Source: Streptomyces sp. TP-A0874
Lineage (GTDB): Bacteria > Actinomycetota > Actinomycetes > Streptomycetales > Streptomycetaceae
NCBI RefSeq assembly: GCF_001748085.1
Contig: NZ_BBZK01000003.1
Span: forward strand, 434,001-498,000
DNA: 64,000 nt
Direction: 5' to 3'
Part shown: positions 1 through 64,000 of the stretch, in pieces
Position numbering within the stretch: position 1 is the first letter of the stretch
Layout: the number at the start of each line of letters is the position of its first letter
Notes under the pieces: generated by a model
Told to the model about the DNA's origin: nothing
Seen by the model: the letters and a program-made list of their open reading frames with translations, nothing else
Database searches by the model: none
Position numbers and translations under genes: made by a program

Positions 1-604
1 GGCGGTACCGTACCTGCCCATCGACCCCAAGGACGTCGGCCGCTCCTACGAGGCCGTCATCCGGGTCAACTCGCAGTCCGGCAAGGGCGGTATCGCCTAC
101 GTACTGAAGAACGACCACGCCCTGGACCTGCCACGCCGGATGCAGATCGAGTTCTCCAGGATCATCCAGACCCGGACCGACACCGATGGCGGCGAGGTCA
201 CCCCGGCCGAGATCTGGAGCGTCTTCCAGGACGAGTACCTGCCCACCGAGGCCAACCCCTGGGGCCGTATCTCGCTCCGCTCCGCGCAGACCTCCACCAC
301 CGACGAGGGCGGCGACGCGCTGACGGTCGAAGCCGTGCTGGACGGCGAGGACACCGTCCTGACCGGCACCGGCAACGGGCCCATCGCGGCCTTCATCGAC
401 GCGCTGGCCTCGATCGGGGCCGATGTGCGGGTGCTGGACTACGCCGAGCACGCGCAGAGCGAGGGCGCGACGGCGCAGGCCGCCGCCTACGTCGAGTGCG
501 CGGTCGACGGACAGGTGCTCTGGGGCGTGGGCATCGACGCCAACACCGTCCGTGCCTCACTGAAGGCCGTGGTCTCCGCGGTGAACCGCGCCAGCCGCGG
601 CTGA
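1..604 (+). CDS. leuA: 2-isopropylmalate synthase, C-terminal part (5' end outside window)
   Basis: This is the last ~200 residues of LeuA, which condenses acetyl-CoA with 2-oxoisovalerate in the first committed step of leucine synthesis. The frame is open from base 2 to a TGA at 602-604. The visible part holds the linker (IDPKDVGRSYEAVIRVNSQS) and the C-terminal allosteric (leucine-binding) domain, including the GNGPIAAFIDAL segment. The catalytic TIM barrel lies upstream of the window. Identity rests on these conserved blocks. A terminator-like GC-rich inverted repeat (GAGCCGGCCCGG/CCGGGCCGGCTC) lies at about 658-702. Confidence 0.95.
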   Translation, partial: AVPYLPIDPKDVGRSYEAVIRVNSQSGKGGIAYVLKNDHALDLPRRMQIEFSRIIQTRTDTDGGEVTPAEIWSVFQDEYLPTEANPWGRISLRSAQTSTTDEGGDALTVEAVLDGEDTVLTGTGNGPIAAFIDALASIGADVRVLDYAEHAQSEGATAQAAAYVECAVDGQVLWGVGIDANTVRASLKAVVSAVNRASRG

Positions 605-831
605 CCGACCCGCTGCCGCAAGTCCCCGCAGGTCAACAGCTGTTCCAGCGGTGAACGAAGAGCCGGCCCGGCCCCTCGAAACAGGGGCCGGGCCGGCTCT
701 CGCCGGTACCGGGTGCTGACGCGGCGTCGCTGATGTGGCTAACATCACGCCACACGGCACCGCCGCCGCACCGACGCCACACGGCGGCGGGCCGTGCCGG
801 AAGCGAAGGGCCGAACCGCCGGAGGTGCGCG

Positions 832-1509
832 ATGTTGCGCGTTTGGGGAGTGCGCACCAGCTGGCGCACCGTGGGCGACGGTGAGTTCTACTGCCCGGAC
901 TGCGGAGGCGACCGGAACTTCCGCCGCCGCACCGGCCGACGGCGGCTGACCGTGCTGGGCGTGCCCGTCCTCTCCCGGGGTAGCACCGGGCCGGTGGTCG
1001 AGTGCTCCACCTGCTCCGGCCGCTTCGACATGGAGGCCCTCGACCGGCCGACGAGCACCCGGTTCTCCGCGATGCTCCGGGACGGCGTCCACACCACCGC
1101 CCTCGCCGTGCTGGCCGCGGGCGGCGCCGCCAAGGGGCCCAGGGAGGCGGCGGTGGCCGCGGTCCGCAGCGCCGGGCTCGCCGACTGCACCGAGGAGCAG
1201 CTGCTCACCCTGGTCCAGGCGCTCGCCGCGGACGCCGGGCGGCTGCCGGGCTGGACCGAGACCCCGCAGGACGAACCGGGCGGCGCGGCGCTGGCCATAG
1301 AGCTCCGGGAGGCGCTCGAACCCCTGGCCCCGCACCTCGAGCCCGCGGGCCGGGAGGCGATCCTGCTCCGCGGCGCCCGGATCGCCCTCGCGGACGGCCC
1401 CTACGCGCCCGCTGAGCGGGAGACGTTGCAGACGGTCGGCGAGGCGCTGCGGATCCCCCGGGAGGACACCGAGCGCCTGCTGGCCGACGCGGCCCGCACA
1501 CCGTCCTGA
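832..1509 (+). CDS. Zinc-ribbon/TerB-domain protein
   Basis: A protein of about 225 residues. It begins at ATG 832, chosen because GGAGG at 821-825 is well spaced, although the frame stays open upstream. The N-terminus has a zinc-ribbon-like pair, CPDC (about residue 21) and CSTC (about residue 61). The rest is helical and resembles the TerB (tellurite-resistance family) fold, with a C-terminal IALADGPYAPAERETLQTVGEAL segment. TerB proteins are thought to be metal-linked membrane-stress scaffolds, but the exact role is unknown. It sits between leuA and recO. Family assignment is moderately sure; function is not known. Confidence 0.7.
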   Translation: MLRVWGVRTSWRTVGDGEFYCPDCGGDRNFRRRTGRRRLTVLGVPVLSRGSTGPVVECSTCSGRFDMEALDRPTSTRFSAMLRDGVHTTALAVLAAGGAAKGPREAAVAAVRSAGLADCTEEQLLTLVQALAADAGRLPGWTETPQDEPGGAALAIELREALEPLAPHLEPAGREAILLRGARIALADGPYAPAERETLQTVGEALRIPREDTERLLADAARTPS

Positions 1510-1553
1510 AGACCGGCCGCCGCCCCCTCGTCGGGACCCGCCCCGCCGTACGG

Positions 1554-1559
1554 GAGAAT
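1554..1559 (+). promoter_or_regulatory. -10-like hexamer of recO, possible leaderless start
   Basis: GAGAAT lies 7 nt before ATG 1567 and no Shine-Dalgarno is visible. This matches the arrangement of other genes in the window and suggests transcription starts at or next to the start codon. This is an inference from spacing only. Confidence 0.35.
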
Positions 1560-1566
1560 GGTCCGC

Positions 1567-2313
1567 ATGACCCTGTTCCGCGACGACGGCATCGTGCTGC
1601 GCACTCAGAAGCTGGGTGAGGCGGACCGGATCATCACCCTGCTCACCCGCGGGCACGGCCGGGTGCGGGCGGTGGCGCGCGGAGTCCGCCGGACCAAGTC
1701 GAAGTTCGGAGCCCGGCTCGAACCCTTCTCCCACGTCGACGTGCAGTTCTTCTCCCGAGGCGGGGAGCTCGTCGGCCGTGGGCTGCCGCTCTGCACCCAG
1801 AGCGAGACCATCACCGCGTACGGCGGCGGGATCGTCAGCGACTACGCCCGTTACACCGCCGGGACCGCGATGCTGGAGACCGCCGAACGGTTCACCGACC
1901 ACGAGGGGGAGCCCTCGGTGCAGCAGTACCTGCTGCTGGTCGGCGGGTTGCGGGCGCTGGCCGGCGGGGCGCACCAGCCGCACCTCGTGCTCGACGCCTT
2001 CCTGCTCCGCTCGCTCGCCATCAACGGCTACGCGCCCAGCTTCCACGCCTGCGCGAAGTGTGGCCTGCCCGGCCCGAACCGGTTCTTCTCGGTCGCCGCC
2101 GGGGGCGCGGTCTGCGCCGACTGCCGGGTGCCGGGCAGCGTGGTGCCCTCCGCGGAGGCGCTGGAGCTGCTCGGGGCGCTGCTGACCGGCGACTGGGAGA
2201 CGGCGGACGCCTGCGACCGGCGGCACGCCCGAGAGGGCAGCGGGCTGGTGTCGGCGTATCTTCACTGGCACCTGGAGCGCGGGCTGCGCTCGCTCCGGTA
2301 CGTGGAAAAGTAG
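1567..2313 (+). CDS. recO: DNA repair protein RecO
   Basis: RecO mediates RecF-pathway recombination: it binds SSB-coated ssDNA and helps load RecA. The protein starts [20 protein letters not shown], giving the N-terminal OB-fold typical of the family, and [20 protein letters not shown] follows. A four-cysteine zinc site is present in the C-terminal half (CAKC near residue 160 and CADC near 183). Length (248 aa) is normal for actinobacteria. An ATG at 1558 is also in frame, but the one at 1567 gives the usual family N-terminus. uppS follows about 95 bp downstream on the same strand. Confidence 0.93.
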
Positions 2314-2407
2314 GGGTGCGGCGCCCGCCCGGACGGTGCGGGCCCGGCAGCGGGCCGGAGCGGCGGCACCGGCCACCGAGCGAAGCAGAATGGGAGACGT
2401 GGACCGT

Positions 2408-3217
2408 ATGGCACGACGCGGCATTCTCAGCCGTTCCCGACGGGAGTACCGGGTACCGGATCCGCATCCGTCGGGGGCACGTCCGCCGGAGATCCAGTCC
2501 GAGCTGGTGCCGAACCACGTCGCCATCGTGATGGACGGCAACGGCCGCTGGGCCAAGGACCGGGGCCTGCCGCGCACGGAGGGCCACAAGGTGGGTGAGG
2601 GGGTCGTGCTGGACGTCCTCAAGGGCTGCCTGGAGCTGGGCGTCAAGAACCTCTCCCTCTACGCCTTCTCCACCGAGAACTGGCGGCGCTCGCCCGACGA
2701 GGTGCGCTTCCTGATGAACTTCAACCGGGACGTCATCCGGCGCCGGCGCGACGAGATGGACGAGCTGGGCATCCGGATCCGCTGGACCGGGCGGATGCCG
2801 AAGCTGTGGAAGTCGGTCGTCCAGGAGCTCCAGGTCGCCGAGGAGCAGACCCGCGGCAACGACGCCATGACGCTGTACTTCTGCGTCAACTACGGTGGCC
2901 GGGCGGAGATCGCGGACGCGGCCGCCGCGCTCGCCGCCGACGTCAAGGCGGGCCGACTGGAGCCCTCGAAGGTCAACGAGAAGACGCTCTCGAAGTACAT
3001 GTACCACCCGGACATGCCGGATGTGGACCTCTTCCTGCGGCCCTCCGGGGAGCAGCGCACCTCGAACTACCTGATATGGCAGAGCGCGTACGCGGAGATG
3101 GTCTTCCAGGACGTGCTCTGGCCCGACTTCGACCGCCGGGACCTGTGGCGTGCCTGCCTGGAGTACGCCTCCCGGGACCGCCGGTTCGGCGGCGCGGCGC
3201 CGAACACGGCGGGATAG
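2408..3217 (+). CDS. uppS: Isoprenyl transferase (undecaprenyl/polyprenyl diphosphate synthase)
   Basis: A cis-prenyltransferase that condenses isopentenyl diphosphate onto an allylic primer to make the lipid carrier for cell-wall synthesis. It is a cytosolic enzyme acting at the membrane face. It has the hallmark MDGNGRWAK block with the catalytic Asp near residue 42, the [12 protein letters not shown] block, and the C-terminal [15 protein letters not shown] and AYAEMVF motifs. Length is 269 aa. ATG 2408 gives the [14 protein letters not shown] start known in streptomycetes. Another ATG at 2390 is in frame. The gene converges with zur. Confidence 0.95.
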
Positions 3218-3264
3218 CCGCTGCGGGCCGGAAGGGAGAACCGGCCCACTCGTCCACGGGTACG

Positions 3265-3302
3265 ACCACGGCGCACCACCGGTCCCGGTGGTGCGCCGTG
3301 GT
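3265..3302. terminator. Bidirectional hairpin between uppS and zur
   Basis: A perfect 16-bp inverted repeat (accacggcgcaccacc and its complement) with a 6-nt loop lies between two convergent genes. It probably terminates both. It lacks a clear U-tract, which is usual in this GC-rich group. Confidence 0.8.
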
Positions 3303-3324
3303 GGCGGCCGTCGCGGCCGGAGGG

Positions 3325-3753
3325 TCAGCCCTTCGGCTTCTCGTCCTTGGCGGCGCACTCGCCGCAGATGCCGAAGATCTCCACCGTGTGGTTGACGTCC
3401 AGGAAACCGTGCTCCTCGGCCACCTGGTCGGCCCAGCGCTCCACGGCCGGGCCCTCGACCTCGACGGCCTTGCCGCAACGGCGGCAGACCAGATGGTGGT
3501 GGTGGTCGTCGGTGCTGCAGCGCCGGTAGACGGCCTCGCCCTCACTGGTGCGGAGTACATCGACCTCGCCGGCGTCGGCGAGCGACTGCAAGGTGCGGTA
3601 GACGGTGGTCAAGCCGACCGAGTCACCTCGATGCTTGAGCATGTCGTGGAGTTCCTGCGCGCTACGGAACTCGTCGACCTCGCTGAGAGCCGCAGCCACT
3701 GCGGCACGCTGCCGGGTGGATCGGCCGCGCACTGGGGGTCCCGCGGTAGTCAC
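3325..3753 (-). CDS. zur: Zinc-uptake regulator, Fur family
   Basis: A Fur-family metal-dependent repressor of 142 aa. An N-terminal winged helix (TRQRAAVAAALSEVDEFRSAQELHDMLK...GLTTVYRTL) is followed by a dimerisation domain with a His-rich metal loop (STDDHHHHLVCRRCGK) and a second cysteine pair (CGEC), which form the structural zinc site. The GTG start at 3753 has AGGAGG just upstream; the open frame continues further but without homology. It lies 31 bp after znuB as the last gene of the zinc importer operon, so it should be Zur rather than FurA or Nur. Autoregulation through the znuA promoter is inferred. Confidence 0.92.
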   Translation of the reverse strand: MTTAGPPVRGRSTRQRAAVAAALSEVDEFRSAQELHDMLKHRGDSVGLTTVYRTLQSLADAGEVDVLRTSEGEAVYRRCSTDDHHHHLVCRRCGKAVEVEGPAVERWADQVAEEHGFLDVNHTVEIFGICGECAAKDEKPKG

Positions 3754-3784
3754 CGTACCTCCTACGCTCGCCCCGTCCGGACGT

Positions 3785-4702
3785 TCAACTTGCCATTGTG
3801 CCAGTTCGCCCCTGGGCGTCGGCCTGGCCCTCCGCCGGGTCGTCGTCCGGCACCCCGGCGGGGCAGTCCGCGGCGGCCGCCGCGCCCCCGGCTCGGGCAC
3901 GGGCGAGCGGGGCGGAGACGGCGGCGAACAGCAGGAAGACGGCGATGGACAGCAGCACGATGGCGGCCCCCGAGGGCGCGTCCAGGTAGAACGTCGTGGC
4001 GGTGCCGGTCAACGAGACGGCGACGCCGATGGCCATGGCGAGGGCCAGGGTGGTGGCGAAGCCGCGGGTGACCCGCTGGGCGGCGGCCACCGGGAGCACC
4101 ATCATGGCGCTGACCAGCAGCAGCCCCACGATGCGCATGGCGACCGTGACGGTGACCGCCGTGGTGACCGCCAGCAGCAGGTTGAGCAGCCGGACGGGCA
4201 GTCCGAGCACGCGCGCGTACTCCTCGTCCTGGCAGACGGCGAAGAGCCGCCTGCGGAGTCCGAGGGTGATTGCCAGCACGAACGCCGTGAGCAGGCAGAT
4301 GGCTGTCACGTCCGCCGGCGCGACGGTGGTGATGGAGCCGAAGAGCGAGCCGATGAGGCTGGCGGTGGAGCCGTTCGGCGCCAGGTTGACCAGCAGCACT
4401 CCGCCGGCCATGCCGCCGTAGAGGAGCAGGGCGAGCGCGACGTCTCCGCTGGTCCGGCCGCGGGAGCGGATCAGCTCCATACCCACCGAGCCGATCACGG
4501 CGACCGCGGTGGCCGTCCACACCGGGCTCTGGTTGAGCAGGAAGCCGAGCGCCACACCGGTCATCGCCACATGGCCGATGCCGTCGCCCATGATCGCCTG
4601 CCGGCGCTGGACGAGGTAGATGCCGATGGCGGGGGCGGTGATCCCGACCAGCAGGGCGGCCAGCAGCGCCCGCTGCATGAAGGGATAGGTGAGGATCTCC
4701 AT
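3785..4702 (-). CDS. znuB: Zinc ABC transporter permease
   Basis: The inner-membrane channel of a cluster-9 (ZnuB/MntB type) metal importer, 305 aa with eight or so hydrophobic segments. The N-terminus MEILTYPFMQRALLAALLVGI and the motif RRQAIMGDGIGHVAMTGVALG are typical of the family. The C-terminal tail of about 40 residues is hydrophilic, Ala/Asp-rich and variable. Its ATG shares one base with the znuC stop codon (TGATG), so the two are probably translationally coupled. The gene sits between znuC and zur. Confidence 0.92.
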   Translation of the reverse strand: MEILTYPFMQRALLAALLVGITAPAIGIYLVQRRQAIMGDGIGHVAMTGVALGFLLNQSPVWTATAVAVIGSVGMELIRSRGRTSGDVALALLLYGGMAGGVLLVNLAPNGSTASLIGSLFGSITTVAPADVTAICLLTAFVLAITLGLRRRLFAVCQDEEYARVLGLPVRLLNLLLAVTTAVTVTVAMRIVGLLLVSAMMVLPVAAAQRVTRGFATTLALAMAIGVAVSLTGTATTFYLDAPSGAAIVLLSIAVFLLFAAVSAPLARARAGGAAAAADCPAGVPDDDPAEGQADAQGRTGTMAS

Positions 4703-5526
4703 CAGTTCAGCTGCCCCGTCCACGGCGATGGGTCGCAGGGCGCCGGATGGCAGCCCTGGTTGGCCGTCCCCTCGGTGCCGGGCGCCGCTCCGTCCTCGGC
4801 GGGTGTCCGGACGTTCGCCGAGGGTGGTGGCCCGTCGTGGACCACCCGGCCGTCGCGGAGCACCACGACCCGATGGATCAGCGGCGCCAGCGGGCCCAGT
4901 TCGTGGAGCACGAGCAAGGCGCTGACCCCGGCCGCCAACTGGTTGCGCAGGGTGGCGGCGAGCACGTCCTGGCTGGTCAGGTCGACCCCGGCCAGCGGCT
5001 CGTCCATGATGAGCAGTTCGGGTTCGACGGCCAGCGCCCGGGCGATCAGCACCCGCTGGTGCTGCCCGCCGGAGAGCGCGTCCACGGAGTCGCGAGCCCG
5101 GTCCTCCAGACCGACCAGGCTGAGCGCCCGGTCGACGGCGCTCCGGTCCGCCCGGCGCCGCCGGCCGGATCGTGCCAGCCTCCCGGAGGAGACCACCTCG
5201 CGCACGGTGGCCGGCACGCCGGAGGAGGCGGTGGTGCGCTGGGGCACGTAGCCGATCCGGAACCACTCCCGGAAACGGTCCCGCGGGGTGCCGAACAGCT
5301 CCAGCGAGCCGCCCGTCAGCGGTACTTGGCCGACGGCGGCCCGGACGGCGGTGGACTTGCCGGAGCCGTTGGGGCCGAGCAGGGCGACGACCTCGCCGCG
5401 GCGCACGGTCAGGTCGACTCCGCGCAGCACCGGTCGCGAGCCCAGCGCCGCCGTGGCCGCGCGGAGGGCGAGCAGTTCCCCGCCGGTCGCGGCGGGGCCG
5501 GTCTGCCGCTGTCGTTCACCGGTCAC
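4702..5526 (-). CDS. znuC: Zinc ABC transporter ATP-binding protein
   Basis: The ATPase of the zinc importer. Walker A is GPNGSGKST, the signature is LSGGQHQR, Walker B is LLIMDEPLAGVD, and the switch His is in LVLHELG. The Q-loop reads VPQRT. The GTG at 5526 is preferred because GGAAGG lies upstream. A second GTG at 5598, overlapping the znuA stop (GTGA), is equally in frame and would add 24 residues. A 45-residue C-terminal extension with no recognised domain follows the ATPase core. Confidence 0.9.
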   Translation of the reverse strand: MTGERQRQTGPAATGGELLALRAATAALGSRPVLRGVDLTVRRGEVVALLGPNGSGKSTAVRAAVGQVPLTGGSLELFGTPRDRFREWFRIGYVPQRTTASSGVPATVREVVSSGRLARSGRRRRADRSAVDRALSLVGLEDRARDSVDALSGGQHQRVLIARALAVEPELLIMDEPLAGVDLTSQDVLAATLRNQLAAGVSALLVLHELGPLAPLIHRVVVLRDGRVVHDGPPPSANVRTPAEDGAAPGTEGTANQGCHPAPCDPSPWTGQLN

Positions 5527-5594
5527 GGGGAGCCTTCCGGGGAGATGGGTGCGGGGAGTGGGGGACCGGCGGGTCGCCCGCGCCAGAGCGAGGG

Positions 5595-6506
5595 TCACCC
5601 GGCGTCGAGCGCCTTCTGGAGGGCGCTCAGGTTGGCGCGCATGATCTCAAGGTAGTCCTGGCCGCGGGAGGCGTCGGTGACGCCCTCCACCGGGTCCAGC
5701 ACATCGGTGCGCAGACCGGTGTCGGCAGCCAGTGTCCGGGCGGTCTTCTGGCTGGCGATGGTCTCGAAGAAGACGGTGGTGGACTTCTCCTTCGCGGCGA
5801 TCTTGTGGAGTTCCTTCACCCGGGCCGGGCTCGGCTCGGACTCGGGGTCGATGCCGTTGACCGCCTCCTGCCGGAGCCCGTAGCGCTCGGCGAGGTGGCC
5901 GAAGGCGGCGTGGGCGGTGATGATGGTGTCGCCGGAACGGTTCTTCAGGCCGCTCTCGAAGTCCTGGTCCAGCTTCCGGAGCTTGCTCACGAGGGCGTCC
6001 GCGTTCTTCTCGTAGCTGCCCGCGTGCTCCGGGTCAGCCTCTCCGAGCGCCTCGCCCACCCCGGCGGCCATCTCGGCGTACTGCCGCGGGTCGAGCCAGA
6101 TGTGCGGGTCCTTGTCGGCTCCGGTGCCGTTCTTCGACCGCTCGGTGAGCGTCCCGGCGTCCACGGTGTGTGCGGCGTCGGACTGCTCGACGGCCTTGTC
6201 GACGGCCGGTTGCAGCTTGCCCAGGTAGACGATCAGGTCCGCCTCCTGGAGGCTGCCGGTCTGCCGGGGGGTGAGTTCGAGGTCATGGGGCTCCACGCCC
6301 GGTGCGGTCAACGTCGTGACGTCGACGAACTCGCCGCCTATCTGCTCGGCGAGGAACTCCAGCGGGTAGAAGGAGGCGACGACGGCCACCCGGCCGCCCT
6401 TACCGGCGTCCGCGGCGTCGGATGTCGAGCAGGCGGACAGCGCCGTGAGGCCGAGGAGGGTGACCGCGGCGACGGCGGTGGTGGATATTCGGGGCCGTAC
6501 GTTCAT
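5595..6506 (-). CDS. znuA: Zinc ABC transporter substrate-binding lipoprotein
   Basis: The extracellular metal-binding component (cluster A-I, ZnuA type), about 303 aa. It has a lipoprotein signal with lipobox LTALSAC, the PHDLELTPRQ block that contributes a metal-binding His, KDPHIWLDPRQYAEM, and ITAHAAFGHLAERYGL with another ligand His. It lacks the long His-rich loop of some ZnuA proteins. ATG 6506 is preferred; ATG 6515 is also in frame. Neither has a Shine-Dalgarno, and the promoter -10 ends 7 nt upstream, so the mRNA may be leaderless. It heads the znuACB-zur operon. Confidence 0.92.
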   Translation of the reverse strand: MNVRPRISTTAVAAVTLLGLTALSACSTSDAADAGKGGRVAVVASFYPLEFLAEQIGGEFVDVTTLTAPGVEPHDLELTPRQTGSLQEADLIVYLGKLQPAVDKAVEQSDAAHTVDAGTLTERSKNGTGADKDPHIWLDPRQYAEMAAGVGEALGEADPEHAGSYEKNADALVSKLRKLDQDFESGLKNRSGDTIITAHAAFGHLAERYGLRQEAVNGIDPESEPSPARVKELHKIAAKEKSTTVFFETIASQKTARTLAADTGLRTDVLDPVEGVTDASRGQDYLEIMRANLSALQKALDAG

Positions 6507-6541
6507 GACAGTCATTTTCAACAAGATGGAAATGATTGTCA
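6506..6541 (-). promoter_or_regulatory. Two Zur-box-like sites over the znuA promoter
   Basis: TGGAAATGATTGTCA at 6527-6541 matches the 7-1-7 actinobacterial Zur box (TGAAAATGATTTTCA) in 13 of 15 bases. A weaker site, TGACAGTCATTTTCA, is at 6506-6520. Centres are 21 bp apart, two helical turns. On the minus strand TTGACA (6542-6537) and GAAAAT (6519-6514) are separated by 17 bp, so the boxes cover the -35 and -10 elements. Confidence 0.8.
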
Positions 6542-6576
6542 ACACCGCCCGTTTCCGCGCTCGGCGCCGGACTGAT

Positions 6577-6604
6577 TTGGTCCCCACCGGGCAGCCGGTA
6601 ACCT
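6577..6604 (+). promoter_or_regulatory. Possible glyS promoter
   Basis: TTGGTC (6577-6582) and TAACCT (6599-6604) are 16 bp apart, upstream of glyS and back-to-back with the znuA promoter. This is a visual match to the vegetative consensus only. Confidence 0.4.
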
Positions 6605-6643
6605 GGTGGCTTCGCCGCCCGCCATCGTCATGAAGAGAGCACC

Positions 6644-8026
6644 GTGGCCGCCGACAAGATCGACACCATCGTCAGCCTGAGCAAGCGCCGTGGCTTCGTC
6701 TACCCGTGCAGTGAGATCTACGGAGGCCAACGGGCCGCCTGGGACTACGGACCCCTCGGCGTCGAACTCAAAGAGAACATCAAGCGCCAGTGGTGGCGCT
6801 CCATGGTCACCTCGCGCGACGACGTGGTCGGTATCGACTCCTCGGTGATCCTGGCCCGCGAGGTCTGGGAGGCCTCCGGCCACGTCGCCACCTTCACCGA
6901 CCCCCTCACCGAGTGCACCTCCTGCCACAAGCGGTTCCGCGCGGACCACCTGGAGGAGGCGTACGAGGCCAAGCACGGCCGGATGCCCGCGGCCGGCCTC
7001 GCCGACGTCAACTGCCCGCACTGCGGGAACAAGGGCGGCTTCACCGAGCCCAAGCAGTTCTCCGGGCTGCTCTCCACCCAGCTGGGGCCGACGCAGGACT
7101 CCGGCTCGGTCACCTTCCTGCGCCCGGAGACCGCCCAGGGCATCTTCACCAACTTCGCCTCGGTGCAGCAGACCTCGCGCAAGAAGCCGCCGTTCGGCAT
7201 CGCGCAGATCGGCAAGTCCTTCCGGAACGAGATCACCCCGGGCAACTTCATCTTCCGCACCCGCGAGTTCGAGCAGATGGAGATGGAGTTCTTCGTCAAG
7301 CCGGGCGAGGACGAGCAGTGGCACGAGTACTGGATGGAGCAGCGCTGGGCCTGGTACCGCGACCTCGGTATCCAGGAGGAGAACATGCGCTGGTACGACC
7401 ACCCGGCGGAGAAGCTCTCGCACTACTCCAAGCGCACCGCGGACATCGAGTACCGCTTCAACTTCGGCGGTTCGGAGTTCTCCGAGCTCGAGGGCGTGGC
7501 CAACCGCACCGACTTCGACCTCACGGCGCACTCGAAGGCCTCCGGGCAGGACCTGTCGTACTTCGACCAGGAGGCCGGTGAGCGCTGGATCCCGTACGTG
7601 ATCGAGCCGGCGGCCGGCCTCAACCGGGCCATGCTCGCCTTCATGCTCGACGCCTACAACGAGGACGAGGCACCCAACGCCAAGGGCGTGCTGGAGAAGC
7701 GCACCGTCATGCGGCTCGACCCGCGCCTGGCCCCGGTCAAGGTGGCCGTGCTGCCGCTCTCCCGCAACCCCCAGCTCTCGCCGAAGGCCAAGGGGCTCGC
7801 CGCGGACCTGCGCAAGGCCTGGAACATCGAGTTCGACGACGCCGGTGCCATCGGCCGCCGCTACCGCCGCCAGGACGAGATCGGTACGCCGTTCTGCGTC
7901 ACCGTCGACTTCGACACCCTCGAGGACGACGCGGTGACCGTCCGGGAACGCGACACGATGAAGCAGGAGCGCGTCGCGCTGGACCAGGTGCAGTCCTACC
8001 TGGCCGGGCGGCTCATCGGTTGCTGA
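6644..8026 (+). CDS. glyS: Glycyl-tRNA synthetase
   Basis: Class II homodimeric glycyl-tRNA synthetase, 460 aa, which charges tRNA-Gly with glycine. It opens with GTG 6644 ([28 protein letters not shown]). Class II motifs are visible: motif 2 in [26 protein letters not shown] and motif 3 in the [14 protein letters not shown] region. An insertion with CTSC and CPHC cysteine pairs (about residues 85-125) probably binds zinc. The C-terminal anticodon-binding domain starts near [10 protein letters not shown]. It is monocistronic and followed by a strong hairpin. Confidence 0.96.
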
Positions 8027-8047
8027 CGCGGCATCAGCCGGTCTGAA

Positions 8048-8091
8048 CGGCGGGCCCGCCCCCTCGGTTAGACGAGGGGGCGGGCCCGCCG
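8048..8091. terminator. Strong hairpin between glyS and the MFS gene
   Basis: A 19-bp perfect stem (8048-8066 with 8073-8091) with a 6-nt loop, gttaga. It lies downstream of glyS and also downstream of the convergent MFS gene. Confidence 0.85.
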
Positions 8092-8171
8092 CTCCGTTCC
8101 TCTCACACCTTTCTCGGGACGGCTCGGCCGCTCACGGCCCCGGCGGGCCGCCCGCACGGCCCGTGCCGGCC

Positions 8172-9677
8172 TCAGGCCGCGCCGCCCGGCGGAGCTGGCT
8201 GCTCCGCCGCCGGGGAGGTCTCCCGCGGGGACGTACGGGCGGGGCCGGGTACCCGGGGGCTCTCCTTCTCCAGGCGCTCCGCGGTACGGCGGACCGTCCG
8301 CTGGGCCCAGCGGCCGGTGGTCACCAGGCCCAGCACCGTCACCAGCACCCCGCAGCCGGCGACGATCCACCAGGCGGGGCGGCTCGCCGCCGTGACTCCG
8401 GCCGGGACGGCGCCGTGCACCCCCGCGGCCAGTACCGCGCCGATCACCGCGACCCCCAGCGTGGTGCCCACCTGCCTGCTGGTGGAGGCGATGGCCGAGG
8501 CGACACCGGCCTGACTCCTTGGCATCCCGGAGACGGCGGTGTTGGTGATCGGGGGGTTCACCAGGCCGAAGCCGACGCCGAACAGCACGAACCCGCAGAC
8601 CAGCAGCGGATCGGAGCCGGCCGCGTGGAAGCCGGCGAAGAGCACCGCCGAGCCGGTTATCGCGACACCGGCTACGACCAGCGGCAACCGGGGCCCACCG
8701 GTGCCGATCAGCCGACCGGAGAGCGGCGAGAGCACCAGCGTCATCACCGCCATCGGCAGCATCCACAGTCCGGCGTGGAGTGCGGACAGCCCGCGCTCCT
8801 CCTGGAGCTGGAGGGTGTTGAGGAAGAGGAAGCCGGCGAGCGCGGCGAACGAGGCGACCGCGACGACGGTGGCTCCGGTGAACGGGGCGCTGCCGAAGAA
8901 CCGCGGGTCGATCAGCGGCTCGTCCCGTCGCCGTTCGTAGCCGACGAGCCCCAGCAGGAGGAGGACGGCGGTACCGGCCAGCGTGAGGGTCAGCGGGGAG
9001 GCCCAGCCGATCGAGGGCGCCTCGATGATGGTGTAGGTCACCGTGCCCAGCAGCGCCATCACCAGCGACTGACCGACGGGGTCGAGCCGCCTGGGCTTGG
9101 GGGCCCTGGACTCGGGGATGTACAGGGCCGTCAGCAGCAGCGCCGCCAGGCCGACCGGCAGGTTGAGCCAGAAGATCGACCGCCAGCCGATGGTGTCGAC
9201 GAGCACACCGCCCACCAGCGGGCCGGCGGCCATGCTGATCCCCTGTACGGCGCCCCAGGCGCCGATCGCCCGGGCCCGTTCCCTGGGATCGGTGAAGGTG
9301 TTGGTGATGATCGACATCGCCACCGGGTTGAGCATCGACCCGCCGACGGCCTGCATCATCCGGAAGACGATCAGCCACTCCAGCGTGGGGGCCAGGCTGC
9401 ACAGCAGCGAGCCGATGGAGAAGACCACCAGGCCCGTCTGGAAGACCCGGCGGCGGCCGATGCGGTCGGCCATGGAGCCGGCGAGCATCAGCAGGGCGGC
9501 GAGGACGAGCGTGTAGGCGTCGATCGTCCACTGCATTCCGGCGACCGAGGCGCGCAACTCCTCCCGCATGGCGGGCAGGGCGATGTTGAGGACGGTGTTG
9601 TCCAGGCTGACGATCAGCAGGCTGGTGCAGCAGATCGCCAGCACGAGTTGGCGCCGTCGGCGGCTGAGCTGGGGCAT
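8172..9677 (-). CDS. DHA2-type MFS drug exporter
   Basis: A 14-helix drug:H+ antiporter of the major facilitator superfamily, 501 aa. Motif D1 appears as LDNTVLNIALPAM in helix 1, motif A as GSMADRIGRRRVFQTG, and motif C as GISMAAGPLVGGVL in helix 5. These mark an exporter of the DHA2 group. The tail is about 45 hydrophilic residues rich in Pro, Arg and Glu. Substrate cannot be predicted, and no regulator gene is adjacent. A TATAAC hexamer (9691-9686) ends 8 nt before the ATG with no Shine-Dalgarno, so the message may be leaderless or nearly so. Confidence 0.88.
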   Translation of the reverse strand: MPQLSRRRRQLVLAICCTSLLIVSLDNTVLNIALPAMREELRASVAGMQWTIDAYTLVLAALLMLAGSMADRIGRRRVFQTGLVVFSIGSLLCSLAPTLEWLIVFRMMQAVGGSMLNPVAMSIITNTFTDPRERARAIGAWGAVQGISMAAGPLVGGVLVDTIGWRSIFWLNLPVGLAALLLTALYIPESRAPKPRRLDPVGQSLVMALLGTVTYTIIEAPSIGWASPLTLTLAGTAVLLLLGLVGYERRRDEPLIDPRFFGSAPFTGATVVAVASFAALAGFLFLNTLQLQEERGLSALHAGLWMLPMAVMTLVLSPLSGRLIGTGGPRLPLVVAGVAITGSAVLFAGFHAAGSDPLLVCGFVLFGVGFGLVNPPITNTAVSGMPRSQAGVASAIASTSRQVGTTLGVAVIGAVLAAGVHGAVPAGVTAASRPAWWIVAGCGVLVTVLGLVTTGRWAQRTVRRTAERLEKESPRVPGPARTSPRETSPAAEQPAPPGGAA

Positions 9678-9777
9678 GGTTGAACGTTATATCCACTGTC
9701 CCGGCTCGCTGCCCGAGGCTCCGGGGGTGCGGGACAATGAGAGGTCCCGTTCCGTTCGCACCCGAGGAAGCACCGCG

Positions 9778-10905
9778 ATGAACCAGCTGCAGATCGGCCC
9801 GCACACCGTATGGCCACCCGTGGTGCTCGCGCCGATGGCCGGGATCACCAACGCCCCGTTCCGGACGCTCTGCCGCGAGTTCAGCGGGGGCAAGGGCCTC
9901 TTCGTCAGCGAGATGATCACCACCCGGGCGCTGGTCGAGCGGGACGCCAAGACGATGCGGCTGATCCACTTCGACGGCACCGAACGGCCGCGCTCGGTGC
10001 AGCTGTACGGGGTCGACCCGGCGACCGTCGGCAAGGCCGTCCGCATGATCGTCGACGAGGGGCTGGCCGACCACATCGACCTGAACTTCGGCTGCCCGGT
10101 GCCCAAGGTGACCCGCAAGGGCGGCGGCTCCGCCCTGCCGTACAAGCGGAACCTGCTCCGCGCGATCCTCCGGGAGGCGGTCTCGGCGGCCGGCGAACTG
10201 CCGGTCACCATGAAGATGCGGAAGGGCATCGACGACACGCACCTGACCTATCTGGACGCCGGCCGGATCGCCGTCGAGGAGGGTGTGACGGCGATCGCCC
10301 TGCACGGCCGGACGGCGGCCCAGCACTACGGCGGTACGGCCGACTGGGAGGCCATCGCCCGGTTGAAGGAGGCGGTACCGGAGATCCCGGTGCTGGGCAA
10401 CGGGGACATCTGGTCGGCCGCGGACGCGGTGCGCATGGTGGAGGAGACCGGGTGCGACGGGGTGGTGGTCGGTCGTGGCTGCCTCGGCAGGCCCTGGCTC
10501 TTCGGGGATCTGGTGGCCGCCTTCGAGGGCGGGGGAGAACCGGCCCGGCCGGCCCTGGGCGAGGTCGCCGTGGTGATGAGCCGCCATGCGCGACTGCTCG
10601 GCGAGTGGTTCTCGGACGAGGCACGTGGTGTCATCGACTTCCGCAAGCATGTGGCCTGGTACACCAAGGGCTTCTCGGTCGGCTCTGAGATGCGTAGGCA
10701 GCTGGCAACCGTCTCATCTCTGGACGAACTGGACGCTCTGATGAGCGGGCTTGATCTGGCGCAGTCATGGCCGGCTGGAGCCGACGGGCCGCGCGGCCGG
10801 ACCGCCGGACGGGATCGGGTGGTCCTCCCGGAGGGCTGGCTCGACGACCCCTACACCTGTAGCGATATCAGTCCTGAGGCGGAGTTGGACACCTCCGGGG
10901 GGTGA
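9778..10905 (+). CDS. dus: tRNA-dihydrouridine synthase (DusB-like)
   Basis: A flavin-dependent enzyme that reduces uridines of the tRNA D-loop, 375 aa. It has the FMN-barrel start VVLAPMAGITNAPFR, the catalytic-Cys block LNFGCPVPKVTRKGGGSAL, the phosphate-binding IALHGRTAAQHY, and GNGDIWSA...GCDGVVVGRGCLGRPW near the end of the barrel, then a helical tRNA-binding domain. ATG 9778 follows GAGGAA at a normal distance. The last ~50 residues are a low-complexity tail. It is divergent from the MFS gene. Confidence 0.93.
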   Translation: MNQLQIGPHTVWPPVVLAPMAGITNAPFRTLCREFSGGKGLFVSEMITTRALVERDAKTMRLIHFDGTERPRSVQLYGVDPATVGKAVRMIVDEGLADHIDLNFGCPVPKVTRKGGGSALPYKRNLLRAILREAVSAAGELPVTMKMRKGIDDTHLTYLDAGRIAVEEGVTAIALHGRTAAQHYGGTADWEAIARLKEAVPEIPVLGNGDIWSAADAVRMVEETGCDGVVVGRGCLGRPWLFGDLVAAFEGGGEPARPALGEVAVVMSRHARLLGEWFSDEARGVIDFRKHVAWYTKGFSVGSEMRRQLATVSSLDELDALMSGLDLAQSWPAGADGPRGRTAGRDRVVLPEGWLDDPYTCSDISPEAELDTSGG

Positions 10906-11416
10906 GCGTCGCCTCCTGGGCGGGCGGCCGGAGGGCGGGCGCACGCCGGTCCGAATCGTGGGATGAGGCCGCTCAGAAGAGCGTGATTCTCGCCACGCTT
11001 GATCAATGTTTCGCTCATATGAGCGTTGCTAAATGGTGGCTTCTGCGCTCCTTTGATGCCCACATCTCTCAAATGAATGGCACGGAGTGTCACCCGTTCT
11101 TCTTCCAAGAAGTCAACGCCGTGCTCCGAAGCTCCCTGGCCGGCCCGGTGTGTCATCACCCTGGGTCGCAGACGCTCCGTCCTTCGGGGGAAAGCTCCGT
11201 TAGAAAAGTGAAGACAGTGCGGTCCATGGCTGCCTAGCCGGCAGGTGCTCGGCCGCGCCGAACTCGGCCGCCTGGGTGGTCAGCGGCCGGGTGGTCAACG
11301 CGAAGGCGCGCCGGAAGGACGTACCGAGGCCCCCCGGATTCTGGGTACGCTCCCCGCCGTCAGGGCACCCTCCCCCCACTCCGTCCGGGGGACACCCAGC
11401 TAGGAGCGGAGACCCC
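10906..11416. other. 511-bp gap before ppdK with a relatively AT-rich island
   Basis: I see no convincing gene. Bases 10970-11130 are AT-richer than their surroundings and hold the palindrome listed separately. A frame open across 10902-11237 lacks homology and a ribosome site. GTACGCT (11345-11351) could be part of a ppdK -10 element, but this is weak. Confidence 0.5.
11012..11025. promoter_or_regulatory. 14-bp perfect palindrome upstream of ppdK
   Basis: CGCTCATATGAGCG is a perfect dyad in the AT-rich island about 390 bp before ppdK. CTCAAATGAA at 11067-11076 resembles its core. It has the look of a dimeric repressor site, but I cannot name the regulator. Confidence 0.4.
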
Positions 11417-14164
11417 GTGCAGGAAAACTCTCAGGCAGCCGAACCGCAGCCCGCGTCTTCGAAGTTCGTCTACGACTTCACCGAGGGCAACCGGGATCTG
11501 AAGGACCTGCTCGGCGGTAAGGGGGCCAACCTCGCCGAGATGACCAACCTCGGTCTCCCCGTCCCTCCGGGCTTCACCATCACCACCGAGGCCTGCCGGG
11601 TCTACCTCGAGAGCGGCAGTGAGCCCCCGGCGCTCCGCGACGAGGTGAGTGCGCACCTCGCCGCCCTCGAGCAGCGCATGGGGCGGAGCCTCGGGCAGGC
11701 CGACGACCCGCTGCTGGTCTCCGTGCGCTCCGGGGCGAAGTTCTCCATGCCCGGGATGATGGACACCGTCCTGAACATCGGCCTCTCCGACGCCTCGGTC
11801 GCCGGGCTCGCCGAGAAGGCCGGTGACGAGCGCTTCGCCTGGGACTCCTACCGCCGGCTGATCCAGATGTTCGGCAAGACGGTGCTCGGCGTCGACGGCG
11901 AGCTCTTCGAGGAGGCGATCGAGGAGGCCAAGCGCGCCAAGGGGGTCGCCGTCGACATCGAGCTCGACGCCGCGGACCTGAAGGAGCTGGTCGAGCGGTT
12001 CAAGGGGATCGTCTCGCAGGAGACCGGCGGGGGCTTCCCGCAGGACCCGCGCGAACAGATGGACCTCGCCGTCCGGGCCGTCTTCGACAGCTGGAACACC
12101 GACCGCGCCAAGCTCTACCGCCGCCAGGAGCGCATCCCCGGCGACCTGGGCACCGCGGTCAACATCTGCTCGATGGTCTTCGGCAACCTCGGACCGGACT
12201 CCGGCACCGGGGTGGCCTTCACCCGCGACCCGGCCAGCGGCCACCAGGGCGTCTACGGCGACTACCTGCAGAACGCGCAGGGCGAGGACGTCGTCGCCGG
12301 TATCCGCAACACCGTGCCGCTGGCCGAACTGGAGCGGCTCGACAAGCCCTCCTACGACCAGCTGATGCAGATCATGGAAACCCTCGAGCTGCACTACAAG
12401 GACCTGTGCGATATCGAGTTCACCATCGAGCGCGGCAAGTTGTGGATGCTCCAGACCCGGGTCGGCAAGCGGACCGCCGGCGCCGCCTTCCGGATCGCCA
12501 CCCAACTCGTCGACCAGGGCCTGATCGACGAGGCGGAGGCGCTCCAGCGGGTCAACGGAGTCCAGCTGGCCCAGCTGATGTTCCCCCGCTTCGACGACAC
12601 CGCCGAGCGTGAGCTACTGGGCCGCGGCATCGCCGCCTCGCCCGGCGCGGCGGTCGGCAAGGCGGTCTTCGACTCCTACACGGCCGTCAAGTGGTCGCGC
12701 TCCGGGGAGAAGGTCATCCTCATCCGCCGGGAGACCAACCCCGACGACCTCAACGGCATGATCGCCGCCAACGGCATCCTCACCTCGCGCGGCGGGAAGA
12801 CCTCACACGCCGCCGTGGTCGCCCGGGGCATGGGCAAGACCTGTGTCTGCGGCGCGGAGGAGCTGGAGGTCGACACCAAGCGGCGCCGGCTGACCGTGGA
12901 GGGCGCCGGCAAGAAGACGACGGTCATCGAGGAAGGCGACCTCATCTCCATCGACGGCTCCACCGGCCGGATCTACGTGGGCGAGGTGCCCGTGGTGCCC
13001 TCCCCGGTCGTCGAGTACTTCGAGGGCCGGATGCACGCCGGTGCCGACGACGCGGACGGGCTGGTCCAGGCCGTGCACCGGATCATGGCCTACGCCGACC
13101 GGATGCGGCGACTGAGCGTGCGGACCAACGCGGACACCGCCGAGGACGCCGCCCGCGCCCGCCGCTTCGGCGCACAGGGCATCGGCCTCTGCCGGACCGA
13201 GCACATGTTCCTCGGCGAGCGCCGGGAGATGGTCGAGCGGCTGATCCTCGCCGACACGGACAGCGAGCGGGAGGATGCGCTCGGCGGGCTGCTCCCGCTC
13301 CAGCGGGCCGACTTCGTCGAGCTGTTCGAGGCCATGGACGGACTGCCGGTCACCGTACGGCTGCTGGACCCGCCGCTGCACGAGTTCCTGCCGGACATCA
13401 CCGAACTGTCGGTCCGGGTGGCGCTCGCCGAGTCCCGCAAGGACGCCAACGAGAACGATCTCCGGCTCCTCCAGGCGGTGCACAAGCTCCACGAGCAGAA
13501 CCCGATGCTCGGACTGCGCGGGGTGCGCCTCGGCCTGGTGATCCCCGGACTCTTCGCCATGCAGGTACGGGCGATCGCCGAAGCCGCCGCCCACCGGGTG
13601 GAGGCGAAGGGCGACCCGCGTGCGGAGATCATGATCCCGCTGGTCGGCACCGTCCAGGAGCTGGAGATCATCCGTGACGAGGCGGAGCAGGTGATCGCCG
13701 AGGTCGAGGCGGCGACCGGCACCGAGCTCGGGTTGAGCCTCGGCACCATGATCGAGCTGCCCCGGGCCGCGCTGACGGCCGGGCAGATCGCCGAGGCGGC
13801 CGAGTTCTTCTCCTTCGGCACCAACGACCTCACCCAGACGGTGTGGGGCTTCTCCCGGGACGATGTGGAGGCGAGCTTCTTCACCGCCTACCTGGAGAAG
13901 GGCATCTTCGGCGTCAGCCCCTTCGAGACCATCGACCGGGACGGCGTCGGCTCCCTCGTCCGCCACGCGGTCGAGGCCGGGCGCGCCACCCGCCCCGACC
14001 TCAAGCTGGGGATCTGCGGGGAGCACGGCGGCGATCCCGAATCGGTCCACTTCTTCCACGAGGTGGGGCTCGACTACGTCTCCTGCTCGCCGTTCCGCAT
14101 CCCGGTCGCCCGGCTGGAGGCCGGCCGCGCCGCGGTGCAGAGCAAGGGCAGCGACAGCCGCTGA
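11417..14164 (+). CDS. ppdK: Pyruvate, phosphate dikinase
   Basis: Interconverts pyruvate + ATP + Pi and PEP + AMP + PPi, 915 aa. Domain order is the N-terminal ATP-grasp nucleotide-binding domain (LLGGKGANLAEM near residue 35), the swivelling phosphohistidine domain with GGKTSHAAVVARGMGKTC near residue 460, and a C-terminal PEP/pyruvate TIM barrel ending in CGEHGGDPESVHFF and VSCSPFRIPVARL (catalytic Cys). GTG 11417 follows AGGAGCGGAG. A farther-upstream start is possible in frame but lacks support. No PPDK regulatory protein gene is adjacent. Confidence 0.95.
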   Translation: MQENSQAAEPQPASSKFVYDFTEGNRDLKDLLGGKGANLAEMTNLGLPVPPGFTITTEACRVYLESGSEPPALRDEVSAHLAALEQRMGRSLGQADDPLLVSVRSGAKFSMPGMMDTVLNIGLSDASVAGLAEKAGDERFAWDSYRRLIQMFGKTVLGVDGELFEEAIEEAKRAKGVAVDIELDAADLKELVERFKGIVSQETGGGFPQDPREQMDLAVRAVFDSWNTDRAKLYRRQERIPGDLGTAVNICSMVFGNLGPDSGTGVAFTRDPASGHQGVYGDYLQNAQGEDVVAGIRNTVPLAELERLDKPSYDQLMQIMETLELHYKDLCDIEFTIERGKLWMLQTRVGKRTAGAAFRIATQLVDQGLIDEAEALQRVNGVQLAQLMFPRFDDTAERELLGRGIAASPGAAVGKAVFDSYTAVKWSRSGEKVILIRRETNPDDLNGMIAANGILTSRGGKTSHAAVVARGMGKTCVCGAEELEVDTKRRRLTVEGAGKKTTVIEEGDLISIDGSTGRIYVGEVPVVPSPVVEYFEGRMHAGADDADGLVQAVHRIMAYADRMRRLSVRTNADTAEDAARARRFGAQGIGLCRTEHMFLGERREMVERLILADTDSEREDALGGLLPLQRADFVELFEAMDGLPVTVRLLDPPLHEFLPDITELSVRVALAESRKDANENDLRLLQAVHKLHEQNPMLGLRGVRLGLVIPGLFAMQVRAIAEAAAHRVEAKGDPRAEIMIPLVGTVQELEIIRDEAEQVIAEVEAATGTELGLSLGTMIELPRAALTAGQIAEAAEFFSFGTNDLTQTVWGFSRDDVEASFFTAYLEKGIFGVSPFETIDRDGVGSLVRHAVEAGRATRPDLKLGICGEHGGDPESVHFFHEVGLDYVSCSPFRIPVARLEAGRAAVQSKGSDSR

Positions 14165-14198
14165 CCCGAACCGGGGCCACCGGCCCCGGCCGATGACC

Positions 14199-14233
14199 GG
14201 GCTCTCTCCGCCATCCCTCGGCGGAGAGAGCCC
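14199..14233 (+). terminator. ppdK terminator hairpin
   Basis: A 14-bp perfect stem (gggctctctccgcc and complement) with a 7-nt loop, 34 bp after the ppdK stop. A smaller 8-bp hairpin precedes it at 14171-14189. Confidence 0.8.
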
Positions 14234-14294
14234 CGACCACCGGAAGTGGCCGCCGGGCACCAACCCTCACCGCCCGGCAGCCGCTCCGGAACCC

Positions 14295-14332
14295 TCGGGG
14301 GCGGCACCCGGTGCGGCGGGTGCCGCCCCCGA
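14295..14332. terminator. Second strong hairpin after ppdK
   Basis: A 15-bp perfect stem (14295-14309 with 14318-14332) with an 8-nt loop. A third small one (7-bp stem, cttc loop) lies at 14366-14383. Three in series within 200 bp is unusual. Confidence 0.6.
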
Positions 14333-14408
14333 ACCCATGCCGGGCAGCGCCAGGCCGAGGCGGCACACCCTTCTTCAAGGGTGCGAACTGACGGGTCGTC
14401 GCCTGGAG

Positions 14409-14640
14409 ATGATCAAGGCCGTTCCCAGTCGTGAGGCTGCCCGTATGAAAAATGGGGGAGAGGAGCGTGTCGGCGAGGACCCGACTACGGAGGGGCTCGA
14501 CGCGATCCGGCGGATGGCTCCACCGAGCAGGGTGGCTGGATAGCCCGGTCGAAGGCGCGTCGGCTGCTGGTGTCCGGAGTGGCGGTGGCGGTGCTGGCGG
14601 CCGGCATCGGGGTGGCCGTTCGCTGTGATGCGCTCCGACG
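14409..14640 (+). pseudogene. Possible frameshifted membrane-protein remnant
   Basis: The gap of about 600 bp between ppdK and csaA holds, besides hairpins, a short frame from ATG 14409 (or 14445) reading ...EDPTTEGLDAIRRMAPPSRVAG and then a stop at 14541. In another frame, STEQGGWIARSKARRLL continues into a hydrophobic stretch, VSGVAVAVLAAGIGVAV (from 14570), followed by Arg-rich sequence. The change of frame near 14520-14540 suggests a small, broken single-span membrane protein. Homology is not established, and it may be chance. Confidence 0.25.
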
Positions 14641-14763
14641 GCGACCGGGACGCCCGGACACCCCTACCCGGGGGCACCGCCGCGCTCACCGACCGGGGGC
14701 GCCGCCTGCTGTGGCGATTCCGGCTGGTGCGCGGTGGTGGGACGGGCCCAGGGCCACCGCGGT

Positions 14764-15108
14764 TCACAGCAGTCGAAGCCCGGGGGAGACCTCTTTGTCC
14801 GGACCGACCAGCACGACACCGGCGGCGTCCTCGGCCGGCACTCCGAGCACGAGGACCTCGGAGAGGAAGTCGGCCACCTGGCGCGGGGGCAGGTTGACGA
14901 CCGCCAACACCAGGCGGTCCTTCAGGTCCTCGACTCGGTAGAGATCGGTGATCTGCGCACTGGACTTGCGTACGCCCAACTCGCCGAAGTCGATCCACAG
15001 CCTGTAGGCGGGCTTGCGGGCCCGCGGGAACTCCTCGGCGTTGACCACTCGCCCCACCCTGATGTCGACACCCAGAAAGTCCTCGATCGTGGTGGGCTCC
15101 GGGAGCAT
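14764..15108 (-). CDS. csaA: CsaA-type tRNA-binding domain protein
   Basis: A 114-aa protein made of a single EMAP-II/Trbp111-like OB fold. It shows FLGVDIRVGRVVNAEEFPRA, KPAYRLWIDFG, KSSAQITDLY and VLAVVNLPPRQVADFLSEVLVLG, all typical of CsaA, a dimeric tRNA-binding, chaperone-like protein linked to secretion in Bacillus. ATG 15108 follows GGAAGGA; an ATG at 15147 is also in frame and adds 13 residues. It is flanked by unrelated genes. Confidence 0.85.
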   Translation of the reverse strand: MLPEPTTIEDFLGVDIRVGRVVNAEEFPRARKPAYRLWIDFGELGVRKSSAQITDLYRVEDLKDRLVLAVVNLPPRQVADFLSEVLVLGVPAEDAAGVVLVGPDKEVSPGLRLL

Positions 15109-15265
15109 TGAGGCGCCGTCCTTCCGCAGTGGCCGTGTGGCCGCCATCCTCCAACCTCGCCGGGCCCGCGGACAACCGTCGCTGCTCCGTGACCCTGTGC
15201 GGCGGACCGGCCGTCACCGACGCCTGCCCCTCCCGGTCGGCAAGCGCTCCACCAGGTCGGAGCGG

Positions 15266-15299
15266 TTCTGTCGCGGGCGGCAGGACACCCGCGACAGAA
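15266..15299. terminator. Hairpin downstream of the small secreted protein gene
   Basis: A 12-bp perfect stem (ttctgtcgcggg with complement at 15288-15299) and 10-nt loop, about 60 bp past the stop of the minus-strand gene at 15358. Confidence 0.65.
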
Positions 15300-15357
15300 A
15301 CAACGCTTCCCGGGCCGTGCCGAGGAGACTCGGAGCGCCCGCGTTCTCGCTTCGCTC

Positions 15358-15765
15358 TCAGCGCACCTTGACGGTCACGGGCTCGGAGCGCTTGCCGTCG
15401 ACCACCGTGCGTATCTGCTTCTTGCCCTTCTTGTCCCAGGCGGCCTTGAGCGTGTACGTGTGGTCGGTCATGACCGCCGAGGTCTCGGTCAGGGTCTTCC
15501 ACTTGCCGTGCTGCTTCTCCTCAAGGCTGACGGAGGTCCCGGCCTTGATGCCCGTCACCTTGCCGTGGACCGTGACCTCGTCGCCGGGTTTCACACTGCG
15601 GTGATTGACCTTGATGGTGTTCGTCTTGGTGGTCTGGTTCGTGGCCTGGACGGCCGAGTGCGGGGCGGCGGACGGGGCGGCGACGGCGGCGCCGGCCCCC
15701 CCGCCCAGCAGGCCTACGGCCATGGCTCCCGCGACGACCGCACGGAGGTGGAAGGACGAAGACAT
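15358..15765 (-). CDS. Small secreted protein, Ig-like/bacterial surface type
   Basis: A 135-aa protein with a Sec signal peptide (RAVVAGAMAVGLLGGGAGAAVAAP, cleavage probably after AVA near residue 29). A Thr/Gln/Asn-rich linker leads into a basic beta-rich domain (VKPGDEVTVHGKVTG, LEEKQHGKWKTLTETS, KAAWDKKGKKQIRTVVDGK). This resembles carbohydrate- or adhesion-type Ig-like repeats in actinobacterial secreted proteins. ATG 15765 follows GAGGGAG. The upstream region is AT-rich and has an inverted repeat, tgccat-N5-atggca (15821-15837). Function unknown. Confidence 0.7.
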   Translation of the reverse strand: MSSSFHLRAVVAGAMAVGLLGGGAGAAVAAPSAAPHSAVQATNQTTKTNTIKVNHRSVKPGDEVTVHGKVTGIKAGTSVSLEEKQHGKWKTLTETSAVMTDHTYTLKAAWDKKGKKQIRTVVDGKRSEPVTVKVR

Positions 15766-15900
15766 GGGCGCTCCCTCTCGTATGAGGTGGTTCATCACAT
15801 ACACCCATAAGTGGATATGGTGCCATGGTGCATGGCAATGCCATCTATTTTTCCGTGGGCGGCGGGGACCGTCTGCGCCTGTCCGGGCATCGGTGCCGTC

Positions 15901-16836
15901 CTAGTACCGCACCCCGGTGAGCTGCTCGGAGAGCTCCCACAGTCGCATCCCCGCGCGGTCGTCCTTGGTCCAGGGCGCTGACCGGGACGGCGCGGGGCTT
16001 CCCCGCCATCCCAGCAGGCGCGGCCCGGTGAAGGAGTCGGGGGCGACGCCGGGTGCGGTGGCGGCGTACAGCGTCGGCATCGCACCCGCCTCGGCCGACT
16101 GGGCCAGCAGGCGGTTGCTCAGCAGCATGGCGCGCTCGGCTGCGCGCCGGCCCTCCATCCGCGAGCCGGTGGTCTGCAGGTTGGTCGCGGCGTAGCCAGG
16201 GTGGGCGGCCGCGGCCACCACGTCGGCGCCCTGCTGGGCCAGCTTCCGGGCGAGTTCGTGTACGAACAGCAGGTTGGCGCTCTTGGAACGTGCGTAGGCG
16301 AGCCAGCGACGGTACCGCCGCTCACTGTTCGGGTCGTGGAGGTCGACGTTGGCCATGGCGTGCATACCGCTGGAGACGCTGATCACCCTGGCCCCCGCAG
16401 TGGCCAGGAGGCGGGGCATGAGCAGGCCGGTGAGGGCGAAGTGCCCGAGGTGGTTCACCCCGAACTGCATCTCGAAGCCGTCCACCGTCAGCCGGTGCGG
16501 CAGCGCCATGACGCCCGCGTTGTTCACGAGCAGATCGAGCCGGCCGCCGTCACCGCGCTCCTCGGCCGTCTCCTCGTACCGGCGGGCGAAGTCGCGGACG
16601 GAGGCGAGGTCCGCCAGGTCGAGCCGGGCGAAGCGGGCCTGCCCGCCCGGCACCGCGCGCCGCAGGCGCGCCTCCGCCTCCCGGCCACGGGTCTCGTCGC
16701 GGCAGGCGAGCACCACCCTGGCCCCACGACGCGCGAGTTCCCGGGCGGTGATGTAGCCGATACCGCTGTTGGCGCCGGTCACCACGGCCGTTCGACCGGA
16801 CTGGTCGGGGATGTCCTTCGTGGTCCAGCGCTTCAT
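15901..16836 (-). CDS. Short-chain dehydrogenase/reductase (retinol-dehydrogenase-like)
   Basis: An NAD(P)-dependent oxidoreductase of about 311 aa with the classical SDR layout: cofactor motif TGANSGIG near residue 19, NNAG with the structural Asn near residue 97, catalytic Ser in ISVSSGMH, and YARSK for the Tyr/Lys pair. The C-terminal part (GMRLWELSEQLTG) is the usual ending of the oxidoreductase/WW-oxidoreductase-like subgroup. ATG 16836 follows AGGGAG. Substrate is unknown. Confidence 0.88.
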   Translation of the reverse strand: MKRWTTKDIPDQSGRTAVVTGANSGIGYITARELARRGARVVLACRDETRGREAEARLRRAVPGGQARFARLDLADLASVRDFARRYEETAEERGDGGRLDLLVNNAGVMALPHRLTVDGFEMQFGVNHLGHFALTGLLMPRLLATAGARVISVSSGMHAMANVDLHDPNSERRYRRWLAYARSKSANLLFVHELARKLAQQGADVVAAAAHPGYAATNLQTTGSRMEGRRAAERAMLLSNRLLAQSAEAGAMPTLYAATAPGVAPDSFTGPRLLGWRGSPAPSRSAPWTKDDRAGMRLWELSEQLTGVRY

Positions 16837-17069
16837 CGGCGGCTCCCTGGTCTTCGCGAAGGCACCGCGCGGCCTGGCTGGGTGAGCGGCCCTCCGCCCC
16901 TGGGACAGCTTAGGGCGGTGGCCTGGTGGCCGCGAGCGGGTCCGCCCGCTCGCGGCAACGGGCGGCGAGGGGCTGATGGGAACGTGCATGCGAGTTGCCC
17001 GTACGATCAGCTGCGGTGGCGTGGCAGGGGGAGCGGCACCCCCTGAGCGATCGAATTGAAGCAACGGTG

Positions 17070-17849
17070 ATGTACGACATATCCCTGACCACGCTGGTCC
17101 TGCTCTGCCTGGCCGCGGGCGCCGCGGGTTGGATCGACGCGGTGGTGGGCGGCGGCGGGCTGCTGCAACTGCCGGCCCTGCTGGTCGGCTTTCCCCAGCT
17201 GGCCCCCGCCTATCTGCTGGGCACCAACAAGGCGGTCTCGATCGTCGGGACCTCTGCCGCCGCCGTCACCTACGCCCGCAAGACGCCGATGGACGTGTCG
17301 ACGGCGGTCCGGCTGGGCCTGGCCGCACTGGGCGGCTCCCTGTTGGGGGCATCCTTCGCGGCCGGTATCGACAGCGCGGTGCTCCGCCCGCTCATCATGG
17401 TGATCCTGCTGGCCGTCCTGGCCTTCGTGCTCTTCAAGCCCGCCTTCGGCTCCGTGCCCGCCCCCGGCCCGGTGACCCGCCGGCGGATCTGGGCGGCCGT
17501 ATTGGTCGCCGGGCTGGGCATCGGCTTCTACGACGGTCTGATCGGGCCGGGGACCGGCACCTTCCTGGTGATCGCCCTGGTCGGCATCGTGCACATGAAC
17601 CTGGTGGCGGCCTCGGCGATGACCAAGGTCGTCAATGTCTGCACCAACTTCGGCGCGCTGGTGACGTTCGGGATCCAGGGCACGGTGCTGTGGCGACTGG
17701 CCGCGCTGATGGCCGTGTTCAACCTCGCCGGCGGCACCCTGGGGGCAAGGATGGCGCTCAAGAACGGCAACCGGTTCGTACGGGGTGTGCTGCTCGTGGT
17801 GGTCGTTGCTCTGGTCTGCAAGCTCGGCTACGACCAGTGGAGCGGTTGA
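17070..17849 (+). CDS. TauE/SafE-family (TSUP) membrane permease
   Basis: A 259-aa integral membrane protein with about seven to eight helices, in two related halves. Family signatures are the N-terminal AGWIDAVVGGGGLLQLPALL and the second-half counterpart GFYDGLIGPGTGTFLVIALVG. Members export or import sulfite, sulfoacetate or other small organosulfur anions; the substrate here cannot be told. The start is uncertain: ATG 17070 has a poor ribosome site and the frame is open upstream. Confidence 0.88.
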   Translation: MYDISLTTLVLLCLAAGAAGWIDAVVGGGGLLQLPALLVGFPQLAPAYLLGTNKAVSIVGTSAAAVTYARKTPMDVSTAVRLGLAALGGSLLGASFAAGIDSAVLRPLIMVILLAVLAFVLFKPAFGSVPAPGPVTRRRIWAAVLVAGLGIGFYDGLIGPGTGTFLVIALVGIVHMNLVAASAMTKVVNVCTNFGALVTFGIQGTVLWRLAALMAVFNLAGGTLGARMALKNGNRFVRGVLLVVVVALVCKLGYDQWSG

Positions 17850-17870
17850 GGTTCTCGGAGGCCTGCGGGG

Positions 17871-17901
17871 CGGGCCGTCAACGATCGAACGACGGCCCGC
17901 C
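17871..17901. terminator. Hairpin between TauE-like gene and DUF397 gene
   Basis: gcgggccgtc at 17871-17880 pairs with gacggcccgc at 17892-17901. It lies between convergent genes and overlaps the 3' end of the DUF397 frame. Confidence 0.65.
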
Positions 17902-18078
17902 GGCCAGGCTGGTACGGAAGGCGGTCCAGGCGCTGGCCGGGAAGCGGAGTATCGGTCCCTCGGGGTGCTTGGAGTCCCGTACCGCCACGGTCCCCGGCCG
18001 GTTGACGGCCACCTCGACGCATTCCTGGCCGGCGTTGCCGCCGCTGTAGCTGGACTTCACGAATATGTAGTCGTCCAC
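17878..18078 (-). CDS. DUF397-domain protein
   Basis: A 66-aa protein with the DUF397 pattern: FVKSSYSGGNAGQECVEVA, then VAVRDSKHPEGPILRFPASAW near the middle. The start is GTG 18078. It lies 6 bp after the HTH/DUF5753 gene and should be co-transcribed with it. In streptomycetes such pairs (WhiJ/AbaA-like systems) act in developmental and antibiotic regulation, with the small DUF397 protein thought to modulate the DNA-binding partner. Confidence 0.9.
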   Translation of the reverse strand: MDDYIFVKSSYSGGNAGQECVEVAVNRPGTVAVRDSKHPEGPILRFPASAWTAFRTSLAGGPSFDR

Positions 18079-18084
18079 TGCCTG

Positions 18085-18966
18085 CTACATCTCCCTGCGT
18101 ACCCGTTCGATCAGGTTGGTCGCGTCACGCTGCGCCAGGCTCAGCCGTGCGATGCGGTCGAAGATACCGCTGTGGTGCGTTGCGTCGGACTCGCTCTCCA
18201 GCCAGAGCGTACTGGAGGCCGTGTCCATGTAAACCACGTCCAACGCCCCGGGGTCGGCGAAGGAGACGATGGTGAAGGCGCTGCTCATACCGGGATGTGC
18301 TCCTGCCGAGTACGGCACGACCTGCAGTCGCACGTTGGGGAGCTGCGTGGTCTCCAGAAGGCGTTCGAGTTGCTCCCGCATGACATCGCGTCCGCCGACG
18401 AGTTGGTGCAGGGCCGCCTCATGAAGGACCGCCCAGACATGCAGTGGCCGCTCGCCGGTCAGCCGGGCCTGACGAGCCATGCGTGACTCCACGAAAGGCT
18501 CGATCTGGCCCGGGTCCTCCCAGACACCGTTGCCGACGGCGAGGGCTCGCGCGTACTCGGCCGTCTGGAAGAGACCGGGCACGAGGGAAAACTGCCAGGT
18601 GCGAACGCTGGTGGCGATGTCCTCAAGAGCGACGTACTCGACCATGTCCGGTAGCTCGGGGTACTGGTTCCACCAACCTCGGGCCTTGCGTCGCTCCCTG
18701 TCTGCCTTGGCCAGCTTGAGCAGACGATCGATGATCCCGGGCTCCTGCACGTCGTACAGATGGCACAGGGCCCGGATGTCGGGGTCCCGCACGGGCACCC
18801 AGCCGCGCTCCATCTTCGCGACCTTCGCCACCGAAGAGGTCAGCGCTTCGGCCGCATGAGGTTGTTTCAGGCCCCGTTCTTCGCGGAGCTTCAGCAACTC
18901 GCCGCCGAGTCTGCGCCCCAAGACCGTTGACACCGACGTGCCGCGGTCCGTCCGATTGGCTGTCAT
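18085..18966 (-). CDS. HTH-XRE regulator with DUF5753 (WhiJ-like)
   Basis: A 293-aa regulator. The N-terminal XRE helix-turn-helix (LGGELLKLREERGLKQPHAAEALTSSVAKVAKMERG, about residues 22-57) is followed by DUF5753 (VEYVALEDIATSVRTWQFSLVPGLFQTAEYARAL ... LQVVPYSAGAHPG). ATG 18966 has GGAGGCGAGGGA upstream. Its partners are the DUF397 gene downstream and an HATPase gene divergent upstream, a set that recurs in Streptomyces. A 13-bp direct repeat in the divergent region may be its operator. Confidence 0.9.
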   Translation of the reverse strand: MTANRTDRGTSVSTVLGRRLGGELLKLREERGLKQPHAAEALTSSVAKVAKMERGWVPVRDPDIRALCHLYDVQEPGIIDRLLKLAKADRERRKARGWWNQYPELPDMVEYVALEDIATSVRTWQFSLVPGLFQTAEYARALAVGNGVWEDPGQIEPFVESRMARQARLTGERPLHVWAVLHEAALHQLVGGRDVMREQLERLLETTQLPNVRLQVVPYSAGAHPGMSSAFTIVSFADPGALDVVYMDTASSTLWLESESDATHHSGIFDRIARLSLAQRDATNLIERVRREM

Positions 18967-18994
18967 TGTCCCTCGCCTCCCCGAAACCGCCGCC

Positions 18995-19095
18995 CAGTCT
19001 GTATCGATCTCGGGCGGCCTCACAACCGAGTTAGGAGAAATATTTATGCAGAGAGAGCTTTATGGCATCGAGATGTGAGTTACAGTCTGTATCGA
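18995..19095. repeat. 13-bp direct repeat in the HTH/HATPase divergent region
   Basis: CAGTCTGTATCGA occurs at 18995-19007 and again at 19083-19095, 88 bp apart, flanking the start sites of the divergent genes. It is exact over 13 bases. It is probably a regulator-binding site. Confidence 0.55.
19046..19078 (+). CDS. Possible 10-codon leader ORF
   Basis: ATG 19046 is preceded by TTAGGAG with ideal spacing and encodes MQRELYGIEM before TGA. It contains AGA, CTT and TAT, all rare in this genome. It lies 111 bp before the HATPase gene and shares no frame with it. It could be a translated leader, or just an AU-rich coincidence. Confidence 0.35.
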   Translation: MQRELYGIEM

Positions 19096-19189
19096 ACCGC
19101 TTCCGCAGCGGCGTCACTTGGGGGCGGAAGCGCATCACCGGAGCCTGTCGGGCTCCTGCCGCGCCCCTCGATCAGGAGGTGCTCCGACG

Positions 19190-19657
19190 ATGGCCGAGCC
19201 CGTACCCTCCGGCGAAGTGGTCCTGCGGGAGGATGTGTTGGACTACACGCCGTGTCCCAAGAGCGTCACCCTGGCGCGCAGACGGGCCGCCAGACTGGTG
19301 GCCGAGTGGGGGTATCCGGGTCTCTCGGGCGATCTGGCGCTGGTGGTTTCGGAGTTGGCGGCCAATGCCGTCCAGCACGGCGGGGTGTCCGGCCGACTCT
19401 TCCGGGTGGAACTCGCCCTCACCGCGACGGTGGTACGCGTGGCCGTCTCCGATGCCCGAAGTGCATCGCTCCCGGTTCAGCGTCCGGTCGGGCCCGAGGA
19501 CACCTCAGGGCGTGGTCTGCTCATCGTGCGGATGCTCGCCGCGCGCTGGGACGTCGGGAAACAGGCCGACCGGAAGACCGTGTGGTGCGAACTGGAGCTG
19601 CCGGAGCGGGGGCCGAGCTCGACGGGTGTGAACCGCCCCGGCGTGCCACGCGGTTGA
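19190..19657 (+). CDS. HATPase-domain (anti-sigma-like) protein
   Basis: A 155-aa protein with a GHKL/HATPase_c fold of the RsbW/SpoIIAB type. The N box is LVVSELAANAVQHGG and the G2 box is SGRGLLIVRMLAARWDVG. ATG 19190 has AGGAGG upstream. Such proteins can be sigma-factor antagonists or serine kinases. Here it is divergent from the HTH/DUF397 pair, the usual third member of this set. The target sigma factor is unknown. Confidence 0.85.
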   Translation: MAEPVPSGEVVLREDVLDYTPCPKSVTLARRRAARLVAEWGYPGLSGDLALVVSELAANAVQHGGVSGRLFRVELALTATVVRVAVSDARSASLPVQRPVGPEDTSGRGLLIVRMLAARWDVGKQADRKTVWCELELPERGPSSTGVNRPGVPRG

Positions 19658-19772
19658 ACACGACGATGGCTTCACTCGTGGCGCGGCTGGCTGCGGCATG
19701 ATCGCTCGCCTGCGCCAGCAGGCACGCGGATGCCCACGAGCCCGGTGTTCAACCGCCCTTTCGGACAGTCAC

Positions 19773-20054
19773 TCAACCTCGTCGCGCGACGTGCAACGCG
19801 GTGGACCACAGGACGGCGGCAGCTCCGAAGCCGACCAGCGTCCGAACGTTCGCGGGGTCGCTGCCGTCGGCTAGCGCCAGGGCGCCGACCAGCGCCAGGG
19901 TCATCAGCGAGCCGCCGGTCCACCAGTACTGCGGCTGCGCGAAGGACCGCGCGAGCGGCAGGAAGTGCAGACCGACGACCAGGCACACTGCCGCGGGGAT
20001 ATAGACCCACCTAGCCCGCCATCGGATTGGCGGTACCGGTGTTTTCCGGGGCAT
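19773..20054 (-). CDS. Small membrane protein of unknown function
   Basis: A 93-aa protein with three predicted hydrophobic helices (WVYIPAAVCLVVGLHFLPLA, SLMTLALVGALALA and VGFGAAAVLWSTALHVA). ATG 20054 lacks a strong ribosome site. The sequence does not match a family I recognise. It lies between the HATPase gene and paaK. Coding potential rests on third-position GC and hydrophobicity. Confidence 0.5.
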   Translation of the reverse strand: MPRKTPVPPIRWRARWVYIPAAVCLVVGLHFLPLARSFAQPQYWWTGGSLMTLALVGALALADGSDPANVRTLVGFGAAAVLWSTALHVARRG

Positions 20055-20102
20055 GCCCTATGAACCGATGGTCACCCCGTACGGCCCTTAGGTCCGCCCC
20101 GG

Positions 20103-20153
20103 CCCGCACCGCACCCGCGCCCGCACCGCACCCGCGCCCGCACCCTCACCCGC
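20103..20153. repeat. 17-bp tandem repeat after paaK
   Basis: CCCGCACCGCACCCGCG is present twice in tandem (20103-20119, 20120-20136) with a diverged third copy up to about 20153. It overlaps the 3' end of paaK and looks like a simple GC-rich expansion. Confidence 0.5.
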
Positions 20154-21528
20154 GGTCGCGCTCGTCGACGATGCGGCGGATCTTGCCCACCGAGCGCTCC
20201 AGCGTCTCGGGGTCGACTATCTCGGTGTCGACGGTGAGCCCGACGCCGTCCTTTACGGCCTGCGTTATCGCCGAGGCCGCGGCGGCCCGCCGCTCCGGTG
20301 TGGCGTCGGGACGGGCCTCGGCCCGCACGGTCAGCCGGTCCAGTCGGCCCTCCCGGGTCAGGTGGAGTTGGAAGTGCGGGGCGACGCCCGGTGTGCCGAG
20401 CACGATCTCCTCGATCTGGCTGGGGAAGAGGTTCACCCCGCGCACGATGATCATGTCGTCGCAGCGGCCGGTGACCCTCTCCATCCGGCGGAAGGCGGGG
20501 CGGGCGGTGCCCGGCAGCAGGCGGGTCAGGTCCCGGGTGCGGTAGCGGATGACCGGCATGGCCTCCTTGTCCAGCGAGGTGAAGACCGCCTCACCGGTGG
20601 CGCCGTCGGTGACCACCTCGTCCGATAGAGGGTCCACGACCTCCGGATAGAAGTGGTCCTCCCAGATGTGCAGCCCGTCCTTGCTCTCCACGCACTCCTG
20701 CGCCACACCGGGGCCGATGACCTCCGAGAGGCCGTAGATGTCGACGGCGTGGAGGTCCAGCCGCTCCTCGATCTCCTGGCGCATCCGCTCCGTCCACGGC
20801 TCGGCCCCGAAGATGCCGATCCGGAGCGAGGTGGTGCGCGGGTCGATGCCCTGCCGCTCGAACTCGTCCAGCAGGGTGAGCATGTAGGACGGGGTCACCA
20901 TGATGATCTCCGGACGGAAGTCCTGGATGATCTGGACCTGCCGGGCGGTCATCCCGCCGGAGGCCGGGATGACCGTGCAGCCGGCCCGCTCGGCCCCGTA
21001 GTGGGCGCCGAGACCGCCGGTGAAGAGGCCGTAGCCGTAGGCGACGTGCACCTTGTGGCCCGGCCGACCGCCGGCGGCCCGAATGCAGCGGGCGACCACG
21101 TCCGCCCACATGTCCAGGTCCCGTTCGGAGTAGCCCACCACGGTGGGCCGGCCGCTCGTGCCACTGGAGGCGTGCACCCGGCGCACCCGGTCCATCGGGA
21201 CGGCGAACATGCCGAACGGGTAGGTCTCCCGGAGGTCGGCCTTGGTGGTGAACGGGAATCGCGACAGGTCGGCCAGGGAGCGGCAGTCCTCGGGGCGGAC
21301 CCCGGCCTCGTCGAACTTCCGCCGGTACAGCGGGATGTTGGTGTAGGCGTGGTGCAGCGTCTCCCGCAGCCGCCGCAGCTGCTCCGCCCGCAGTTCGCCG
21401 AGGCCCAACCGCTCACCGCTGTCCAGCAGCCGGGCGGGTGGCGCGCTCCCCAGCCGGCGGCCGGCGGCCGGAGGGGGCGTGGTGGGCGCGTCCGGCGCTG
21501 TCGTCGTGAGGTCGTCGCTCAAGTTCAC
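20146..21528 (-). CDS. paaK: Phenylacetate-CoA ligase
   Basis: An ANL-superfamily ligase that activates phenylacetate to phenylacetyl-CoA, 460 aa. It has the AMP-binding motif HASSGTSGRPTVVGYSERD, GIFGAEPWTERMR, the YGLSEVIGPGVAQEC block, YRTRDLTRLLPG, and the C-terminal RGVNLFPSQIEE hinge typical of PaaK. GTG 21528 overlaps the paaI stop (GTGA), so translation is probably coupled. No paaABCDE oxygenase genes are in the window. It may act in phenylacetate use or in secondary metabolism. Confidence 0.94.
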   Translation of the reverse strand: MNLSDDLTTTAPDAPTTPPPAAGRRLGSAPPARLLDSGERLGLGELRAEQLRRLRETLHHAYTNIPLYRRKFDEAGVRPEDCRSLADLSRFPFTTKADLRETYPFGMFAVPMDRVRRVHASSGTSGRPTVVGYSERDLDMWADVVARCIRAAGGRPGHKVHVAYGYGLFTGGLGAHYGAERAGCTVIPASGGMTARQVQIIQDFRPEIIMVTPSYMLTLLDEFERQGIDPRTTSLRIGIFGAEPWTERMRQEIEERLDLHAVDIYGLSEVIGPGVAQECVESKDGLHIWEDHFYPEVVDPLSDEVVTDGATGEAVFTSLDKEAMPVIRYRTRDLTRLLPGTARPAFRRMERVTGRCDDMIIVRGVNLFPSQIEEIVLGTPGVAPHFQLHLTREGRLDRLTVRAEARPDATPERRAAAASAITQAVKDGVGLTVDTEIVDPETLERSVGKIRRIVDERDRG

Positions 21529-21962
21529 TCCCCGCCTCCTGCGTTGCTGGCTCCGTCCCGGATGCTGCGGCTGCGCCCGCGGAACTCCGCCACCACCGTC
21601 TCCCCGCGCAATACCGTCACGTCGTAGAGGCCACTGCGGCCGAACCGGGTGCGCTCCTCGGCCACCGCGAGCAGCTCGTCCCCCTCGTGGGCCGGGGTGA
21701 CGAAGGTGATGTCGGCGCCGGACGCCACGGTCTTCGGGCCCCGACTGTTGCAGGCGCAGGCGAAGGCGGTGTCGGCGAAGAGGAAGACGAAGCCGCCGTG
21801 CGCGATCCCGTGCCCGTTGACCATGGCCGCGGTGACCGTCATCCGCAGCCTCGCCGATCCGTCGCCGACCGCCAGCAGCTCGATGCCGAGGCCCTTGGAG
21901 GCCGCGTCGGCGGCGAACATCGCCTGCGCCGGTCCGGGTCCTGTGTCAGCCGTCTCCGCCAT
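21525..21962 (-). CDS. paaI: Hydroxyphenylacetyl-CoA thioesterase
   Basis: A hot-dog-fold thioesterase of 145 aa. The active-site region is MVNGHGIAHGGFVFLFADTAFACACNSRG, with the usual HGG motif and Asp. It is thought to rescue CoA from dead-end aryl-CoA esters in phenylacetate breakdown. ATG 21962 follows GGAGAG. It heads a two-gene operon with paaK. Confidence 0.93.
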   Translation of the reverse strand: MAETADTGPGPAQAMFAADAASKGLGIELLAVGDGSARLRMTVTAAMVNGHGIAHGGFVFLFADTAFACACNSRGPKTVASGADITFVTPAHEGDELLAVAEERTRFGRSGLYDVTVLRGETVVAEFRGRSRSIRDGASNAGGGE

Positions 21963-22014
21963 CACTCTCCACGGTCTCCGAACACCCACCGGGCTTTCCG
22001 CCACACCACCGTGC

Positions 22015-22032
22015 ACCGAACGAACATTCGGT
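22015..22032. promoter_or_regulatory. PaaR-like operator upstream of paaI
   Basis: ACCGAACGAACATTCGGT contains perfect 6-bp arms (ACCGAA/TTCGGT) with a 6-bp spacer, and resembles TetR-family (PaaR) sites in actinobacteria. It lies 53 bp before paaI, between it and the divergent cutA. Confidence 0.5.
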
Positions 22033-22182
22033 CATGTGGCCGCGAGTTAACCCAGCCTCGGGATGGTGTGTCAAGAGGGTGTGACGTGCTGGGGGAGCCG
22101 CATCGCCATCGGGGGTTCCTCCTGGCAGCCTGTTAGCTGCGCGGGACCGGCCCGCGGCCCGTATCCGAGAGGGAGTGATCAG

Positions 22183-22509
22183 GTGCCGGCCGATTTCCTG
22201 ACCGTCATGACCACCACCGACAGTGTCGAGAAGGCCGAAGACCTGGCGCGTGGAGCGGTGGAGGCACGGGTGGCGGCATGCGCGCAAGTCAGTGCGCCGG
22301 TGACCTCCGTCTACCGCTGGGAGAACGCCATCGAGACCGCCCAGGAGTGGCAGGTCCTCTTCAAGACCGTCGCCACCGGCTACGCCGAGCTGGAGGGGTA
22401 CATCCGCAGCGCCCACGACTACGACACCCCGGAGATCATCGCCACCCCGATCACCCACGGCGGCGTCGAGTACCTCGCCTGGGTGGCCTCCGAGACGGCC
22501 GGCGAGTGA
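22183..22509 (+). CDS. cutA: Divalent-cation tolerance protein CutA
   Basis: A trimeric ferredoxin-like protein of 108 aa, with TTTDSVEKAEDLARGAVEARVAACAQ, SVYRWENAIETAQEWQVLFKT and DYDTPEIIATPI, all conserved in CutA1. GTG 22183 has GGGAG upstream. CutA was first linked to copper tolerance but its molecular function is unsettled. It overlaps the next gene by the GTGA arrangement. Confidence 0.94.
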   Translation: MPADFLTVMTTTDSVEKAEDLARGAVEARVAACAQVSAPVTSVYRWENAIETAQEWQVLFKTVATGYAELEGYIRSAHDYDTPEIIATPITHGGVEYLAWVASETAGE

Positions 22510-22955
22510 CCTGCGGCCAACGGCCGATCTTCGTCTACGGGACGCTGCGGCCGGGCCGCGGCAACCACACCCGCCTGGTCCGCGGCCGGACCGCCGCGGA
22601 GGAACCAGCCCTGCTGCGGGGCGCGGTGCTGTACCGAGGGCCGGGCTTCCCCTACGCCGTGCCGGTGGAGCCCGGAGCGGACGGCGGCGGGATACGCGGC
22701 GACCTGCTCTGGCCGCGGGCCGCCGAACACGCCGCGCTGCTCACCGCCCTGGACGAACTGGAGGGGTACACGCCGGGCGCGTCGGACAACCACTACGAGA
22801 GGGTCCCACGGGTGGCGTCGCGCGCCGACGGCAGCGCCGTCGAGACCTGGGTCTATCTCGCCTCCGAACCGGTGGCCCGCCGACTGCGGGCCACCGGCAG
22901 CCGGGTCCCCGGCGATCAGTGGCCGCCGTCGGCTGACGTTCTCGGCGCTCGATGA
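22506..22955 (+). CDS. Gamma-glutamylcyclotransferase-like (AIG2/GGCT) protein
   Basis: A 149-aa protein with the GGCT-fold signature FVYGTLRPGRGNHTRLV near the N-terminus, RGDLLWPRA, and LDELEGYTPGASDNHYERV, which carries the likely catalytic Glu. These enzymes cyclise gamma-glutamyl groups, but this small bacterial group is poorly characterised. GTG 22506 overlaps the cutA stop, so the two are coupled. Confidence 0.85.
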   Translation: MTCGQRPIFVYGTLRPGRGNHTRLVRGRTAAEEPALLRGAVLYRGPGFPYAVPVEPGADGGGIRGDLLWPRAAEHAALLTALDELEGYTPGASDNHYERVPRVASRADGSAVETWVYLASEPVARRLRATGSRVPGDQWPPSADVLGAR

Positions 22956-23081
22956 CGAGCGGGCCCCCCGGTGCCACGCGGCTCCGAGTCCAAGGCAGAG
23001 GCGGAGTCGCATGACGCCGATCGCTATCGTGCACCGAGTCGTCAGCTGAGCGATTCCCGGCCAGAACAGGTGTGATTTCGA

Positions 23082-24080
23082 GTGTCCCCGATACCCAAAG
23101 CAGAGCTGCACCTCCACATCGAGGGCTCGCTGGAGCCCGACCTCGCCTTCGCGCTCGCCGAGCGCAACGGGGTGGTACTGCCCTACGCGTCCGAGGACGA
23201 ACTGCGGCAGGCCTACCACTTCGACGGGCTGCAGGACTTCCTCGACCTCTACTACTCCCTGATGGCGGTCCTGCGCACCGAGGACGACTTCGCCGAACTC
23301 GCACACGCCTACCTGGCACGCGCCCGCCGGCAGGGGGTCCGGCACGCCGAGATCTTCTTCGACCCGCAGGCCCACACCGCCCGCGGGGTCGCCATCGGCA
23401 CCGTGATAGGCGGCCTCTCCCGGGCGCTTGACGAGGCGCCCGCCGCGTACGGCATCACCACCCGGCTGATCATGTGCTTCCTGCGGGACCAGAGCGCCGA
23501 GTCCGCCCTGGAGACCTTCGAGGCCGCCCGTCCCCACCTGGACCGCATCGCCGCCGTCGGGCTGGACTCCGCCGAGGCGGGCAACCCGCCGTCCAAGTTC
23601 CGCGAGGTGTACGCCCAGGCCCGCGCGGCCGGCCTGAAGTGCGTGGCGCACGCGGGGGAGGAGGGCCCGCCCGCCTACATCACCGAGGCGCTCGACGTGC
23701 TGAAGGTCGACCGCGTCGACCACGGGGTGCGCTGCATGGAGGACGAGGCCCTCGTCGCCCGGCTCGCCGCCGAGCGGATGCCGCTGACGGTCTGTCCGCT
23801 CTCCAACATCCGGCTGCGGGTCTTCGACACCCTCCAGGACCACCCGCTGCGCCGGATGCTCGACGCCGGACTGCTGGTGACGGTCAACTCCGACGACCCC
23901 GCCTACTTCGGCGGTTACGTACACGACAACCTCACCGCGGTCACGGAGGCGCTCGGGCTCGACGAGGAGACGGTACGCAGGCTGGCGGGGAACTCCTTCA
24001 CCGCCTCGTTCCTCGAAGAGGAGGAGAAGAAGGCCCACCTCCGGGCCGTCGAGGAGTACGTCTTCCCCGGCGGCGTCTGA
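23082..24080 (+). CDS. add: Adenosine/adenine deaminase (ADE-type)
   Basis: An amidohydrolase of 332 aa that removes the 6-amino group of adenine or adenosine. Metal and catalytic motifs are HLHIEGSLEP (residues 10-19), GLDSAEAGNP, AHAGEEGPP, VDHGVRCMED and NSDDPAYFGGYV. The last motif and the short length suit the ADE (adenine deaminase) branch at least as well as classical ADA, so substrate is uncertain. GTG 23082 has an AGGTG upstream. Confidence 0.9.
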   Translation: MSPIPKAELHLHIEGSLEPDLAFALAERNGVVLPYASEDELRQAYHFDGLQDFLDLYYSLMAVLRTEDDFAELAHAYLARARRQGVRHAEIFFDPQAHTARGVAIGTVIGGLSRALDEAPAAYGITTRLIMCFLRDQSAESALETFEAARPHLDRIAAVGLDSAEAGNPPSKFREVYAQARAAGLKCVAHAGEEGPPAYITEALDVLKVDRVDHGVRCMEDEALVARLAAERMPLTVCPLSNIRLRVFDTLQDHPLRRMLDAGLLVTVNSDDPAYFGGYVHDNLTAVTEALGLDEETVRRLAGNSFTASFLEEEEKKAHLRAVEEYVFPGGV

Positions 24081-24191
24081 CCGGTCGCCCACCCTCCTGC
24101 CGCCCGGCCGCTCCCCAGCGCCACCCGCCGGGGAGCCGGCCCCCGCGGCCGCCGGCCCGGCTCCGGTGGGCCGTGGCCCCCGACCTGCCGT

Positions 24192-24197
24192 TACGGT
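24192..24197 (+). promoter_or_regulatory. -10-like hexamer of dgt
   Basis: TACGGT ends 6 nt before ATG 24204 and there is no Shine-Dalgarno. It fits a leaderless transcript. Confidence 0.4.
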
Positions 24198-24203
24198 CGT
24201 GGC

Positions 24204-25664
24204 ATGGACGGCAGCACATCAGGCCCCTGGCCGGCGCACGGCACCGCCCGACCAGGGAGCGGCGCGCGGGGCGGCGGCGCACCGGGGGGTTCGGACGCCG
24301 CGGGATCCTCCGAGACCGGCACCGCGGGCCTCGGCTACGACCGGGCCGCTACCGAGCGCTGGGTCCCCGAACCGGACAAGCGCCCCGGCCGCACCGCCTT
24401 CCAGCGGGACCGGGCCCGGGTGCTGCACTCCGCCGCGCTCCGCCGGCTGGCCGGGAAGACGCAGGTGGTGACCCCGGGGATCGCTCCGGGGGGACCCGGA
24501 ACCGGGATCCCCTATCCGGCGTGGGACGCCAGCCCGCGCACTCGGCTGACCCACTCGCTGGAGTGCGCGCAGGTCGGCCGGGAACTCGGGGCGGCCCTCG
24601 GGTGCGACCCGGACCTCGTCGAGACCGCCTGCCTGGCGCATGATCTTGGGCATCCGCCCTTCGGCCACAACGGGGAGCGGGTGCTCAACGACTTCGCCCA
24701 GGACTGCGGCGGCTTCGAGGGCAACGCGCAGTCCCTGCGGCTGCTCGCCCGTCTGGAGCCGAAACGGTTCGTCACTCCTTCCGGGCCGAGCCCGGAAGGC
24801 GAGCCGAGCCCCCCGGCCGGGGCCGAGGAACAGGTCAGCGTGGGGCTCAACCTCACCAGAGCCGCACTCGACGCCGCCACCAAGTACCCCTGGCCGCGCG
24901 GCGGGCAGCCCGCGGGCGCCGATCCGGCGAAGTTCGGCGTCTACGAGGACGACCTGCCCGTCTTCGAATGGCTGCGGCGAGGCGCACCAGCCGGCCGCCA
25001 GTGCTTCGAGGCGCAGGTCATGGACTGGTCCGACGATGTCGCCTATTCGGTCCACGACCTCGAGGACGGCCTGCACGCCGGCCACCTCGACCCCAACCTG
25101 CTGCTCGCCGAGCCCGAGCGCCGCGAGATCTTCGCCGTCGCGGCGGAGCGGTACGCCCCGGCCGGCACCGAACCGGACGAACTCGCCGAAGCGCTCGACC
25201 GGCTCCTCGCGGAGGAGTGGTGGCCACACGGCTACGACGGCTCAGCGGTGGCGCAGGCCAGGCTGAAGGACGCGACCAGCCAGCTCATCGGTCGCTTCTG
25301 CCTCGCCGCCGAGGGCGCCACCCGGATGGCCTACGGCTCGGGACGGCTCACCCGCTACGCCGCCGAACTCGTCGTACCGCGCCCGGTGCGTCAGGAGTGC
25401 GCGGTGCTGAAGGCCGTCGCCGACCGCTATGTGATGCAGCACCCGGAGCAGGAGCGGCTCCGGGCCGAGCAGCGGGTCGTCCTCGGTGAACTGGCCGAGG
25501 CGCTCGACGCACGCGCACCGGGCGGCCTCGACCCGCAGTTCCGCGCGCTGTACGCGCGAGCCGCGGACGACCGGGCGCGGAAGCGGGTGGTCGTCGACCA
25601 GATCGCGGCGCTCACCGACGTCTCGGCGCGGGGCCTGCACGCCAGGCTCGTGACGCGGGCCTGA
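24204..25664 (+). CDS. dgt: Deoxyguanosinetriphosphate triphosphohydrolase
   Basis: An HD-superfamily phosphohydrolase of 486 aa that releases triphosphate from dNTPs. HD motifs are [19 protein letters not shown] and [16 protein letters not shown], with [16 protein letters not shown] later, all typical of Dgt type 2 enzymes. A long Gly/Pro-rich N-terminal region of about 40 residues lies before the first conserved block. It sits upstream of dnaG, as in other streptomycetes. Confidence 0.93.
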
Positions 25665-25896
25665 GCCGCCCGAGCCGGACGGCCGGCTCGGCACCGCCCC
25701 GGCCACCCGTCGGGGAGCCCGACCGGGCGCCCCCGGGCGGCCTCCGTGCGGGTGGTGCCGCATGGCCCATGCGGCTCACTCCCTCTTCCCGCGCCCGGCT
25801 CGGTGCGGGACGCTCACTGTGCCGGGGAGTGTGGCGGGCACGGGAGGGACCCGCCACCGGAAGGCCGGCGCGGAGCCGGACAGCGAGGAGGCACAC

Positions 25897-27168
25897 GTGG
25901 TCGACGCCGATCGGACGTTCGTCATTGTCGGGGGAGGGCTGGCGGGCGCGAAAGCCGCTGAGACCTTCCGTTCGGAGGGGTTCACCGGGAGGGTCATCCT
26001 CATCTGCGACGAGCGCGACCACCCCTACGAGCGCCCGCCGCTCTCCAAGGGCTACCTCCTCGGCAACGAGGAGCGGGACAGCGTCTTCGTCCACGACCGT
26101 GCCTGGTACGCCCGGGCCGAGATCGAACTCCACCTCGGCCAGCCCGCGGTCCAGCTCGACCGCGCGGCCAAGGCCGTCGTCCTCGGCGACGGGGCACGGA
26201 TCAACTACGACAAACTGCTGCTCGCCACCGGTGCGGAGCCTCGCCGCCTCGACATCCCCGGCACCGACCTCGCCGGCGTCCACCACCTGCGCCGCCTGGC
26301 ACACGCCGAGCGGCTGCGGGGGGTGCTCGCCTCCCTCGGCCGCGAGAACGGCCATCTGGTCATCGCCGGAGCCGGCTGGATCGGACTGGAGGTGGCCGCC
26401 GCGGCCCGCTCCCACGGCGCCGAGGTGACCATCGTGGAGCCGGGGGCCACCCCGCTGCACTCGGTCCTCGGCCCGGAACTGGGGCAGCTCTTCACCGACC
26501 TGCACCAGGAGCACGGCGTCCGCTTCCGTTTCGGCGCCCGGCTCACCGAGATCATCGGTCAGGACGGCATGGTGCTGGCCGCCCGGACCGACGACGGCGA
26601 GGAGCACCCGGCGCACAGCGTCCTCGCGGCGATCGGCGCCGCCCCGCGGATCGCGCTCGCCGAAGCCGCCGGCCTGACCCTCGCCCGGCGGCCCCCCGGC
26701 GGGATCGCCGTCGACGCCGCACTCCGCACCAGCGACCCGGACATCTTCGCCGCCGGGGACGTGGCCGCCCACGAGCATCCGCTGCTGGACGTCAGGGTCC
26801 GGGTCGAGCACTGGGCGAACGCGCTCAACGGAGGCCCTGCCGCCGCCCGGGCCATGCTCGGCCAGGAGATGGTCTACGACCGTGTGCCCTACTTCTTCTC
26901 CGACCAGTACGACCTGGGCCTGGAGTACTCCGGCTACGCGCCACCCGGCTCCTACGACCAGGTGCTCATCCGCGGCGACACCGGCAAACGGGAGTTCGTG
27001 GCCTTCTGGCTCGCCGACCGAAGGCTGCTGGCCGGTATGAACGTCAACGTCTGGGACGTCACCGACCCCATCCAGCGGTTGATCCGCAGCAAGCGGCGGC
27101 TCGACCCGGAGGCGCTCGCCGACCCGGCCGTGCCGCTGGAGTCGCTGCTCGCCTCCGAGCAGGGGTGA
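25897..27168 (+). CDS. FAD-dependent NAD(P)/ferredoxin reductase
   Basis: A 423-aa flavoprotein of the BphA4/rubredoxin-reductase family. It has the FAD motif FVIVGGGLAGAKAAETFR, the Rossmann motif for NAD(P)H IAGAGWIGLEVAAAARSHGAEV, and AAGDVAAHEHPL near the end. The C-terminal part (LEYSGYAPPGSYDQVLIRGD) is the family's dimerisation/reductase domain. GTG 25897 has GAGGAGG upstream. Its electron acceptor is unknown; it may serve a cytochrome P450 or Rieske system elsewhere. Confidence 0.9.
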   Translation: MVDADRTFVIVGGGLAGAKAAETFRSEGFTGRVILICDERDHPYERPPLSKGYLLGNEERDSVFVHDRAWYARAEIELHLGQPAVQLDRAAKAVVLGDGARINYDKLLLATGAEPRRLDIPGTDLAGVHHLRRLAHAERLRGVLASLGRENGHLVIAGAGWIGLEVAAAARSHGAEVTIVEPGATPLHSVLGPELGQLFTDLHQEHGVRFRFGARLTEIIGQDGMVLAARTDDGEEHPAHSVLAAIGAAPRIALAEAAGLTLARRPPGGIAVDAALRTSDPDIFAAGDVAAHEHPLLDVRVRVEHWANALNGGPAAARAMLGQEMVYDRVPYFFSDQYDLGLEYSGYAPPGSYDQVLIRGDTGKREFVAFWLADRRLLAGMNVNVWDVTDPIQRLIRSKRRLDPEALADPAVPLESLLASEQG

Positions 27169-27202
27169 GGGGAGCGCCGGACCGGGTGTCCGAGGTCCGC
27201 CG

Positions 27203-27208
27203 TAGAAT
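27203..27208 (+). promoter_or_regulatory. -10 hexamer of dnaG
   Basis: TAGAAT, a near-consensus -10, ends 6 nt before GTG 27215. No Shine-Dalgarno follows. It is the clearest leaderless candidate in the window. Confidence 0.55.
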
Positions 27209-27214
27209 CCAGGC

Positions 27215-29122
27215 GTGGCGGGCAGGATCAACGATGACGACGTGAAGGCGGTCCGGGACGCGGTCCCGATCGACGCCGTCGTGTCCGAGTACCTCCAGCT
27301 GCGCAACGCCGGCGGTGGCAACCTCAAGGGGCTGTGCCCCTTCCACGACGAGAAGTCGCCGTCCTTCCAGGTGAGCCCGAGCAAGGGCCTGTTCTACTGC
27401 TTCGGCTGCCAGGAAGGCGGAGACACCCTCGACTTCGTGATGAAGGTCGACCACCTCTCCTTCTCGGAGTCGGTCGAGCGGCTGGCCGCCCAGGCCGGCA
27501 TCACCCTCCGCTACGAACAGGGCGGCTACACACCTGGACGGCAGCAGGGCGAGCGGACCCGGCTGGTGGAGGCGCACCGGATCGCCGCCCAGTTCTACGT
27601 CGAGCAACTGGACGGCGCCGAGGCCGAGATCGGCCGGAAGTTCCTCGCCGAGCGGGGCTTCGACCAGGCCGCCGCGGAGCACTTCGGTGTCGGATACGCC
27701 CCGGCGGGCTGGGACCACCTGGTGCGGTTCCTGCGCGGCCGGGGCTTCACCGACCAGGAGCTGGTCCTCTCCGGTCTGGCCCAGGAAGGCCGCCGCGGCC
27801 CCATCGACCGCTTCCGCGGCCGGCTGATGTGGCCGATCCGCGACATCACCGGCGAAGTCGTCGGCTTCGGCGCCCGGAAGCTGCGGGAGGACGACAACGG
27901 GCCGAAGTACCTCAACACCCCGGAGACCCCGCTCTACCGGAAGTCCCAGGTGCTCTACGGCATCGACCTGGCCAAGCGGGACATCGCCCGGAGCAGCCGG
28001 GCGGTGGTCGTCGAGGGCTACACCGACGTAATGGCCTGCCACCTCGCCGGGGTCACCACCGCCATCGCCACCTGCGGCACGGCCTTCGGCGGCGACCACA
28101 TCAAGATCCTCCGCCGGCTGCTGATGGACAACTCCGGCGCCGAAGTGATCTTCACCTTCGACGGGGACGCCGCCGGGCAGAAGGCCGCCCTGCGGGCCTT
28201 CGAGGACGACCAGAAGTTCGCGGCGGAGACCTCCATCGCCATTACCCCGGGCGGGATGGACCCCTGCGAACTGCGGCTGGCCGAAGGCGACGAGGCCGTC
28301 TCGGCACTGGTCGAGAGCCGTACCCCGCTGTTCGCCTTCGCCATCCGCCAGGTCGTGCAGCGGCACAACCTGGACACCGCGGAGGGCCGGGCCGCCGCGC
28401 TGGAAGCTGCCGCTCCGATCGTCGCCGGGATCAAGAACAGCGCCATCCAGCACGAGTACGCGGTACAGCTGGCCGGGATGCTCGGCATCCTCGACAGCCA
28501 GTTCGTGGTGCGCAGGGTCGGCCAGCTCGCCCGCTGGGCCCGGGAGCGCGGCGGAGCCCGGCCCGGGCGAGCGGTCCCCGGCCGGCTGGCGGGTCAGCCG
28601 GCCGCCAGCCCGGCCGTCGCCGCACCGCAGGCCCCGGGCGGGCCGCGGATCGACCTGCGGAGCCCGGCGCACCGCACCGAGCGCGAGCTGCTCAAGCTCG
28701 CGCTGCAACACCCCGAACTCGTCGCCCCCGCCTTCGACGCCTACGGGGCGGACGAGTTCACCGCCACCCCGTACGCGGGGGTGCGGCGCACCATCGAAGC
28801 GGCCGGCGGGGTGGAGCGGGCCGACGATGAGTACCTCGCCCGGGTCCGGGACGAGGCCCCGGACGACACCGTCCGGGCGTTGATCACCGAACTCGCCGTC
28901 GAGGCGATCCACAGCCGCACCGTCGACGCGGTCTACGCCGGTATGCAACTGGTGCAGGTCCGGCTGCGGGCCGTCGACCGCCGTATCACCGAGGTGCGGG
29001 GCACCCTCCACCGGCTGGGTACCCAGGGCGACCCCGGCCAGCTGGCCGCTGTCCAGCAGGAGCTGTGGGAGCTCCAGCAGTACGGCCAGTCGCTCCGCCA
29101 GCACGGTCCGGACGCGCTGTAG
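27215..29122 (+). CDS. dnaG: DNA primase
   Basis: Makes RNA primers at the replication fork, 635 aa. It has the N-terminal CHC2 zinc finger (CPFHDEKSPSFQV and FYCFGCQEGGD), the catalytic TOPRIM core (EGYTDVMACHLAG and FDGDAAGQKAALRA), and a helicase-binding C-terminal domain after a Pro/Ala-rich linker (about residues 440-480). GTG 27215 is the start. It follows the reductase by 46 bp and lies about 5.4 kb before hrdA, with accessory DNA between. Confidence 0.95.
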   Translation: MAGRINDDDVKAVRDAVPIDAVVSEYLQLRNAGGGNLKGLCPFHDEKSPSFQVSPSKGLFYCFGCQEGGDTLDFVMKVDHLSFSESVERLAAQAGITLRYEQGGYTPGRQQGERTRLVEAHRIAAQFYVEQLDGAEAEIGRKFLAERGFDQAAAEHFGVGYAPAGWDHLVRFLRGRGFTDQELVLSGLAQEGRRGPIDRFRGRLMWPIRDITGEVVGFGARKLREDDNGPKYLNTPETPLYRKSQVLYGIDLAKRDIARSSRAVVVEGYTDVMACHLAGVTTAIATCGTAFGGDHIKILRRLLMDNSGAEVIFTFDGDAAGQKAALRAFEDDQKFAAETSIAITPGGMDPCELRLAEGDEAVSALVESRTPLFAFAIRQVVQRHNLDTAEGRAAALEAAAPIVAGIKNSAIQHEYAVQLAGMLGILDSQFVVRRVGQLARWARERGGARPGRAVPGRLAGQPAASPAVAAPQAPGGPRIDLRSPAHRTERELLKLALQHPELVAPAFDAYGADEFTATPYAGVRRTIEAAGGVERADDEYLARVRDEAPDDTVRALITELAVEAIHSRTVDAVYAGMQLVQVRLRAVDRRITEVRGTLHRLGTQGDPGQLAAVQQELWELQQYGQSLRQHGPDAL

Positions 29123-29180
29123 GAGACGGGGCGGCACAACGGGACACGGGACAGTCGGCCTCAGCGAGGAGTACATCGAG

Positions 29181-29615
29181 ATGCGTGCTTGGACCCTGCC
29201 GATATCGTTCGCGGCTTGCGGTGCCCTCCTCGCGGCCGTACTGGCCGCCGGGGGAGACCTCGGCGGCGCCGTTCCCCTGCTGCTGGGCTTCCTCCTGCTC
29301 GGTGTGGTCCACTCGCCGCTGGTGTTCCCGCGATCGATCGGGGCGGCGGAGGCAGAACGACGCAGCGCCGACGACGGCCGGCCGATCGTCTACTGGCGGG
29401 CGGGCTGCAAGTACTGCCTGCGGCTGCGTCTCCGGTTGGGGCGGAGCGCCCGTCGGCTGCACTGGGTCGACATCTGGCGCGACCCGGACGGGGCGGCGGC
29501 GGTGCGGGCGGCCAACAACGGCGACGAGACCGTGCCGACCGTGCTGATGGCCGGGCAACCGCACGCCAACCCCGACCCCGCCTGGGTGCGCGCACAGCTC
29601 CCGCCGGCTGGCTGA
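29181..29615 (+). CDS. Membrane-anchored glutaredoxin-like protein
   Basis: A 144-aa protein with two N-terminal hydrophobic helices (SFAACGALLAAVLAAGGDLGGAVPLLLG...) and a C-terminal thioredoxin-fold domain. The redox motif is CKYC in VYWRAGCKYCLRLRLRLG, with ETVPTVLMAG as the cis-Pro strand. It is similar to mycoredoxin/glutaredoxin, which in actinobacteria reduces mycothiol mixed disulfides. ATG 29181 follows GAGGAG. The membrane anchor is uncommon for this family and suggests work at the membrane. Confidence 0.75.
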   Translation: MRAWTLPISFAACGALLAAVLAAGGDLGGAVPLLLGFLLLGVVHSPLVFPRSIGAAEAERRSADDGRPIVYWRAGCKYCLRLRLRLGRSARRLHWVDIWRDPDGAAAVRAANNGDETVPTVLMAGQPHANPDPAWVRAQLPPAG

Positions 29616-29683
29616 CCGAGCGCTGCCCACCCCGGGCCCCGCAGGCTTCGGCCGGCGGTTCCCAGCGTGCCTTCGGGGCGGTC

Positions 29684-30219
29684 GCCACTCCGACTCGTCC
29701 GGCCAGTCGCTCAGGGAGCGCTGTCCGAGACAGATCACTGCGACCTGCACGTTGTCGACCTGGGCGCGGTTCAGCGCGGCGCGGGCTTCGCCGGCTACGA
29801 CAGGCGATGCGTCGACCGTGGTGACCTCGGCTCCGGTGATGTGGGCGATCAGGGCCGCGTGCCAGCCGGTGCCGGCCCCGATTTCCAGGACCTGCATGCC
29901 GGGCGTCAGTCCGGCGGCTTCGAGCATTTTGGCGACGATGGACGGCTGGGAGGTGCTGGAGTAGCCGCCGGCCGGGCCGGTGGGGTGCGCGTCATGATGC
30001 CCCGGTCGGCGTAGGCGAGTTGGAGGAGATCGGCGTCTGGCCGCACGGGGGTCGACGGCTGTGTGCCGTCCAGTGGCGTAGTGCCCGGAGAGGAACAGGT
30101 GCCGCGGCACACTCGCGATGGCTTCCGCCACACTCTCCGAGTGCAGCGCTCCCTTCTCGCGGAGCGTCTGGGCGAGCCTCTGGGCGAGTGGTGCCCAGTC
30201 GGTGGGAATGGTGATTCAC
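29684..30219 (-). pseudogene. Decayed lasso-peptide isoaspartyl (PIMT-like) methyltransferase
   Basis: The frame from 30215 (ITIPTDWAPLAQRLAQTLREK) has no ATG or GTG until codon 30131, because the likely GTG 30219, overlapping the protease stop, is out of frame. After SVPRHLFLSGHYATG the sequence is out of frame for 60 nt: the true PIMT segment (DADLLQLAYADRGIMTR) is read in another frame at 29987-30046. It is then back in frame at SSTSQPSIVAKMLEAAGL and VLEIGAGTGWHAAL, the SAM motif I. Homology stops near 29690, so the C-terminal half is lost. Position after the protease fits the A-C-B1-B2-M order of aspartimide lasso clusters. Confidence 0.7.
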
Positions 30220-30638
30220 AGCGGGTCGGCCTCCTGGAACTGGTAACGGGTGATGGGGACGTAGAGAAGACGGGGATCGGTCGGTTCGGCTGCGGGCTGC
30301 CGGTCCGCTTCCAGCCAGGCGTGCACCTGTGCGGTGCCGGGCCGCATTTCGAGCACCAGACTGGGGGAGTGGCCGTGGGCACGGCAGTACAGCAGTGCGG
30401 CCAGGCAGGCGGTGATCCCGGCCAGCCGGATCGATGCGGTACAGACCGCGAGGACCGCGGCCTCCGTCTCGGCCAGGGTGGAGGGTCGGTCTGCGGAGCG
30501 CTGCGCCCAGTGCACCGCGTGCTCGACCCGCCGGGCACTGGGCGGGAGTCGAGTGGCGACAAGACTGCAGGCCCGGGCCAGCGCGTGTTCGCGGCGGGTG
30601 AGCGAGGTACGGGGCGGCAGCGCGACCGTGAAGCTCAC
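30216..30638 (-). CDS. Lasso peptide leader protease, B2 type (possibly damaged)
   Basis: A transglutaminase-fold leader peptidase of 140 aa that removes the leader during lasso-peptide maturation. The region around GITACLAALLYCRAHGHSP is the usual active-site Cys helix, and VHAWLEADRQP carries the catalytic His. In typical members four or five more residues, with an Arg-Ser pair, separate the Cys from the CR motif; they appear missing here. GTG 30638 is 5 bp past the RRE stop. It may be inactive. Confidence 0.7.
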   Translation of the reverse strand: MSFTVALPPRTSLTRREHALARACSLVATRLPPSARRVEHAVHWAQRSADRPSTLAETEAAVLAVCTASIRLAGITACLAALLYCRAHGHSPSLVLEMRPGTAQVHAWLEADRQPAAEPTDPRLLYVPITRYQFQEADPL

Positions 30639-30642
30639 CCGG

Positions 30643-30894
30643 TCACCATTCCTTCTTTTGAAGGCTGGCCAGCAGCGCGTCGAGGTCGACGCGGATCCTC
30701 TCGATCGGCACTTCGGGACAGGCCCGGACGAGGGCGTCTTCCGCGTCCGCGGCGGTGCCGCCATCAGCTACGACGCTCAGAGCGATGGCGGCTGACGGGT
30801 TCAGCGTCACGACGCGGCCGTCCGCCGTGATCAGGGTGCCCCATCCGGTCGATCGGTCGGTCAGGACGCGGGCGCCGGGGGTCAGGGTCAGCAT
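30643..30894 (-). CDS. Lasso peptide RRE (PqqD-like recognition) protein, B1 type
   Basis: An 83-aa PqqD-like protein that binds the leader of the precursor peptide and delivers it to the protease. The sequence has the family pattern RVLTDRSTGWGTLITADGR, LNPSAAIALSVVADGGT and a C-terminal helix (RIRVDLDALLASLQKKEW). ATG 30894 follows GGAGG at a good distance. This gene looks intact, unlike its neighbours. It overlaps no frame of the cyclase. Confidence 0.8.
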   Translation of the reverse strand: MLTLTPGARVLTDRSTGWGTLITADGRVVTLNPSAAIALSVVADGGTAADAEDALVRACPEVPIERIRVDLDALLASLQKKEW

Positions 30895-30925
30895 GGTGCC
30901 TCCGTCAGCGTTGAGCTCCGTCAAT

Positions 30926-32249
30926 TCAACGGATTGGGGCAGGGCGGTGGTGGATGGTGCGGGCGAAGATTTCGCACATGACGGTCAGGTGCAGCATCAG
31001 ATCCGTGCGCGCATCGATCCGCTGGTCCCACCGTGCTACCGCGACGGCTATCGCGAGGGGATCGACCAGTCACGCTCTCCTCCCCCAGCAACTGGGCGAG
31101 GACGGGCCGGTGGCGCTCGAGGGCCCGATCGGTATCCGCGTTGTAGCCGCCTTTGGTACGGCGGTTGAGATTGCCGTCCGGCACGATGCCGCGCATCGCT
31201 TCGCTCAGCAGGGGCTTGAGCCGGTAGGGGCTGATCCGCTGCTCGGCACGGCAGCGCAGCGCGGCCTCGATCACCTGGAAGTCGGTGTAGGGGTAGCCGA
31301 GTTTTAGGCCGGACCAGGCGGCGAGGTCGGCCTGGATCCGGTTGCAGCGGGCGATCGCCCGTAGGCTGACCATGGTGGTGTGCTGGTGCGCTCGCTCGTG
31401 TAGCGGGGAGCCGGCCGCCGCCGCAGCGGCGGCGAGTTCCTCGGCGAGTGCATCGCGAACCGGTGCGGTGAGCCAGGGTGGCACGTGCGGGCCGGATTCC
31501 CACCCGACCGCTGGGAGACCCTGAGAGCACAGGGCCGTCAGCCACTGCCGGTACGGGCCCGGATGGGCTGCCTGGTGTCGAATGTCCTTGCGGGAGACAC
31601 CCCAGAGCGCGGCCCATCCCGCCAGATGCTTCCGGGCGATCTGGGGGTCGCGCCGGCGAGCGTGCGCCAGATACGACAGCGGAGACATCAGCAACTCGTC
31701 CGCGCCCTTGCCTGACAGGAGCACTCTGGCGCCCGTGCCCGCGGTATGCCGCCACCAGGCGGTCTGCCGATCCGGGCTGGCGGCCGCCGGGCTGGGAGCA
31801 TCGAGAAAAGCCGATGCGCCTTTCTCCAGCCCGGCGAATTGTGACGGAAACTGTCCCAGCTCAACCAGCAGGTGCCGGGCACCCGCCTGAGCAGCGACGG
31901 CGGACCGGGCCCACCCCGCATCGTCGTTGCCCGGATCGGCAGGAACCCGGGTCAGGTTGACGAGCCGACTCCCGACCTGCCGGTAGTCGATCGCGGACAG
32001 GGTGGTGCTGTCAGCACCCCCGGACAACTCGCACGCCACATGCCGCTCTCCCCGCGTACGAACGCCGACCGCCTCCACCAGCGTCTCGCGAAAAGCCGCG
32101 GAGGCCTCGGGCAGCTCGAGTTCGTCGTCGGGCACCGACCACCACGGACACACCGAAATACGCCCGTCTGAGCCGAGGCGGACCGCCGAGCCCGGCTGTA
32201 CCGCCCGTACCCCCACGTAGGGGGTCGCGCCTGACGGGCGGCTGGTCAC
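30926..32249 (-). pseudogene. Decayed lasso peptide cyclase (asparagine-synthetase-like)
   Basis: The enzyme that would adenylate the Asp/Glu side chain and close the macrolactam ring. The PP-loop SGGADSTTLSAIDY and later SGKGADELLMSPL, YPYTDFQVIEA and RTKGGYNADT are present, matching the C-terminal asparagine-synthetase domain. The frame opens at GTG 32249 with ATPYVGVRAVQPGSAVRLG and lacks the N-terminal ~200-residue glutaminase-like domain and any ribosome site. Near 31068-31080 a frameshift separates it from its natural end (LVDPLAIAVAVARWDQRID ... LMLHLTVMCEIFARTIHH), whose stop is at 30926-30928. Confidence 0.75.
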
Positions 32250-32272
32250 AAGGGGCAGAACGGATCAAGCGC

Positions 32273-32380
32273 TCACGCCGCACCGGCGCTGACTGGCCGA
32301 CGCGGGGCGATCACCCGCCCATCAGGCAGCACTTCACCCATGTCGTCGAAGAGGATGACCCCGTTACAAACATGCTCCTT
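32273..32380 (-). pseudogene. C-terminal fragment of a DUF5999-family protein
   Basis: HVCNGVILFDDMGEVLPDGR, followed by VIAPRRPVSAGAA and TGA at 32273-32275, matches the end of DUF5999, a short Streptomyces protein whose full form begins with a Cys-rich region. An in-frame TGA lies just upstream of ~32390, so only the last third is left. It directly precedes the truncated cyclase frame. Confidence 0.6.
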
Positions 32381-32484
32381 CTCTGCACTTCACTCGATCG
32401 AAGGTCGCTGGGGACCTGAGCGACGGGAGAGCGTCCGGCTTGGCCCCTGGCATGCGTTTCTCGCGGGTGGCACGATGAACGCCA

Positions 32485-33210
32485 ATGGATGATCAAGGAA
32501 CTCTGGCTGCTCAGGCTCTGCGTTTGGTCACGACCCGTTTCCCGGATGCGCTGGGGGCGGTTCTGGGGGGATCGGTTGCCCAGGGCCGTGCCACTGAGAC
32601 CAGCGACTTGGATGTGGCCGTCCTCCTGCCGGACTCGGATATCAGCCGCCGTGAGGTAGTACGCCATGAGGGCCGCCTGGCCGAGCTGTTCCTGAATACC
32701 GTTGCCGACATACCGGAATTCTTCGAGTGGGACAGAGCTCGCCGCCGCGGCACGGTCCTGTTCATCTATGACCAGGGCCTGCCGTTGTTGGACCCGCGCG
32801 GCGATCTCTCCCGTGTGCGTAAACAGGCCCAAGCGGTCCTCGCGGCTGGTCCGCCGCCGCTCACGCCGGCGGAGTGGGAACGAAGCCGCTACGGCCTGAC
32901 CTGCTTCATGGACGACCTGGTCGATACTCCGCCCGCCAACCGGTACGAACAGCTTTCCCTCGCCGACTTCACTCTGCGAGAGGCGGCACACCTGCTCACT
33001 GCCTACCACGGTGCCTGGACGGGCATCGGCAAGTGGTTGCCTCGGAGGCTGCTGAGCGCGGACCCGGTCCGGGGAAAGACGCTGTTGGACGGCCAGCTGG
33101 CCTTGGCGGAACAGGCCGATCCCGTTCCACTGGCGACTGCGGTTGAGGGGGTACTCGACCTGCTCGGCGGACCGCTGAGAGAAGGGTATGCGCATCGCTG
33201 GCGCACCTGA
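32485..33210 (+). CDS. Nucleotidyltransferase-domain protein
   Basis: A 241-aa protein. GGSVAQGRATETSDLDVAVL is a GSX10DXD Pol-beta nucleotidyltransferase motif with its catalytic Asp pair, and a third acidic residue is plausible in GTVLFIYDQGLPLLD. The C-terminal half is helical. Related small proteins include MntA-type antitoxins and aminoglycoside adenylyltransferases, but I see neither a HEPN toxin partner nor an assured drug-binding domain. It is on the opposite strand to the lasso remnant. Confidence 0.65.
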   Translation: MDDQGTLAAQALRLVTTRFPDALGAVLGGSVAQGRATETSDLDVAVLLPDSDISRREVVRHEGRLAELFLNTVADIPEFFEWDRARRRGTVLFIYDQGLPLLDPRGDLSRVRKQAQAVLAAGPPPLTPAEWERSRYGLTCFMDDLVDTPPANRYEQLSLADFTLREAAHLLTAYHGAWTGIGKWLPRRLLSADPVRGKTLLDGQLALAEQADPVPLATAVEGVLDLLGGPLREGYAHRWRT

Positions 33211-33257
33211 CCTGCTTCTTCCTTGTCTGCGCTCACTCGACCGTGGTTCGTTGGGGA

Positions 33258-33658
33258 TCACTGGATCTGCTCTGGTCGTGGGCGTGGGATGCCGAGGTCG
33301 GTGGTTGGTCTCTTGGTGAGGCGGGCGGCTTCGGCCTGTTTGGCGCGGAGGAAGGTCAGGGTCGAGTCGATGCCCTCGACCTCGCCGATCCAGTGCTCAC
33401 CTGGGCCCGCTTGCGGCGCAGGAGCAGGTTCTTTTCGATCTCCGCGAGGCGGGGCAGCAACTTGGGGTTGACCTGGAGTATCGGGCAGCGGATGCAGGCG
33501 TGTTCGTGGTTGCAGGGGATGCCGTAGGGGCGTGCGCAGTTGGGGTCTGTGTAGCGACGAGAATCTTCGGTGGAACATCCTGTGATCTGGCAGTGGGCAT
33601 CGGCGAGTTCCATGCGTCGTCGGTCCTGGGCGAGGATTACCTGGCGCGAGATGCCGGC
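33258..33658 (-). pseudogene. C-terminal stub of an integrase, frameshifted
   Basis: ELADAHCQITGCSTEDSRRY, then CARPYGIPCNHEHACIRCP and LPRLAEIEKNLLLRRKRAQ, read from ~33658 to 33403; this is the tail of large actinobacterial tyrosine integrases (the conserved CxHEHACIRC region). Near 33405 the homology shifts frame to GPGEHWIGEVEGIDSTLTFL, ending at 33258. The catalytic domain is absent. It marks an old integrated element. Confidence 0.65.
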
Positions 33659-33807
33659 CCGGCTGAAGGCCGTGCGCGAGGCAGCCGGTGGCGCGCTCAA
33701 CGAACTCGGTCGCGCAACGTAACCCGCGGAGGGACGGTGGAGGCGAGGACGCGGCACGTGTCCTGGACCTTTTGGCGGGGGCGGAGACGACACCGGGGAA
33801 GGTTCCG

Positions 33808-34176
33808 TTATGAGACCGGCGCCCCATCGGGCAGGGCGTAACCCCTCTCCTCGTCCCAAGGGATGTCGATGTCGTCCATGCGCACCCGCCACTCGGCGTT
33901 CGGCAGGACTCGGCGCAGCCGCGTCACGGAGTCGAGTAGATGACCGATCACCGGCATGAGCCGGTCGTACGTACTGGGCATCCTGGTGGACCCGGCCAGT
34001 ATCCCGTCGGGGTTGCTGCCGCCGTCCTCGTAGAGGTAGAGGTTCTCCTCGTCCTCGTCCTCGTCCTCGTACGGGAAGGTTGCCTGGCGGTCGGCGGCGA
34101 TGCGATCGATGTCGGCTGCCTCGGTGGTTGTCAGGTGCGTCGCCCGGGACGCGCAGTAGTAGAGGGACACGCTCAT
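33808..34176 (-). CDS. Acidic conserved hypothetical protein
   Basis: A 122-aa protein starting MSVSLYYCASRATHLTTTEA, with an Asp/Glu-rich run YEDEDEDEENLYLYEDGG and a C-terminal NAEWRVRMDDIDIPWDEERG. It is known only as a streptomycete hypothetical in my judgement, with no assigned function. TACGCT (34188-34183) ends 6 nt before the ATG with no Shine-Dalgarno, so it may be leaderless. Confidence 0.6.
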   Translation of the reverse strand: MSVSLYYCASRATHLTTTEAADIDRIAADRQATFPYEDEDEDEENLYLYEDGGSNPDGILAGSTRMPSTYDRLMPVIGHLLDSVTRLRRVLPNAEWRVRMDDIDIPWDEERGYALPDGAPVS

Positions 34177-34536
34177 GCGCTGAGCGTAGGAACGACCTCT
34201 GACAACGCTTCCGGAGTCGAAGTCACTGGGCGCCCGTTCAGTTGCTGAGGTCGGCCGTCCCGGCTCGTCGTCCCTCCTCTTGGGGCCCGCGGGCGGGAGA
34301 GGCAGCAACGGTGGCGTTCGTAGAAACCGGACGCACACCTCTCGTGGGCGGGGCGTGTCGTGGCCCACACTGGTCTGCGGTGCCCGATTCCGCACACGCC
34401 CGGCGGAGCCGGGCGAAACCGGCCGTAACCCTCACCGCTCGCGCGCGGTCGCGGCGCGGTGGCCGTCCACCAGCCGCAGCCGCCGCGCCGACACCTCCCG
34501 TCCCTCGCCCGGCAGCGATCACCAGGAGGTCGCCCC
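34177..34536. other. 360-bp divergent region before hrdA
   Basis: No gene is seen. It holds the leaderless-type -10 for the minus-strand gene at 33808 (34183-34188) and presumably the hrdA promoter, which I cannot place. AGGAGG at 34524-34529 is the hrdA ribosome site. Confidence 0.5.
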
Positions 34537-35742
34537 GTGCAGACCCAGGCCACCAGCCCCGATCCGACCGGCGCCGTGACCGTGCCGGCACCCCGCTCCC
34601 GGCCCGTCCACCACCAGCCAGAGAGGCGGGGACCGTCCCCCACCGCCGTGGCCGTTCCCCGGCAGGCGGCGCTGCCGACCACCCCCGAGGCTCGGCCGGC
34701 GTCCGCCCAACGGGCCGAGGCACCGACCGCCGTGCAGCTCTCCGCCGAACCGTCGGTGCTTCCTTCGCCTCCCGCCGAGGAGAGCGCCGCGGAGGACGAC
34801 CCCAGGCGCCCGGGGCAGCGGGACGGGAACGGTCCCACCGCGGACCTGTTCCGCCAGTACCTGCGCGAGATCGGCCGGATCCGGCTGCTGAGCGCCGCCG
34901 AGGAGGTGGAGTTCGCCCGACGTATCGAGGCCGGCCTGTTCGCCGAGGAGAGACTGCTCCGCTCCACCGTGGCGGACCCGCAACTCGCCGTCGACCTCCA
35001 GCGGTTGGCCGCCCTCGGCCGGCAGGCCAAACGCCTTCTCATCGAGGCCAACCTGCGGCTGGTCATCTCCGTCGCCAAGCGCTACACCGGACGCGGGCTC
35101 ACCATGCTCGACCTGGTCCAGGAGGGAAACCTCGGCCTGATCCGCGCGGTCGAGAAGTTCGACTACACCCGCGGCTACAAGTTCTCCACGTACGCCACCT
35201 GGTGGATCCGCCAGGCCATGTCGCGGGCGCTGGCCGACCAGGCCCGGACCATCCGGGTGCCGGTCCATGTGGTGGAGCAGATCAACCGGGTGCTGCGGGT
35301 CCAGCGCCGGCTGCTCCAGGAGCGCGGATACCAGCCGGGGCCCGAGGAGGTCGCCGGTCAGCTCGGCCTGACCGGCGAGCGGGTCAGTGAGGTGCTCTCC
35401 CTCGCCCGGGAACCGATCTCCCTGCACACCCCGATAGGGGAGGAGGAGGACGCCGCCCTCGGCGACCTCATCCAGGACGACGACGCGCCCGCGCCCGCCG
35501 AGTGCGCGGCCTTCTCGCTGCTCCGCGGCCATCTCGACGCCGTGCTGTGCACGCTCGGCGAGCGGGAGCGCGAGGTCATCCGGCTCCGCTACGGCCTCGT
35601 CGACGGCCGTCCCCGCACCCTGGAGGAGATCGGCAGCCTCTTCGGGGTCACCAGGGAGCGCATCCGCCAGATCGAGTCGAAGACGCTCAGCAAGTTGCGC
35701 GGCCACGCCTTCGCCGAACAGCTCCGGGGCTACCTCGACTGA
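34537..35742 (+). CDS. hrdA: RNA polymerase principal-type sigma factor HrdA
   Basis: A sigma-70 group 1/2 factor of 401 aa. Region 1.2 is [16 protein letters not shown], region 2 has [20 protein letters not shown] and [12 protein letters not shown], region 3 follows, and region 4 contains [20 protein letters not shown], the -35-recognition helix-turn-helix. About 90 residues of Pro/Ala/Gln-rich, poorly conserved sequence precede region 1.2. GTG 34537 follows AGGAGG. The symbol hrdA is taken from proximity to dnaG as in S. coelicolor; HrdB/HrdD are possible. Alternative principal sigma factors are non-essential in streptomycetes. Confidence 0.85.
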
Positions 35743-35790
35743 ACCCGCCCCCGGGACGCCGGGCCGGTGTCCCAAGGCGTCGGGGCGCGG

Positions 35791-35823
35791 CGGGCCGGTC
35801 GGCCGACCTCGGCGACCGGCCCG
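35791..35823. terminator. Hairpin between hrdA and the ABC exporter
   Basis: cgggccggtcg (35791-35801) pairs with cgaccggcccg (35813-35823), loop 11 nt, between convergent genes. Confidence 0.6.
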
Positions 35824-35830
35824 GACGCGC

Positions 35831-37798
35831 TCAGTCGACCTCGGCGACCGCCTCCGCGAACTGTGCGGCGTACAGACGCGCGTACGGTCCGCCCGCGGCC
35901 AGCAGCGACTCGTGGTCGCCCTGCTCCACGATCGAGCCCGACTCCATCACCAGGATCACGTCGGCGTCCCGGATGGTCGACAGCCGGTGGGCGATGACGA
36001 AGCTCGTCCGACCGTGGCTCAGTTGGGCCATCGCCCGCTGGATGAGGACCTCGGTGCGGGTGTCGACCGAGCTGGTCGCCTCGTCCAGGACCAGGATCAC
36101 CGGGTCGGAGAGGAACGCCCGAGCGATGGTGATCAGCTGTTTCTCGCCGGCGCTCACCCCGGTGCCCTCGTCGTCGAGCACCGTGTCGTAGCCGTCGGGC
36201 AGGGTGCGGACGAAGCGGTCCGCGTGCGCGGCGCGGGCCGCCTCCTCCACCTGCTCCCGGGTCGCGTTCCGGGCGCCGTAGGCGATGTTCTCCGCGATGG
36301 TGCCGCCGAACAACCAGGTGTCCTGGAGCACCATGCCGATGCGGGAGCGCAGCTGCTCCCGCGGTATCGAGGCGATGTCCGTGCCGTCCAGCAGGAGCCG
36401 CCCGCCGGTCGGTTCGTAGAACCGCATCAGCAGGTTGACCAGGGTGGTCTTACCGGCGCCGGTGGGTCCGACGATCGCCACCGTCTGACCCGGCTCGACG
36501 GCGAGCGAGAGGTCCTCGATCAGCGGCTTCTCCGGCTCGTAGCGGAACGACAGCTTCTCGATGGTGACCCGCCCGGTCGGTTCGGTGCTGACCCCCGAGG
36601 GCGCGTCCGGCTCCTGCTCCTCGGCGTCCAGCAGCTCGAACACCCGCTCCGCCGAGGCGACCCCGGACTGCACCAGGTTGGCCATGCTCGCCACCTGCGA
36701 GAGCGGCTGGCTGAACTGCCGCGAGTACTGGATGAAGGCCTGTACGTCGCCGATCGACAGCGATCCGCTGGCCACCCGCAGTCCGCCGATGACCGCCACC
36801 AGCACGTAGTTGAGGTTGCCGATGAACATCATCGCCGGCTGGATGATCCCGCTGAGGAACTGCGCTCGGAAGCTCGACCGGTAGAGCGCCTCGTTCTCCT
36901 CGCGGAAGACCGCCGCGGACTCCTCCTGGCGGCCGAAGACCTTCACCAGGCTGTGGCCGGTGTACATCTCCTCCACGTGGGCGTTGAGCGTGCCGGTGGT
37001 CCTCCACTGTTCGACGAACTGCGGCTGGGACCGCTTCCCGATCCTGGTCGCGACGACCACCGAGACCGGCACGGTGACCAGCGCGACCAGCGCCAGCAGC
37101 GGCGATATCCAGAACATCATCGCCAGCACGCCGACGATCATGAGCAGTGAGTTGATCACCTGCCCCATGGTCTGCTGCAGCGTCTGGGTGAGGTTGTCGA
37201 TGTCGTTCGTCGCCCTGCTCAGCACCTCGCCGCGGGGCTGCCGGTCGAAGTAGGAGAGCGGCAGCCGGGACAGCTTCGCCTCGATGTCCTCACGCAGCCG
37301 GTAGACGGTGCGGTTGATGGCGAGCGCGGCGAGCCGGCCCTGGGCGACGCCGGCCGCGCCGGCGACCGCGTAGAGCGCCAGCGCCGTCAGCAGCACCGTG
37401 CCCACGGCCCCGAAGTCGATGCCGTGGCCGGGGGTGAAGTCCATCGCCGCGAGCATGTCCGCGATGTCGCCGTGGCCGGAGTCGCGGGCGTTCTCGACGG
37501 CCTGCTCCTTGCTGACGCCCGCGGGCAGCTGCCGCCCGACGACGCCGGCGAAGATCAGGTCGGTGGCGTGTCCCAGGATCTTCGGGCCCAGCACGGAGAG
37601 CGCGACGCTCACCGTGGTGAGCGCCAGCACCGCGTACAGCAGCAGCCGTTCGGGGCGCAGCCGGCCCAGCAGCCGGAGCCCGGACTGGCGGAAGTCCATG
37701 GACTGCTCGGCCGGGCCGCCCATGAGCCGGCCGGGGCCGCCCTGCGGCGCGGGGCCCCGGCGCGGGGCCGCCGGAGCGGTCTTCTGCGGAGTGCTCAT
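35831..37798 (-). CDS. ABC exporter half, TMD-NBD fusion (consensus NBD)
   Basis: A multidrug-type ABC half-transporter of 655 aa. Six helices and intracellular loops come first (start near residue 45), then an NBD from ~400. Walker A is GPTGAGKTT, Walker B with catalytic Glu is VILVLDEATSS, and the switch His is in FVIAHRLST; the signature reads VSAGEKQ, which departs from LSGGQ. Its ATG overlaps the stop of the upstream partner (ATGA). It is the second half of a heterodimeric exporter. Confidence 0.92.
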   Translation of the reverse strand: MSTPQKTAPAAPRRGPAPQGGPGRLMGGPAEQSMDFRQSGLRLLGRLRPERLLLYAVLALTTVSVALSVLGPKILGHATDLIFAGVVGRQLPAGVSKEQAVENARDSGHGDIADMLAAMDFTPGHGIDFGAVGTVLLTALALYAVAGAAGVAQGRLAALAINRTVYRLREDIEAKLSRLPLSYFDRQPRGEVLSRATNDIDNLTQTLQQTMGQVINSLLMIVGVLAMMFWISPLLALVALVTVPVSVVVATRIGKRSQPQFVEQWRTTGTLNAHVEEMYTGHSLVKVFGRQEESAAVFREENEALYRSSFRAQFLSGIIQPAMMFIGNLNYVLVAVIGGLRVASGSLSIGDVQAFIQYSRQFSQPLSQVASMANLVQSGVASAERVFELLDAEEQEPDAPSGVSTEPTGRVTIEKLSFRYEPEKPLIEDLSLAVEPGQTVAIVGPTGAGKTTLVNLLMRFYEPTGGRLLLDGTDIASIPREQLRSRIGMVLQDTWLFGGTIAENIAYGARNATREQVEEAARAAHADRFVRTLPDGYDTVLDDEGTGVSAGEKQLITIARAFLSDPVILVLDEATSSVDTRTEVLIQRAMAQLSHGRTSFVIAHRLSTIRDADVILVMESGSIVEQGDHESLLAAGGPYARLYAAQFAEAVAEVD

Positions 37799-39549
37799 GC
37801 GGCGGCCTCCCGCTCGGTCAGCTGCGAGAGCACGATCTCGCGGTAGGTGTCGTTGTCCAACATCAGTTCCTGATGGGTTCCGGTGCCCACCACCCGGCCC
37901 TCGTCGAGGACCACGATGCGGTCGGCACCCCGGATGGTGCTCACCCGCTGGGCGACGATGACCACCGTCGCCTCGGCGGTCTCCCGGGCCAGCGCGGCTC
38001 GCAGCGCCGCGTCCGTCGAGTAGTCCAGGGCCGAGAAGGAGTCGTCGAAGAGGTAGATCTCCGGCCGCCGCACCAGCGCCCGGGCGATGGCGAGCCGCTG
38101 CCGCTGGCCGCCTGAGACGTTGCCACCGCCCTGCGCGATCGGCGCGTCGAGTCCGGAACCGACCTCGCCCTCCACACCGAGCCGCTCGACGAACCCCTTG
38201 GCCTGCGCGATCTCCAGGGCGTGCCAGAGATCCTCGTCGGTGGCGTCGGGGTTGCCGTAGCGCAGGTTGGAGGCGACGGTTCCGGAGAAGAGGTAGGGCT
38301 TCTGCGGCACCAGGCCTATGGTGCGGGCGAGCAGCGCCGGATCCAGCCGCCGGACGTCCACCCCGCCCACCAGCACCTGCCCGGCGGTCACGTCCATCAG
38401 CCGTGGCACCAAGTCGAGCAGGGTCGTCTTGCCGCTGCCGGTGGAGCCGATGATCGCGGTGGTCTCGCCGGGCCGGGCGACGAGGTCGACGTCCCGCAGC
38501 ACGTCCTCCTCCGCCCCGGGGTAGCGGAATCCGGCGCCGCGGAGTTCGAGGTGGCCGTGGCGCTCCAGCTTCCGCACCGGGGCGGTCGGCGGCTCCACGC
38601 TGGTCTCGGTGGTCAGCACCTCCTGGATGCGCTCGGCGGCGACCTCGGCCCTCGGCACCATCATGAACATGAAGGTCGCCATCATCACGGACATCAGGAT
38701 CTGCATCAGGTAGGCGAGGAAGGCGGTGAGCGCGCCGATCTGCATGCCGCCGCTGTCGATGCGCTGGGCGCCGAACCACAGCACCGCCACCCCGGCGACG
38801 TTCACCACCGTCATCACGGCGGGGAACATCATCGCCATCAGCCGGCCGGTGCTCAGTGAGACCTCGGTCAGTTCGGCGTTGGCCCGGTCGAAGCGCTCCC
38901 GCTCGTAGTCGTCCTTGACGAAGGCCCGGATGACCCGGATGCCGGTGATCTGCTCCCGCAGCACCCGGTTGACGGTGTCCAGCCGCTGCTGCTGGGTGCG
39001 GAAGAGCGGTCGCATCCGGCGGGCCAGCAGCATCACCAGGACGCCCAGCACCGGCACCACCGCGAGCAGCAGGGAGGAGAGCGGCACGTCCTGGCCGAGC
39101 GCCATCACGATCCCGCCGACGCACATGATCGGCGCCATCACCATGAGGGTGAACGACAGCAGCACCAGCATCTGGACCTGCTGGACGTCGTTGGTGGTCC
39201 GGGTGATCAGCGAGGGTGCTCCGAAGTGCCCCAGCTCGCGGGCGGAGAAGGTCTGCACCCGGTCGAATACGGAGGCGCGGACGTCCCTGCCCAGCGCCAT
39301 CGCGGTGCGGGCGCCGAAGTAGACCGCCCCCACCGAGCAGCAGATCTGCGCCAGCGTCACCGTGATCATGACGCCGCCCAGCTGGAGGATGACCTTGGTG
39401 TCGCCGGTGACGACACCCCGGTCGATGATGTCGGCGTTGAGCGTGGGCAGGTAGAGGGCGGCCAGCGTCTGCACGAGCTGGAGCAGCAGGATCAACGAGA
39501 TGGGTCTGCGGTAGGGCGGCAGATGGGAGCGGAGCAGTCTGATCAGCAC
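37795..39549 (-). CDS. ABC exporter half, TMD-NBD fusion (degenerate NBD)
   Basis: The partner half of the exporter, 584 aa. It has six helices and an NBD with Walker A GSTGSGKTT and signature VSGGQRQR, but Walker B reads IYLFDDSFSALD, with Asp in place of the catalytic Glu, and the switch residue is Gln in VIVAQRVST. Thus it supplies a canonical signature and a degenerate catalytic site, as TM287- and BmrC-type subunits do. GTG 39549 is the chosen start; upstream frame is open but not conserved. It is first in the operon. Confidence 0.92.
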   Translation of the reverse strand: MLIRLLRSHLPPYRRPISLILLLQLVQTLAALYLPTLNADIIDRGVVTGDTKVILQLGGVMITVTLAQICCSVGAVYFGARTAMALGRDVRASVFDRVQTFSARELGHFGAPSLITRTTNDVQQVQMLVLLSFTLMVMAPIMCVGGIVMALGQDVPLSSLLLAVVPVLGVLVMLLARRMRPLFRTQQQRLDTVNRVLREQITGIRVIRAFVKDDYERERFDRANAELTEVSLSTGRLMAMMFPAVMTVVNVAGVAVLWFGAQRIDSGGMQIGALTAFLAYLMQILMSVMMATFMFMMVPRAEVAAERIQEVLTTETSVEPPTAPVRKLERHGHLELRGAGFRYPGAEEDVLRDVDLVARPGETTAIIGSTGSGKTTLLDLVPRLMDVTAGQVLVGGVDVRRLDPALLARTIGLVPQKPYLFSGTVASNLRYGNPDATDEDLWHALEIAQAKGFVERLGVEGEVGSGLDAPIAQGGGNVSGGQRQRLAIARALVRRPEIYLFDDSFSALDYSTDAALRAALARETAEATVVIVAQRVSTIRGADRIVVLDEGRVVGTGTHQELMLDNDTYREIVLSQLTEREAAA

Positions 39550-39895
39550 GGGAGTCTCTCGATGCAGCGGGGAAGGCGGAGCCGCGAGCGGCGCGATCGA
39601 ACGGCTGTCCATCTTCCGGCAAGGGCTCGGCGGCTTCCTCAAGGCGCGGTAAAAGTGTTTTCGCGCTCGGCGGAACACCGTCACCCGGAAGAAGACAGCG
39701 CTTAACCCTAAAGGCTGGACCTGCCCGAAGCACGACGATTTAACGACCGTGCCGGACCGGGACGGCCTCGGAGGGGCACGGTACGGCCGGACGCGCCTGC
39801 ACACCGGGGCGGACCGCCCGTTGCGAGGGACGGACCGCCCGGAGTTCCGGAACCGCTCATCCGCGGGAGACCGGCCCACCGAAGAAGGGGCAGTG
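39550..39895. other. Divergent promoter region, ABC exporter/MFS
   Basis: About 345 bp without a convincing gene. cgcttaaccctaaagg (39698-39713) is locally AT-rich and may hold promoter elements. I see no clear operator. Confidence 0.4.
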
Positions 39896-41122
39896 ATGGC
39901 GACGGCACCTCCGGCGACATGGCGCAGGGTCGCCGTGGTCGCGGCGCTCATGCTGGCCGCGTTCAGCTTCAACACCACCGAAAACCTCCCCATCGGGCTG
40001 CTCCGGCTCATCTCCGCCGATCTCGGCGTCTCCCCCTCCGGCGTCGGCTACCTCGTCACCGGATACGGCGTCACCGTCGCCGTGGTGTCACTACCGCTCG
40101 CCCACCTGACCCGGTCGCTGCCGCGCCGCCACCTGCTGACGGTGCTGCTCGCCGCGCTGGCGCTGGCGAGCTGGGTCTCCGCGCTGGGCCCGTCGTACGG
40201 GCTGCTGCTGGGAGCGCGCATCGTCACGGCGGTCGCCCAGGCGCTGTTCTGGGCGGTCATGGGGCCGGTGGCGGTGGGGCTGTTCCCGCCCGAGGTGCGT
40301 GGCCGGGTGATCGGTGCGCTGTCGTTCGGCGGCTCCCTGGCGACGGTGGCGGGCGTCCCCGCCGGCACCTGGCTGGGGCAGCACGAGAGCTGGCAGGCGC
40401 CCTTCCTGCTGCTCGGCGTCCTCGGCGTCGTCTCGCTCGTGCTGATCGCCGGTCTGCTGCCGACCTCGCGCCCCGAGGAGGGGCACGCCGCGTTCGGCGC
40501 GGCACCCGACAGGCGGCGCTTCGGCATCGTGCTGGCCACCACGGCCCTCTCGGTCACCGGCGCGTTCGCGGGATTCACCTACGTGGTCGAGTTCCTGGAC
40601 GAGGTGTCCGGGTTCTCCCGCGAGTGGACCGGTGGCCTGCTGGCGGTCTTCGGGGCCGCCGGAGTGGTGGGCGTGACCGTCACCGGGCCGCTGCTGGACC
40701 GGTTCCCCCGGGCGACCCTGACGGTGCCGGTGGCGGCCCAGGCGGTCGCGCTTCTGGTGATGTCCGGTGCGGGCACGCGACAGGCCGTCACCGTCGCGAT
40801 GCTGGCGCTCCTGGGCTCCGCGGTGGGCCCGGTGTTCATGGCCACCCAGAACCGTGTGCTCCGGGTCGCCCCGGGACGGACGGAGATGGCGCTGGCGGCC
40901 AACTCGGCGGCGTTCAACGCGGGGATCGCGGCCGGCGCGCTGCTCGGCGGCGCCGCGCTGCCCGCAGTGCACGTCCGCGGCACCTTCCTGCTCGGCGGCC
41001 TGCTGACCGTCGCCGCGCTCGGTGTGCTGCTCAGCGAGTGGCGGCTGCCTCCCGCTGCCCTGCCCGACGCCCACAAGGCCGACCCGCCCGCCGTGCGAAC
41101 CGGGGCCGCGGAGGGGGCGTGA
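39896..41122 (+). CDS. MFS transporter (DHA1-like)
   Basis: A 12-helix major facilitator protein of about 408 aa. The first helix has FSFNTTENLPIGLLRLIS; the loop 2-3 region (LTRSLPRRHLLT) and helix 5 motif AGVPAGTWLG support the AraJ/drug H+ antiporter-1 group. ATG 39896 follows GAAGAAGGGG. Substrate is unknown. It converges with xylB. Confidence 0.88.
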   Translation: MATAPPATWRRVAVVAALMLAAFSFNTTENLPIGLLRLISADLGVSPSGVGYLVTGYGVTVAVVSLPLAHLTRSLPRRHLLTVLLAALALASWVSALGPSYGLLLGARIVTAVAQALFWAVMGPVAVGLFPPEVRGRVIGALSFGGSLATVAGVPAGTWLGQHESWQAPFLLLGVLGVVSLVLIAGLLPTSRPEEGHAAFGAAPDRRRFGIVLATTALSVTGAFAGFTYVVEFLDEVSGFSREWTGGLLAVFGAAGVVGVTVTGPLLDRFPRATLTVPVAAQAVALLVMSGAGTRQAVTVAMLALLGSAVGPVFMATQNRVLRVAPGRTEMALAANSAAFNAGIAAGALLGGAALPAVHVRGTFLLGGLLTVAALGVLLSEWRLPPAALPDAHKADPPAVRTGAAEGA

Positions 41123-41162
41123 CCGTGCGCCCCCGAGAACCGCCCGGCCGGCAGGGGGCCGC

Positions 41163-42626
41163 TCAGCCGACCGAGGCCGCGCTCTCGAAGGCCTGCGGAT
41201 GGGCCTGCTCGCGGACCGTCGTGTACTGCTGCCGCACCGCCTGCCCGACCGCCAGATCCCCACCCGGCTCGAAGGTCTGGACGGCCGCCTCCCGCCAGGC
41301 CGGCGGCTGGCGGTCGGAGAGCGTCCCCTGGTGGACGCCGAGCGCCCAGGCAGCCTGCCGCGCCGCGCCCAGCGCGGTGTAGTCGGCGGGCTCGGGAACC
41401 ACCAGCCGGGCCCCGAGCAGCATCGGGGCCATGCTCTGGACCGCAGGCAGCTCCGCCGCCGCTCCCAGCAGGAACACCCGGTTCACCACCACCCCGCGCC
41501 CGCGGAGCACGTCCAACGCGTCCGCGAGCCCGCACAGCATGCCTTCGAACGCCGCCCGCGCCAGGTGCTCCGGCCGCATGCTCTCCCGGCGCAGCCCGAA
41601 CAGGCTGCCAGCGGTGTGCGGCAGGTGCGGGGTCCGCTCGCCCGCCAGATAGGGCAGCAGGACCAGGCCGTGCGCGCCCGGCGTCGATTCCAGGGCCAGC
41701 CGGGACAGGCCGTCGAGATCGGTGCCGAGCAGCTCGGCCGCACCGCGGAGCACCCGCACGGCGTTCTGTGTGTGGACCGCCGGCAAGTGCACCCCGGTCG
41801 CGTCCGCGAAAGAGGTGATCAGACCGGAGGCGTCGGCCAACGCCTCCTGGTGCACGGCGAAGGTGGAACCGGAGGCCCCCAGGGAGACCACCGCGTCGCC
41901 CAGACCGACACCGAGGCCGAGCGAGGCGGCCATCGTCTCCCCGGTGCCCGCGGAGATCAGCAGCCCCTCGGGCGTCATACCGGCCGGCTCGGCCGGGCCG
42001 AGCACCTCCGGCAGTGCCACCTGCCGGCCCAGCGCCAACTCGACGAGGTCCGGCCGGTACGCCCCCGCCGCCGGCGACCAGTAGCCGGTGCCGGAGGCGG
42101 CGCCGCGGTCGCTGGTCCAGCGGGCCGGGCGGCCCAGCAACTGCCAGGCCAGCCAGTCGCCCGGTTGCAGCACCGCGGCGGTCCGGCGGGCCGCCTCCGG
42201 TTCGGTCCTGGCGAGCCAGCGCAGCTTGGCGACCGGCTGGGCCGGCTGCGGCACCGAACCGACCGCCTCCACCCACGCCTTGCGTCCGCCGAGTTCCTCG
42301 ATCAGGTCGGCCGCCGCCAGTTGGGCCCGCTTGTCGTTGCCGAGCAGTGCCGGCCGGACCGGACGGCCTTCGGAGTCGAGCGCCAGCAGACCGTGCTGCT
42401 GCGCGGACACCCCGATGGCCTGGACCCCTTCCAGCAGGCCGCCGCCGGCGGCCTCTCCCAGCGAGACCAGCCAGCTCTGCGGATCGACCTCGGTCGGCTT
42501 GCCGCCGCCCGTCTCGCCCTCCGGATGGGCCGCGAACCCCTGTCTGAGCACGGCACCGGTCTCGGTGTCGCAGACGACGATGCGTGTGTACGCGGACGAA
42601 GAGTCCAGCCCGGCGACTATCCCCAT
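41163..42626 (-). CDS. xylB: Xylulokinase (FGGY family)
   Basis: A sugar kinase of 487 aa that phosphorylates D-xylulose. The N-terminus IVAGLDSSSAYTRIVVCD is the FGGY phosphate-binding strand; QPGDWLAWQLLGRPARWTSDRGAASGTGYW is the second block, and LLPYLAGERTPHLPHTAG with FLLGAAAEL close the nucleotide-binding half. ATG 42626 gives the usual MGIVAGLDSS start; ATG 42638 is also in frame. No xylose isomerase gene is close by. Confidence 0.88.
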   Translation of the reverse strand: MGIVAGLDSSSAYTRIVVCDTETGAVLRQGFAAHPEGETGGGKPTEVDPQSWLVSLGEAAGGGLLEGVQAIGVSAQQHGLLALDSEGRPVRPALLGNDKRAQLAAADLIEELGGRKAWVEAVGSVPQPAQPVAKLRWLARTEPEAARRTAAVLQPGDWLAWQLLGRPARWTSDRGAASGTGYWSPAAGAYRPDLVELALGRQVALPEVLGPAEPAGMTPEGLLISAGTGETMAASLGLGVGLGDAVVSLGASGSTFAVHQEALADASGLITSFADATGVHLPAVHTQNAVRVLRGAAELLGTDLDGLSRLALESTPGAHGLVLLPYLAGERTPHLPHTAGSLFGLRRESMRPEHLARAAFEGMLCGLADALDVLRGRGVVVNRVFLLGAAAELPAVQSMAPMLLGARLVVPEPADYTALGAARQAAWALGVHQGTLSDRQPPAWREAAVQTFEPGGDLAVGQAVRQQYTTVREQAHPQAFESAASVG

Positions 42627-42686
42627 GGCACAGATCATGCCCTACCGGGCGGTCCGTCCCGCCGGGGGCGGGCGGACCGCGGACCC

Positions 42687-42998
42687 TCAGGTGGCGCTCG
42701 ACCCCCAGCCGTCGGCGGCGGCCGGCGCCTGCTGGTCACGTAGCGCCCGAACCCGCTCGGCGACCGCCTCGGGCAGCCGGTCGCCGAACCTCGAGTCGAC
42801 GCTGTCGGCCGCCTTGGAGGCGACCTGGCGGCTGTTCTGCGCCGCCGACTCCGCGGCGTTACGGACCGCGGGGTTCTGCATGATCTGTCGCGCGGCGTTG
42901 CGGAGCTGCTCGTAGCGCTCCTTGCCGGCCCGGGTGCCGAGGACGTATCCCACGGCCAGTCCGGTGATGAAAGTGAGCCGATGCCGCATGGCTGCCAT
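42687..42998 (-). CDS. YtxH-like membrane-associated small protein
   Basis: A 103-aa protein with one N-terminal hydrophobic helix (RLTFITGLAVGYVLGTRAG) and a long charged, coiled helix (ERYEQLRNAARQIMQNPAVRNAAESAAQNSRQVASKAAD). The pattern is that of YtxH-type stress proteins. GAGGAGAGG precedes ATG 42998. Function unknown. Confidence 0.7.
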   Translation of the reverse strand: MAAMRHRLTFITGLAVGYVLGTRAGKERYEQLRNAARQIMQNPAVRNAAESAAQNSRQVASKAADSVDSRFGDRLPEAVAERVRALRDQQAPAAADGWGSSAT

Positions 42999-43147
42999 CC
43001 TCTCCTCGTGCCCGTACGGGCGCGCGCCACAGCCCTCCGGCCGCTGTTGCGAATACCGATTTCGAGACGCGCGCTGGCATGCGCTAATGTATTGCCCGCA
43101 GCGAGGGAACGCCCCCGGGAAGCCGGTCGGCGGGTCCGAGCAGGCAG

Positions 43148-43220
43148 TCCCCTGTAGCTCAATCGGCAGAGCAGCCGGCTGTTAACCGGCAGGTTACTGG
43201 TTCGAGTCCAGTCGGGGGAG
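43148..43220 (+). tRNA. tRNA-Asn (GTT)
   Basis: A full cloverleaf of 73 nt: 7-bp acceptor stem (tcccctg with cggggga), D-arm with AGCTCAATCGGC, anticodon stem gccgg/ccggc around loop ctgttaa (anticodon GTT), and TTCGAGTCC T-loop. CCA is not encoded. Confidence 0.95.
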
Positions 43221-43229
43221 CAGCAGATC

Positions 43230-43252
43230 AAGGCCCCGCCAGGGGCCTTTTT
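43230..43252 (+). terminator. Rho-independent terminator after tRNA-Asn
   Basis: aaggcccc-gcca-ggggcctt followed by a run of Ts. It is the one classical U-tract terminator in the window. Confidence 0.9.
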
Positions 43253-43416
43253 CATGCCCCGAGCGTCACTCGGACCCGTCCGGTGGATCTTGGGAACCGG
43301 AGCCACAGCGCAGTGCGTCGTCAGTGCGAGGCGTAGCGACCCGTACGGGCGGCAGATCGTATGAGCGGCTATGCTGCGGCAGACGGCGCGCACAGATGTG
43401 CGTGACACGCCGACAC

Positions 43417-43493
43417 GGGGCGGTAGCTCAGCCGGTTAGAGCAACGGACTCATAATCCGTCGGCCGTGGGTTCGAGTCCCACCCGCCCCACCA
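43417..43493 (+). tRNA. tRNA with anticodon CAT (elongator Met or Ile2)
   Basis: Acceptor stem GGGGCGG/CCGCCCC, D-arm TAGCTCAGCCGGTTAGA, anticodon loop ctcataa (CAT) on stem acgga/tccgt, T-loop TTCGAGTCC. CCA is encoded at 43491-43493. It is not an initiator because the stem pairs at 1:72. Distinguishing Met from lysidine-modified Ile2 is not possible here. Confidence 0.9.
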
Positions 43494-43974
43494 GGTTCTC
43501 CCGCGGGACCGTTCTATCCGCGGATCGGCGAGAACGGCTCCGCCACTCCAGGGTGGCGACCCACGTTCATGCGTTCAGCCCAAGATTCCGGCGCCCAAGC
43601 GGCCGCACCGGAGCCGGCGGATGTCACAGGAACTCCGGCGGGTACACGCCGCCCCCTCCACCAGGGTGGGCGAAGCATTCCGCCGACATCCGCTCCGGGC
43701 CGGGTACTTCGCGGTTCCCCCGCGTCCGCAGCCCGCAGCGGGTCCGACCGTCCCGGTGTCCAGGGGCCGGGGCGTGCCCGGGCCGTCCGGGGACTGCCGA
43801 CCGGCGAGTCCGAGGAGTCTCCTCGGCGGAAGAGGTGCGCGCGAGCATCTCACCTCGATAGGTTAGGCTGCCCTAAGTTCTGTGCGGCGGCCCTGCCGCG
43901 CGCCCTGACGAACCGAACACACACCGGGGCCCCGGCGCTGTCCGGTGCCGTGTCCCGGGGGGGAAGGCCCACTC
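43494..43974 (+). other. 480-bp gap between tRNA and the siderophore operon
   Basis: No gene is supported. The only signal I see is the iron box near its end. The sequence has normal GC content. Confidence 0.5.
43858..43876 (+). promoter_or_regulatory. Iron box (DmdR/IdeR type)
   Basis: ATAGGTTAGGCTGCCCTAA matches 16 of 19 bases of the TTAGGTTAGGCTAACCTAA consensus. It lies 99 bp before the siderophore-binding protein gene. Repression by the iron-bound regulator is inferred. Confidence 0.75.
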
Positions 43975-45015
43975 ATGCTCATCGCCGGTCGCCCGAAGAC
44001 CCGCAGAACCCTCGCTGCCGCGGCGGTCGCCTCCCTGATGCTGCTCGCCACCGGTTGCGGCTCCGGTGAGCAGGACGACTCCGCCGACTCAGGTCGCGCC
44101 GACGGGGCCTTCCCGGTGTCCATCAAGAGCGCCCTGGGAACCGCAAAGATCGAGAAGGAACCGAAGCGGATAGTCACCCTGGGCCAGGGCTCGGCAGAGA
44201 CGGCCATCGCCCTGGGGCACACCCCGGTGGGCGTCGAGGAGTACGCCTGGGGCAGCGACGACTCGGGCTATCTGCCGTGGATCCACGAGGCGGTGAAGAA
44301 GGCCGGCGACCCGCTGCCCGAGCAGTTCACGGGCGGGGACCGACTCGACATCGAGGCGATCGCGGAGCTGGCCCCGGACGTGATCCTCGCCCCCTGGTCG
44401 GGCATCACCCCGAAGCAGTACGACATCCTGAAGGACATCGCTCCCACGGTCGCCTACCCGGACAAGGCGTGGAGCACCGACTGGGACGAGCAGATCGACA
44501 TCGTCGCCAAGGCGCTCGGCCAGCCCGAGAAGGGCGGCGAGTTGGTCGACGACATCAAGAAGCAGCTCAAGCAGGCCGCCGCCACCCGGCCGGAGTACAA
44601 GGACGTCCAGTTCTCGTACATCTACACCTCCGGACCCGGCACCCTCGGGGTGTTCAAACCCACCGAGCAGCGCGTCGAGATGGTCAGCTCCCTCGGGCTC
44701 AAGGTCGACCCGGTCATCGACACCTTCAAGGAGACCGAGGGGACCGACTCGTCCCTCATCGGCTTGGAGAACGCCGACAAGCTCAACGACAGCGATGTGC
44801 TGTTCACCTTCTACACGGACGACAAGACCCGCCGCGATGTGGAGAAGCAGCCGCTGTACGCCGCGATGCCGGCCGTGCGGAAGGGCGCCGTCGTGGCCAG
44901 CGACGACACCTCCTTCGTGACCGCCTCATCCATGATCAACCCGCTGACGGTGCCGTACAGCGTCAAGCGCTACCTGCCGCTGATCGACGAGGCCGTCGAG
45001 AAGGCCGGCAAGTAG
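43975..45015 (+). CDS. Iron-siderophore ABC transporter binding lipoprotein
   Basis: A FepB/FecB-type substrate-binding protein of 346 aa. The signal ends in lipobox LLATGC (Cys near residue 25); KEPKRIVTLGQGSAETAIALG, the LDIEAIAELAPDVILA block, and QKPLY/AVRKGAVVASDD-type segments are typical of class III binding proteins. Substrate is a ferric siderophore by context: iron box upstream and two FecCD permeases downstream. Confidence 0.9.
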   Translation: MLIAGRPKTRRTLAAAAVASLMLLATGCGSGEQDDSADSGRADGAFPVSIKSALGTAKIEKEPKRIVTLGQGSAETAIALGHTPVGVEEYAWGSDDSGYLPWIHEAVKKAGDPLPEQFTGGDRLDIEAIAELAPDVILAPWSGITPKQYDILKDIAPTVAYPDKAWSTDWDEQIDIVAKALGQPEKGGELVDDIKKQLKQAAATRPEYKDVQFSYIYTSGPGTLGVFKPTEQRVEMVSSLGLKVDPVIDTFKETEGTDSSLIGLENADKLNDSDVLFTFYTDDKTRRDVEKQPLYAAMPAVRKGAVVASDDTSFVTASSMINPLTVPYSVKRYLPLIDEAVEKAGK

Positions 45016-45037
45016 GCACCGGCTCGGGGGTTCTCGT

Positions 45038-46087
45038 ATGACCACCATGGCGCGGACCGGCCCGTCGCAGACCTCGCCGACCCGTGCGCCGGAGCGCACC
45101 GGGGCACGGCATACCGCGCTGCTCGCGGTCGTGGGGCTCGCCGCCCTGGTCGCGGTGTGTTTCGCGAGCATCGCGTTCGGGAGCAAGAGTCTGCCGCTGG
45201 AGCAGGTGTGGGACGCCCTCACCGGCCATGGCGACGCCTACACCGCCACGGTCGTCGAGAGCCGCTACCCGCGCACCGTCCTCGGCATCGTGGTCGGGTT
45301 GGGGCTGGCCGTCGCCGGGGTCCTGATGCAGGCGGTCACCCGCAACCCCCTGGCCGAACCGGGACTCCTCGGGATCAACACCGGGGCGGCGGCGAGCGTC
45401 GTCGCCGCCACCGCCTTCCTCGGGGTCTCCGGCCAGACGCCGACCCTGCTGTGGTCGCTGCCCGGCGCACTGGCGACGGGGGCGGTCGTGTACGTCATCG
45501 GCACCGCCGGCAGGGGGCTGAGCCCGGTCCGCCTGGTACTGGGCGGCGCGGTGATGACCGCGCTGCTGGGTGCCTTCATCCAGGCCGTGACGCTCAGCCG
45601 GCCGCAGGTCTTCGACAGCTACCGCTACTGGGTGGTCGGTGCGCTCGCGGGCCGGGGCTACGACGCCGTCTGGAGCACCCTGCCCCTGGTCGCCGCGGGG
45701 CTGGGGGTGGCGCTGCTCGCCGGACGGAGTCTCAACGCCGTCGCGCTGGGGGACGATTCCGCCGCCGCCCTCGGCGCTCGGCCGGAACGGGTGAAGGCCG
45801 CGGCGCTGCTCACCGCGGTCCTACTGAGCGCCGCGGCCACGTCCGCGGCCGGGCCGATCGCCTTCGTCGGTCTCGCCGTTCCGCATCTGGCACGCACCCT
45901 GGTCGGGCCGAACGTGCGGCGGCAGCTCGCGCTGAGCGCGCTGTTCGGGCCGACGCTGCTGCTCGCGGCCGACGTCATCGGCCGTCTCGTGGTCCGCCCC
46001 CAGGAACTCATGGTGGGGGTGGTCACCGCGTTCGCCGGTGCCCCCGCCCTTCTGATCGCCGTCCGCAGGATGCGAGCCACCTCATGA
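45038..46087 (+). CDS. FecCD-family iron-siderophore permease 1
   Basis: A 349-aa permease with ~10 helices. It has the family blocks RYPRTVLGIVVGLGLAVAGVLMQAVTRNPLAEPGLLGINTGA and AAGPIAFVGLAVPHLARTLVG. It begins 22 bp after the binding protein. It is coupled to permease 2 by ATGA overlap. Confidence 0.93.
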   Translation: MTTMARTGPSQTSPTRAPERTGARHTALLAVVGLAALVAVCFASIAFGSKSLPLEQVWDALTGHGDAYTATVVESRYPRTVLGIVVGLGLAVAGVLMQAVTRNPLAEPGLLGINTGAAASVVAATAFLGVSGQTPTLLWSLPGALATGAVVYVIGTAGRGLSPVRLVLGGAVMTALLGAFIQAVTLSRPQVFDSYRYWVVGALAGRGYDAVWSTLPLVAAGLGVALLAGRSLNAVALGDDSAAALGARPERVKAAALLTAVLLSAAATSAAGPIAFVGLAVPHLARTLVGPNVRRQLALSALFGPTLLLAADVIGRLVVRPQELMVGVVTAFAGAPALLIAVRRMRATS

Positions 46088-47148
46088 CAGCTGGCCGATC
46101 GGCCGTTCTCGGCCGGCGCAACCAGAAGTTCGTCCTCAACGTCGGTCCGGCCGTCACCCTGCGCATGCAGGCCCGCGTGGTCTGGGCCGGTGTGGCGATC
46201 GCCGTGGCCGTGCTCGGCGCCTGCGTCCTGACCCTCGTATCGGGCCGCCTCGGCATCGCCCTGCCCGACCTGCCGTCCGCGCTCTCCGGTGACGCCACCG
46301 GAGTGCAGGCCTTCACCCTGGAACGGCTCCGCGGACCGCGGCTGACCGTGGCCGTCGCCGCCGGAGCCGCCTTCGGCCTCTCCGGGGCACTCTTCCAGTG
46401 CGTCACCCGAAACCCCCTGGGCAGCCCGGACATCGTCGGCCTGGGCCCCGGGGCAGGCGCCGGCGCAGCGCTCGTCGCGCTGCTCTTCCCGCAGCTGCCG
46501 GTGGCGCTGGGCGCACTGGTCGGCGCGGTAGCCGCCATGGGAATCGTCTACGTCTCGACCGGCTCGGGCTTCCGCAACCCGCAGCGGCTGGTCATCGCGG
46601 GCATCGGCGTCTCGGCGATGGCCACGGCCTTCATCCAGTACATCGTGTACGCCATCGAACGCGACCAGGCCACCGTCCTCAGCTCCTACCTCAACGGCAG
46701 CCTGACGGCGCGTTCCTGGGGCGACGCGGCCGCCATCGGGACCGTGCTGGCGGTCTGCCTGCCGCTGGCCGTCCTGCTGTCGCGGCCACTGGCGATCAGC
46801 GAGATGAGCGAGACGACGGCCGCGGCCCTCGGGGCGCGGCCCGGCCGCACGTTCACCTACGCCGTCCTGCTCTCGATCGTCCTGTCCGCCGGAGCCGTCA
46901 CCTCCGCCGGGCCGATCTCCTTCATCGCGCTGACGGCTCCCCAGATCGCAAAACGCGTCACCCGGGGGACGGGGCCGCACCTGGTGCTGTCGGCCCTGAT
47001 GGGAGCCCTGCTGCTGGTTCTCGCCGATCTCGCCGCGCAGAACTCGCCGGTCTTCGACGACCTGCCCGTCGGCATCTGGACGATGGCCCTCGGCGGCGCC
47101 TACCTCGGCCACCTCCTGCTCCGGGAGCGGCGCAGGGGCAGGCTTTGA
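46084..47148 (+). CDS. FecCD-family iron-siderophore permease 2
   Basis: A 354-aa partner permease with RLRGPRLTVAVAAGAAFGLSGALFQCVTRNPLGSPDIVGLG and SAGPISFIALTAPQIAKRV. The ATG overlaps the stop of permease 1. No ATP-binding protein follows; the next gene is an unrelated IclR regulator. A FepC-like ATPase encoded elsewhere must serve it. Confidence 0.93.
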   Translation: MTAGRSAVLGRRNQKFVLNVGPAVTLRMQARVVWAGVAIAVAVLGACVLTLVSGRLGIALPDLPSALSGDATGVQAFTLERLRGPRLTVAVAAGAAFGLSGALFQCVTRNPLGSPDIVGLGPGAGAGAALVALLFPQLPVALGALVGAVAAMGIVYVSTGSGFRNPQRLVIAGIGVSAMATAFIQYIVYAIERDQATVLSSYLNGSLTARSWGDAAAIGTVLAVCLPLAVLLSRPLAISEMSETTAAALGARPGRTFTYAVLLSIVLSAGAVTSAGPISFIALTAPQIAKRVTRGTGPHLVLSALMGALLLVLADLAAQNSPVFDDLPVGIWTMALGGAYLGHLLLRERRRGRL

Positions 47149-47284
47149 GAGCCCTCCGCACGCCGGCCCCGGCAGCGGTCCGCACCCGGTCGGCCCACAG
47201 TGGTCCGTTGCCCGGCGACGACCCCGTGGATACGCTCGTCCGTGATACCGGCCGACGGCCGTGATCTCGGACGGAAGGGCGGCC

Positions 47285-48058
47285 ATGGGGCGTCTGGTGC
47301 CGGCGGTGACCCGGGCCCTGGACATACTGGAGCTCTTCCTGGACGGCGACGGCACGCTCTCCGCACCAGAGATCACCCGCAGGCTGCGACTTCCCCGGAC
47401 CACCGTCCACGAGTTGGTGAACACCCTCGCCACCCGCCGCTACCTGGTGGCGATCCCCGAACAGCCGGGGCGCTACCGGCTCGGCGTCCGCTCCTACCAG
47501 CTCGGCAGCCGGTACGCGGAGCAGCTAGACGTCGCCGTCGAAGGGGAACGAGTGGCCAGGGGCATCGCGGAGAGGTGCGGCGAGACGGTGCACGTGGCGA
47601 TCCTGGAGGGCACCGACGTCATCTACATCGCCAAGGTGGACAGCACCCACGCCGTACGTATGGTCTCGGCGGTAGGCCGCCGGCTGCCCGCGCACTGCAC
47701 GGCCGTGGGCAAGGCGCTGCTGGCCGCCCTGCCGGAACAGGACCTCGACGAGCGCCTCCCCGCCGGGCGGCGGCTCGCGGCGATGACCGACGAGAGCATC
47801 ACCTCCGTCTCCCGACTGCGCCGCCAACTGACCGCCGTGCGGCAGCGCGGCGTGGCGATCGAGGAACGGGAGGCCAACCCCGACGTGAGCTGCGTGGCCG
47901 CCCCGGTACGGGATCGCCGGGGCACGGTGGTCGCGGCGCTCAGCGTCTCCGTGCCGGTGGTCCGCTGGAGCCGGCGGCGGTGTGCGGAGCTGGCCGAGTT
48001 GGCCGCCAGTGGGGCCGGCGAGTTGGAGAGTCGGCTCGGGCACCGGGGGCCGGCATGA
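47285..48058 (+). CDS. IclR-family transcriptional regulator
   Basis: A 257-aa regulator. The N-terminal winged HTH is LSAPEITRRLRLPRTTVHELVNTLATRRYL (about residues 22-52) and the C-terminal IclR effector domain includes HAVRMVSAVGRRLPAHCTAVGKALLAAL and REANPDVSCVAAPVRD. ATG 47285 follows GGAAGGG. It overlaps the SMP-30 gene by ATGA, so the two are an operon; a sugar acid is the likely effector. Confidence 0.93.
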   Translation: MGRLVPAVTRALDILELFLDGDGTLSAPEITRRLRLPRTTVHELVNTLATRRYLVAIPEQPGRYRLGVRSYQLGSRYAEQLDVAVEGERVARGIAERCGETVHVAILEGTDVIYIAKVDSTHAVRMVSAVGRRLPAHCTAVGKALLAALPEQDLDERLPAGRRLAAMTDESITSVSRLRRQLTAVRQRGVAIEEREANPDVSCVAAPVRDRRGTVVAALSVSVPVVRWSRRRCAELAELAASGAGELESRLGHRGPA

Positions 48059-48951
48059 GCAGCGGGGTGCGGGGCGTCCGCCCGGAGGTCGCGGTCCGGG
48101 CCGACGCGGCGCTGGGGGAGGGCCCGACCTGGGACCCGGTGGCGGAACGGCTGATCTGGGTCGACATCCTCTCCTCGAGGGTGCACGCCTACCAGCCGGC
48201 GACCGGGCGGCGGACGCTCCTCGCCGTGGAGCAGCACGTGGGAGCGGCGAAACCGCGGGCCGGAGGCGGTCTGGTGCTCAACCTGCGCGACGGCGTCGGC
48301 CTCCTCGACGACCCCTTCGGCGCATCGTCAGGCCCGGGGCCGGCCCGCCCGGTCCACTTCACCTGGCTGCTGCGCCACCCGGTGCCCGGAAGGCGCGGCA
48401 ACGACGCCGCGGTGGCCCCCGACGGGGCACTGTGGGCCGGCACCATGCGGTACGACGAGGCGCCCGGCGGCGGGACGCTCAGCCGGATCGCCCCCGACGG
48501 TGCCGCGCTCGAAGTGCTGTCCGAGGTCACGGTCAGCAACGGCACCGGCTGGAGCCCGGACGGCCGGTCCCTCTACTACGTGGACACCCCCACCCGGCGT
48601 ATCGACGTCTTCGACACGGACGGGGTGGCGGTGCGCCACCGGCGTCCCCTGGCCGAGATCGAGGAGGGCGCCGGCTACCCCGACGGGCTCTGTGTCGACG
48701 CCGACGGCTGCGTCTGGGTGGCGCTCTGGGACGGTAAGGCCGTCCGCCGCTACACACCGGACGGCCGCCTCGACCGGGTGATCGAACTGCCGGTGCGGCG
48801 ACCGACCGCCTGCGCCTTCGGCGGGGCCGACCTCACCGACCTGTACGTCACCAGCGCCCGCGTCGGCCACCCGCCGCATCCGCTGGCCGGCTCCGTCCTG
48901 GTCCTCCCCGGAATCGGCCGGGGCCTGCCGCAGCCGACCTTCGCGGGTTGA
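48055..48951 (+). CDS. SMP-30/gluconolactonase-family lactonase
   Basis: A six-bladed beta-propeller hydrolase of 298 aa. Metal ligand positions are seen in EGPTWDP (near residue 24), in GNDAAVAPDGALWAGTM, in SNGTGWSPDGRSLYYVDT, and in YPDGLCVDADGCVWVALWDG. It probably opens an aldonolactone. It is translationally coupled to the IclR gene and may feed the sugar-acid pathway encoded at 51.7-59.0 kb. Confidence 0.9.
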   Translation: MSSGVRGVRPEVAVRADAALGEGPTWDPVAERLIWVDILSSRVHAYQPATGRRTLLAVEQHVGAAKPRAGGGLVLNLRDGVGLLDDPFGASSGPGPARPVHFTWLLRHPVPGRRGNDAAVAPDGALWAGTMRYDEAPGGGTLSRIAPDGAALEVLSEVTVSNGTGWSPDGRSLYYVDTPTRRIDVFDTDGVAVRHRRPLAEIEEGAGYPDGLCVDADGCVWVALWDGKAVRRYTPDGRLDRVIELPVRRPTACAFGGADLTDLYVTSARVGHPPHPLAGSVLVLPGIGRGLPQPTFAG

Positions 48952-49044
48952 GGGGTGAGCACCCGAGGCCGCCGGCCGGACGGCCCCGGCAGCAGCTCGT
49001 CCGCGGCCTTCTCCGGCCCGGTGACAGCGGAGCGGGATGCCGTA

Positions 49045-49473
49045 TCAGGGGCGGATGCCGAGCACGCGCCGCAGCAGGTCCCGGAGCATGGTCCGCTCCT
49101 CCTCCGACAGTTCGCCCAGCGGCTCCCGGGCGAAGTCGAGCGAGCCGCGCAGCCGCGCCGCGGTGGCCCGACCCTTGTCGGTGGCGGCGGCCAGTTTCAC
49201 CCGCCGATCGTCCGGGTCGGCCCGCCGCTCCGCGAGCCCCCGCGCCTCCAGCCGGTCGATGATGCCGGTGACGTTGGAGGGCTCGCACCGCAGGCGGTGG
49301 GCGATCCGGCGCATCGGCAGCGGTTCCACCGACAGCAGTCCCAGCACCCTTGCCTGAGCTCCGGTCAGGGCGTGTTCGGCGGCCGCGTCCTCGTACTCGT
49401 CGTGGTAGCGCGCCACCACATCGCCGATGAGCTCGACGACCTCGGCGGTCAGGGGGTCGCTGGATGCGGGCAT
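49045..49473 (-). CDS. MarR-family regulator
   Basis: A 142-aa winged-HTH repressor. ALTGAQARVLGLLSVEPLPMRRIAHRLRCEPSNVTGIIDRLEARGLAERRADPDDRRV has the MarR recognition helix and wing. It is divergent from the MDR oxidoreductase with ~100 bp between, so that gene is the likely target. Confidence 0.9.
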   Translation of the reverse strand: MPASSDPLTAEVVELIGDVVARYHDEYEDAAAEHALTGAQARVLGLLSVEPLPMRRIAHRLRCEPSNVTGIIDRLEARGLAERRADPDDRRVKLAAATDKGRATAARLRGSLDFAREPLGELSEEERTMLRDLLRRVLGIRP

Positions 49474-49493
49474 GCCCCCAGGCTACCGCTTGC

Positions 49494-49522
49494 TTGACAG
49501 CATGAAACATAAAGATTTGGAT
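49494..49522 (+). promoter_or_regulatory. Possible promoter/operator between marR-type and MDR genes
   Basis: TTGACA (49494-49499), 17 bp, TTGGAT. The AT-rich DNA has ATGAAA (49502-49507) and ATTTCA (49524-49529) as a loose inverted pair. Weak visual evidence. Confidence 0.35.
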
Positions 49523-49577
49523 CATTTCAGACATGAAGTTTCCCTCGGGGAAAGCGATCACAGGAGGCATGCGAAAC

Positions 49578-50597
49578 ATGGTCGAACTGCCCACCACCAG
49601 CCGTGAGTGGCATCTGGTCGCCAGGCCGCACGGCTGGCCCGAGCCGGATCACTTCGCGCTGCGTGAGGTGCCGGTCGCCGCCCCCGGCCCCGGACGGATC
49701 GTCGTCCGGAACAGCTACCTCTCGGTCGACCCGTACATGCGCGGCCGGATGGACGACGTGAAGTCGTACGTGCCGCCGTTCAACCTGGACGAGCCCATGG
49801 ACGGGGGAGCGGTGGGCCGGGTCATCGCCTCCGAGGCCGAGGGCATCGAGGTGGGCGACCACGTGCTGCACCAGTACGGCTGGCGCGAGTACGCCACCCT
49901 CAGCGGACAGGGGGCGACCAAGGTCGATCCGGACGTCGCGCCGCTCTCCACCTACCTCGGGGTACTCGGCATGCCCGGACTGACCGCCTACGCGGGACTG
50001 CTGGAGGTCGCCTCATTCCGGGAGGGCGACGCGGTCTTCGTCTTCGCGGCCGCCGGAGCCGTCGGCAGCATGGTCGGGCAGATCGCCAGGCTCAAGGGCG
50101 CCTCCCGGGTGATCGGCAGCGCCGGCTCGGCGGAGAAGGTCGAGTCGCTCGTCAACGAGTACGGGTTCCACGCCGCCTTCAACTACAAGGACGGTGACGT
50201 GTCGGGGCAGCTGCGGGCGGCGGCCCCGGACGGTATCGACGTCTACTTCGACAACGTCGGCGGCGAACACCTCGAAGCGGCCATCGGCGCCCTCAACCGG
50301 CACGGGCGGGTCACCGTCTGCGGCATGATCTCGCAGTACAACGCCGTCGAGCCGACCCCGGCGCCCCGGAACCTCCCACTGGTCATCGGCAAGCGGCTGC
50401 GGATCGAGGGGATGCTCGTCACCGATCACGCGGGACTCCGGCCGCGGTTCGTGGAGGACGTCGCGGGCTGGCTGCGCTCGGGGGAACTGACCTACCGGGA
50501 AACCGTCGCCAACGGCATCGACCAGGCCGTGCAGGCGTTCCTCGGCATGCTGCGCGGGGAGAACGCCGGAAAGATGGTCGTCGCGCTCGAAAGCTAG
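49578..50597 (+). CDS. NADP-dependent oxidoreductase (MDR, leukotriene B4 12-HD/CurA-like)
   Basis: A zinc-independent medium-chain reductase of 339 aa. Blocks are LSVDPYMRGRMDD near residue 52, the cofactor motif AAAGAVGSMVGQIARLKGASRVIGSAGS, and YFDNVGGEHLEAAI. The family reduces enones such as curcumin and alkenals. AGGAGG lies 10 bp before ATG 49578; ATGs at 49533 and 49569 are also in frame. Probably controlled by the divergent MarR. Confidence 0.9.
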   Translation: MVELPTTSREWHLVARPHGWPEPDHFALREVPVAAPGPGRIVVRNSYLSVDPYMRGRMDDVKSYVPPFNLDEPMDGGAVGRVIASEAEGIEVGDHVLHQYGWREYATLSGQGATKVDPDVAPLSTYLGVLGMPGLTAYAGLLEVASFREGDAVFVFAAAGAVGSMVGQIARLKGASRVIGSAGSAEKVESLVNEYGFHAAFNYKDGDVSGQLRAAAPDGIDVYFDNVGGEHLEAAIGALNRHGRVTVCGMISQYNAVEPTPAPRNLPLVIGKRLRIEGMLVTDHAGLRPRFVEDVAGWLRSGELTYRETVANGIDQAVQAFLGMLRGENAGKMVVALES

Positions 50598-50738
50598 CCC
50601 GGTGCCGGGCGCCGCGAGCCGGTGGACCGTTCCGGTCACGGCACCAGACGCCGGGCACCAACTCCACTGCCACGGCGGCCGTTCGGGCGGGCCGCAGCGG
50701 TCCGCCCAGACGCCCGCCGGGCCCCGGGGGCCGGCTGC

Positions 50739-50744
50739 TACGGT
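50739..50744 (+). promoter_or_regulatory. -10-like hexamer before the EI24 gene
   Basis: TACGGT ends 7 nt before GTG 50752 without a Shine-Dalgarno. Fits a leaderless start. Confidence 0.35.
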
Positions 50745-50751
50745 GACCCGC

Positions 50752-51579
50752 GTGCGAGATCTCGCGGCCGGCTTCGGCTATCTGGTAAAGGGACAGCGCT
50801 GGGTCTCCCGGAACACCCGCTGGTGGGTCTCCGGGTTGCTGCCCGCCCTCATCACCCTGGTCCTCTACGTCGCGGTGCTGGTCCTCCTCGGTTTCTGGGC
50901 CGACGACATCGCCGTCTGGATGACCCCCTTCGCAAACGACTGGGACGCTCCTTGGCCCGGTCTGCTGCGTGGAGTGGTCACCGCGCTGGTCTTCCTCGGC
51001 GGGCTGCTGTTCGCCGTGGTCTCCTTCGCGGCCGTGACGCTCCTGGTCGGCCAGTTCTTCTACGACGCCCTGGCGGAGCAGGTCGACGAGACGGAAGGCG
51101 GGGCCCCGCCGGCGCCGGAGGTGTCGCTCTGGCGGGAGCTGTGGATCGCCGCGTGGGACAGCGTCCTGGTGCTCGGCCGGGTCGCCCTCTACGGTGCGGT
51201 CCTCTTTCTCCTCGGCTTCCTGCCCTTCGTCGGCCAGACCGTCATCCCCGTGATCGGTTTCTGTGTCTCCGGCTACTTCCTCACGGCCGAGTTGACCGCC
51301 GTCGCACTCCAACGCCGGGGCGTCGACCTGGCCGGCCGGCTGGCCCTGCTGCGCGGCAGGCGGATGCTCAGCATCGGTTTCGGGGTTCCCCTGGCGCTGC
51401 TCTTCCTGGTTCCGCTGGCGGCGGTCTTCCTGATGCCCGGAGCGGTCGCCGGAGCCACCCTGCTCGCCCGGGACCTCCTGCCCCCGGAGGAGTGCGAGCC
51501 GGACCAGGATGCGGAGGAGCTCCCGGCGCGGCCGTCCGCGCCCGCCCCGCCGGGCCCGGTCTTCACCAAGGAGGGGTGA
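50752..51579 (+). CDS. EI24-domain membrane protein
   Basis: A 275-aa protein with about four hydrophobic hairpins and the EI24/CysZ-like start RDLAAGFGYLVKGQRWVSRNTRWW. The last ~35 residues are a Pro/Ala/Glu-rich tail. CysZ relatives carry sulfate in Gram-negatives, but the actinobacterial branch is uncharacterised. GTG 50743 is an equal candidate start. Convergent with mmsB. Confidence 0.8.
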   Translation: MRDLAAGFGYLVKGQRWVSRNTRWWVSGLLPALITLVLYVAVLVLLGFWADDIAVWMTPFANDWDAPWPGLLRGVVTALVFLGGLLFAVVSFAAVTLLVGQFFYDALAEQVDETEGGAPPAPEVSLWRELWIAAWDSVLVLGRVALYGAVLFLLGFLPFVGQTVIPVIGFCVSGYFLTAELTAVALQRRGVDLAGRLALLRGRRMLSIGFGVPLALLFLVPLAAVFLMPGAVAGATLLARDLLPPEECEPDQDAEELPARPSAPAPPGPVFTKEG

Positions 51580-51666
51580 CCGGGCGGTAGGGCAGCGGCC
51601 GGCCGGACCGTCCTCGACAGCGGGGGCCGCCCGCGCCCCGGAGCGGTCGGGCAGCCCCCGCCCCGG

Positions 51667-52875
51667 TCAGGCGCCGACCCGGCGCTTGTTCCAGACGTCG
51701 AAGCCGACCGCCGCCAGCAACACCAGCCCCTTGATGACCTGTTGGTAGTCGGTCCCGATACCGACCAGCGACATGCCGTTGTTGAGCACCCCGAGAACCA
51801 GACCACCGATGAGCGCGCCCAGCACCGTGCCGACCCCGCCACTGGCCGACGCGCCGCCGATGAAGGCCGCGGCGATCGCCTCCAGCTCGAAGTTGAGGCC
51901 GGCGTTCGGGGTGGCGGCGGTGAGCCGGGCCGCGTACACCACGCCCGCCAGGGCGGCCAGCACCCCCATGTTGACGAAGACCAGGAAGGTGACGCGCTTG
52001 TCCTTGACGCCGGAGAGCTTCGCCGCGTCCCGGTTGCCGCCGAGCGCGTACACATGACGGCCGATGACCGCGTTGCGCATCACGAACCCCAGGGCCACCA
52101 GCAGGCCGCAGAGGATGAGCAGGACGATCGGGGCCCCGTGGTAGCTGGCCAGGGTGAGGGTGAGCGCCACCACGGCCGCGACCATCGCCAGGCACTTGGC
52201 GAGGAAGAGACCGAACGGCAGCACCTCCAACTCGTAGCGCGCCTGCCGCTTGCGGCCCCGCCACTCCTGCCAGAGCACCAGCACGATCACGCTGAGCCCG
52301 ATGAGCAGAGTCGGGTTGTGGTAGTCGGTGTAGGGGCCGATCTCGGGGATGAAACCGTTGCCGATGGCCTGGAAGCCGTCCGGGAACGGCCGCAGGGTCT
52401 GGCCCTCCAGCAGGATCTGGGTGCCGCCGCGGAAGAGGAGCATCCCGGCGAGGGTGACGATGAAGGAGGGGATGCCGACGTAGGCGATCCAGAAGCCCTG
52501 CCAGGCCCCGGCCGCCGCCCCGATCAGCAGGGAGAGGGTGAGCCCCAGTGGCCAGGACATACCGTGCTCGATCATCATCACGCCCGCGGCCGCGCCGACG
52601 AAGGCGGCCAGCGAGCCCACGGACAGATCGATATGGCCCGCGACGATCACGATCATCATCCCGATCGCCATGATCAGGATGTAGCTGTTCTGCTGGATGA
52701 GGTTGGTGACGTTCTGCGGCTTCAACAGGATGCCGTCGGTCCATATCTGGAACAGCACGGCGATCACTATGAGCGCCAGCAGCATCCCGTACTGGCGCAT
52801 GTTGCGGCGTATGCCGTGCAGCAGCAGGCCGGTGAGGGCCTTCGTCGGGTGCTGCCGGCCGGTGAGCGGGCTCAT
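51667..52875 (-). CDS. mmsB: Multiple-sugar ABC transporter permease
   Basis: A CUT2-family permease of 402 aa with about ten helices, including [27 protein letters not shown] and [39 protein letters not shown], which match GguB/MmsB/XylH. ATG 52875 overlaps the mmsA stop (ATGA). It is the last gene of the operon and is followed by a GC-rich convergent region. Confidence 0.93.
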
Positions 52876-54470
52876 CGGGAACTCCTGTCCATGGTCATCA
52901 GCCGCATCAGGCTCTCCTGGGTCGCTTCCGCAGCGGACACCTCGCCCGTCAGCCGGCCCGCGGCCATCGCGTAGATCCGGTCGCACAGGCCGAGCAGCTC
53001 CGGCAGTTCGGAGGAGATGAGGAGCACGGCCTTGCCGGCGGCGGCGAGTTCGGCGATGACCGTGTAGATCTCGTACTTCGCCCCGACGTCGATGCCGCGC
53101 GTCGGCTCGTCGAGGATGAGCACCTCCGGACCTGCGAAGATCCACTTGCTGAGGACGACCTTCTGCTGGTTGCCACCGCTGAGCCGGCCGGTCCGCTCGA
53201 AGACGCTCGGCGTCTTGATGTTCATGGTCCGCCGGAACCGCTCGGCGACCCGGGTCTCCTCGTGCTCGTCGACGACGCCGTGGCCGGCCACCTTCGGCAG
53301 CGCCGCCAGTGAGACGTTGCGGCTCACCAGCGCGCCGAGGTCCAGCCCGTAGCGCTTGCGGTCCTCGGTGACGTAGGCGAGGCCGTGGCCGACCGCCTCG
53401 GAGACGGTGCGGGTGGATACCTCACGGCCGTGCAGCAGCACCCGGCCACCCGAGTAGCGCCCGTAGGAACGGCCGAAGACGCTCATCGCCAGCTCGGTGC
53501 GGCCGGCGCCGATGAGCCCCGCGAGGCCGACGATCTCTCCCGGGCGGACCTCCAGGGAAACCCCGTCGACGACCTTGCGGCGCTGGTCGATGGGGTGTCG
53601 CACGCTCCAGTCGGAGATCGCGAAGGCGGTCTCGGAGGAGTCGGCTCCGCCGTAGGGGGTGCGGGGCGGGAAGCGGTGGTCGAGGTCGCGGCCGACCATG
53701 GCGCGGATGATCCGGTCCTCCGAGACCGAGGGATCCGAATCGGCGCGCTGCCGGACGGTGAGGGTCTCGATCGCCCGGCCGTCACGGAGCACGGTCACCC
53801 GGTCGGCGACCTTCCGGATCTCGTTCAGCTTGTGCGAGATGAGGATGGAGGAGATGCCCTGCCGCTTGAACTCCAGGATGAGTTCGAGGAGTTTCGCGCT
53901 GTCCTCGTCGTTCAGGGCGGCGGTCGGCTCGTCCAGGATGAGCAGCTCGACCTCCTTGGCGAGCGCCTTCGCGATCTCCACCAACTGCTGTTTGCCGACC
54001 CCGAGATCGGCCACCCTGGTCTGCGGCGGGTCGCTGAGCCCGACCCGGCCCAACAGTTCGGCCGCGTGGCCCAGGGTGTCGTTCCACCTGATGATCCCTC
54101 GGGTGGCGTGCTCGTTGCCGAGGAAGATGTTCTCCGCGACGGAGAGGTAGGGGACGAGCGCCAGCTCCTGGTGGATGATGACGATGCCCCGCCGCTCGCT
54201 GTCCCGGATGTTCCTGAACGCGCACGGCCGACCGCGGAAGAACATCTCCCCCTGGTAGCTGCCGTGCGGGTGGACGCCGCTGACCACCTTCATCAGCGTC
54301 GACTTGCCGGCGCCGTTCTCCCCGCAGACCGCGTGCACCTCGCCCTGCAGCACCGTCAGGTCCACTTCGCTGAGCGCCCGCACACTGGGGAAGCTCTTGG
54401 TGATCGCGCGCATCTCGAGCACCGGCTCGACCGCCGGCCCCGGACCTGCGCCGCCGTCCGTCTCGCTCAT
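52872..54470 (-). CDS. mmsA: Multiple-sugar ABC transporter ATPase (tandem)
   Basis: A fused double ABC ATPase of 532 aa. Site 1 has Walker [10 protein letters not shown], a DLGVGKQQ signature and [11 protein letters not shown]; site 2 has [18 protein letters not shown] and [14 protein letters not shown]. This is the CUT2 arrangement (GguA/XylG/MmsA). It lies 12 bp after chvE. Confidence 0.94.
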
Positions 54471-54482
54471 GGCCCCGCCTCC

Positions 54483-55613
54483 CTACCGGCTCAGCTGAGC
54501 GGATGTGTAGTAGCCGTCCTTCACCAGCAGGTCGGTGTTGGAGCGGTCGATGCTCACCGGCTGCAGCAGGTACGCGGGCACCACCTTCTTGTTGTTGTCG
54601 TAGGAGGTGGTGTCGTTGACCTCGGGCCTGCCGCCGGTCAGCAGGGCGTCGGCCATCTGCACGGTCGCTCCCGCGAGCTTCCGGGTGTCCTTGTAGACGG
54701 TCTGGGTCTGCTCGCCGGCGATGATGGACTTCACCGAGGCCAGTTCGGCGTCCTGACCGGTCACGACCGGGTAGGGCTGCTGCGCGGTGCCGTAGCCGAC
54801 GCTCTTGAGCGCGGACAGCACACCGATGGATATGCCGTCGTAGGGGGAGAGGACGGCGTCCACCTTGGCCGAGGTGTACGACTTGCTCAGCAGGTCGTCC
54901 ATGCGTTTCTGGGCGGCTCCGCCGCTCCAGCGGAGGGTGGTGATCTGGTTGAGCTGGGTCTGCCGGCTCCGGACCACCAGGCGGCCGCTGTCCAGGTAAG
55001 GCTTCAGCACGCTCATCGCGCCGTCGAAGAAGAAGCGGGTGTTGTTGTCGTCCGGTGACCCGGCGAACAGCTCGATGCTGAGCGGCTCCTTCCGGCCGTC
55101 GTCGTCCTTCTTCTTCGTCAGGCCCAGCTTGTCGACGATGTAGCGGCCCTGGATCTGTCCGACTTTGAAGTTGTCGAAGGTCGCGTAGTAGTCGACGTGC
55201 TCGCTGCCCATCAGCAGCCGGTCGTAGGCGATGACCGGGATGTCGGCGTCCGCGGCCCGGTCGAGCACGTTGGTGAGCGCACCGCTGTCGATCGCGGCGA
55301 TCACGATCAGCCGGTGCCCTTTGGCGATCATGTTCTCGATCTGGGAGACCTGCTCGTCGACGTCGTCGTTGCCGAACTGCAGATCCGTTCGGTAGCCCTT
55401 GGCCTCGAACTGCTTGGCCATGTTCCTGCCGTCGGCTATCCACCGTTCGGAGGACTTGGTGGGCATCGCCAGTCCGATGGTGCCGCCGTGGGACCCCTCC
55501 GCGGCGCGCCGACTGTCCCGCCCGACACCGTTGGCGTTCTGCCCGCAAGCGGTCAGGGGCAACACCAGCAGTGCGGCGACCGCCACCGCGCCCAGGGTTC
55601 GCATCGGGTGCAT
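54483..55613 (-). CDS. chvE: ChvE-type sugar-binding lipoprotein
   Basis: A periplasmic-binding-protein-type sugar receptor of 376 aa, lipid-anchored in this Gram-positive. The signal ends in [46 protein letters not shown] and [17 protein letters not shown] match ChvE of the ChvE-GguAB multiple monosaccharide importer. ATG 55613 follows GGAGGG. Substrates in relatives include arabinose, galactose, xylose and glucose. Confidence 0.92.
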
Positions 55614-55644
55614 GGTCAACCTTTCCCTCCTTCACATCGCAAGA

Positions 55645-56649
55645 TCAGGGGTTCTGGGGGACCGGAAAGCGCCGCAGCGTCCCCGGAAGCCGGGAGCCGA
55701 GCGGCGACATACCGGCCTCCGCGCCGTGCCGGGCGAGCAGGTCGAGGACGAGCCGCCCCCGGCGCACCCGCTCCCGGGCCGATCGCAGCGCCACCTCGCG
55801 CAGCTGCTCGCCGTACGGGTAGAGGCCGGGCGCTCTGCTCAGCCCGAACTTGAGGTAGATCGGCGCACCGCGCCGGATCAGCTCGGCCGCGTCGTACATC
55901 CGCACATAGCCCCCGAGGTCGTCCGGGGCCTCGAGGTAGAAGTCCATCGGCGCCCGGCTGAGCCGGCGGATCTCGGTGAGGTGCTCCAGGGTCAGGTCGG
56001 AGGGGATGTTGATCGAGTCCGCGCCGAGCTGCTCCCAGAGCGTGTAGGAGACCGCGTTGACCGGTCCGACCAGCGCGGACACCTTGAAGGTGAGGTCGGG
56101 CGGCAGCCCGCCCCGCTCCCGCAGCCGGTGCAGCACCCACAGCACCCCTTCGTCCGCGACGAGAAGGCAGCGCACGCCGAGCTCCGCGGCCCGCAGCGCG
56201 TCCTCCACGCAGCCGGCCAGCGCGGCCTGCCCGCGCGCGCGGAGGCCCGCGCCACCCGAGGTGGTACGGGTGGCGGCTCCGATGTCCCAACTGCCGCGCG
56301 GGCCCGTGAACAGGCACAGCTCCACACCGTGCTCCGCGCAGCCCGCCACCATCTCGCTGACCTCCTGGTCGGTCAGCATCCACACTCCGCTGCCCTGACT
56401 GACCCGATGGACCGGGACGGACAGTCGGGCAGCCTCGTCGAGCACGGCCGCGAGCACCTCGGGCCCCTCCACGGACGGAACTTCGGTACGCCAACGGCCG
56501 CCGTCCGGGAACGTGTGCCGGGAGGCTTCGGCGGGGTCGTCCACCGGCACGGGGAGACCGAGCAGGGCGAGGCCGGCCGCGCCCGGACGCCGCTGTGGGG
56601 AGCGGTGGGTTCGGCGCTGTGGATCGGGGGGCTCGAAACGATCGGACAC
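55645..56649 (-). CDS. U32-peptidase-like TIM-barrel protein
   Basis: A 334-aa protein. SVPVHRVSQGSGVWMLTDQEV, FTGPRGSWDIGAA, SALVGPVNAVSYTLWEQLGADSINIPSDLT and YLKFGLSRAPGLYPYGEQL resemble the U32 peptidase/radical-independent hydroxylation (YhbU/RlhA) family, but the catalytic features are not clear. GTG 56649 follows GGAGGAG. It lies between the dehydrogenase and the binding-protein gene, so it may act on a sugar-derived substrate. Function is unknown. Confidence 0.65.
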   Translation of the reverse strand: MSDRFEPPDPQRRTHRSPQRRPGAAGLALLGLPVPVDDPAEASRHTFPDGGRWRTEVPSVEGPEVLAAVLDEAARLSVPVHRVSQGSGVWMLTDQEVSEMVAGCAEHGVELCLFTGPRGSWDIGAATRTTSGGAGLRARGQAALAGCVEDALRAAELGVRCLLVADEGVLWVLHRLRERGGLPPDLTFKVSALVGPVNAVSYTLWEQLGADSINIPSDLTLEHLTEIRRLSRAPMDFYLEAPDDLGGYVRMYDAAELIRRGAPIYLKFGLSRAPGLYPYGEQLREVALRSARERVRRGRLVLDLLARHGAEAGMSPLGSRLPGTLRRFPVPQNP

Positions 56650-56858
56650 AGGACTCCTCCGGCCTGGACTGTGGGCTCTCGGGGGCTGGTCGAGCGAGCG
56701 TGTCGTACGGTTCGGTGTCTGGTCGGCGGCGGGACCCCGCCGGGGCACGGAGCAGGGAGAGTGGAGCCCGGCCGGGTCGACCCGTGGATCGGGTGCTGCG
56801 CGGCGCCCGGTTTCCGGATGCCCCACGGCGGGCCCGGCCGGGCCGACGCAGCCGGGGC

Positions 56859-57875
56859 TCAGGGAAGCAGCAGTACCTTTCCCACCTCCTCGTCGCCGCC
56901 GCCCACCAGGGCGACGGCCTCCGCGTACTGTTCCAACCGGAGTTCATGGGTGATCAGCGCTGCGGGGGAGAGCAGGCCCGAGGTGAACATCCGCACCGCG
57001 TGGGACCAGGCTCGGGAGGAAGCACCGAACACCCCGTGCACCGCGAGCTGGTTCACCGCCAGCAGCGCCGGATCGAGCCCCTCGGCGCCGGGGCCCGGGA
57101 TGCCGGTGAGCACCAGCCTTCCGCCCCGGCGGGCCAGCCGGGCGGCAGCGGCGGCGCTGCCGCCCGCGCCGGCGGTCTCCACCACCAGGTCGTAGCCGCC
57201 CGCCGACTCCTCGGCGGCGGCCGGGCAGGTCTCCGTGGCCCCGAACCGCTCCGCCTGCCGGGCCCGCGCCAGCCGCGGGTCGACGACCAGCAGCGCCGCG
57301 GGGGAGGAGGCGGCGAGGAACTGCACGGCCAGCAGCCCCAGGGTGCCGGCGCCCACCACCGCGATCCGCTCCCCGGGCCGGGGCCGGGCCGCCAGCGTGG
57401 CAGCGGCGACGACGGCGGCCGGCTCCAGGAGGGCGGCGGCCCGCAGGTCGGCGTCCTCCCCGAGGAGGTGGAGCAGCCGGGCGGGCAGGGTGAGGGTGTC
57501 GGCGAAGGCGCCGGGCAGGGTGAAGCCGGTCTCGGCGTAGCCGCCCGTGCAGAGCGAGGTCGCCCCCGCCCGACAGCGCTCGCACTGCCCGCAGTTGTGG
57601 AAGCCCTCCCCGACGACCCGGCGGCCGACCAGCGACCGGCAGACGCCGTCCCCGACGGCCAGCACGGTGCCGGACCACTCGTGGCCGGGTACGAGCGGAT
57701 AGCGGACGTAGGCCGACGGCCGCCTGCCCTCGAACACCTCGCGGTCGCTGCCGCAGACACCGGCCGCCGCGACCCGGACGAGCGCCTGGCCGGGCCCCGG
57801 TGCCCGCGGCTCGTAGGGGATCGTCCGATGCTCCCCCGGAGCCTCCAGGAGCACCGCTCGGCCCCGGCCCGTCAC
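56859..57875 (-). CDS. Zinc-dependent alcohol/sugar dehydrogenase
   Basis: A medium-chain dehydrogenase of 338 aa. GVCGSDREVF has the catalytic zinc Cys; PLVPGHEWSG the His; structural zinc Cys are in NCGQCERCRAGATSLC. The cofactor motif is VVGAGTLGLLAVQFLA, and the family suits polyol or L-threonine/galactitol-type substrates. GTG 57875 overlaps the enolase stop (GTGA), so the genes are coupled. Confidence 0.9.
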   Translation of the reverse strand: MTGRGRAVLLEAPGEHRTIPYEPRAPGPGQALVRVAAAGVCGSDREVFEGRRPSAYVRYPLVPGHEWSGTVLAVGDGVCRSLVGRRVVGEGFHNCGQCERCRAGATSLCTGGYAETGFTLPGAFADTLTLPARLLHLLGEDADLRAAALLEPAAVVAAATLAARPRPGERIAVVGAGTLGLLAVQFLAASSPAALLVVDPRLARARQAERFGATETCPAAAEESAGGYDLVVETAGAGGSAAAAARLARRGGRLVLTGIPGPGAEGLDPALLAVNQLAVHGVFGASSRAWSHAVRMFTSGLLSPAALITHELRLEQYAEAVALVGGGDEEVGKVLLLP

Positions 57876-59029
57876 CGCTGCTCCCTCTTCTCCCAGCCCT
57901 CGGCCCACAGATCGAACCTGGCCCGGCGCTGCGGGAGTTCGGCCGCGGCGGCCACGTCCAACTCCACGCCGAGTCCCGGCCCCTGAGGCAGCTCGAAATA
58001 GCCGTCGACCACCTCCGGAGCACCTCGCACCAGCTGCTTCACCTCGGCGTCGGCGAAGTCGTTGAAGTGCTCAAGCACCTTGAAGTTGGGGGTGCAACCG
58101 GCCACTTGGAGCGATGCGGCGGTGAGTACGGCCCCGCCCACGTTGTGTGGTGCGACCAGGACGTAGTGCGTCTCGGCGGTGGCCGCCAGCTTCCGGGTCT
58201 CGCCGATGCCCCCGAGATGGCCGACGTCCGGCTGGATGATGTCGGCCGCCTGCGACTCGAAGAGTTCACGGAACTCGATCCGGTCGTGGATCCGTTCGCC
58301 GGTGGCGATCGGCAGCCGGGTCCGCTCGGCGACCTTGGCGAGCGCCCTGAGGTTCTCCGGCGGTACCGGCTCCTCCAGCCAGGACGGCCGGAACGGCTCC
58401 AGCTCCGCGGCGAGCCGGACCGCCGTAGCGGGGTTGAAGCGGCCGTGCATCTCGACCATCAACTCGGCATCCGGACCGATGGCGTCCCGTACCGCCTCGA
58501 CGAGCGAGAGCGAACGCAGCGTCTCCTCCCGGTCCAGCTCGAAGCGCCCGGTGCCGAACGGGTCGAGCTTGAGCGCCCGGTAGCCGCGCTCGACCACCCG
58601 GCGGGCCGCGGCGTGGAACGCCTCCGGAGTCCGCTCGACGGTGTACCAGCCGTTCGCGTAGGCCTTCACGCGCTCCGTCACCCGGCCGCCCAGCAACTGC
58701 CACACCGGCACGCCGAGCGCCTTGCCCTTGATGTCCCAGCAGGCCGTCTCCACACAGGCGATGCCGGACATCACGATCTCGCCGGCGCGCCCGTAGTCGC
58801 CGTACTTCATCCGCCGCACCAGGTCCTCGACCGCGAACGGGTCGGAGCCGGCGATGTGGTTGGCCTCCGCCTCCCGGAGGTAGCCGAGCAGGGCGTCGGT
58901 GCGGCCCAGCATCCGGGTCTCGCCGACCCCGGAGAGCCCTTCGTCGGTGTGGACCCGCACATACGTCAGGTTGCGCCAGGGGGTGCCCACCACATGGGTG
59001 CTGATTCCGGTGATGCGCACAGCGGCCAT
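57872..59029 (-). CDS. Enolase-superfamily dehydratase (galactonate dehydratase-like)
   Basis: A mandelate racemase/muconate lactonizing-type enzyme of 385 aa. The capping domain starts ITGISTHVVGTPW; the barrel carries ALKLDPFGTG, metal ligands in VEMHGRFNPATAV, in WLEEPVPPENL and in IATGERIHDR, the Asp of IIQPDVGHLGG and the His of VLVAPHNVGG. The HGR motif matches the D-galactonate dehydratase group, but a related aldonate is possible. ATG 59029 or GTG 59020 is the start. It heads a six-gene sugar operon. Confidence 0.88.
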   Translation of the reverse strand: MAAVRITGISTHVVGTPWRNLTYVRVHTDEGLSGVGETRMLGRTDALLGYLREAEANHIAGSDPFAVEDLVRRMKYGDYGRAGEIVMSGIACVETACWDIKGKALGVPVWQLLGGRVTERVKAYANGWYTVERTPEAFHAAARRVVERGYRALKLDPFGTGRFELDREETLRSLSLVEAVRDAIGPDAELMVEMHGRFNPATAVRLAAELEPFRPSWLEEPVPPENLRALAKVAERTRLPIATGERIHDRIEFRELFESQAADIIQPDVGHLGGIGETRKLAATAETHYVLVAPHNVGGAVLTAASLQVAGCTPNFKVLEHFNDFADAEVKQLVRGAPEVVDGYFELPQGPGLGVELDVAAAAELPQRRARFDLWAEGWEKREQR

Positions 59030-59044
59030 CCCTTGCGTTCGACA

Positions 59045-59103
59045 TTTCGGCAACCGTTCGAAACGCTGCCGCGAACGTAGTGACCGGCCGCGAGAGGTGT
59101 CAA
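59045..59103 (-). promoter_or_regulatory. Promoter of the sugar operon with a candidate operator
   Basis: TTGACA (59103-59098) and TACGTT (59079-59074) are 18 bp apart. Between -10 and start, TTTCG and CGAAA form a dyad with a 9-bp spacer (59045-59063). It may be the site for the IclR at 47.3 kb or another regulator. Confidence 0.5.
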
Positions 59104-59270
59104 TGAGGCGGTGGAAGCCGGGAGTCGGCCATCCCAGCCCCGCTGGCCCGGCGTAGGACGGCGGACGGCCCGGAGGGGACGCGGGCCGGGCCGGCCCGTG
59201 ACCGCTGCCGACTTCCCGCGGGGGCGGCCGACAGGACGGGAACGGCGGCGCCAGGTTGACCAGGAGGAGC

Positions 59271-60311
59271 TCAGGAGGGGGCGGTGATCCGCTGGTAGGC
59301 GATCTCCGCCAGTCGGTGCTGACCGTCCTTGTTCGGGTGGAACCAGTCCCAGGTGCTGAGCTGCCTGCCGGTGAAGCGGTAGGCGTGGACGGCGCCGTCG
59401 TCGTACCGGCACAGCCGGTCCTCCGCGCAGACGGACTCCAGCACCTCGTTGTACGCCACCACCCGGTCGGACACCTCCTGCCGCCGCTCGGCGGACGCGC
59501 GATCCGTGGCGTCCGGATCCTTGAGGATCGACTGGCAGATGCCGAGCTGCCAGATCTGCTTGCCGACGGGGTCGGCTCGCCCCTCGGACCAGAGCCGCTT
59601 GAGGTCGGGCACGCTGGCGACGTACACCTCCGTGCCCGGCAGCGACTTCCGCAGCGACTTCAGGGCCGAGGAGAAGGAGGCGCGGAAGTCGTCGACCGAG
59701 GTCATCCTGGAGGTGCTCTTCTGACAGGCGTCGTTGGAGCCCATCGTCACCGTCACCAACTGCGGCCGGTGCGGGACCACCTTCTCCAGTTGGTCGGGGA
59801 GCTCCTTCATCAGGGCGCCCGAGCGCGCGTAGTTCCAGCTCCTCCCCTCGGGGGAGGTGAGCAGCCGCTGGGCCAGCGACCGGACGTTCTTGTCCGTACC
59901 GGTCGACCAGGAGACCTCCGGGCAGTCGACGAGCACATCGCAGGCGTCGAATCCGCGGGTGATCGAGTCCCCCACGGCGGCGATCGACTCCGGCTCTGGG
60001 TCCCACTCCGTCGGCGGAGAGGTGAAGTGCTCGGGGGCCGGTTCCCTCGGGGCGGGGTTCTGCGGCTCGGGATCCTCGGTGGGCGGTTCGGTCGTCGGCG
60101 CCTCGGAGGGCTCGTGGCGGGGTTTCTCCGCCGGCGCCTGCTGCGCTCCGTGCTCGTCGGAGCTGCCCCCGGAGCCGCAGCCGGTGAGCACGGTGACCGC
60201 GGTGACCAGGGCCAGGGCGGCGGTGCGGCGCCTGCGACCGCCCCGGGCCGGAGCGGCGTCGGAACCGGTGCGTGGGGAGACCGTCCGCGAGCGCTCCAGG
60301 TTCCGCCGCAT
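59271..60311 (-). CDS. SGNH-hydrolase lipoprotein
   Basis: A 346-aa secreted esterase/lipase-type hydrolase. The signal has an Arg-rich start and lipobox LTGC near residue 35; a Pro/Glu/Thr-rich linker (PSEAPTTEPPTEDPEPQNP) precedes the SGNH domain. Block I is AVGDSITRGFDAC, block III TMGSNDACQ, and block V WDWFHPNKDGQHRLA. ATG 60311 follows GGAGGGAGAAGGG. Substrate is unknown. Confidence 0.88.
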   Translation of the reverse strand: MRRNLERSRTVSPRTGSDAAPARGGRRRRTAALALVTAVTVLTGCGSGGSSDEHGAQQAPAEKPRHEPSEAPTTEPPTEDPEPQNPAPREPAPEHFTSPPTEWDPEPESIAAVGDSITRGFDACDVLVDCPEVSWSTGTDKNVRSLAQRLLTSPEGRSWNYARSGALMKELPDQLEKVVPHRPQLVTVTMGSNDACQKSTSRMTSVDDFRASFSSALKSLRKSLPGTEVYVASVPDLKRLWSEGRADPVGKQIWQLGICQSILKDPDATDRASAERRQEVSDRVVAYNEVLESVCAEDRLCRYDDGAVHAYRFTGRQLSTWDWFHPNKDGQHRLAEIAYQRITAPS

Positions 60312-60917
60312 CGCCCTTCTCCCTCCGGTTGGCCCGGCCGCCGCCTTCCCGGCCGGAACGTGCTCTGTGCTCGCCGACTTCCTCGCGGCGTGGTTCATGT
60401 GGGTTCTGTGGTATTCCGGCGTCCATTGTCGCCGCTGGTCCGTCTGTCCTGCCTGGCCCGCCTGATCCGACTGGTCCGGCATGCCCTGCTTCATTTGTTT
60501 TTGACGAGTGGAACCGCCCTGGAGTTCCCCTGTACGGAGGTCCCGGGACGCCCCGGAGAGTGAAGCTTCCGTGATATCCACTCCGGAGCGACGCCAGGCC
60601 GCCCGGGGAGCGGCGGAGCGCGGTAGTTTCTCCTTCGTGGCATTCGGATCGCCGCGCCGCGAGGGCGGCGGCCCGGAGGCCGGTCGACCCGGACCCGGTC
60701 CACAGGATTCCGACCGGGTGCCGGTTCACCGCATCACGCTCCATACTGCCCGTCCATCGAAGAACTCCCGATACCAGCCCGGTCCGGATCTCCTGGATCT
60801 GGTGGGAAAGTCTTTTCTGGGGCAGAATGTCGGGTGCTGTGATGCTGTCCTGGGCACGACCGGTACGGGCACGAGGCCGCTGGGGAAGGTGACCCTCGTT
60901 CCACATCTGGAGGTCCG
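60312..60917. other. 606-bp region between SGNH and DUF3145 genes
   Basis: I see no supported gene. The minus-strand frame of the SGNH gene stays open upstream and contains a Gln/Asp-rich stretch, but without a start site. TTTCTCC (60626-60637) and other short AT-rich patches may hold promoters for the divergent DUF3145 gene. Confidence 0.4.
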
Positions 60918-61412
60918 GTGACGACATGTGGAGTTCTGTACGTGCACTCCGCACCGCGTGCGCTGTGCCCGCACGTCGAATGGGCTGTGGCCGGGGTCCT
61001 CGGCGCACGCGTCAACCTGGACTGGATCAGACAACCCGCCTCTCCCGGCACTTGGCGCACCGAGCTCTCCTGGCGCGGTGAACCGGGCATGGCCTCCAAG
61101 ATGGCGTCAGCGCTGCGGGGCTGGCACCTGCTGCGCTTCGAAGTGACCGCCGAGCCCTCCCCGACCTCCGAGGGCGAGCGCTACAGCTCTACCCCCGACC
61201 TGGGGATCTTCCACGCCGTCACCGGAATCCACGGGGACATCCTGATCCCGGAAGACCGCCTGCGCGCGGCCCTCGCCCGCTCCCGGCGGGGGGAGAGCGA
61301 GCTGGAGAGCGAGCTGGCCAAACTCCTCGGCAAGCCCTGGGACGACGAGCTGGAGCCGTTCCGCCACGCCGGAGAGGGCGCTCCGGTCCGCTGGCTTCAC
61401 CAAGTCGTCTAG
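60918..61412 (+). CDS. DUF3145-domain protein
   Basis: A 164-aa actinobacterial protein, MTTCGVLYVHSAPRALCPHVEWAVAGVL, with WRTELSWRGEPGMASKMASALRGWHLLRFEVT and a helical C-terminus. GTG 60918 follows TGGAGG. DUF3145 is conserved in actinobacteria and of unknown role. It lies in the usual place near fabF and acpP. Confidence 0.92.
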   Translation: MTTCGVLYVHSAPRALCPHVEWAVAGVLGARVNLDWIRQPASPGTWRTELSWRGEPGMASKMASALRGWHLLRFEVTAEPSPTSEGERYSSTPDLGIFHAVTGIHGDILIPEDRLRAALARSRRGESELESELAKLLGKPWDDELEPFRHAGEGAPVRWLHQVV

Positions 61413-61421
61413 CGTCCCAAC

Positions 61422-62303
61422 ATGACGCAGAACAACACCTCGGTAGCAGTCCTCGGCACCGGCATCATGGGGGCGGCCATGGCCCGCAACCTGTGCCGGG
61501 CCGGGATGGACGTCCGCGTGTGGAACCGGACCCTCGCCAGAGCCGAACCGCTGGCGGCCGACGGCGCCCGGGTCGCCGACGCCCCCGCCACGGCGGTGGA
61601 GGACGCCGACGTCGTGCTGACCATGCTCTTCGACGGTCCGGTCACCCTGGAGACGATGCGCGCCGCCGCCCCCGCACTGCGGCCCGGCGCGGCATGGCTC
61701 CAGTCGAGCACCGCCGGGCTGCAGGCGGTGCGCCAACTCGCCGGCTTCGCGGCCGAACGGGGCCTCGCCTTCTTCGACGCCCCGGTCCTCGGTACCCGGC
61801 AGCCCGCGGAGAGCGGTGAGCTGATCGTCCTCGCCGCCGGACCGCAGAGCGCCCGCCCCACCGTCGCCCCCGTCCTGGAGACCATCGGCAGCCGTACCGT
61901 CTGGACCTCGGACGACGGGGCGAGCGGCGCCGCCAGCCGGCTCAAACTCGTCTGCAACAGCTGGGTGCTGGCGTTGAACAACGCCACCGCCGAGGCGCTC
62001 GCGCTGGCCGAGGGGCTGGGCGTGGAGCAGCGGGCCTTCCTCGACGCGGTCGCGGACGGACCGCTGGACTGCGGCTACCTCCGAGCCAAGGCGGCGACCA
62101 TCCGAGGCGGCGAGTACTCCCCGGACTTCACCGTGCGCACGGCGGCCAAGGACGCCCGGTTGATCGTGGAGGCGGCCGAGGCCGCCGGGGTCTGGCTGGG
62201 TTTGGCCGAGGCCGGTGCCGAGCGCTTCCGGCGGGCCACCGAGCGGGGCCACGGCGGACAGGACATGGCCGCCTCCTATTTCGCCAGCTTCGGCGGGAGC
62301 TGA
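61422..62303 (+). CDS. NAD(P)-dependent oxidoreductase of the 6PGDH/HIBADH family
   Basis: A beta-hydroxyacid dehydrogenase-like protein of 293 aa. The cofactor motif is VLGTGIMGAAMARNLCRAGMDVRVWNRT, the central part carries FDAPVLGTRQPAESGELIVLAAG, and KLVCNSWVLALNNATAEAL has the catalytic Lys position. ATG 61422 lies 9 bp past the DUF3145 stop. Substrate is unknown; glyoxylate or semialdehyde reduction are family roles. Confidence 0.88.
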   Translation: MTQNNTSVAVLGTGIMGAAMARNLCRAGMDVRVWNRTLARAEPLAADGARVADAPATAVEDADVVLTMLFDGPVTLETMRAAAPALRPGAAWLQSSTAGLQAVRQLAGFAAERGLAFFDAPVLGTRQPAESGELIVLAAGPQSARPTVAPVLETIGSRTVWTSDDGASGAASRLKLVCNSWVLALNNATAEALALAEGLGVEQRAFLDAVADGPLDCGYLRAKAATIRGGEYSPDFTVRTAAKDARLIVEAAEAAGVWLGLAEAGAERFRRATERGHGGQDMAASYFASFGGS

Positions 62304-62413
62304 CCTCCGTCGCCCGGCCGGCGGCCCGTACAGCCCCCGTCCACCCGGTGACACCGGCACCCCGGCGCGTGCGCGCGGTAGCCGCCCGGCCCCGGCTCGG
62401 CGGAGCACGAAGA

Positions 62414-62458
62414 CGGCTCGGCCCGGCCCCCCCCCAGACGGAGGGCCGGGCCGAGCCG
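62414..62458. terminator. Hairpin between the oxidoreductase and fabF
   Basis: cggctcggcccggccc (62414-62429) pairs with its complement at 62443-62458 around a 13-nt loop, between convergent genes. Confidence 0.75.
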
Positions 62459-62476
62459 GTGTCAGCGGCGGGGGCG

Positions 62477-63763
<1,287 letters not shown>

Positions 63764-63831
63764 AGGAATTCTGTCTCCACGTATCAGAGGTGCTGGAGCC
63801 GCCACCGGTTGGGTGGCGACGAACGCTTCGC

Positions 63832-64000
63832 TCAGGCCTGGTGCTTGAGGATGTAGTTGGCGGCGTCGCCGACGGTCTTGAGGTTCTTGACGTCGTCGTC
63901 CGGGATCTTCACGTCGAAGCGCTCCTCGGCGGCGACGACGACCTCGACCATGGACAGCGAGTCGACGTCAAGGTCGTCGGTGAAGGACTTCTCCAACTGG
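63832..64000 (-). CDS. acpP: Acyl carrier protein, C-terminal part (5' end outside window)
   Basis: The carrier of growing acyl chains in fatty-acid synthesis. The visible 55 residues include the phosphopantetheine site DVDSLSMVEVVVAAEERFDVKIPDDDV and TVGDAANYILKHQA before TGA at 63832-63834. The start is beyond the window edge. The order acpP-fabF matches the primary streptomycete fab operon. Confidence 0.96.
   Translation of the reverse strand, partial: QLEKSFTDDLDVDSLSMVEVVVAAEERFDVKIPDDDVKNLKTVGDAANYILKHQA

Follow-up and report, generated by a model that had tools for sequence, protein, structure and literature searches.

We analysed a 64,000-nucleotide stretch of the draft genome of Streptomyces sp. 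TP-A0874 (5.1 Mb in 18 contigs), corresponding to positions 434001–498000 of contig C3 and referred to here as the window. On its minus strand, between 29742 and 32264, lie the remains of four lasso-peptide genes: a cyclase (C), an RRE (B1), a leader peptidase (B2) and a PIMT-like methyltransferase (M), in that order. Comparison by tblastn with an intact cluster of Streptomyces endocoffeicus CA3R110 (locus L024, NZ_JAERRG010000014.1), in which the precursor gene is present, placed all four where a preliminary description of this DNA had put them, and each is 57–60% identical to its L024 counterpart. The main in-frame stretch of the cyclase (31059–32264, 57% identity over 402 residues, E 1e-131) corresponds to residues 161–559 of the 614-residue L024 cyclase, so that the gene is truncated and its first ∼160 residues are missing. 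It keeps the PP-loop SGGADST of an asparagine-synthetase-like lasso cyclase. Near 31.07 kb the frame changes, and the C-terminal stretch continues in a different frame (30929–31069, E 8e-11 to L024) in an alignment that crosses a stop; searched alone, this stretch gave no NCBIfam match. A 38-residue piece in another frame upstream (32276–32389, minus strand) is a weak candidate for a scrap of the cyclase N-terminal domain, placed by gene order and by eye: BLAST gave no match for it, and shuffled sequences scored as well in 65 of 2000 trials against L024 and in 701 of 2000 against L028, a second intact locus.

The two middle genes are open. The PqqD-like RRE (30643–30894, minus strand, 83 aa) matches its L024 counterpart with 57% identity over 79 residues (E 3e-21), and B2 (30216–30638, minus strand, 140 aa) with 59% over 140 residues (E 6e-46). 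However, B2 is short of four residues directly after its cysteine, reading ACL----AALLYC against ACLPRSVAALLYC in L024; the cysteine is followed by the same residues in L024 and L028 (CLPRS) and by nearly the same in a third relative, L029 (CLSRS). The methyltransferase relic (29742–30215, minus strand, 60% over 158 residues, E 2e-48) matches only the first 158 of 386 residues. It lacks a start codon where its relatives start, its middle is out of frame (a second tblastn piece in another frame, E 5e-4), and its C-terminal domain is lost. A search of the genome with the L024 PIMT, to which the relic is the sole match, did not recover this extra domain, which carries a WxxxGxP motif, at any other place. 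Judging from the reading frames, two of the four genes are plainly broken (cyclase and methyltransferase), B2 is suspect and the RRE looks intact; the earlier count of at least three broken genes was thus somewhat too strong, as RRE and B2 are open frames.

The sequence motifs reported earlier, SGGADSTTL and VLEIGAGTGW, are present in the frame translations. An HMM search, which the preliminary description had proposed as a check, gave a divided answer. All four genes exceed curated Pfam cut-offs (bits, with cut-off in brackets: PF00733 110.8 (21); PF05402 PqqD 32.8 (23.4); PF13471 29.4 (26); PF01135 PCMT 50.9 (20.3)), and B2 also passes the NCBIfam lasso B2 model NF033537 (39.8 bits, cut-off 33), whereas the other lasso-specific NCBIfam models, for the cyclase (NF033561, 178 of 300 bits; NF033535, 48 of 525) and the RRE (NF033530, 38 of 70), remain below theirs. 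Among solved structures, those matching the PIMT were all entries named protein-L-isoaspartate O-methyltransferase, and none similar to B2 was found at E 0.01. As read from its sequence, the locus is a relic from which a peptide can no longer be produced.

The relic lies within a stretch of ∼5.3 kb (29123–34458) that we interpret as an insert. On its left is an open plus-strand gene at 27215–29122, which we take to be dnaG from homology and general knowledge; it has 80–83% protein identity in seven relatives, where it matches as a single piece over nearly its full length. On its right is an open plus-strand sigma-factor gene, named by eye (34459–35742), with 72–79% protein identity in the same seven. 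These relatives were the best-scoring ones in a search of the genus sample with the dnaG region, in which the best identity among the matches listed, own genome excepted, was 84% and 19 of 392 genomes were unscored. In all seven, dnaG and the sigma gene are on the same strand, with 245–724 bp separating the end of dnaG from the first matched sigma residue, compared with about 5.5–5.7 kb in the window. Besides the relic, the insert contains a redoxin-like gene, which has no match in the dnaG loci of the seven relatives, a nucleotidyltransferase gene and an integrase remnant. The last is a C-terminal fragment of a site-specific integrase (33359–33640, minus strand), whose residues 26–80 share 82% identity with a protein from a Streptomyces plasmid annotated 'site-specific integrase'; the likeness spans 55 residues. 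Pfam and PHROGs gave no matches for the broken frames at 33.3–33.9 kb. GC content is 0.66–0.67 at 32.0–34.0 kb (the nucleotidyltransferase and integrase part), about 0.69–0.72 in the lasso genes and 0.69–0.75 in the flanks; as the lasso genes are close to the flanks, the relic itself is not recognisable as foreign by its base composition. No match to dnaG or the sigma gene was found near L024, L028 or L029 within the 17–20 kb examined (17 kb for L024). The cluster was most likely acquired, in one event or in several, and dismantled afterwards.

Several other readings of the insert were set aside. Insertion at a tRNA gene was rejected, as ARAGORN gave no tRNA at 27–36 kb (the nearest two lie at 43 kb), nor any within the dnaG loci of the seven relatives. 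A toxin–antitoxin reading of 32485–33210 was likewise dropped, the MntA antitoxin model reaching 30 of 60 bits. A pair of 31-nt repeats with 81% identity, one at the 3′ end of dnaG and one at 29697–29727, is noted as a curiosity.

To place the relic among intact clusters, we compared it with loci from several sequence collections. A contig scan with the cyclase returned the S. endocoffeicus locus (58%) and a Gordonia locus, L025 (34%, residues 328–430); the latter match was not confirmed by the L024 cyclase probe, and at L025 the precursor probe matched at E 0.002. The cyclase search of the genus sample scored the top candidates per genome (for the own genome, 4 of its 28). With a threshold of E 1e-60, at least three of 392 genomes match: the own genome and those that carry L028 and L029. 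L028 (genome G414) is intact and has a precursor. L029 (G373) has lost the first ∼208 cyclase residues, its RRE, B2 and PIMT match in one piece over almost their full length, and no precursor match was found nearby; among the four closest loci found, damage is thus seen in two, the window and L029. Further lasso/PIMT loci (L039 in G035, L040 in G014 and L051 in G327) have PIMTs 42–45% identical to that of L024, and L042 and L043 have partial PIMT matches to it (35–38%). Plasmids gave 26 cyclase matches in 72,556 records, all below 60% identity, with the top-ranked at 34.7%. The own genome has a second lasso cluster on contig 5 (L030, cyclase at C5:538864), with RRE and B2 matches of its own.

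In a cyclase tree of 21 rows, built without the actual clusters of lihuanodin and cellulonodin-2, the window forms one clade with L024, L028 and the precursor-less L029 (support 100/100). L030 falls outside this clade, among cyclases without a PIMT match (∼4 kb was examined for most of these); like the window it has lasso cyclase, RRE and B2 matches, but its cyclase identity is 34%, it has no PIMT match and its candidate precursor is a different one. The PIMT fragment points the same way as the tree: with its out-of-frame middle masked, it is 56–57% identical to the PIMTs of L024, L028 and L029, and 45–48% identical to those of L039, L040 and L051. The branches of the L024 type and of the L039/L040/L051 type are each solid, and the tree leaves their union without support.

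The product group of the window itself is not directly readable, as its precursor is gone; we therefore turned to the precursors of its relatives. Lasso precursors carry a Y-x2-P leader motif and an acidic core residue at position 7–9. With the leader/core cut placed by the Y-x2-P...G leader pattern, the cores would be GSYSEGQQDDGDYHTTKWHA in L024 and GSYSTGQSDDGDYHTVKWQ in L028, and those of L039, L040 and L051 would start GDVSVGQSDDSDAGQYYAP. Four aligned precursors share core G1, S4, G6, Q7, D9, D10 and D12, so that in L024 and L028 two conserved Asp (D10 and D12) follow D9, the likely ring-closing residue. The ring motif D(T/S)AD is absent from all five of these precursors. According to a 2026 review (PMC13001092), group 1 of the lasso/PIMT clusters has its modified Asp (Asp6) within D(T/S)AD at core positions 6–9, as in lihuanodin and cellulonodin-2, group 2 is predicted to have it in the loop, a WxxxGxP motif is common to known lasso PIMTs, and two aspartimidylated lasso peptides have been characterised, both of group 1. 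The 67 lasso clusters reported in PMC10787088 likewise fall into two groups of this kind. As the relatives' precursors lack D(T/S)AD and conserve Asp beyond position 9, the window's relatives fit group 2, at the level of sequence, and not the group of lihuanodin and cellulonodin-2. WxxxGxP occurs in all five group-2-type methyltransferases scanned (L051 lay outside the scan), as well as in L042, and is absent from L043.

A model built from four precursors was used to look for the missing gene. At E 1e-4 it matched five of the 392 genus genomes: three that supplied model rows (G414, G035 and G014), G327 as a new one, and G402 marginally, whose locus (L052) has no PIMT match. In a phylum draw it matched none of 396 genomes, which shows little, as the draw was without any genome known to match. 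Beside the relic, no match to the relatives' precursors was found. In the whole genome, where 150 of 154 candidates were scored, the best hit of the model had E 2.1 and contains a stop, with the reservation that a four-row model could overlook a dissimilar precursor. Remains transposed to another place were also considered and rejected, as searches of the genome for PIMT and precursor yielded nothing outside the relic.

The earlier statement that neither a precursor nor an exporter lies nearby holds for the ∼5.3-kb insert, which contains no exporter and gave no precursor match; two ABC-transporter-like frames, recognised by eye and matching each other, lie past the sigma gene at 35831–40011. 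With a one-protein ABC probe, no exporter was found at L024 (17 kb), L029 (20 kb), L040 or L051 (16 kb each); matches lie ∼6 kb off in L028, ∼10 kb off in L041 (G373) and, close by, ∼0.8 kb past the methyltransferase of L039. Some relatives may thus have an adjacent exporter, and its absence here says little.

The main point on which we depart from the preliminary description is the group, as it had assigned the remains to the lihuanodin/cellulonodin-2 type. Those clusters do resemble the relic in combining lasso cyclase, RRE and B2 with an Asp-methylating PIMT homologue (PMC13001092), and the window's own precursor, which would tell the groups apart, is gone. Yet the nearest intact relatives, L024 and L028, carry group-2-type precursors, whereas the modified Asp6 of lihuanodin and cellulonodin-2 lies in a ring motif that these relatives lack. 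The loci whose cores do have a D-S-(A/S)-D ring motif, L042 (GKYAEDSADQGKYFE) and L043 (GKYAEDSSDQGRYFE), form a separate 100/100 pair in the cyclase tree, distant from the window clade, and the identity of their PIMTs to the window fragment is 40–45%, over 55–60 residues only. Membership of the relic in group 1 is thus very improbable. The observation behind the preliminary description is nonetheless real, and its interpretation is nearly right except for the group: lasso genes remain together with a PIMT homologue, and an ancestor of this lineage probably had a working copy.

Two further explanations bear on whether the locus is a relic at all. The cluster might be intact and its breaks assembly errors, given a draft assembly in 18 contigs, open frames for RRE and B2, and a codon-position GC that is largely preserved (third-position GC 0.81–0.84 in the relic cyclase, RRE and B2, against 0.82–0.90 in the intact L024 genes). 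However, both cluster ends are missing and there are several separate breaks, and the precursor and the C-terminal half of the PIMT did not turn up elsewhere in the genome. Moreover, there are zero N at 27000–36000 and the surrounding frames (dnaG, the redoxin-like gene, the nucleotidyltransferase gene and the sigma-factor gene) are open, which makes assembly error unlikely; overall we give this explanation hardly any weight. The two open frames, which count as a point against the relic reading, might instead have been kept by selection, with RRE and B2 serving the L030 cluster in trans. Their openness beside broken neighbours and the second lasso cyclase on contig 5 would agree with this, but RRE and B2 matches are already present at L030, the relic B2 is short of four residues beside its cysteine, and after recent decay short frames may remain open by chance, so that a role in trans seems scarcely credible. 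That the decay is recent is suggested by the retained third-position GC and by the window branch in the cyclase tree, whose length (0.39) equals the distance between the shared fork and L024 (0.22 + 0.17).

We consider it highly probable, from gene content and relatedness, that the stretch holds the decayed biosynthetic genes for an aspartimidylated lasso peptide (lassimiditide) of group 2, in a cluster that probably arrived in a mobile insert and then decayed. Points against this reading are the open RRE and B2 frames, the largely retained third-position GC, the cyclase and RRE scores below the NCBIfam lasso cut-offs, and the two group-2-type branches that the cyclase tree does not join with support. 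With the group-2 clusters described in PMC10787088 and PMC13001092 the relic has in common the lasso cyclase, RRE, B2 and PIMT homologue and, through its relatives, a precursor with Asp past the ring-closing position and a PIMT with WxxxGxP; it differs in having no precursor, no N-terminal quarter of the cyclase and no C-terminal PIMT domain, and in its broken frames. The ancestral order was probably precursor, cyclase, RRE, B2 and PIMT, as in L024 and L028. By analogy with characterised relatives, the RRE would hold the leader, which B2 would then cut off, and the cyclase would link the Gly1 amine to a side-chain carboxylate, most likely that of Asp9, with the tail threaded through the ring. 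The PIMT homologue would methylate a loop Asp, which would then close to an aspartimide; the lasso PIMTs known so far take the threaded product as their substrate (PMC9266682). Asp10 is a better candidate for this step than Asp12, because Asp10 precedes Gly or Ser and Asp12 precedes Tyr or Ala. The cluster would have entered between dnaG and the sigma-factor gene. Later losses would have removed its precursor, a quarter of the cyclase gene at the 5′ end and half of the methyltransferase gene at the 3′ end, and frame breaks would have been added.

A bolder reading, which we put forward tentatively and regard as possible though doubtful, is that the relic and its relatives form an unstudied lasso branch with the core G-x-x-S-x-G-Q-x-D-D-[GS]-D, in which Asp9 ring closure stands beside an Asp10 aspartimide, and which is spread by mobile inserts and repeatedly lost. 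If so, the reactive imide would sit where the tail exits the ring. A literature search by title and start of abstract found no report of a decayed lasso-peptide cluster with a methyltransferase in Streptomyces, and a search for 'lassimiditide' found only the review PMC13001092. The relic itself is ordinary in kind; it appears that a lasso cluster came in with a small insert and was later taken apart. The group-2 product is a worthwhile lead: the relic points to intact clusters with a group-2-type core, L024 in S. endocoffeicus and L028 in the same genus, from a branch of this cluster type that has been little studied. Their products would tell if imide formation is possible in the loop and not in the ring.

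The window retains two possible traces of how the lasso/PIMT relic arrived beside dnaG. A C-terminal fragment of an integrase, its frames broken, lies at 33261-33892 and is likely a remnant of the mobile element that carried the insert in. In addition, a 31-nt direct repeat (81%) pairs the 3' end of dnaG (29080-29110) with 29697-29727, a copy sitting just past the last recognisable residue of the methyltransferase (PIMT). This repeat might mark an end of the insertion or might be due to chance.

Upstream of the precursor, both intact relatives of the relic, L024 (S. endocoffeicus) and L028, conserve a divergently oriented gene (L024 5789-7162; L028 7427-8815; 60-61% identity to each other). 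This gene is possibly a regulator; a Pfam search returned no family above its cut-off, and no counterpart was matched in the window. In L039, a cluster of the group-2 type (modified Asp predicted to lie in the loop), an ABC-transporter-like match was seen at 3866-4543, ∼0.8 kb past the methyltransferase; it is a possible exporter.

The genome that holds the relic also carries a second lasso cluster (L030; contig C5, 530001-548000), with an open cyclase frame (8381-10177 of L030), RRE and B2 matches and the candidate precursor MVIKAVYETPEFSAAGSFREATGLVVAVAADWNAPGWF. No PIMT match was found in this locus, and its cyclase shares 34% identity with that of the relic.

Cores of the lihuanodin type (group 1) were observed at two further loci, each with a lasso cyclase and a PIMT match alongside: GKYAEDSADQGKYFE at L042 4861-4983, and GKYAEDSSDQGRYFE on the reverse strand of L043, upstream of the cyclase. 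The L043 core has Ser where the published motif carries Ala, and a motif scan showed WxxxGxP to be absent from its methyltransferase.

A close relative of the window's cluster, at 6443-9727 of L029 (genome G373), has lost the cyclase N-terminus, and no precursor match was found nearby. Its RRE, B2 and PIMT matches are almost full length. L029 is a second damaged copy of the cluster, besides that of the window.
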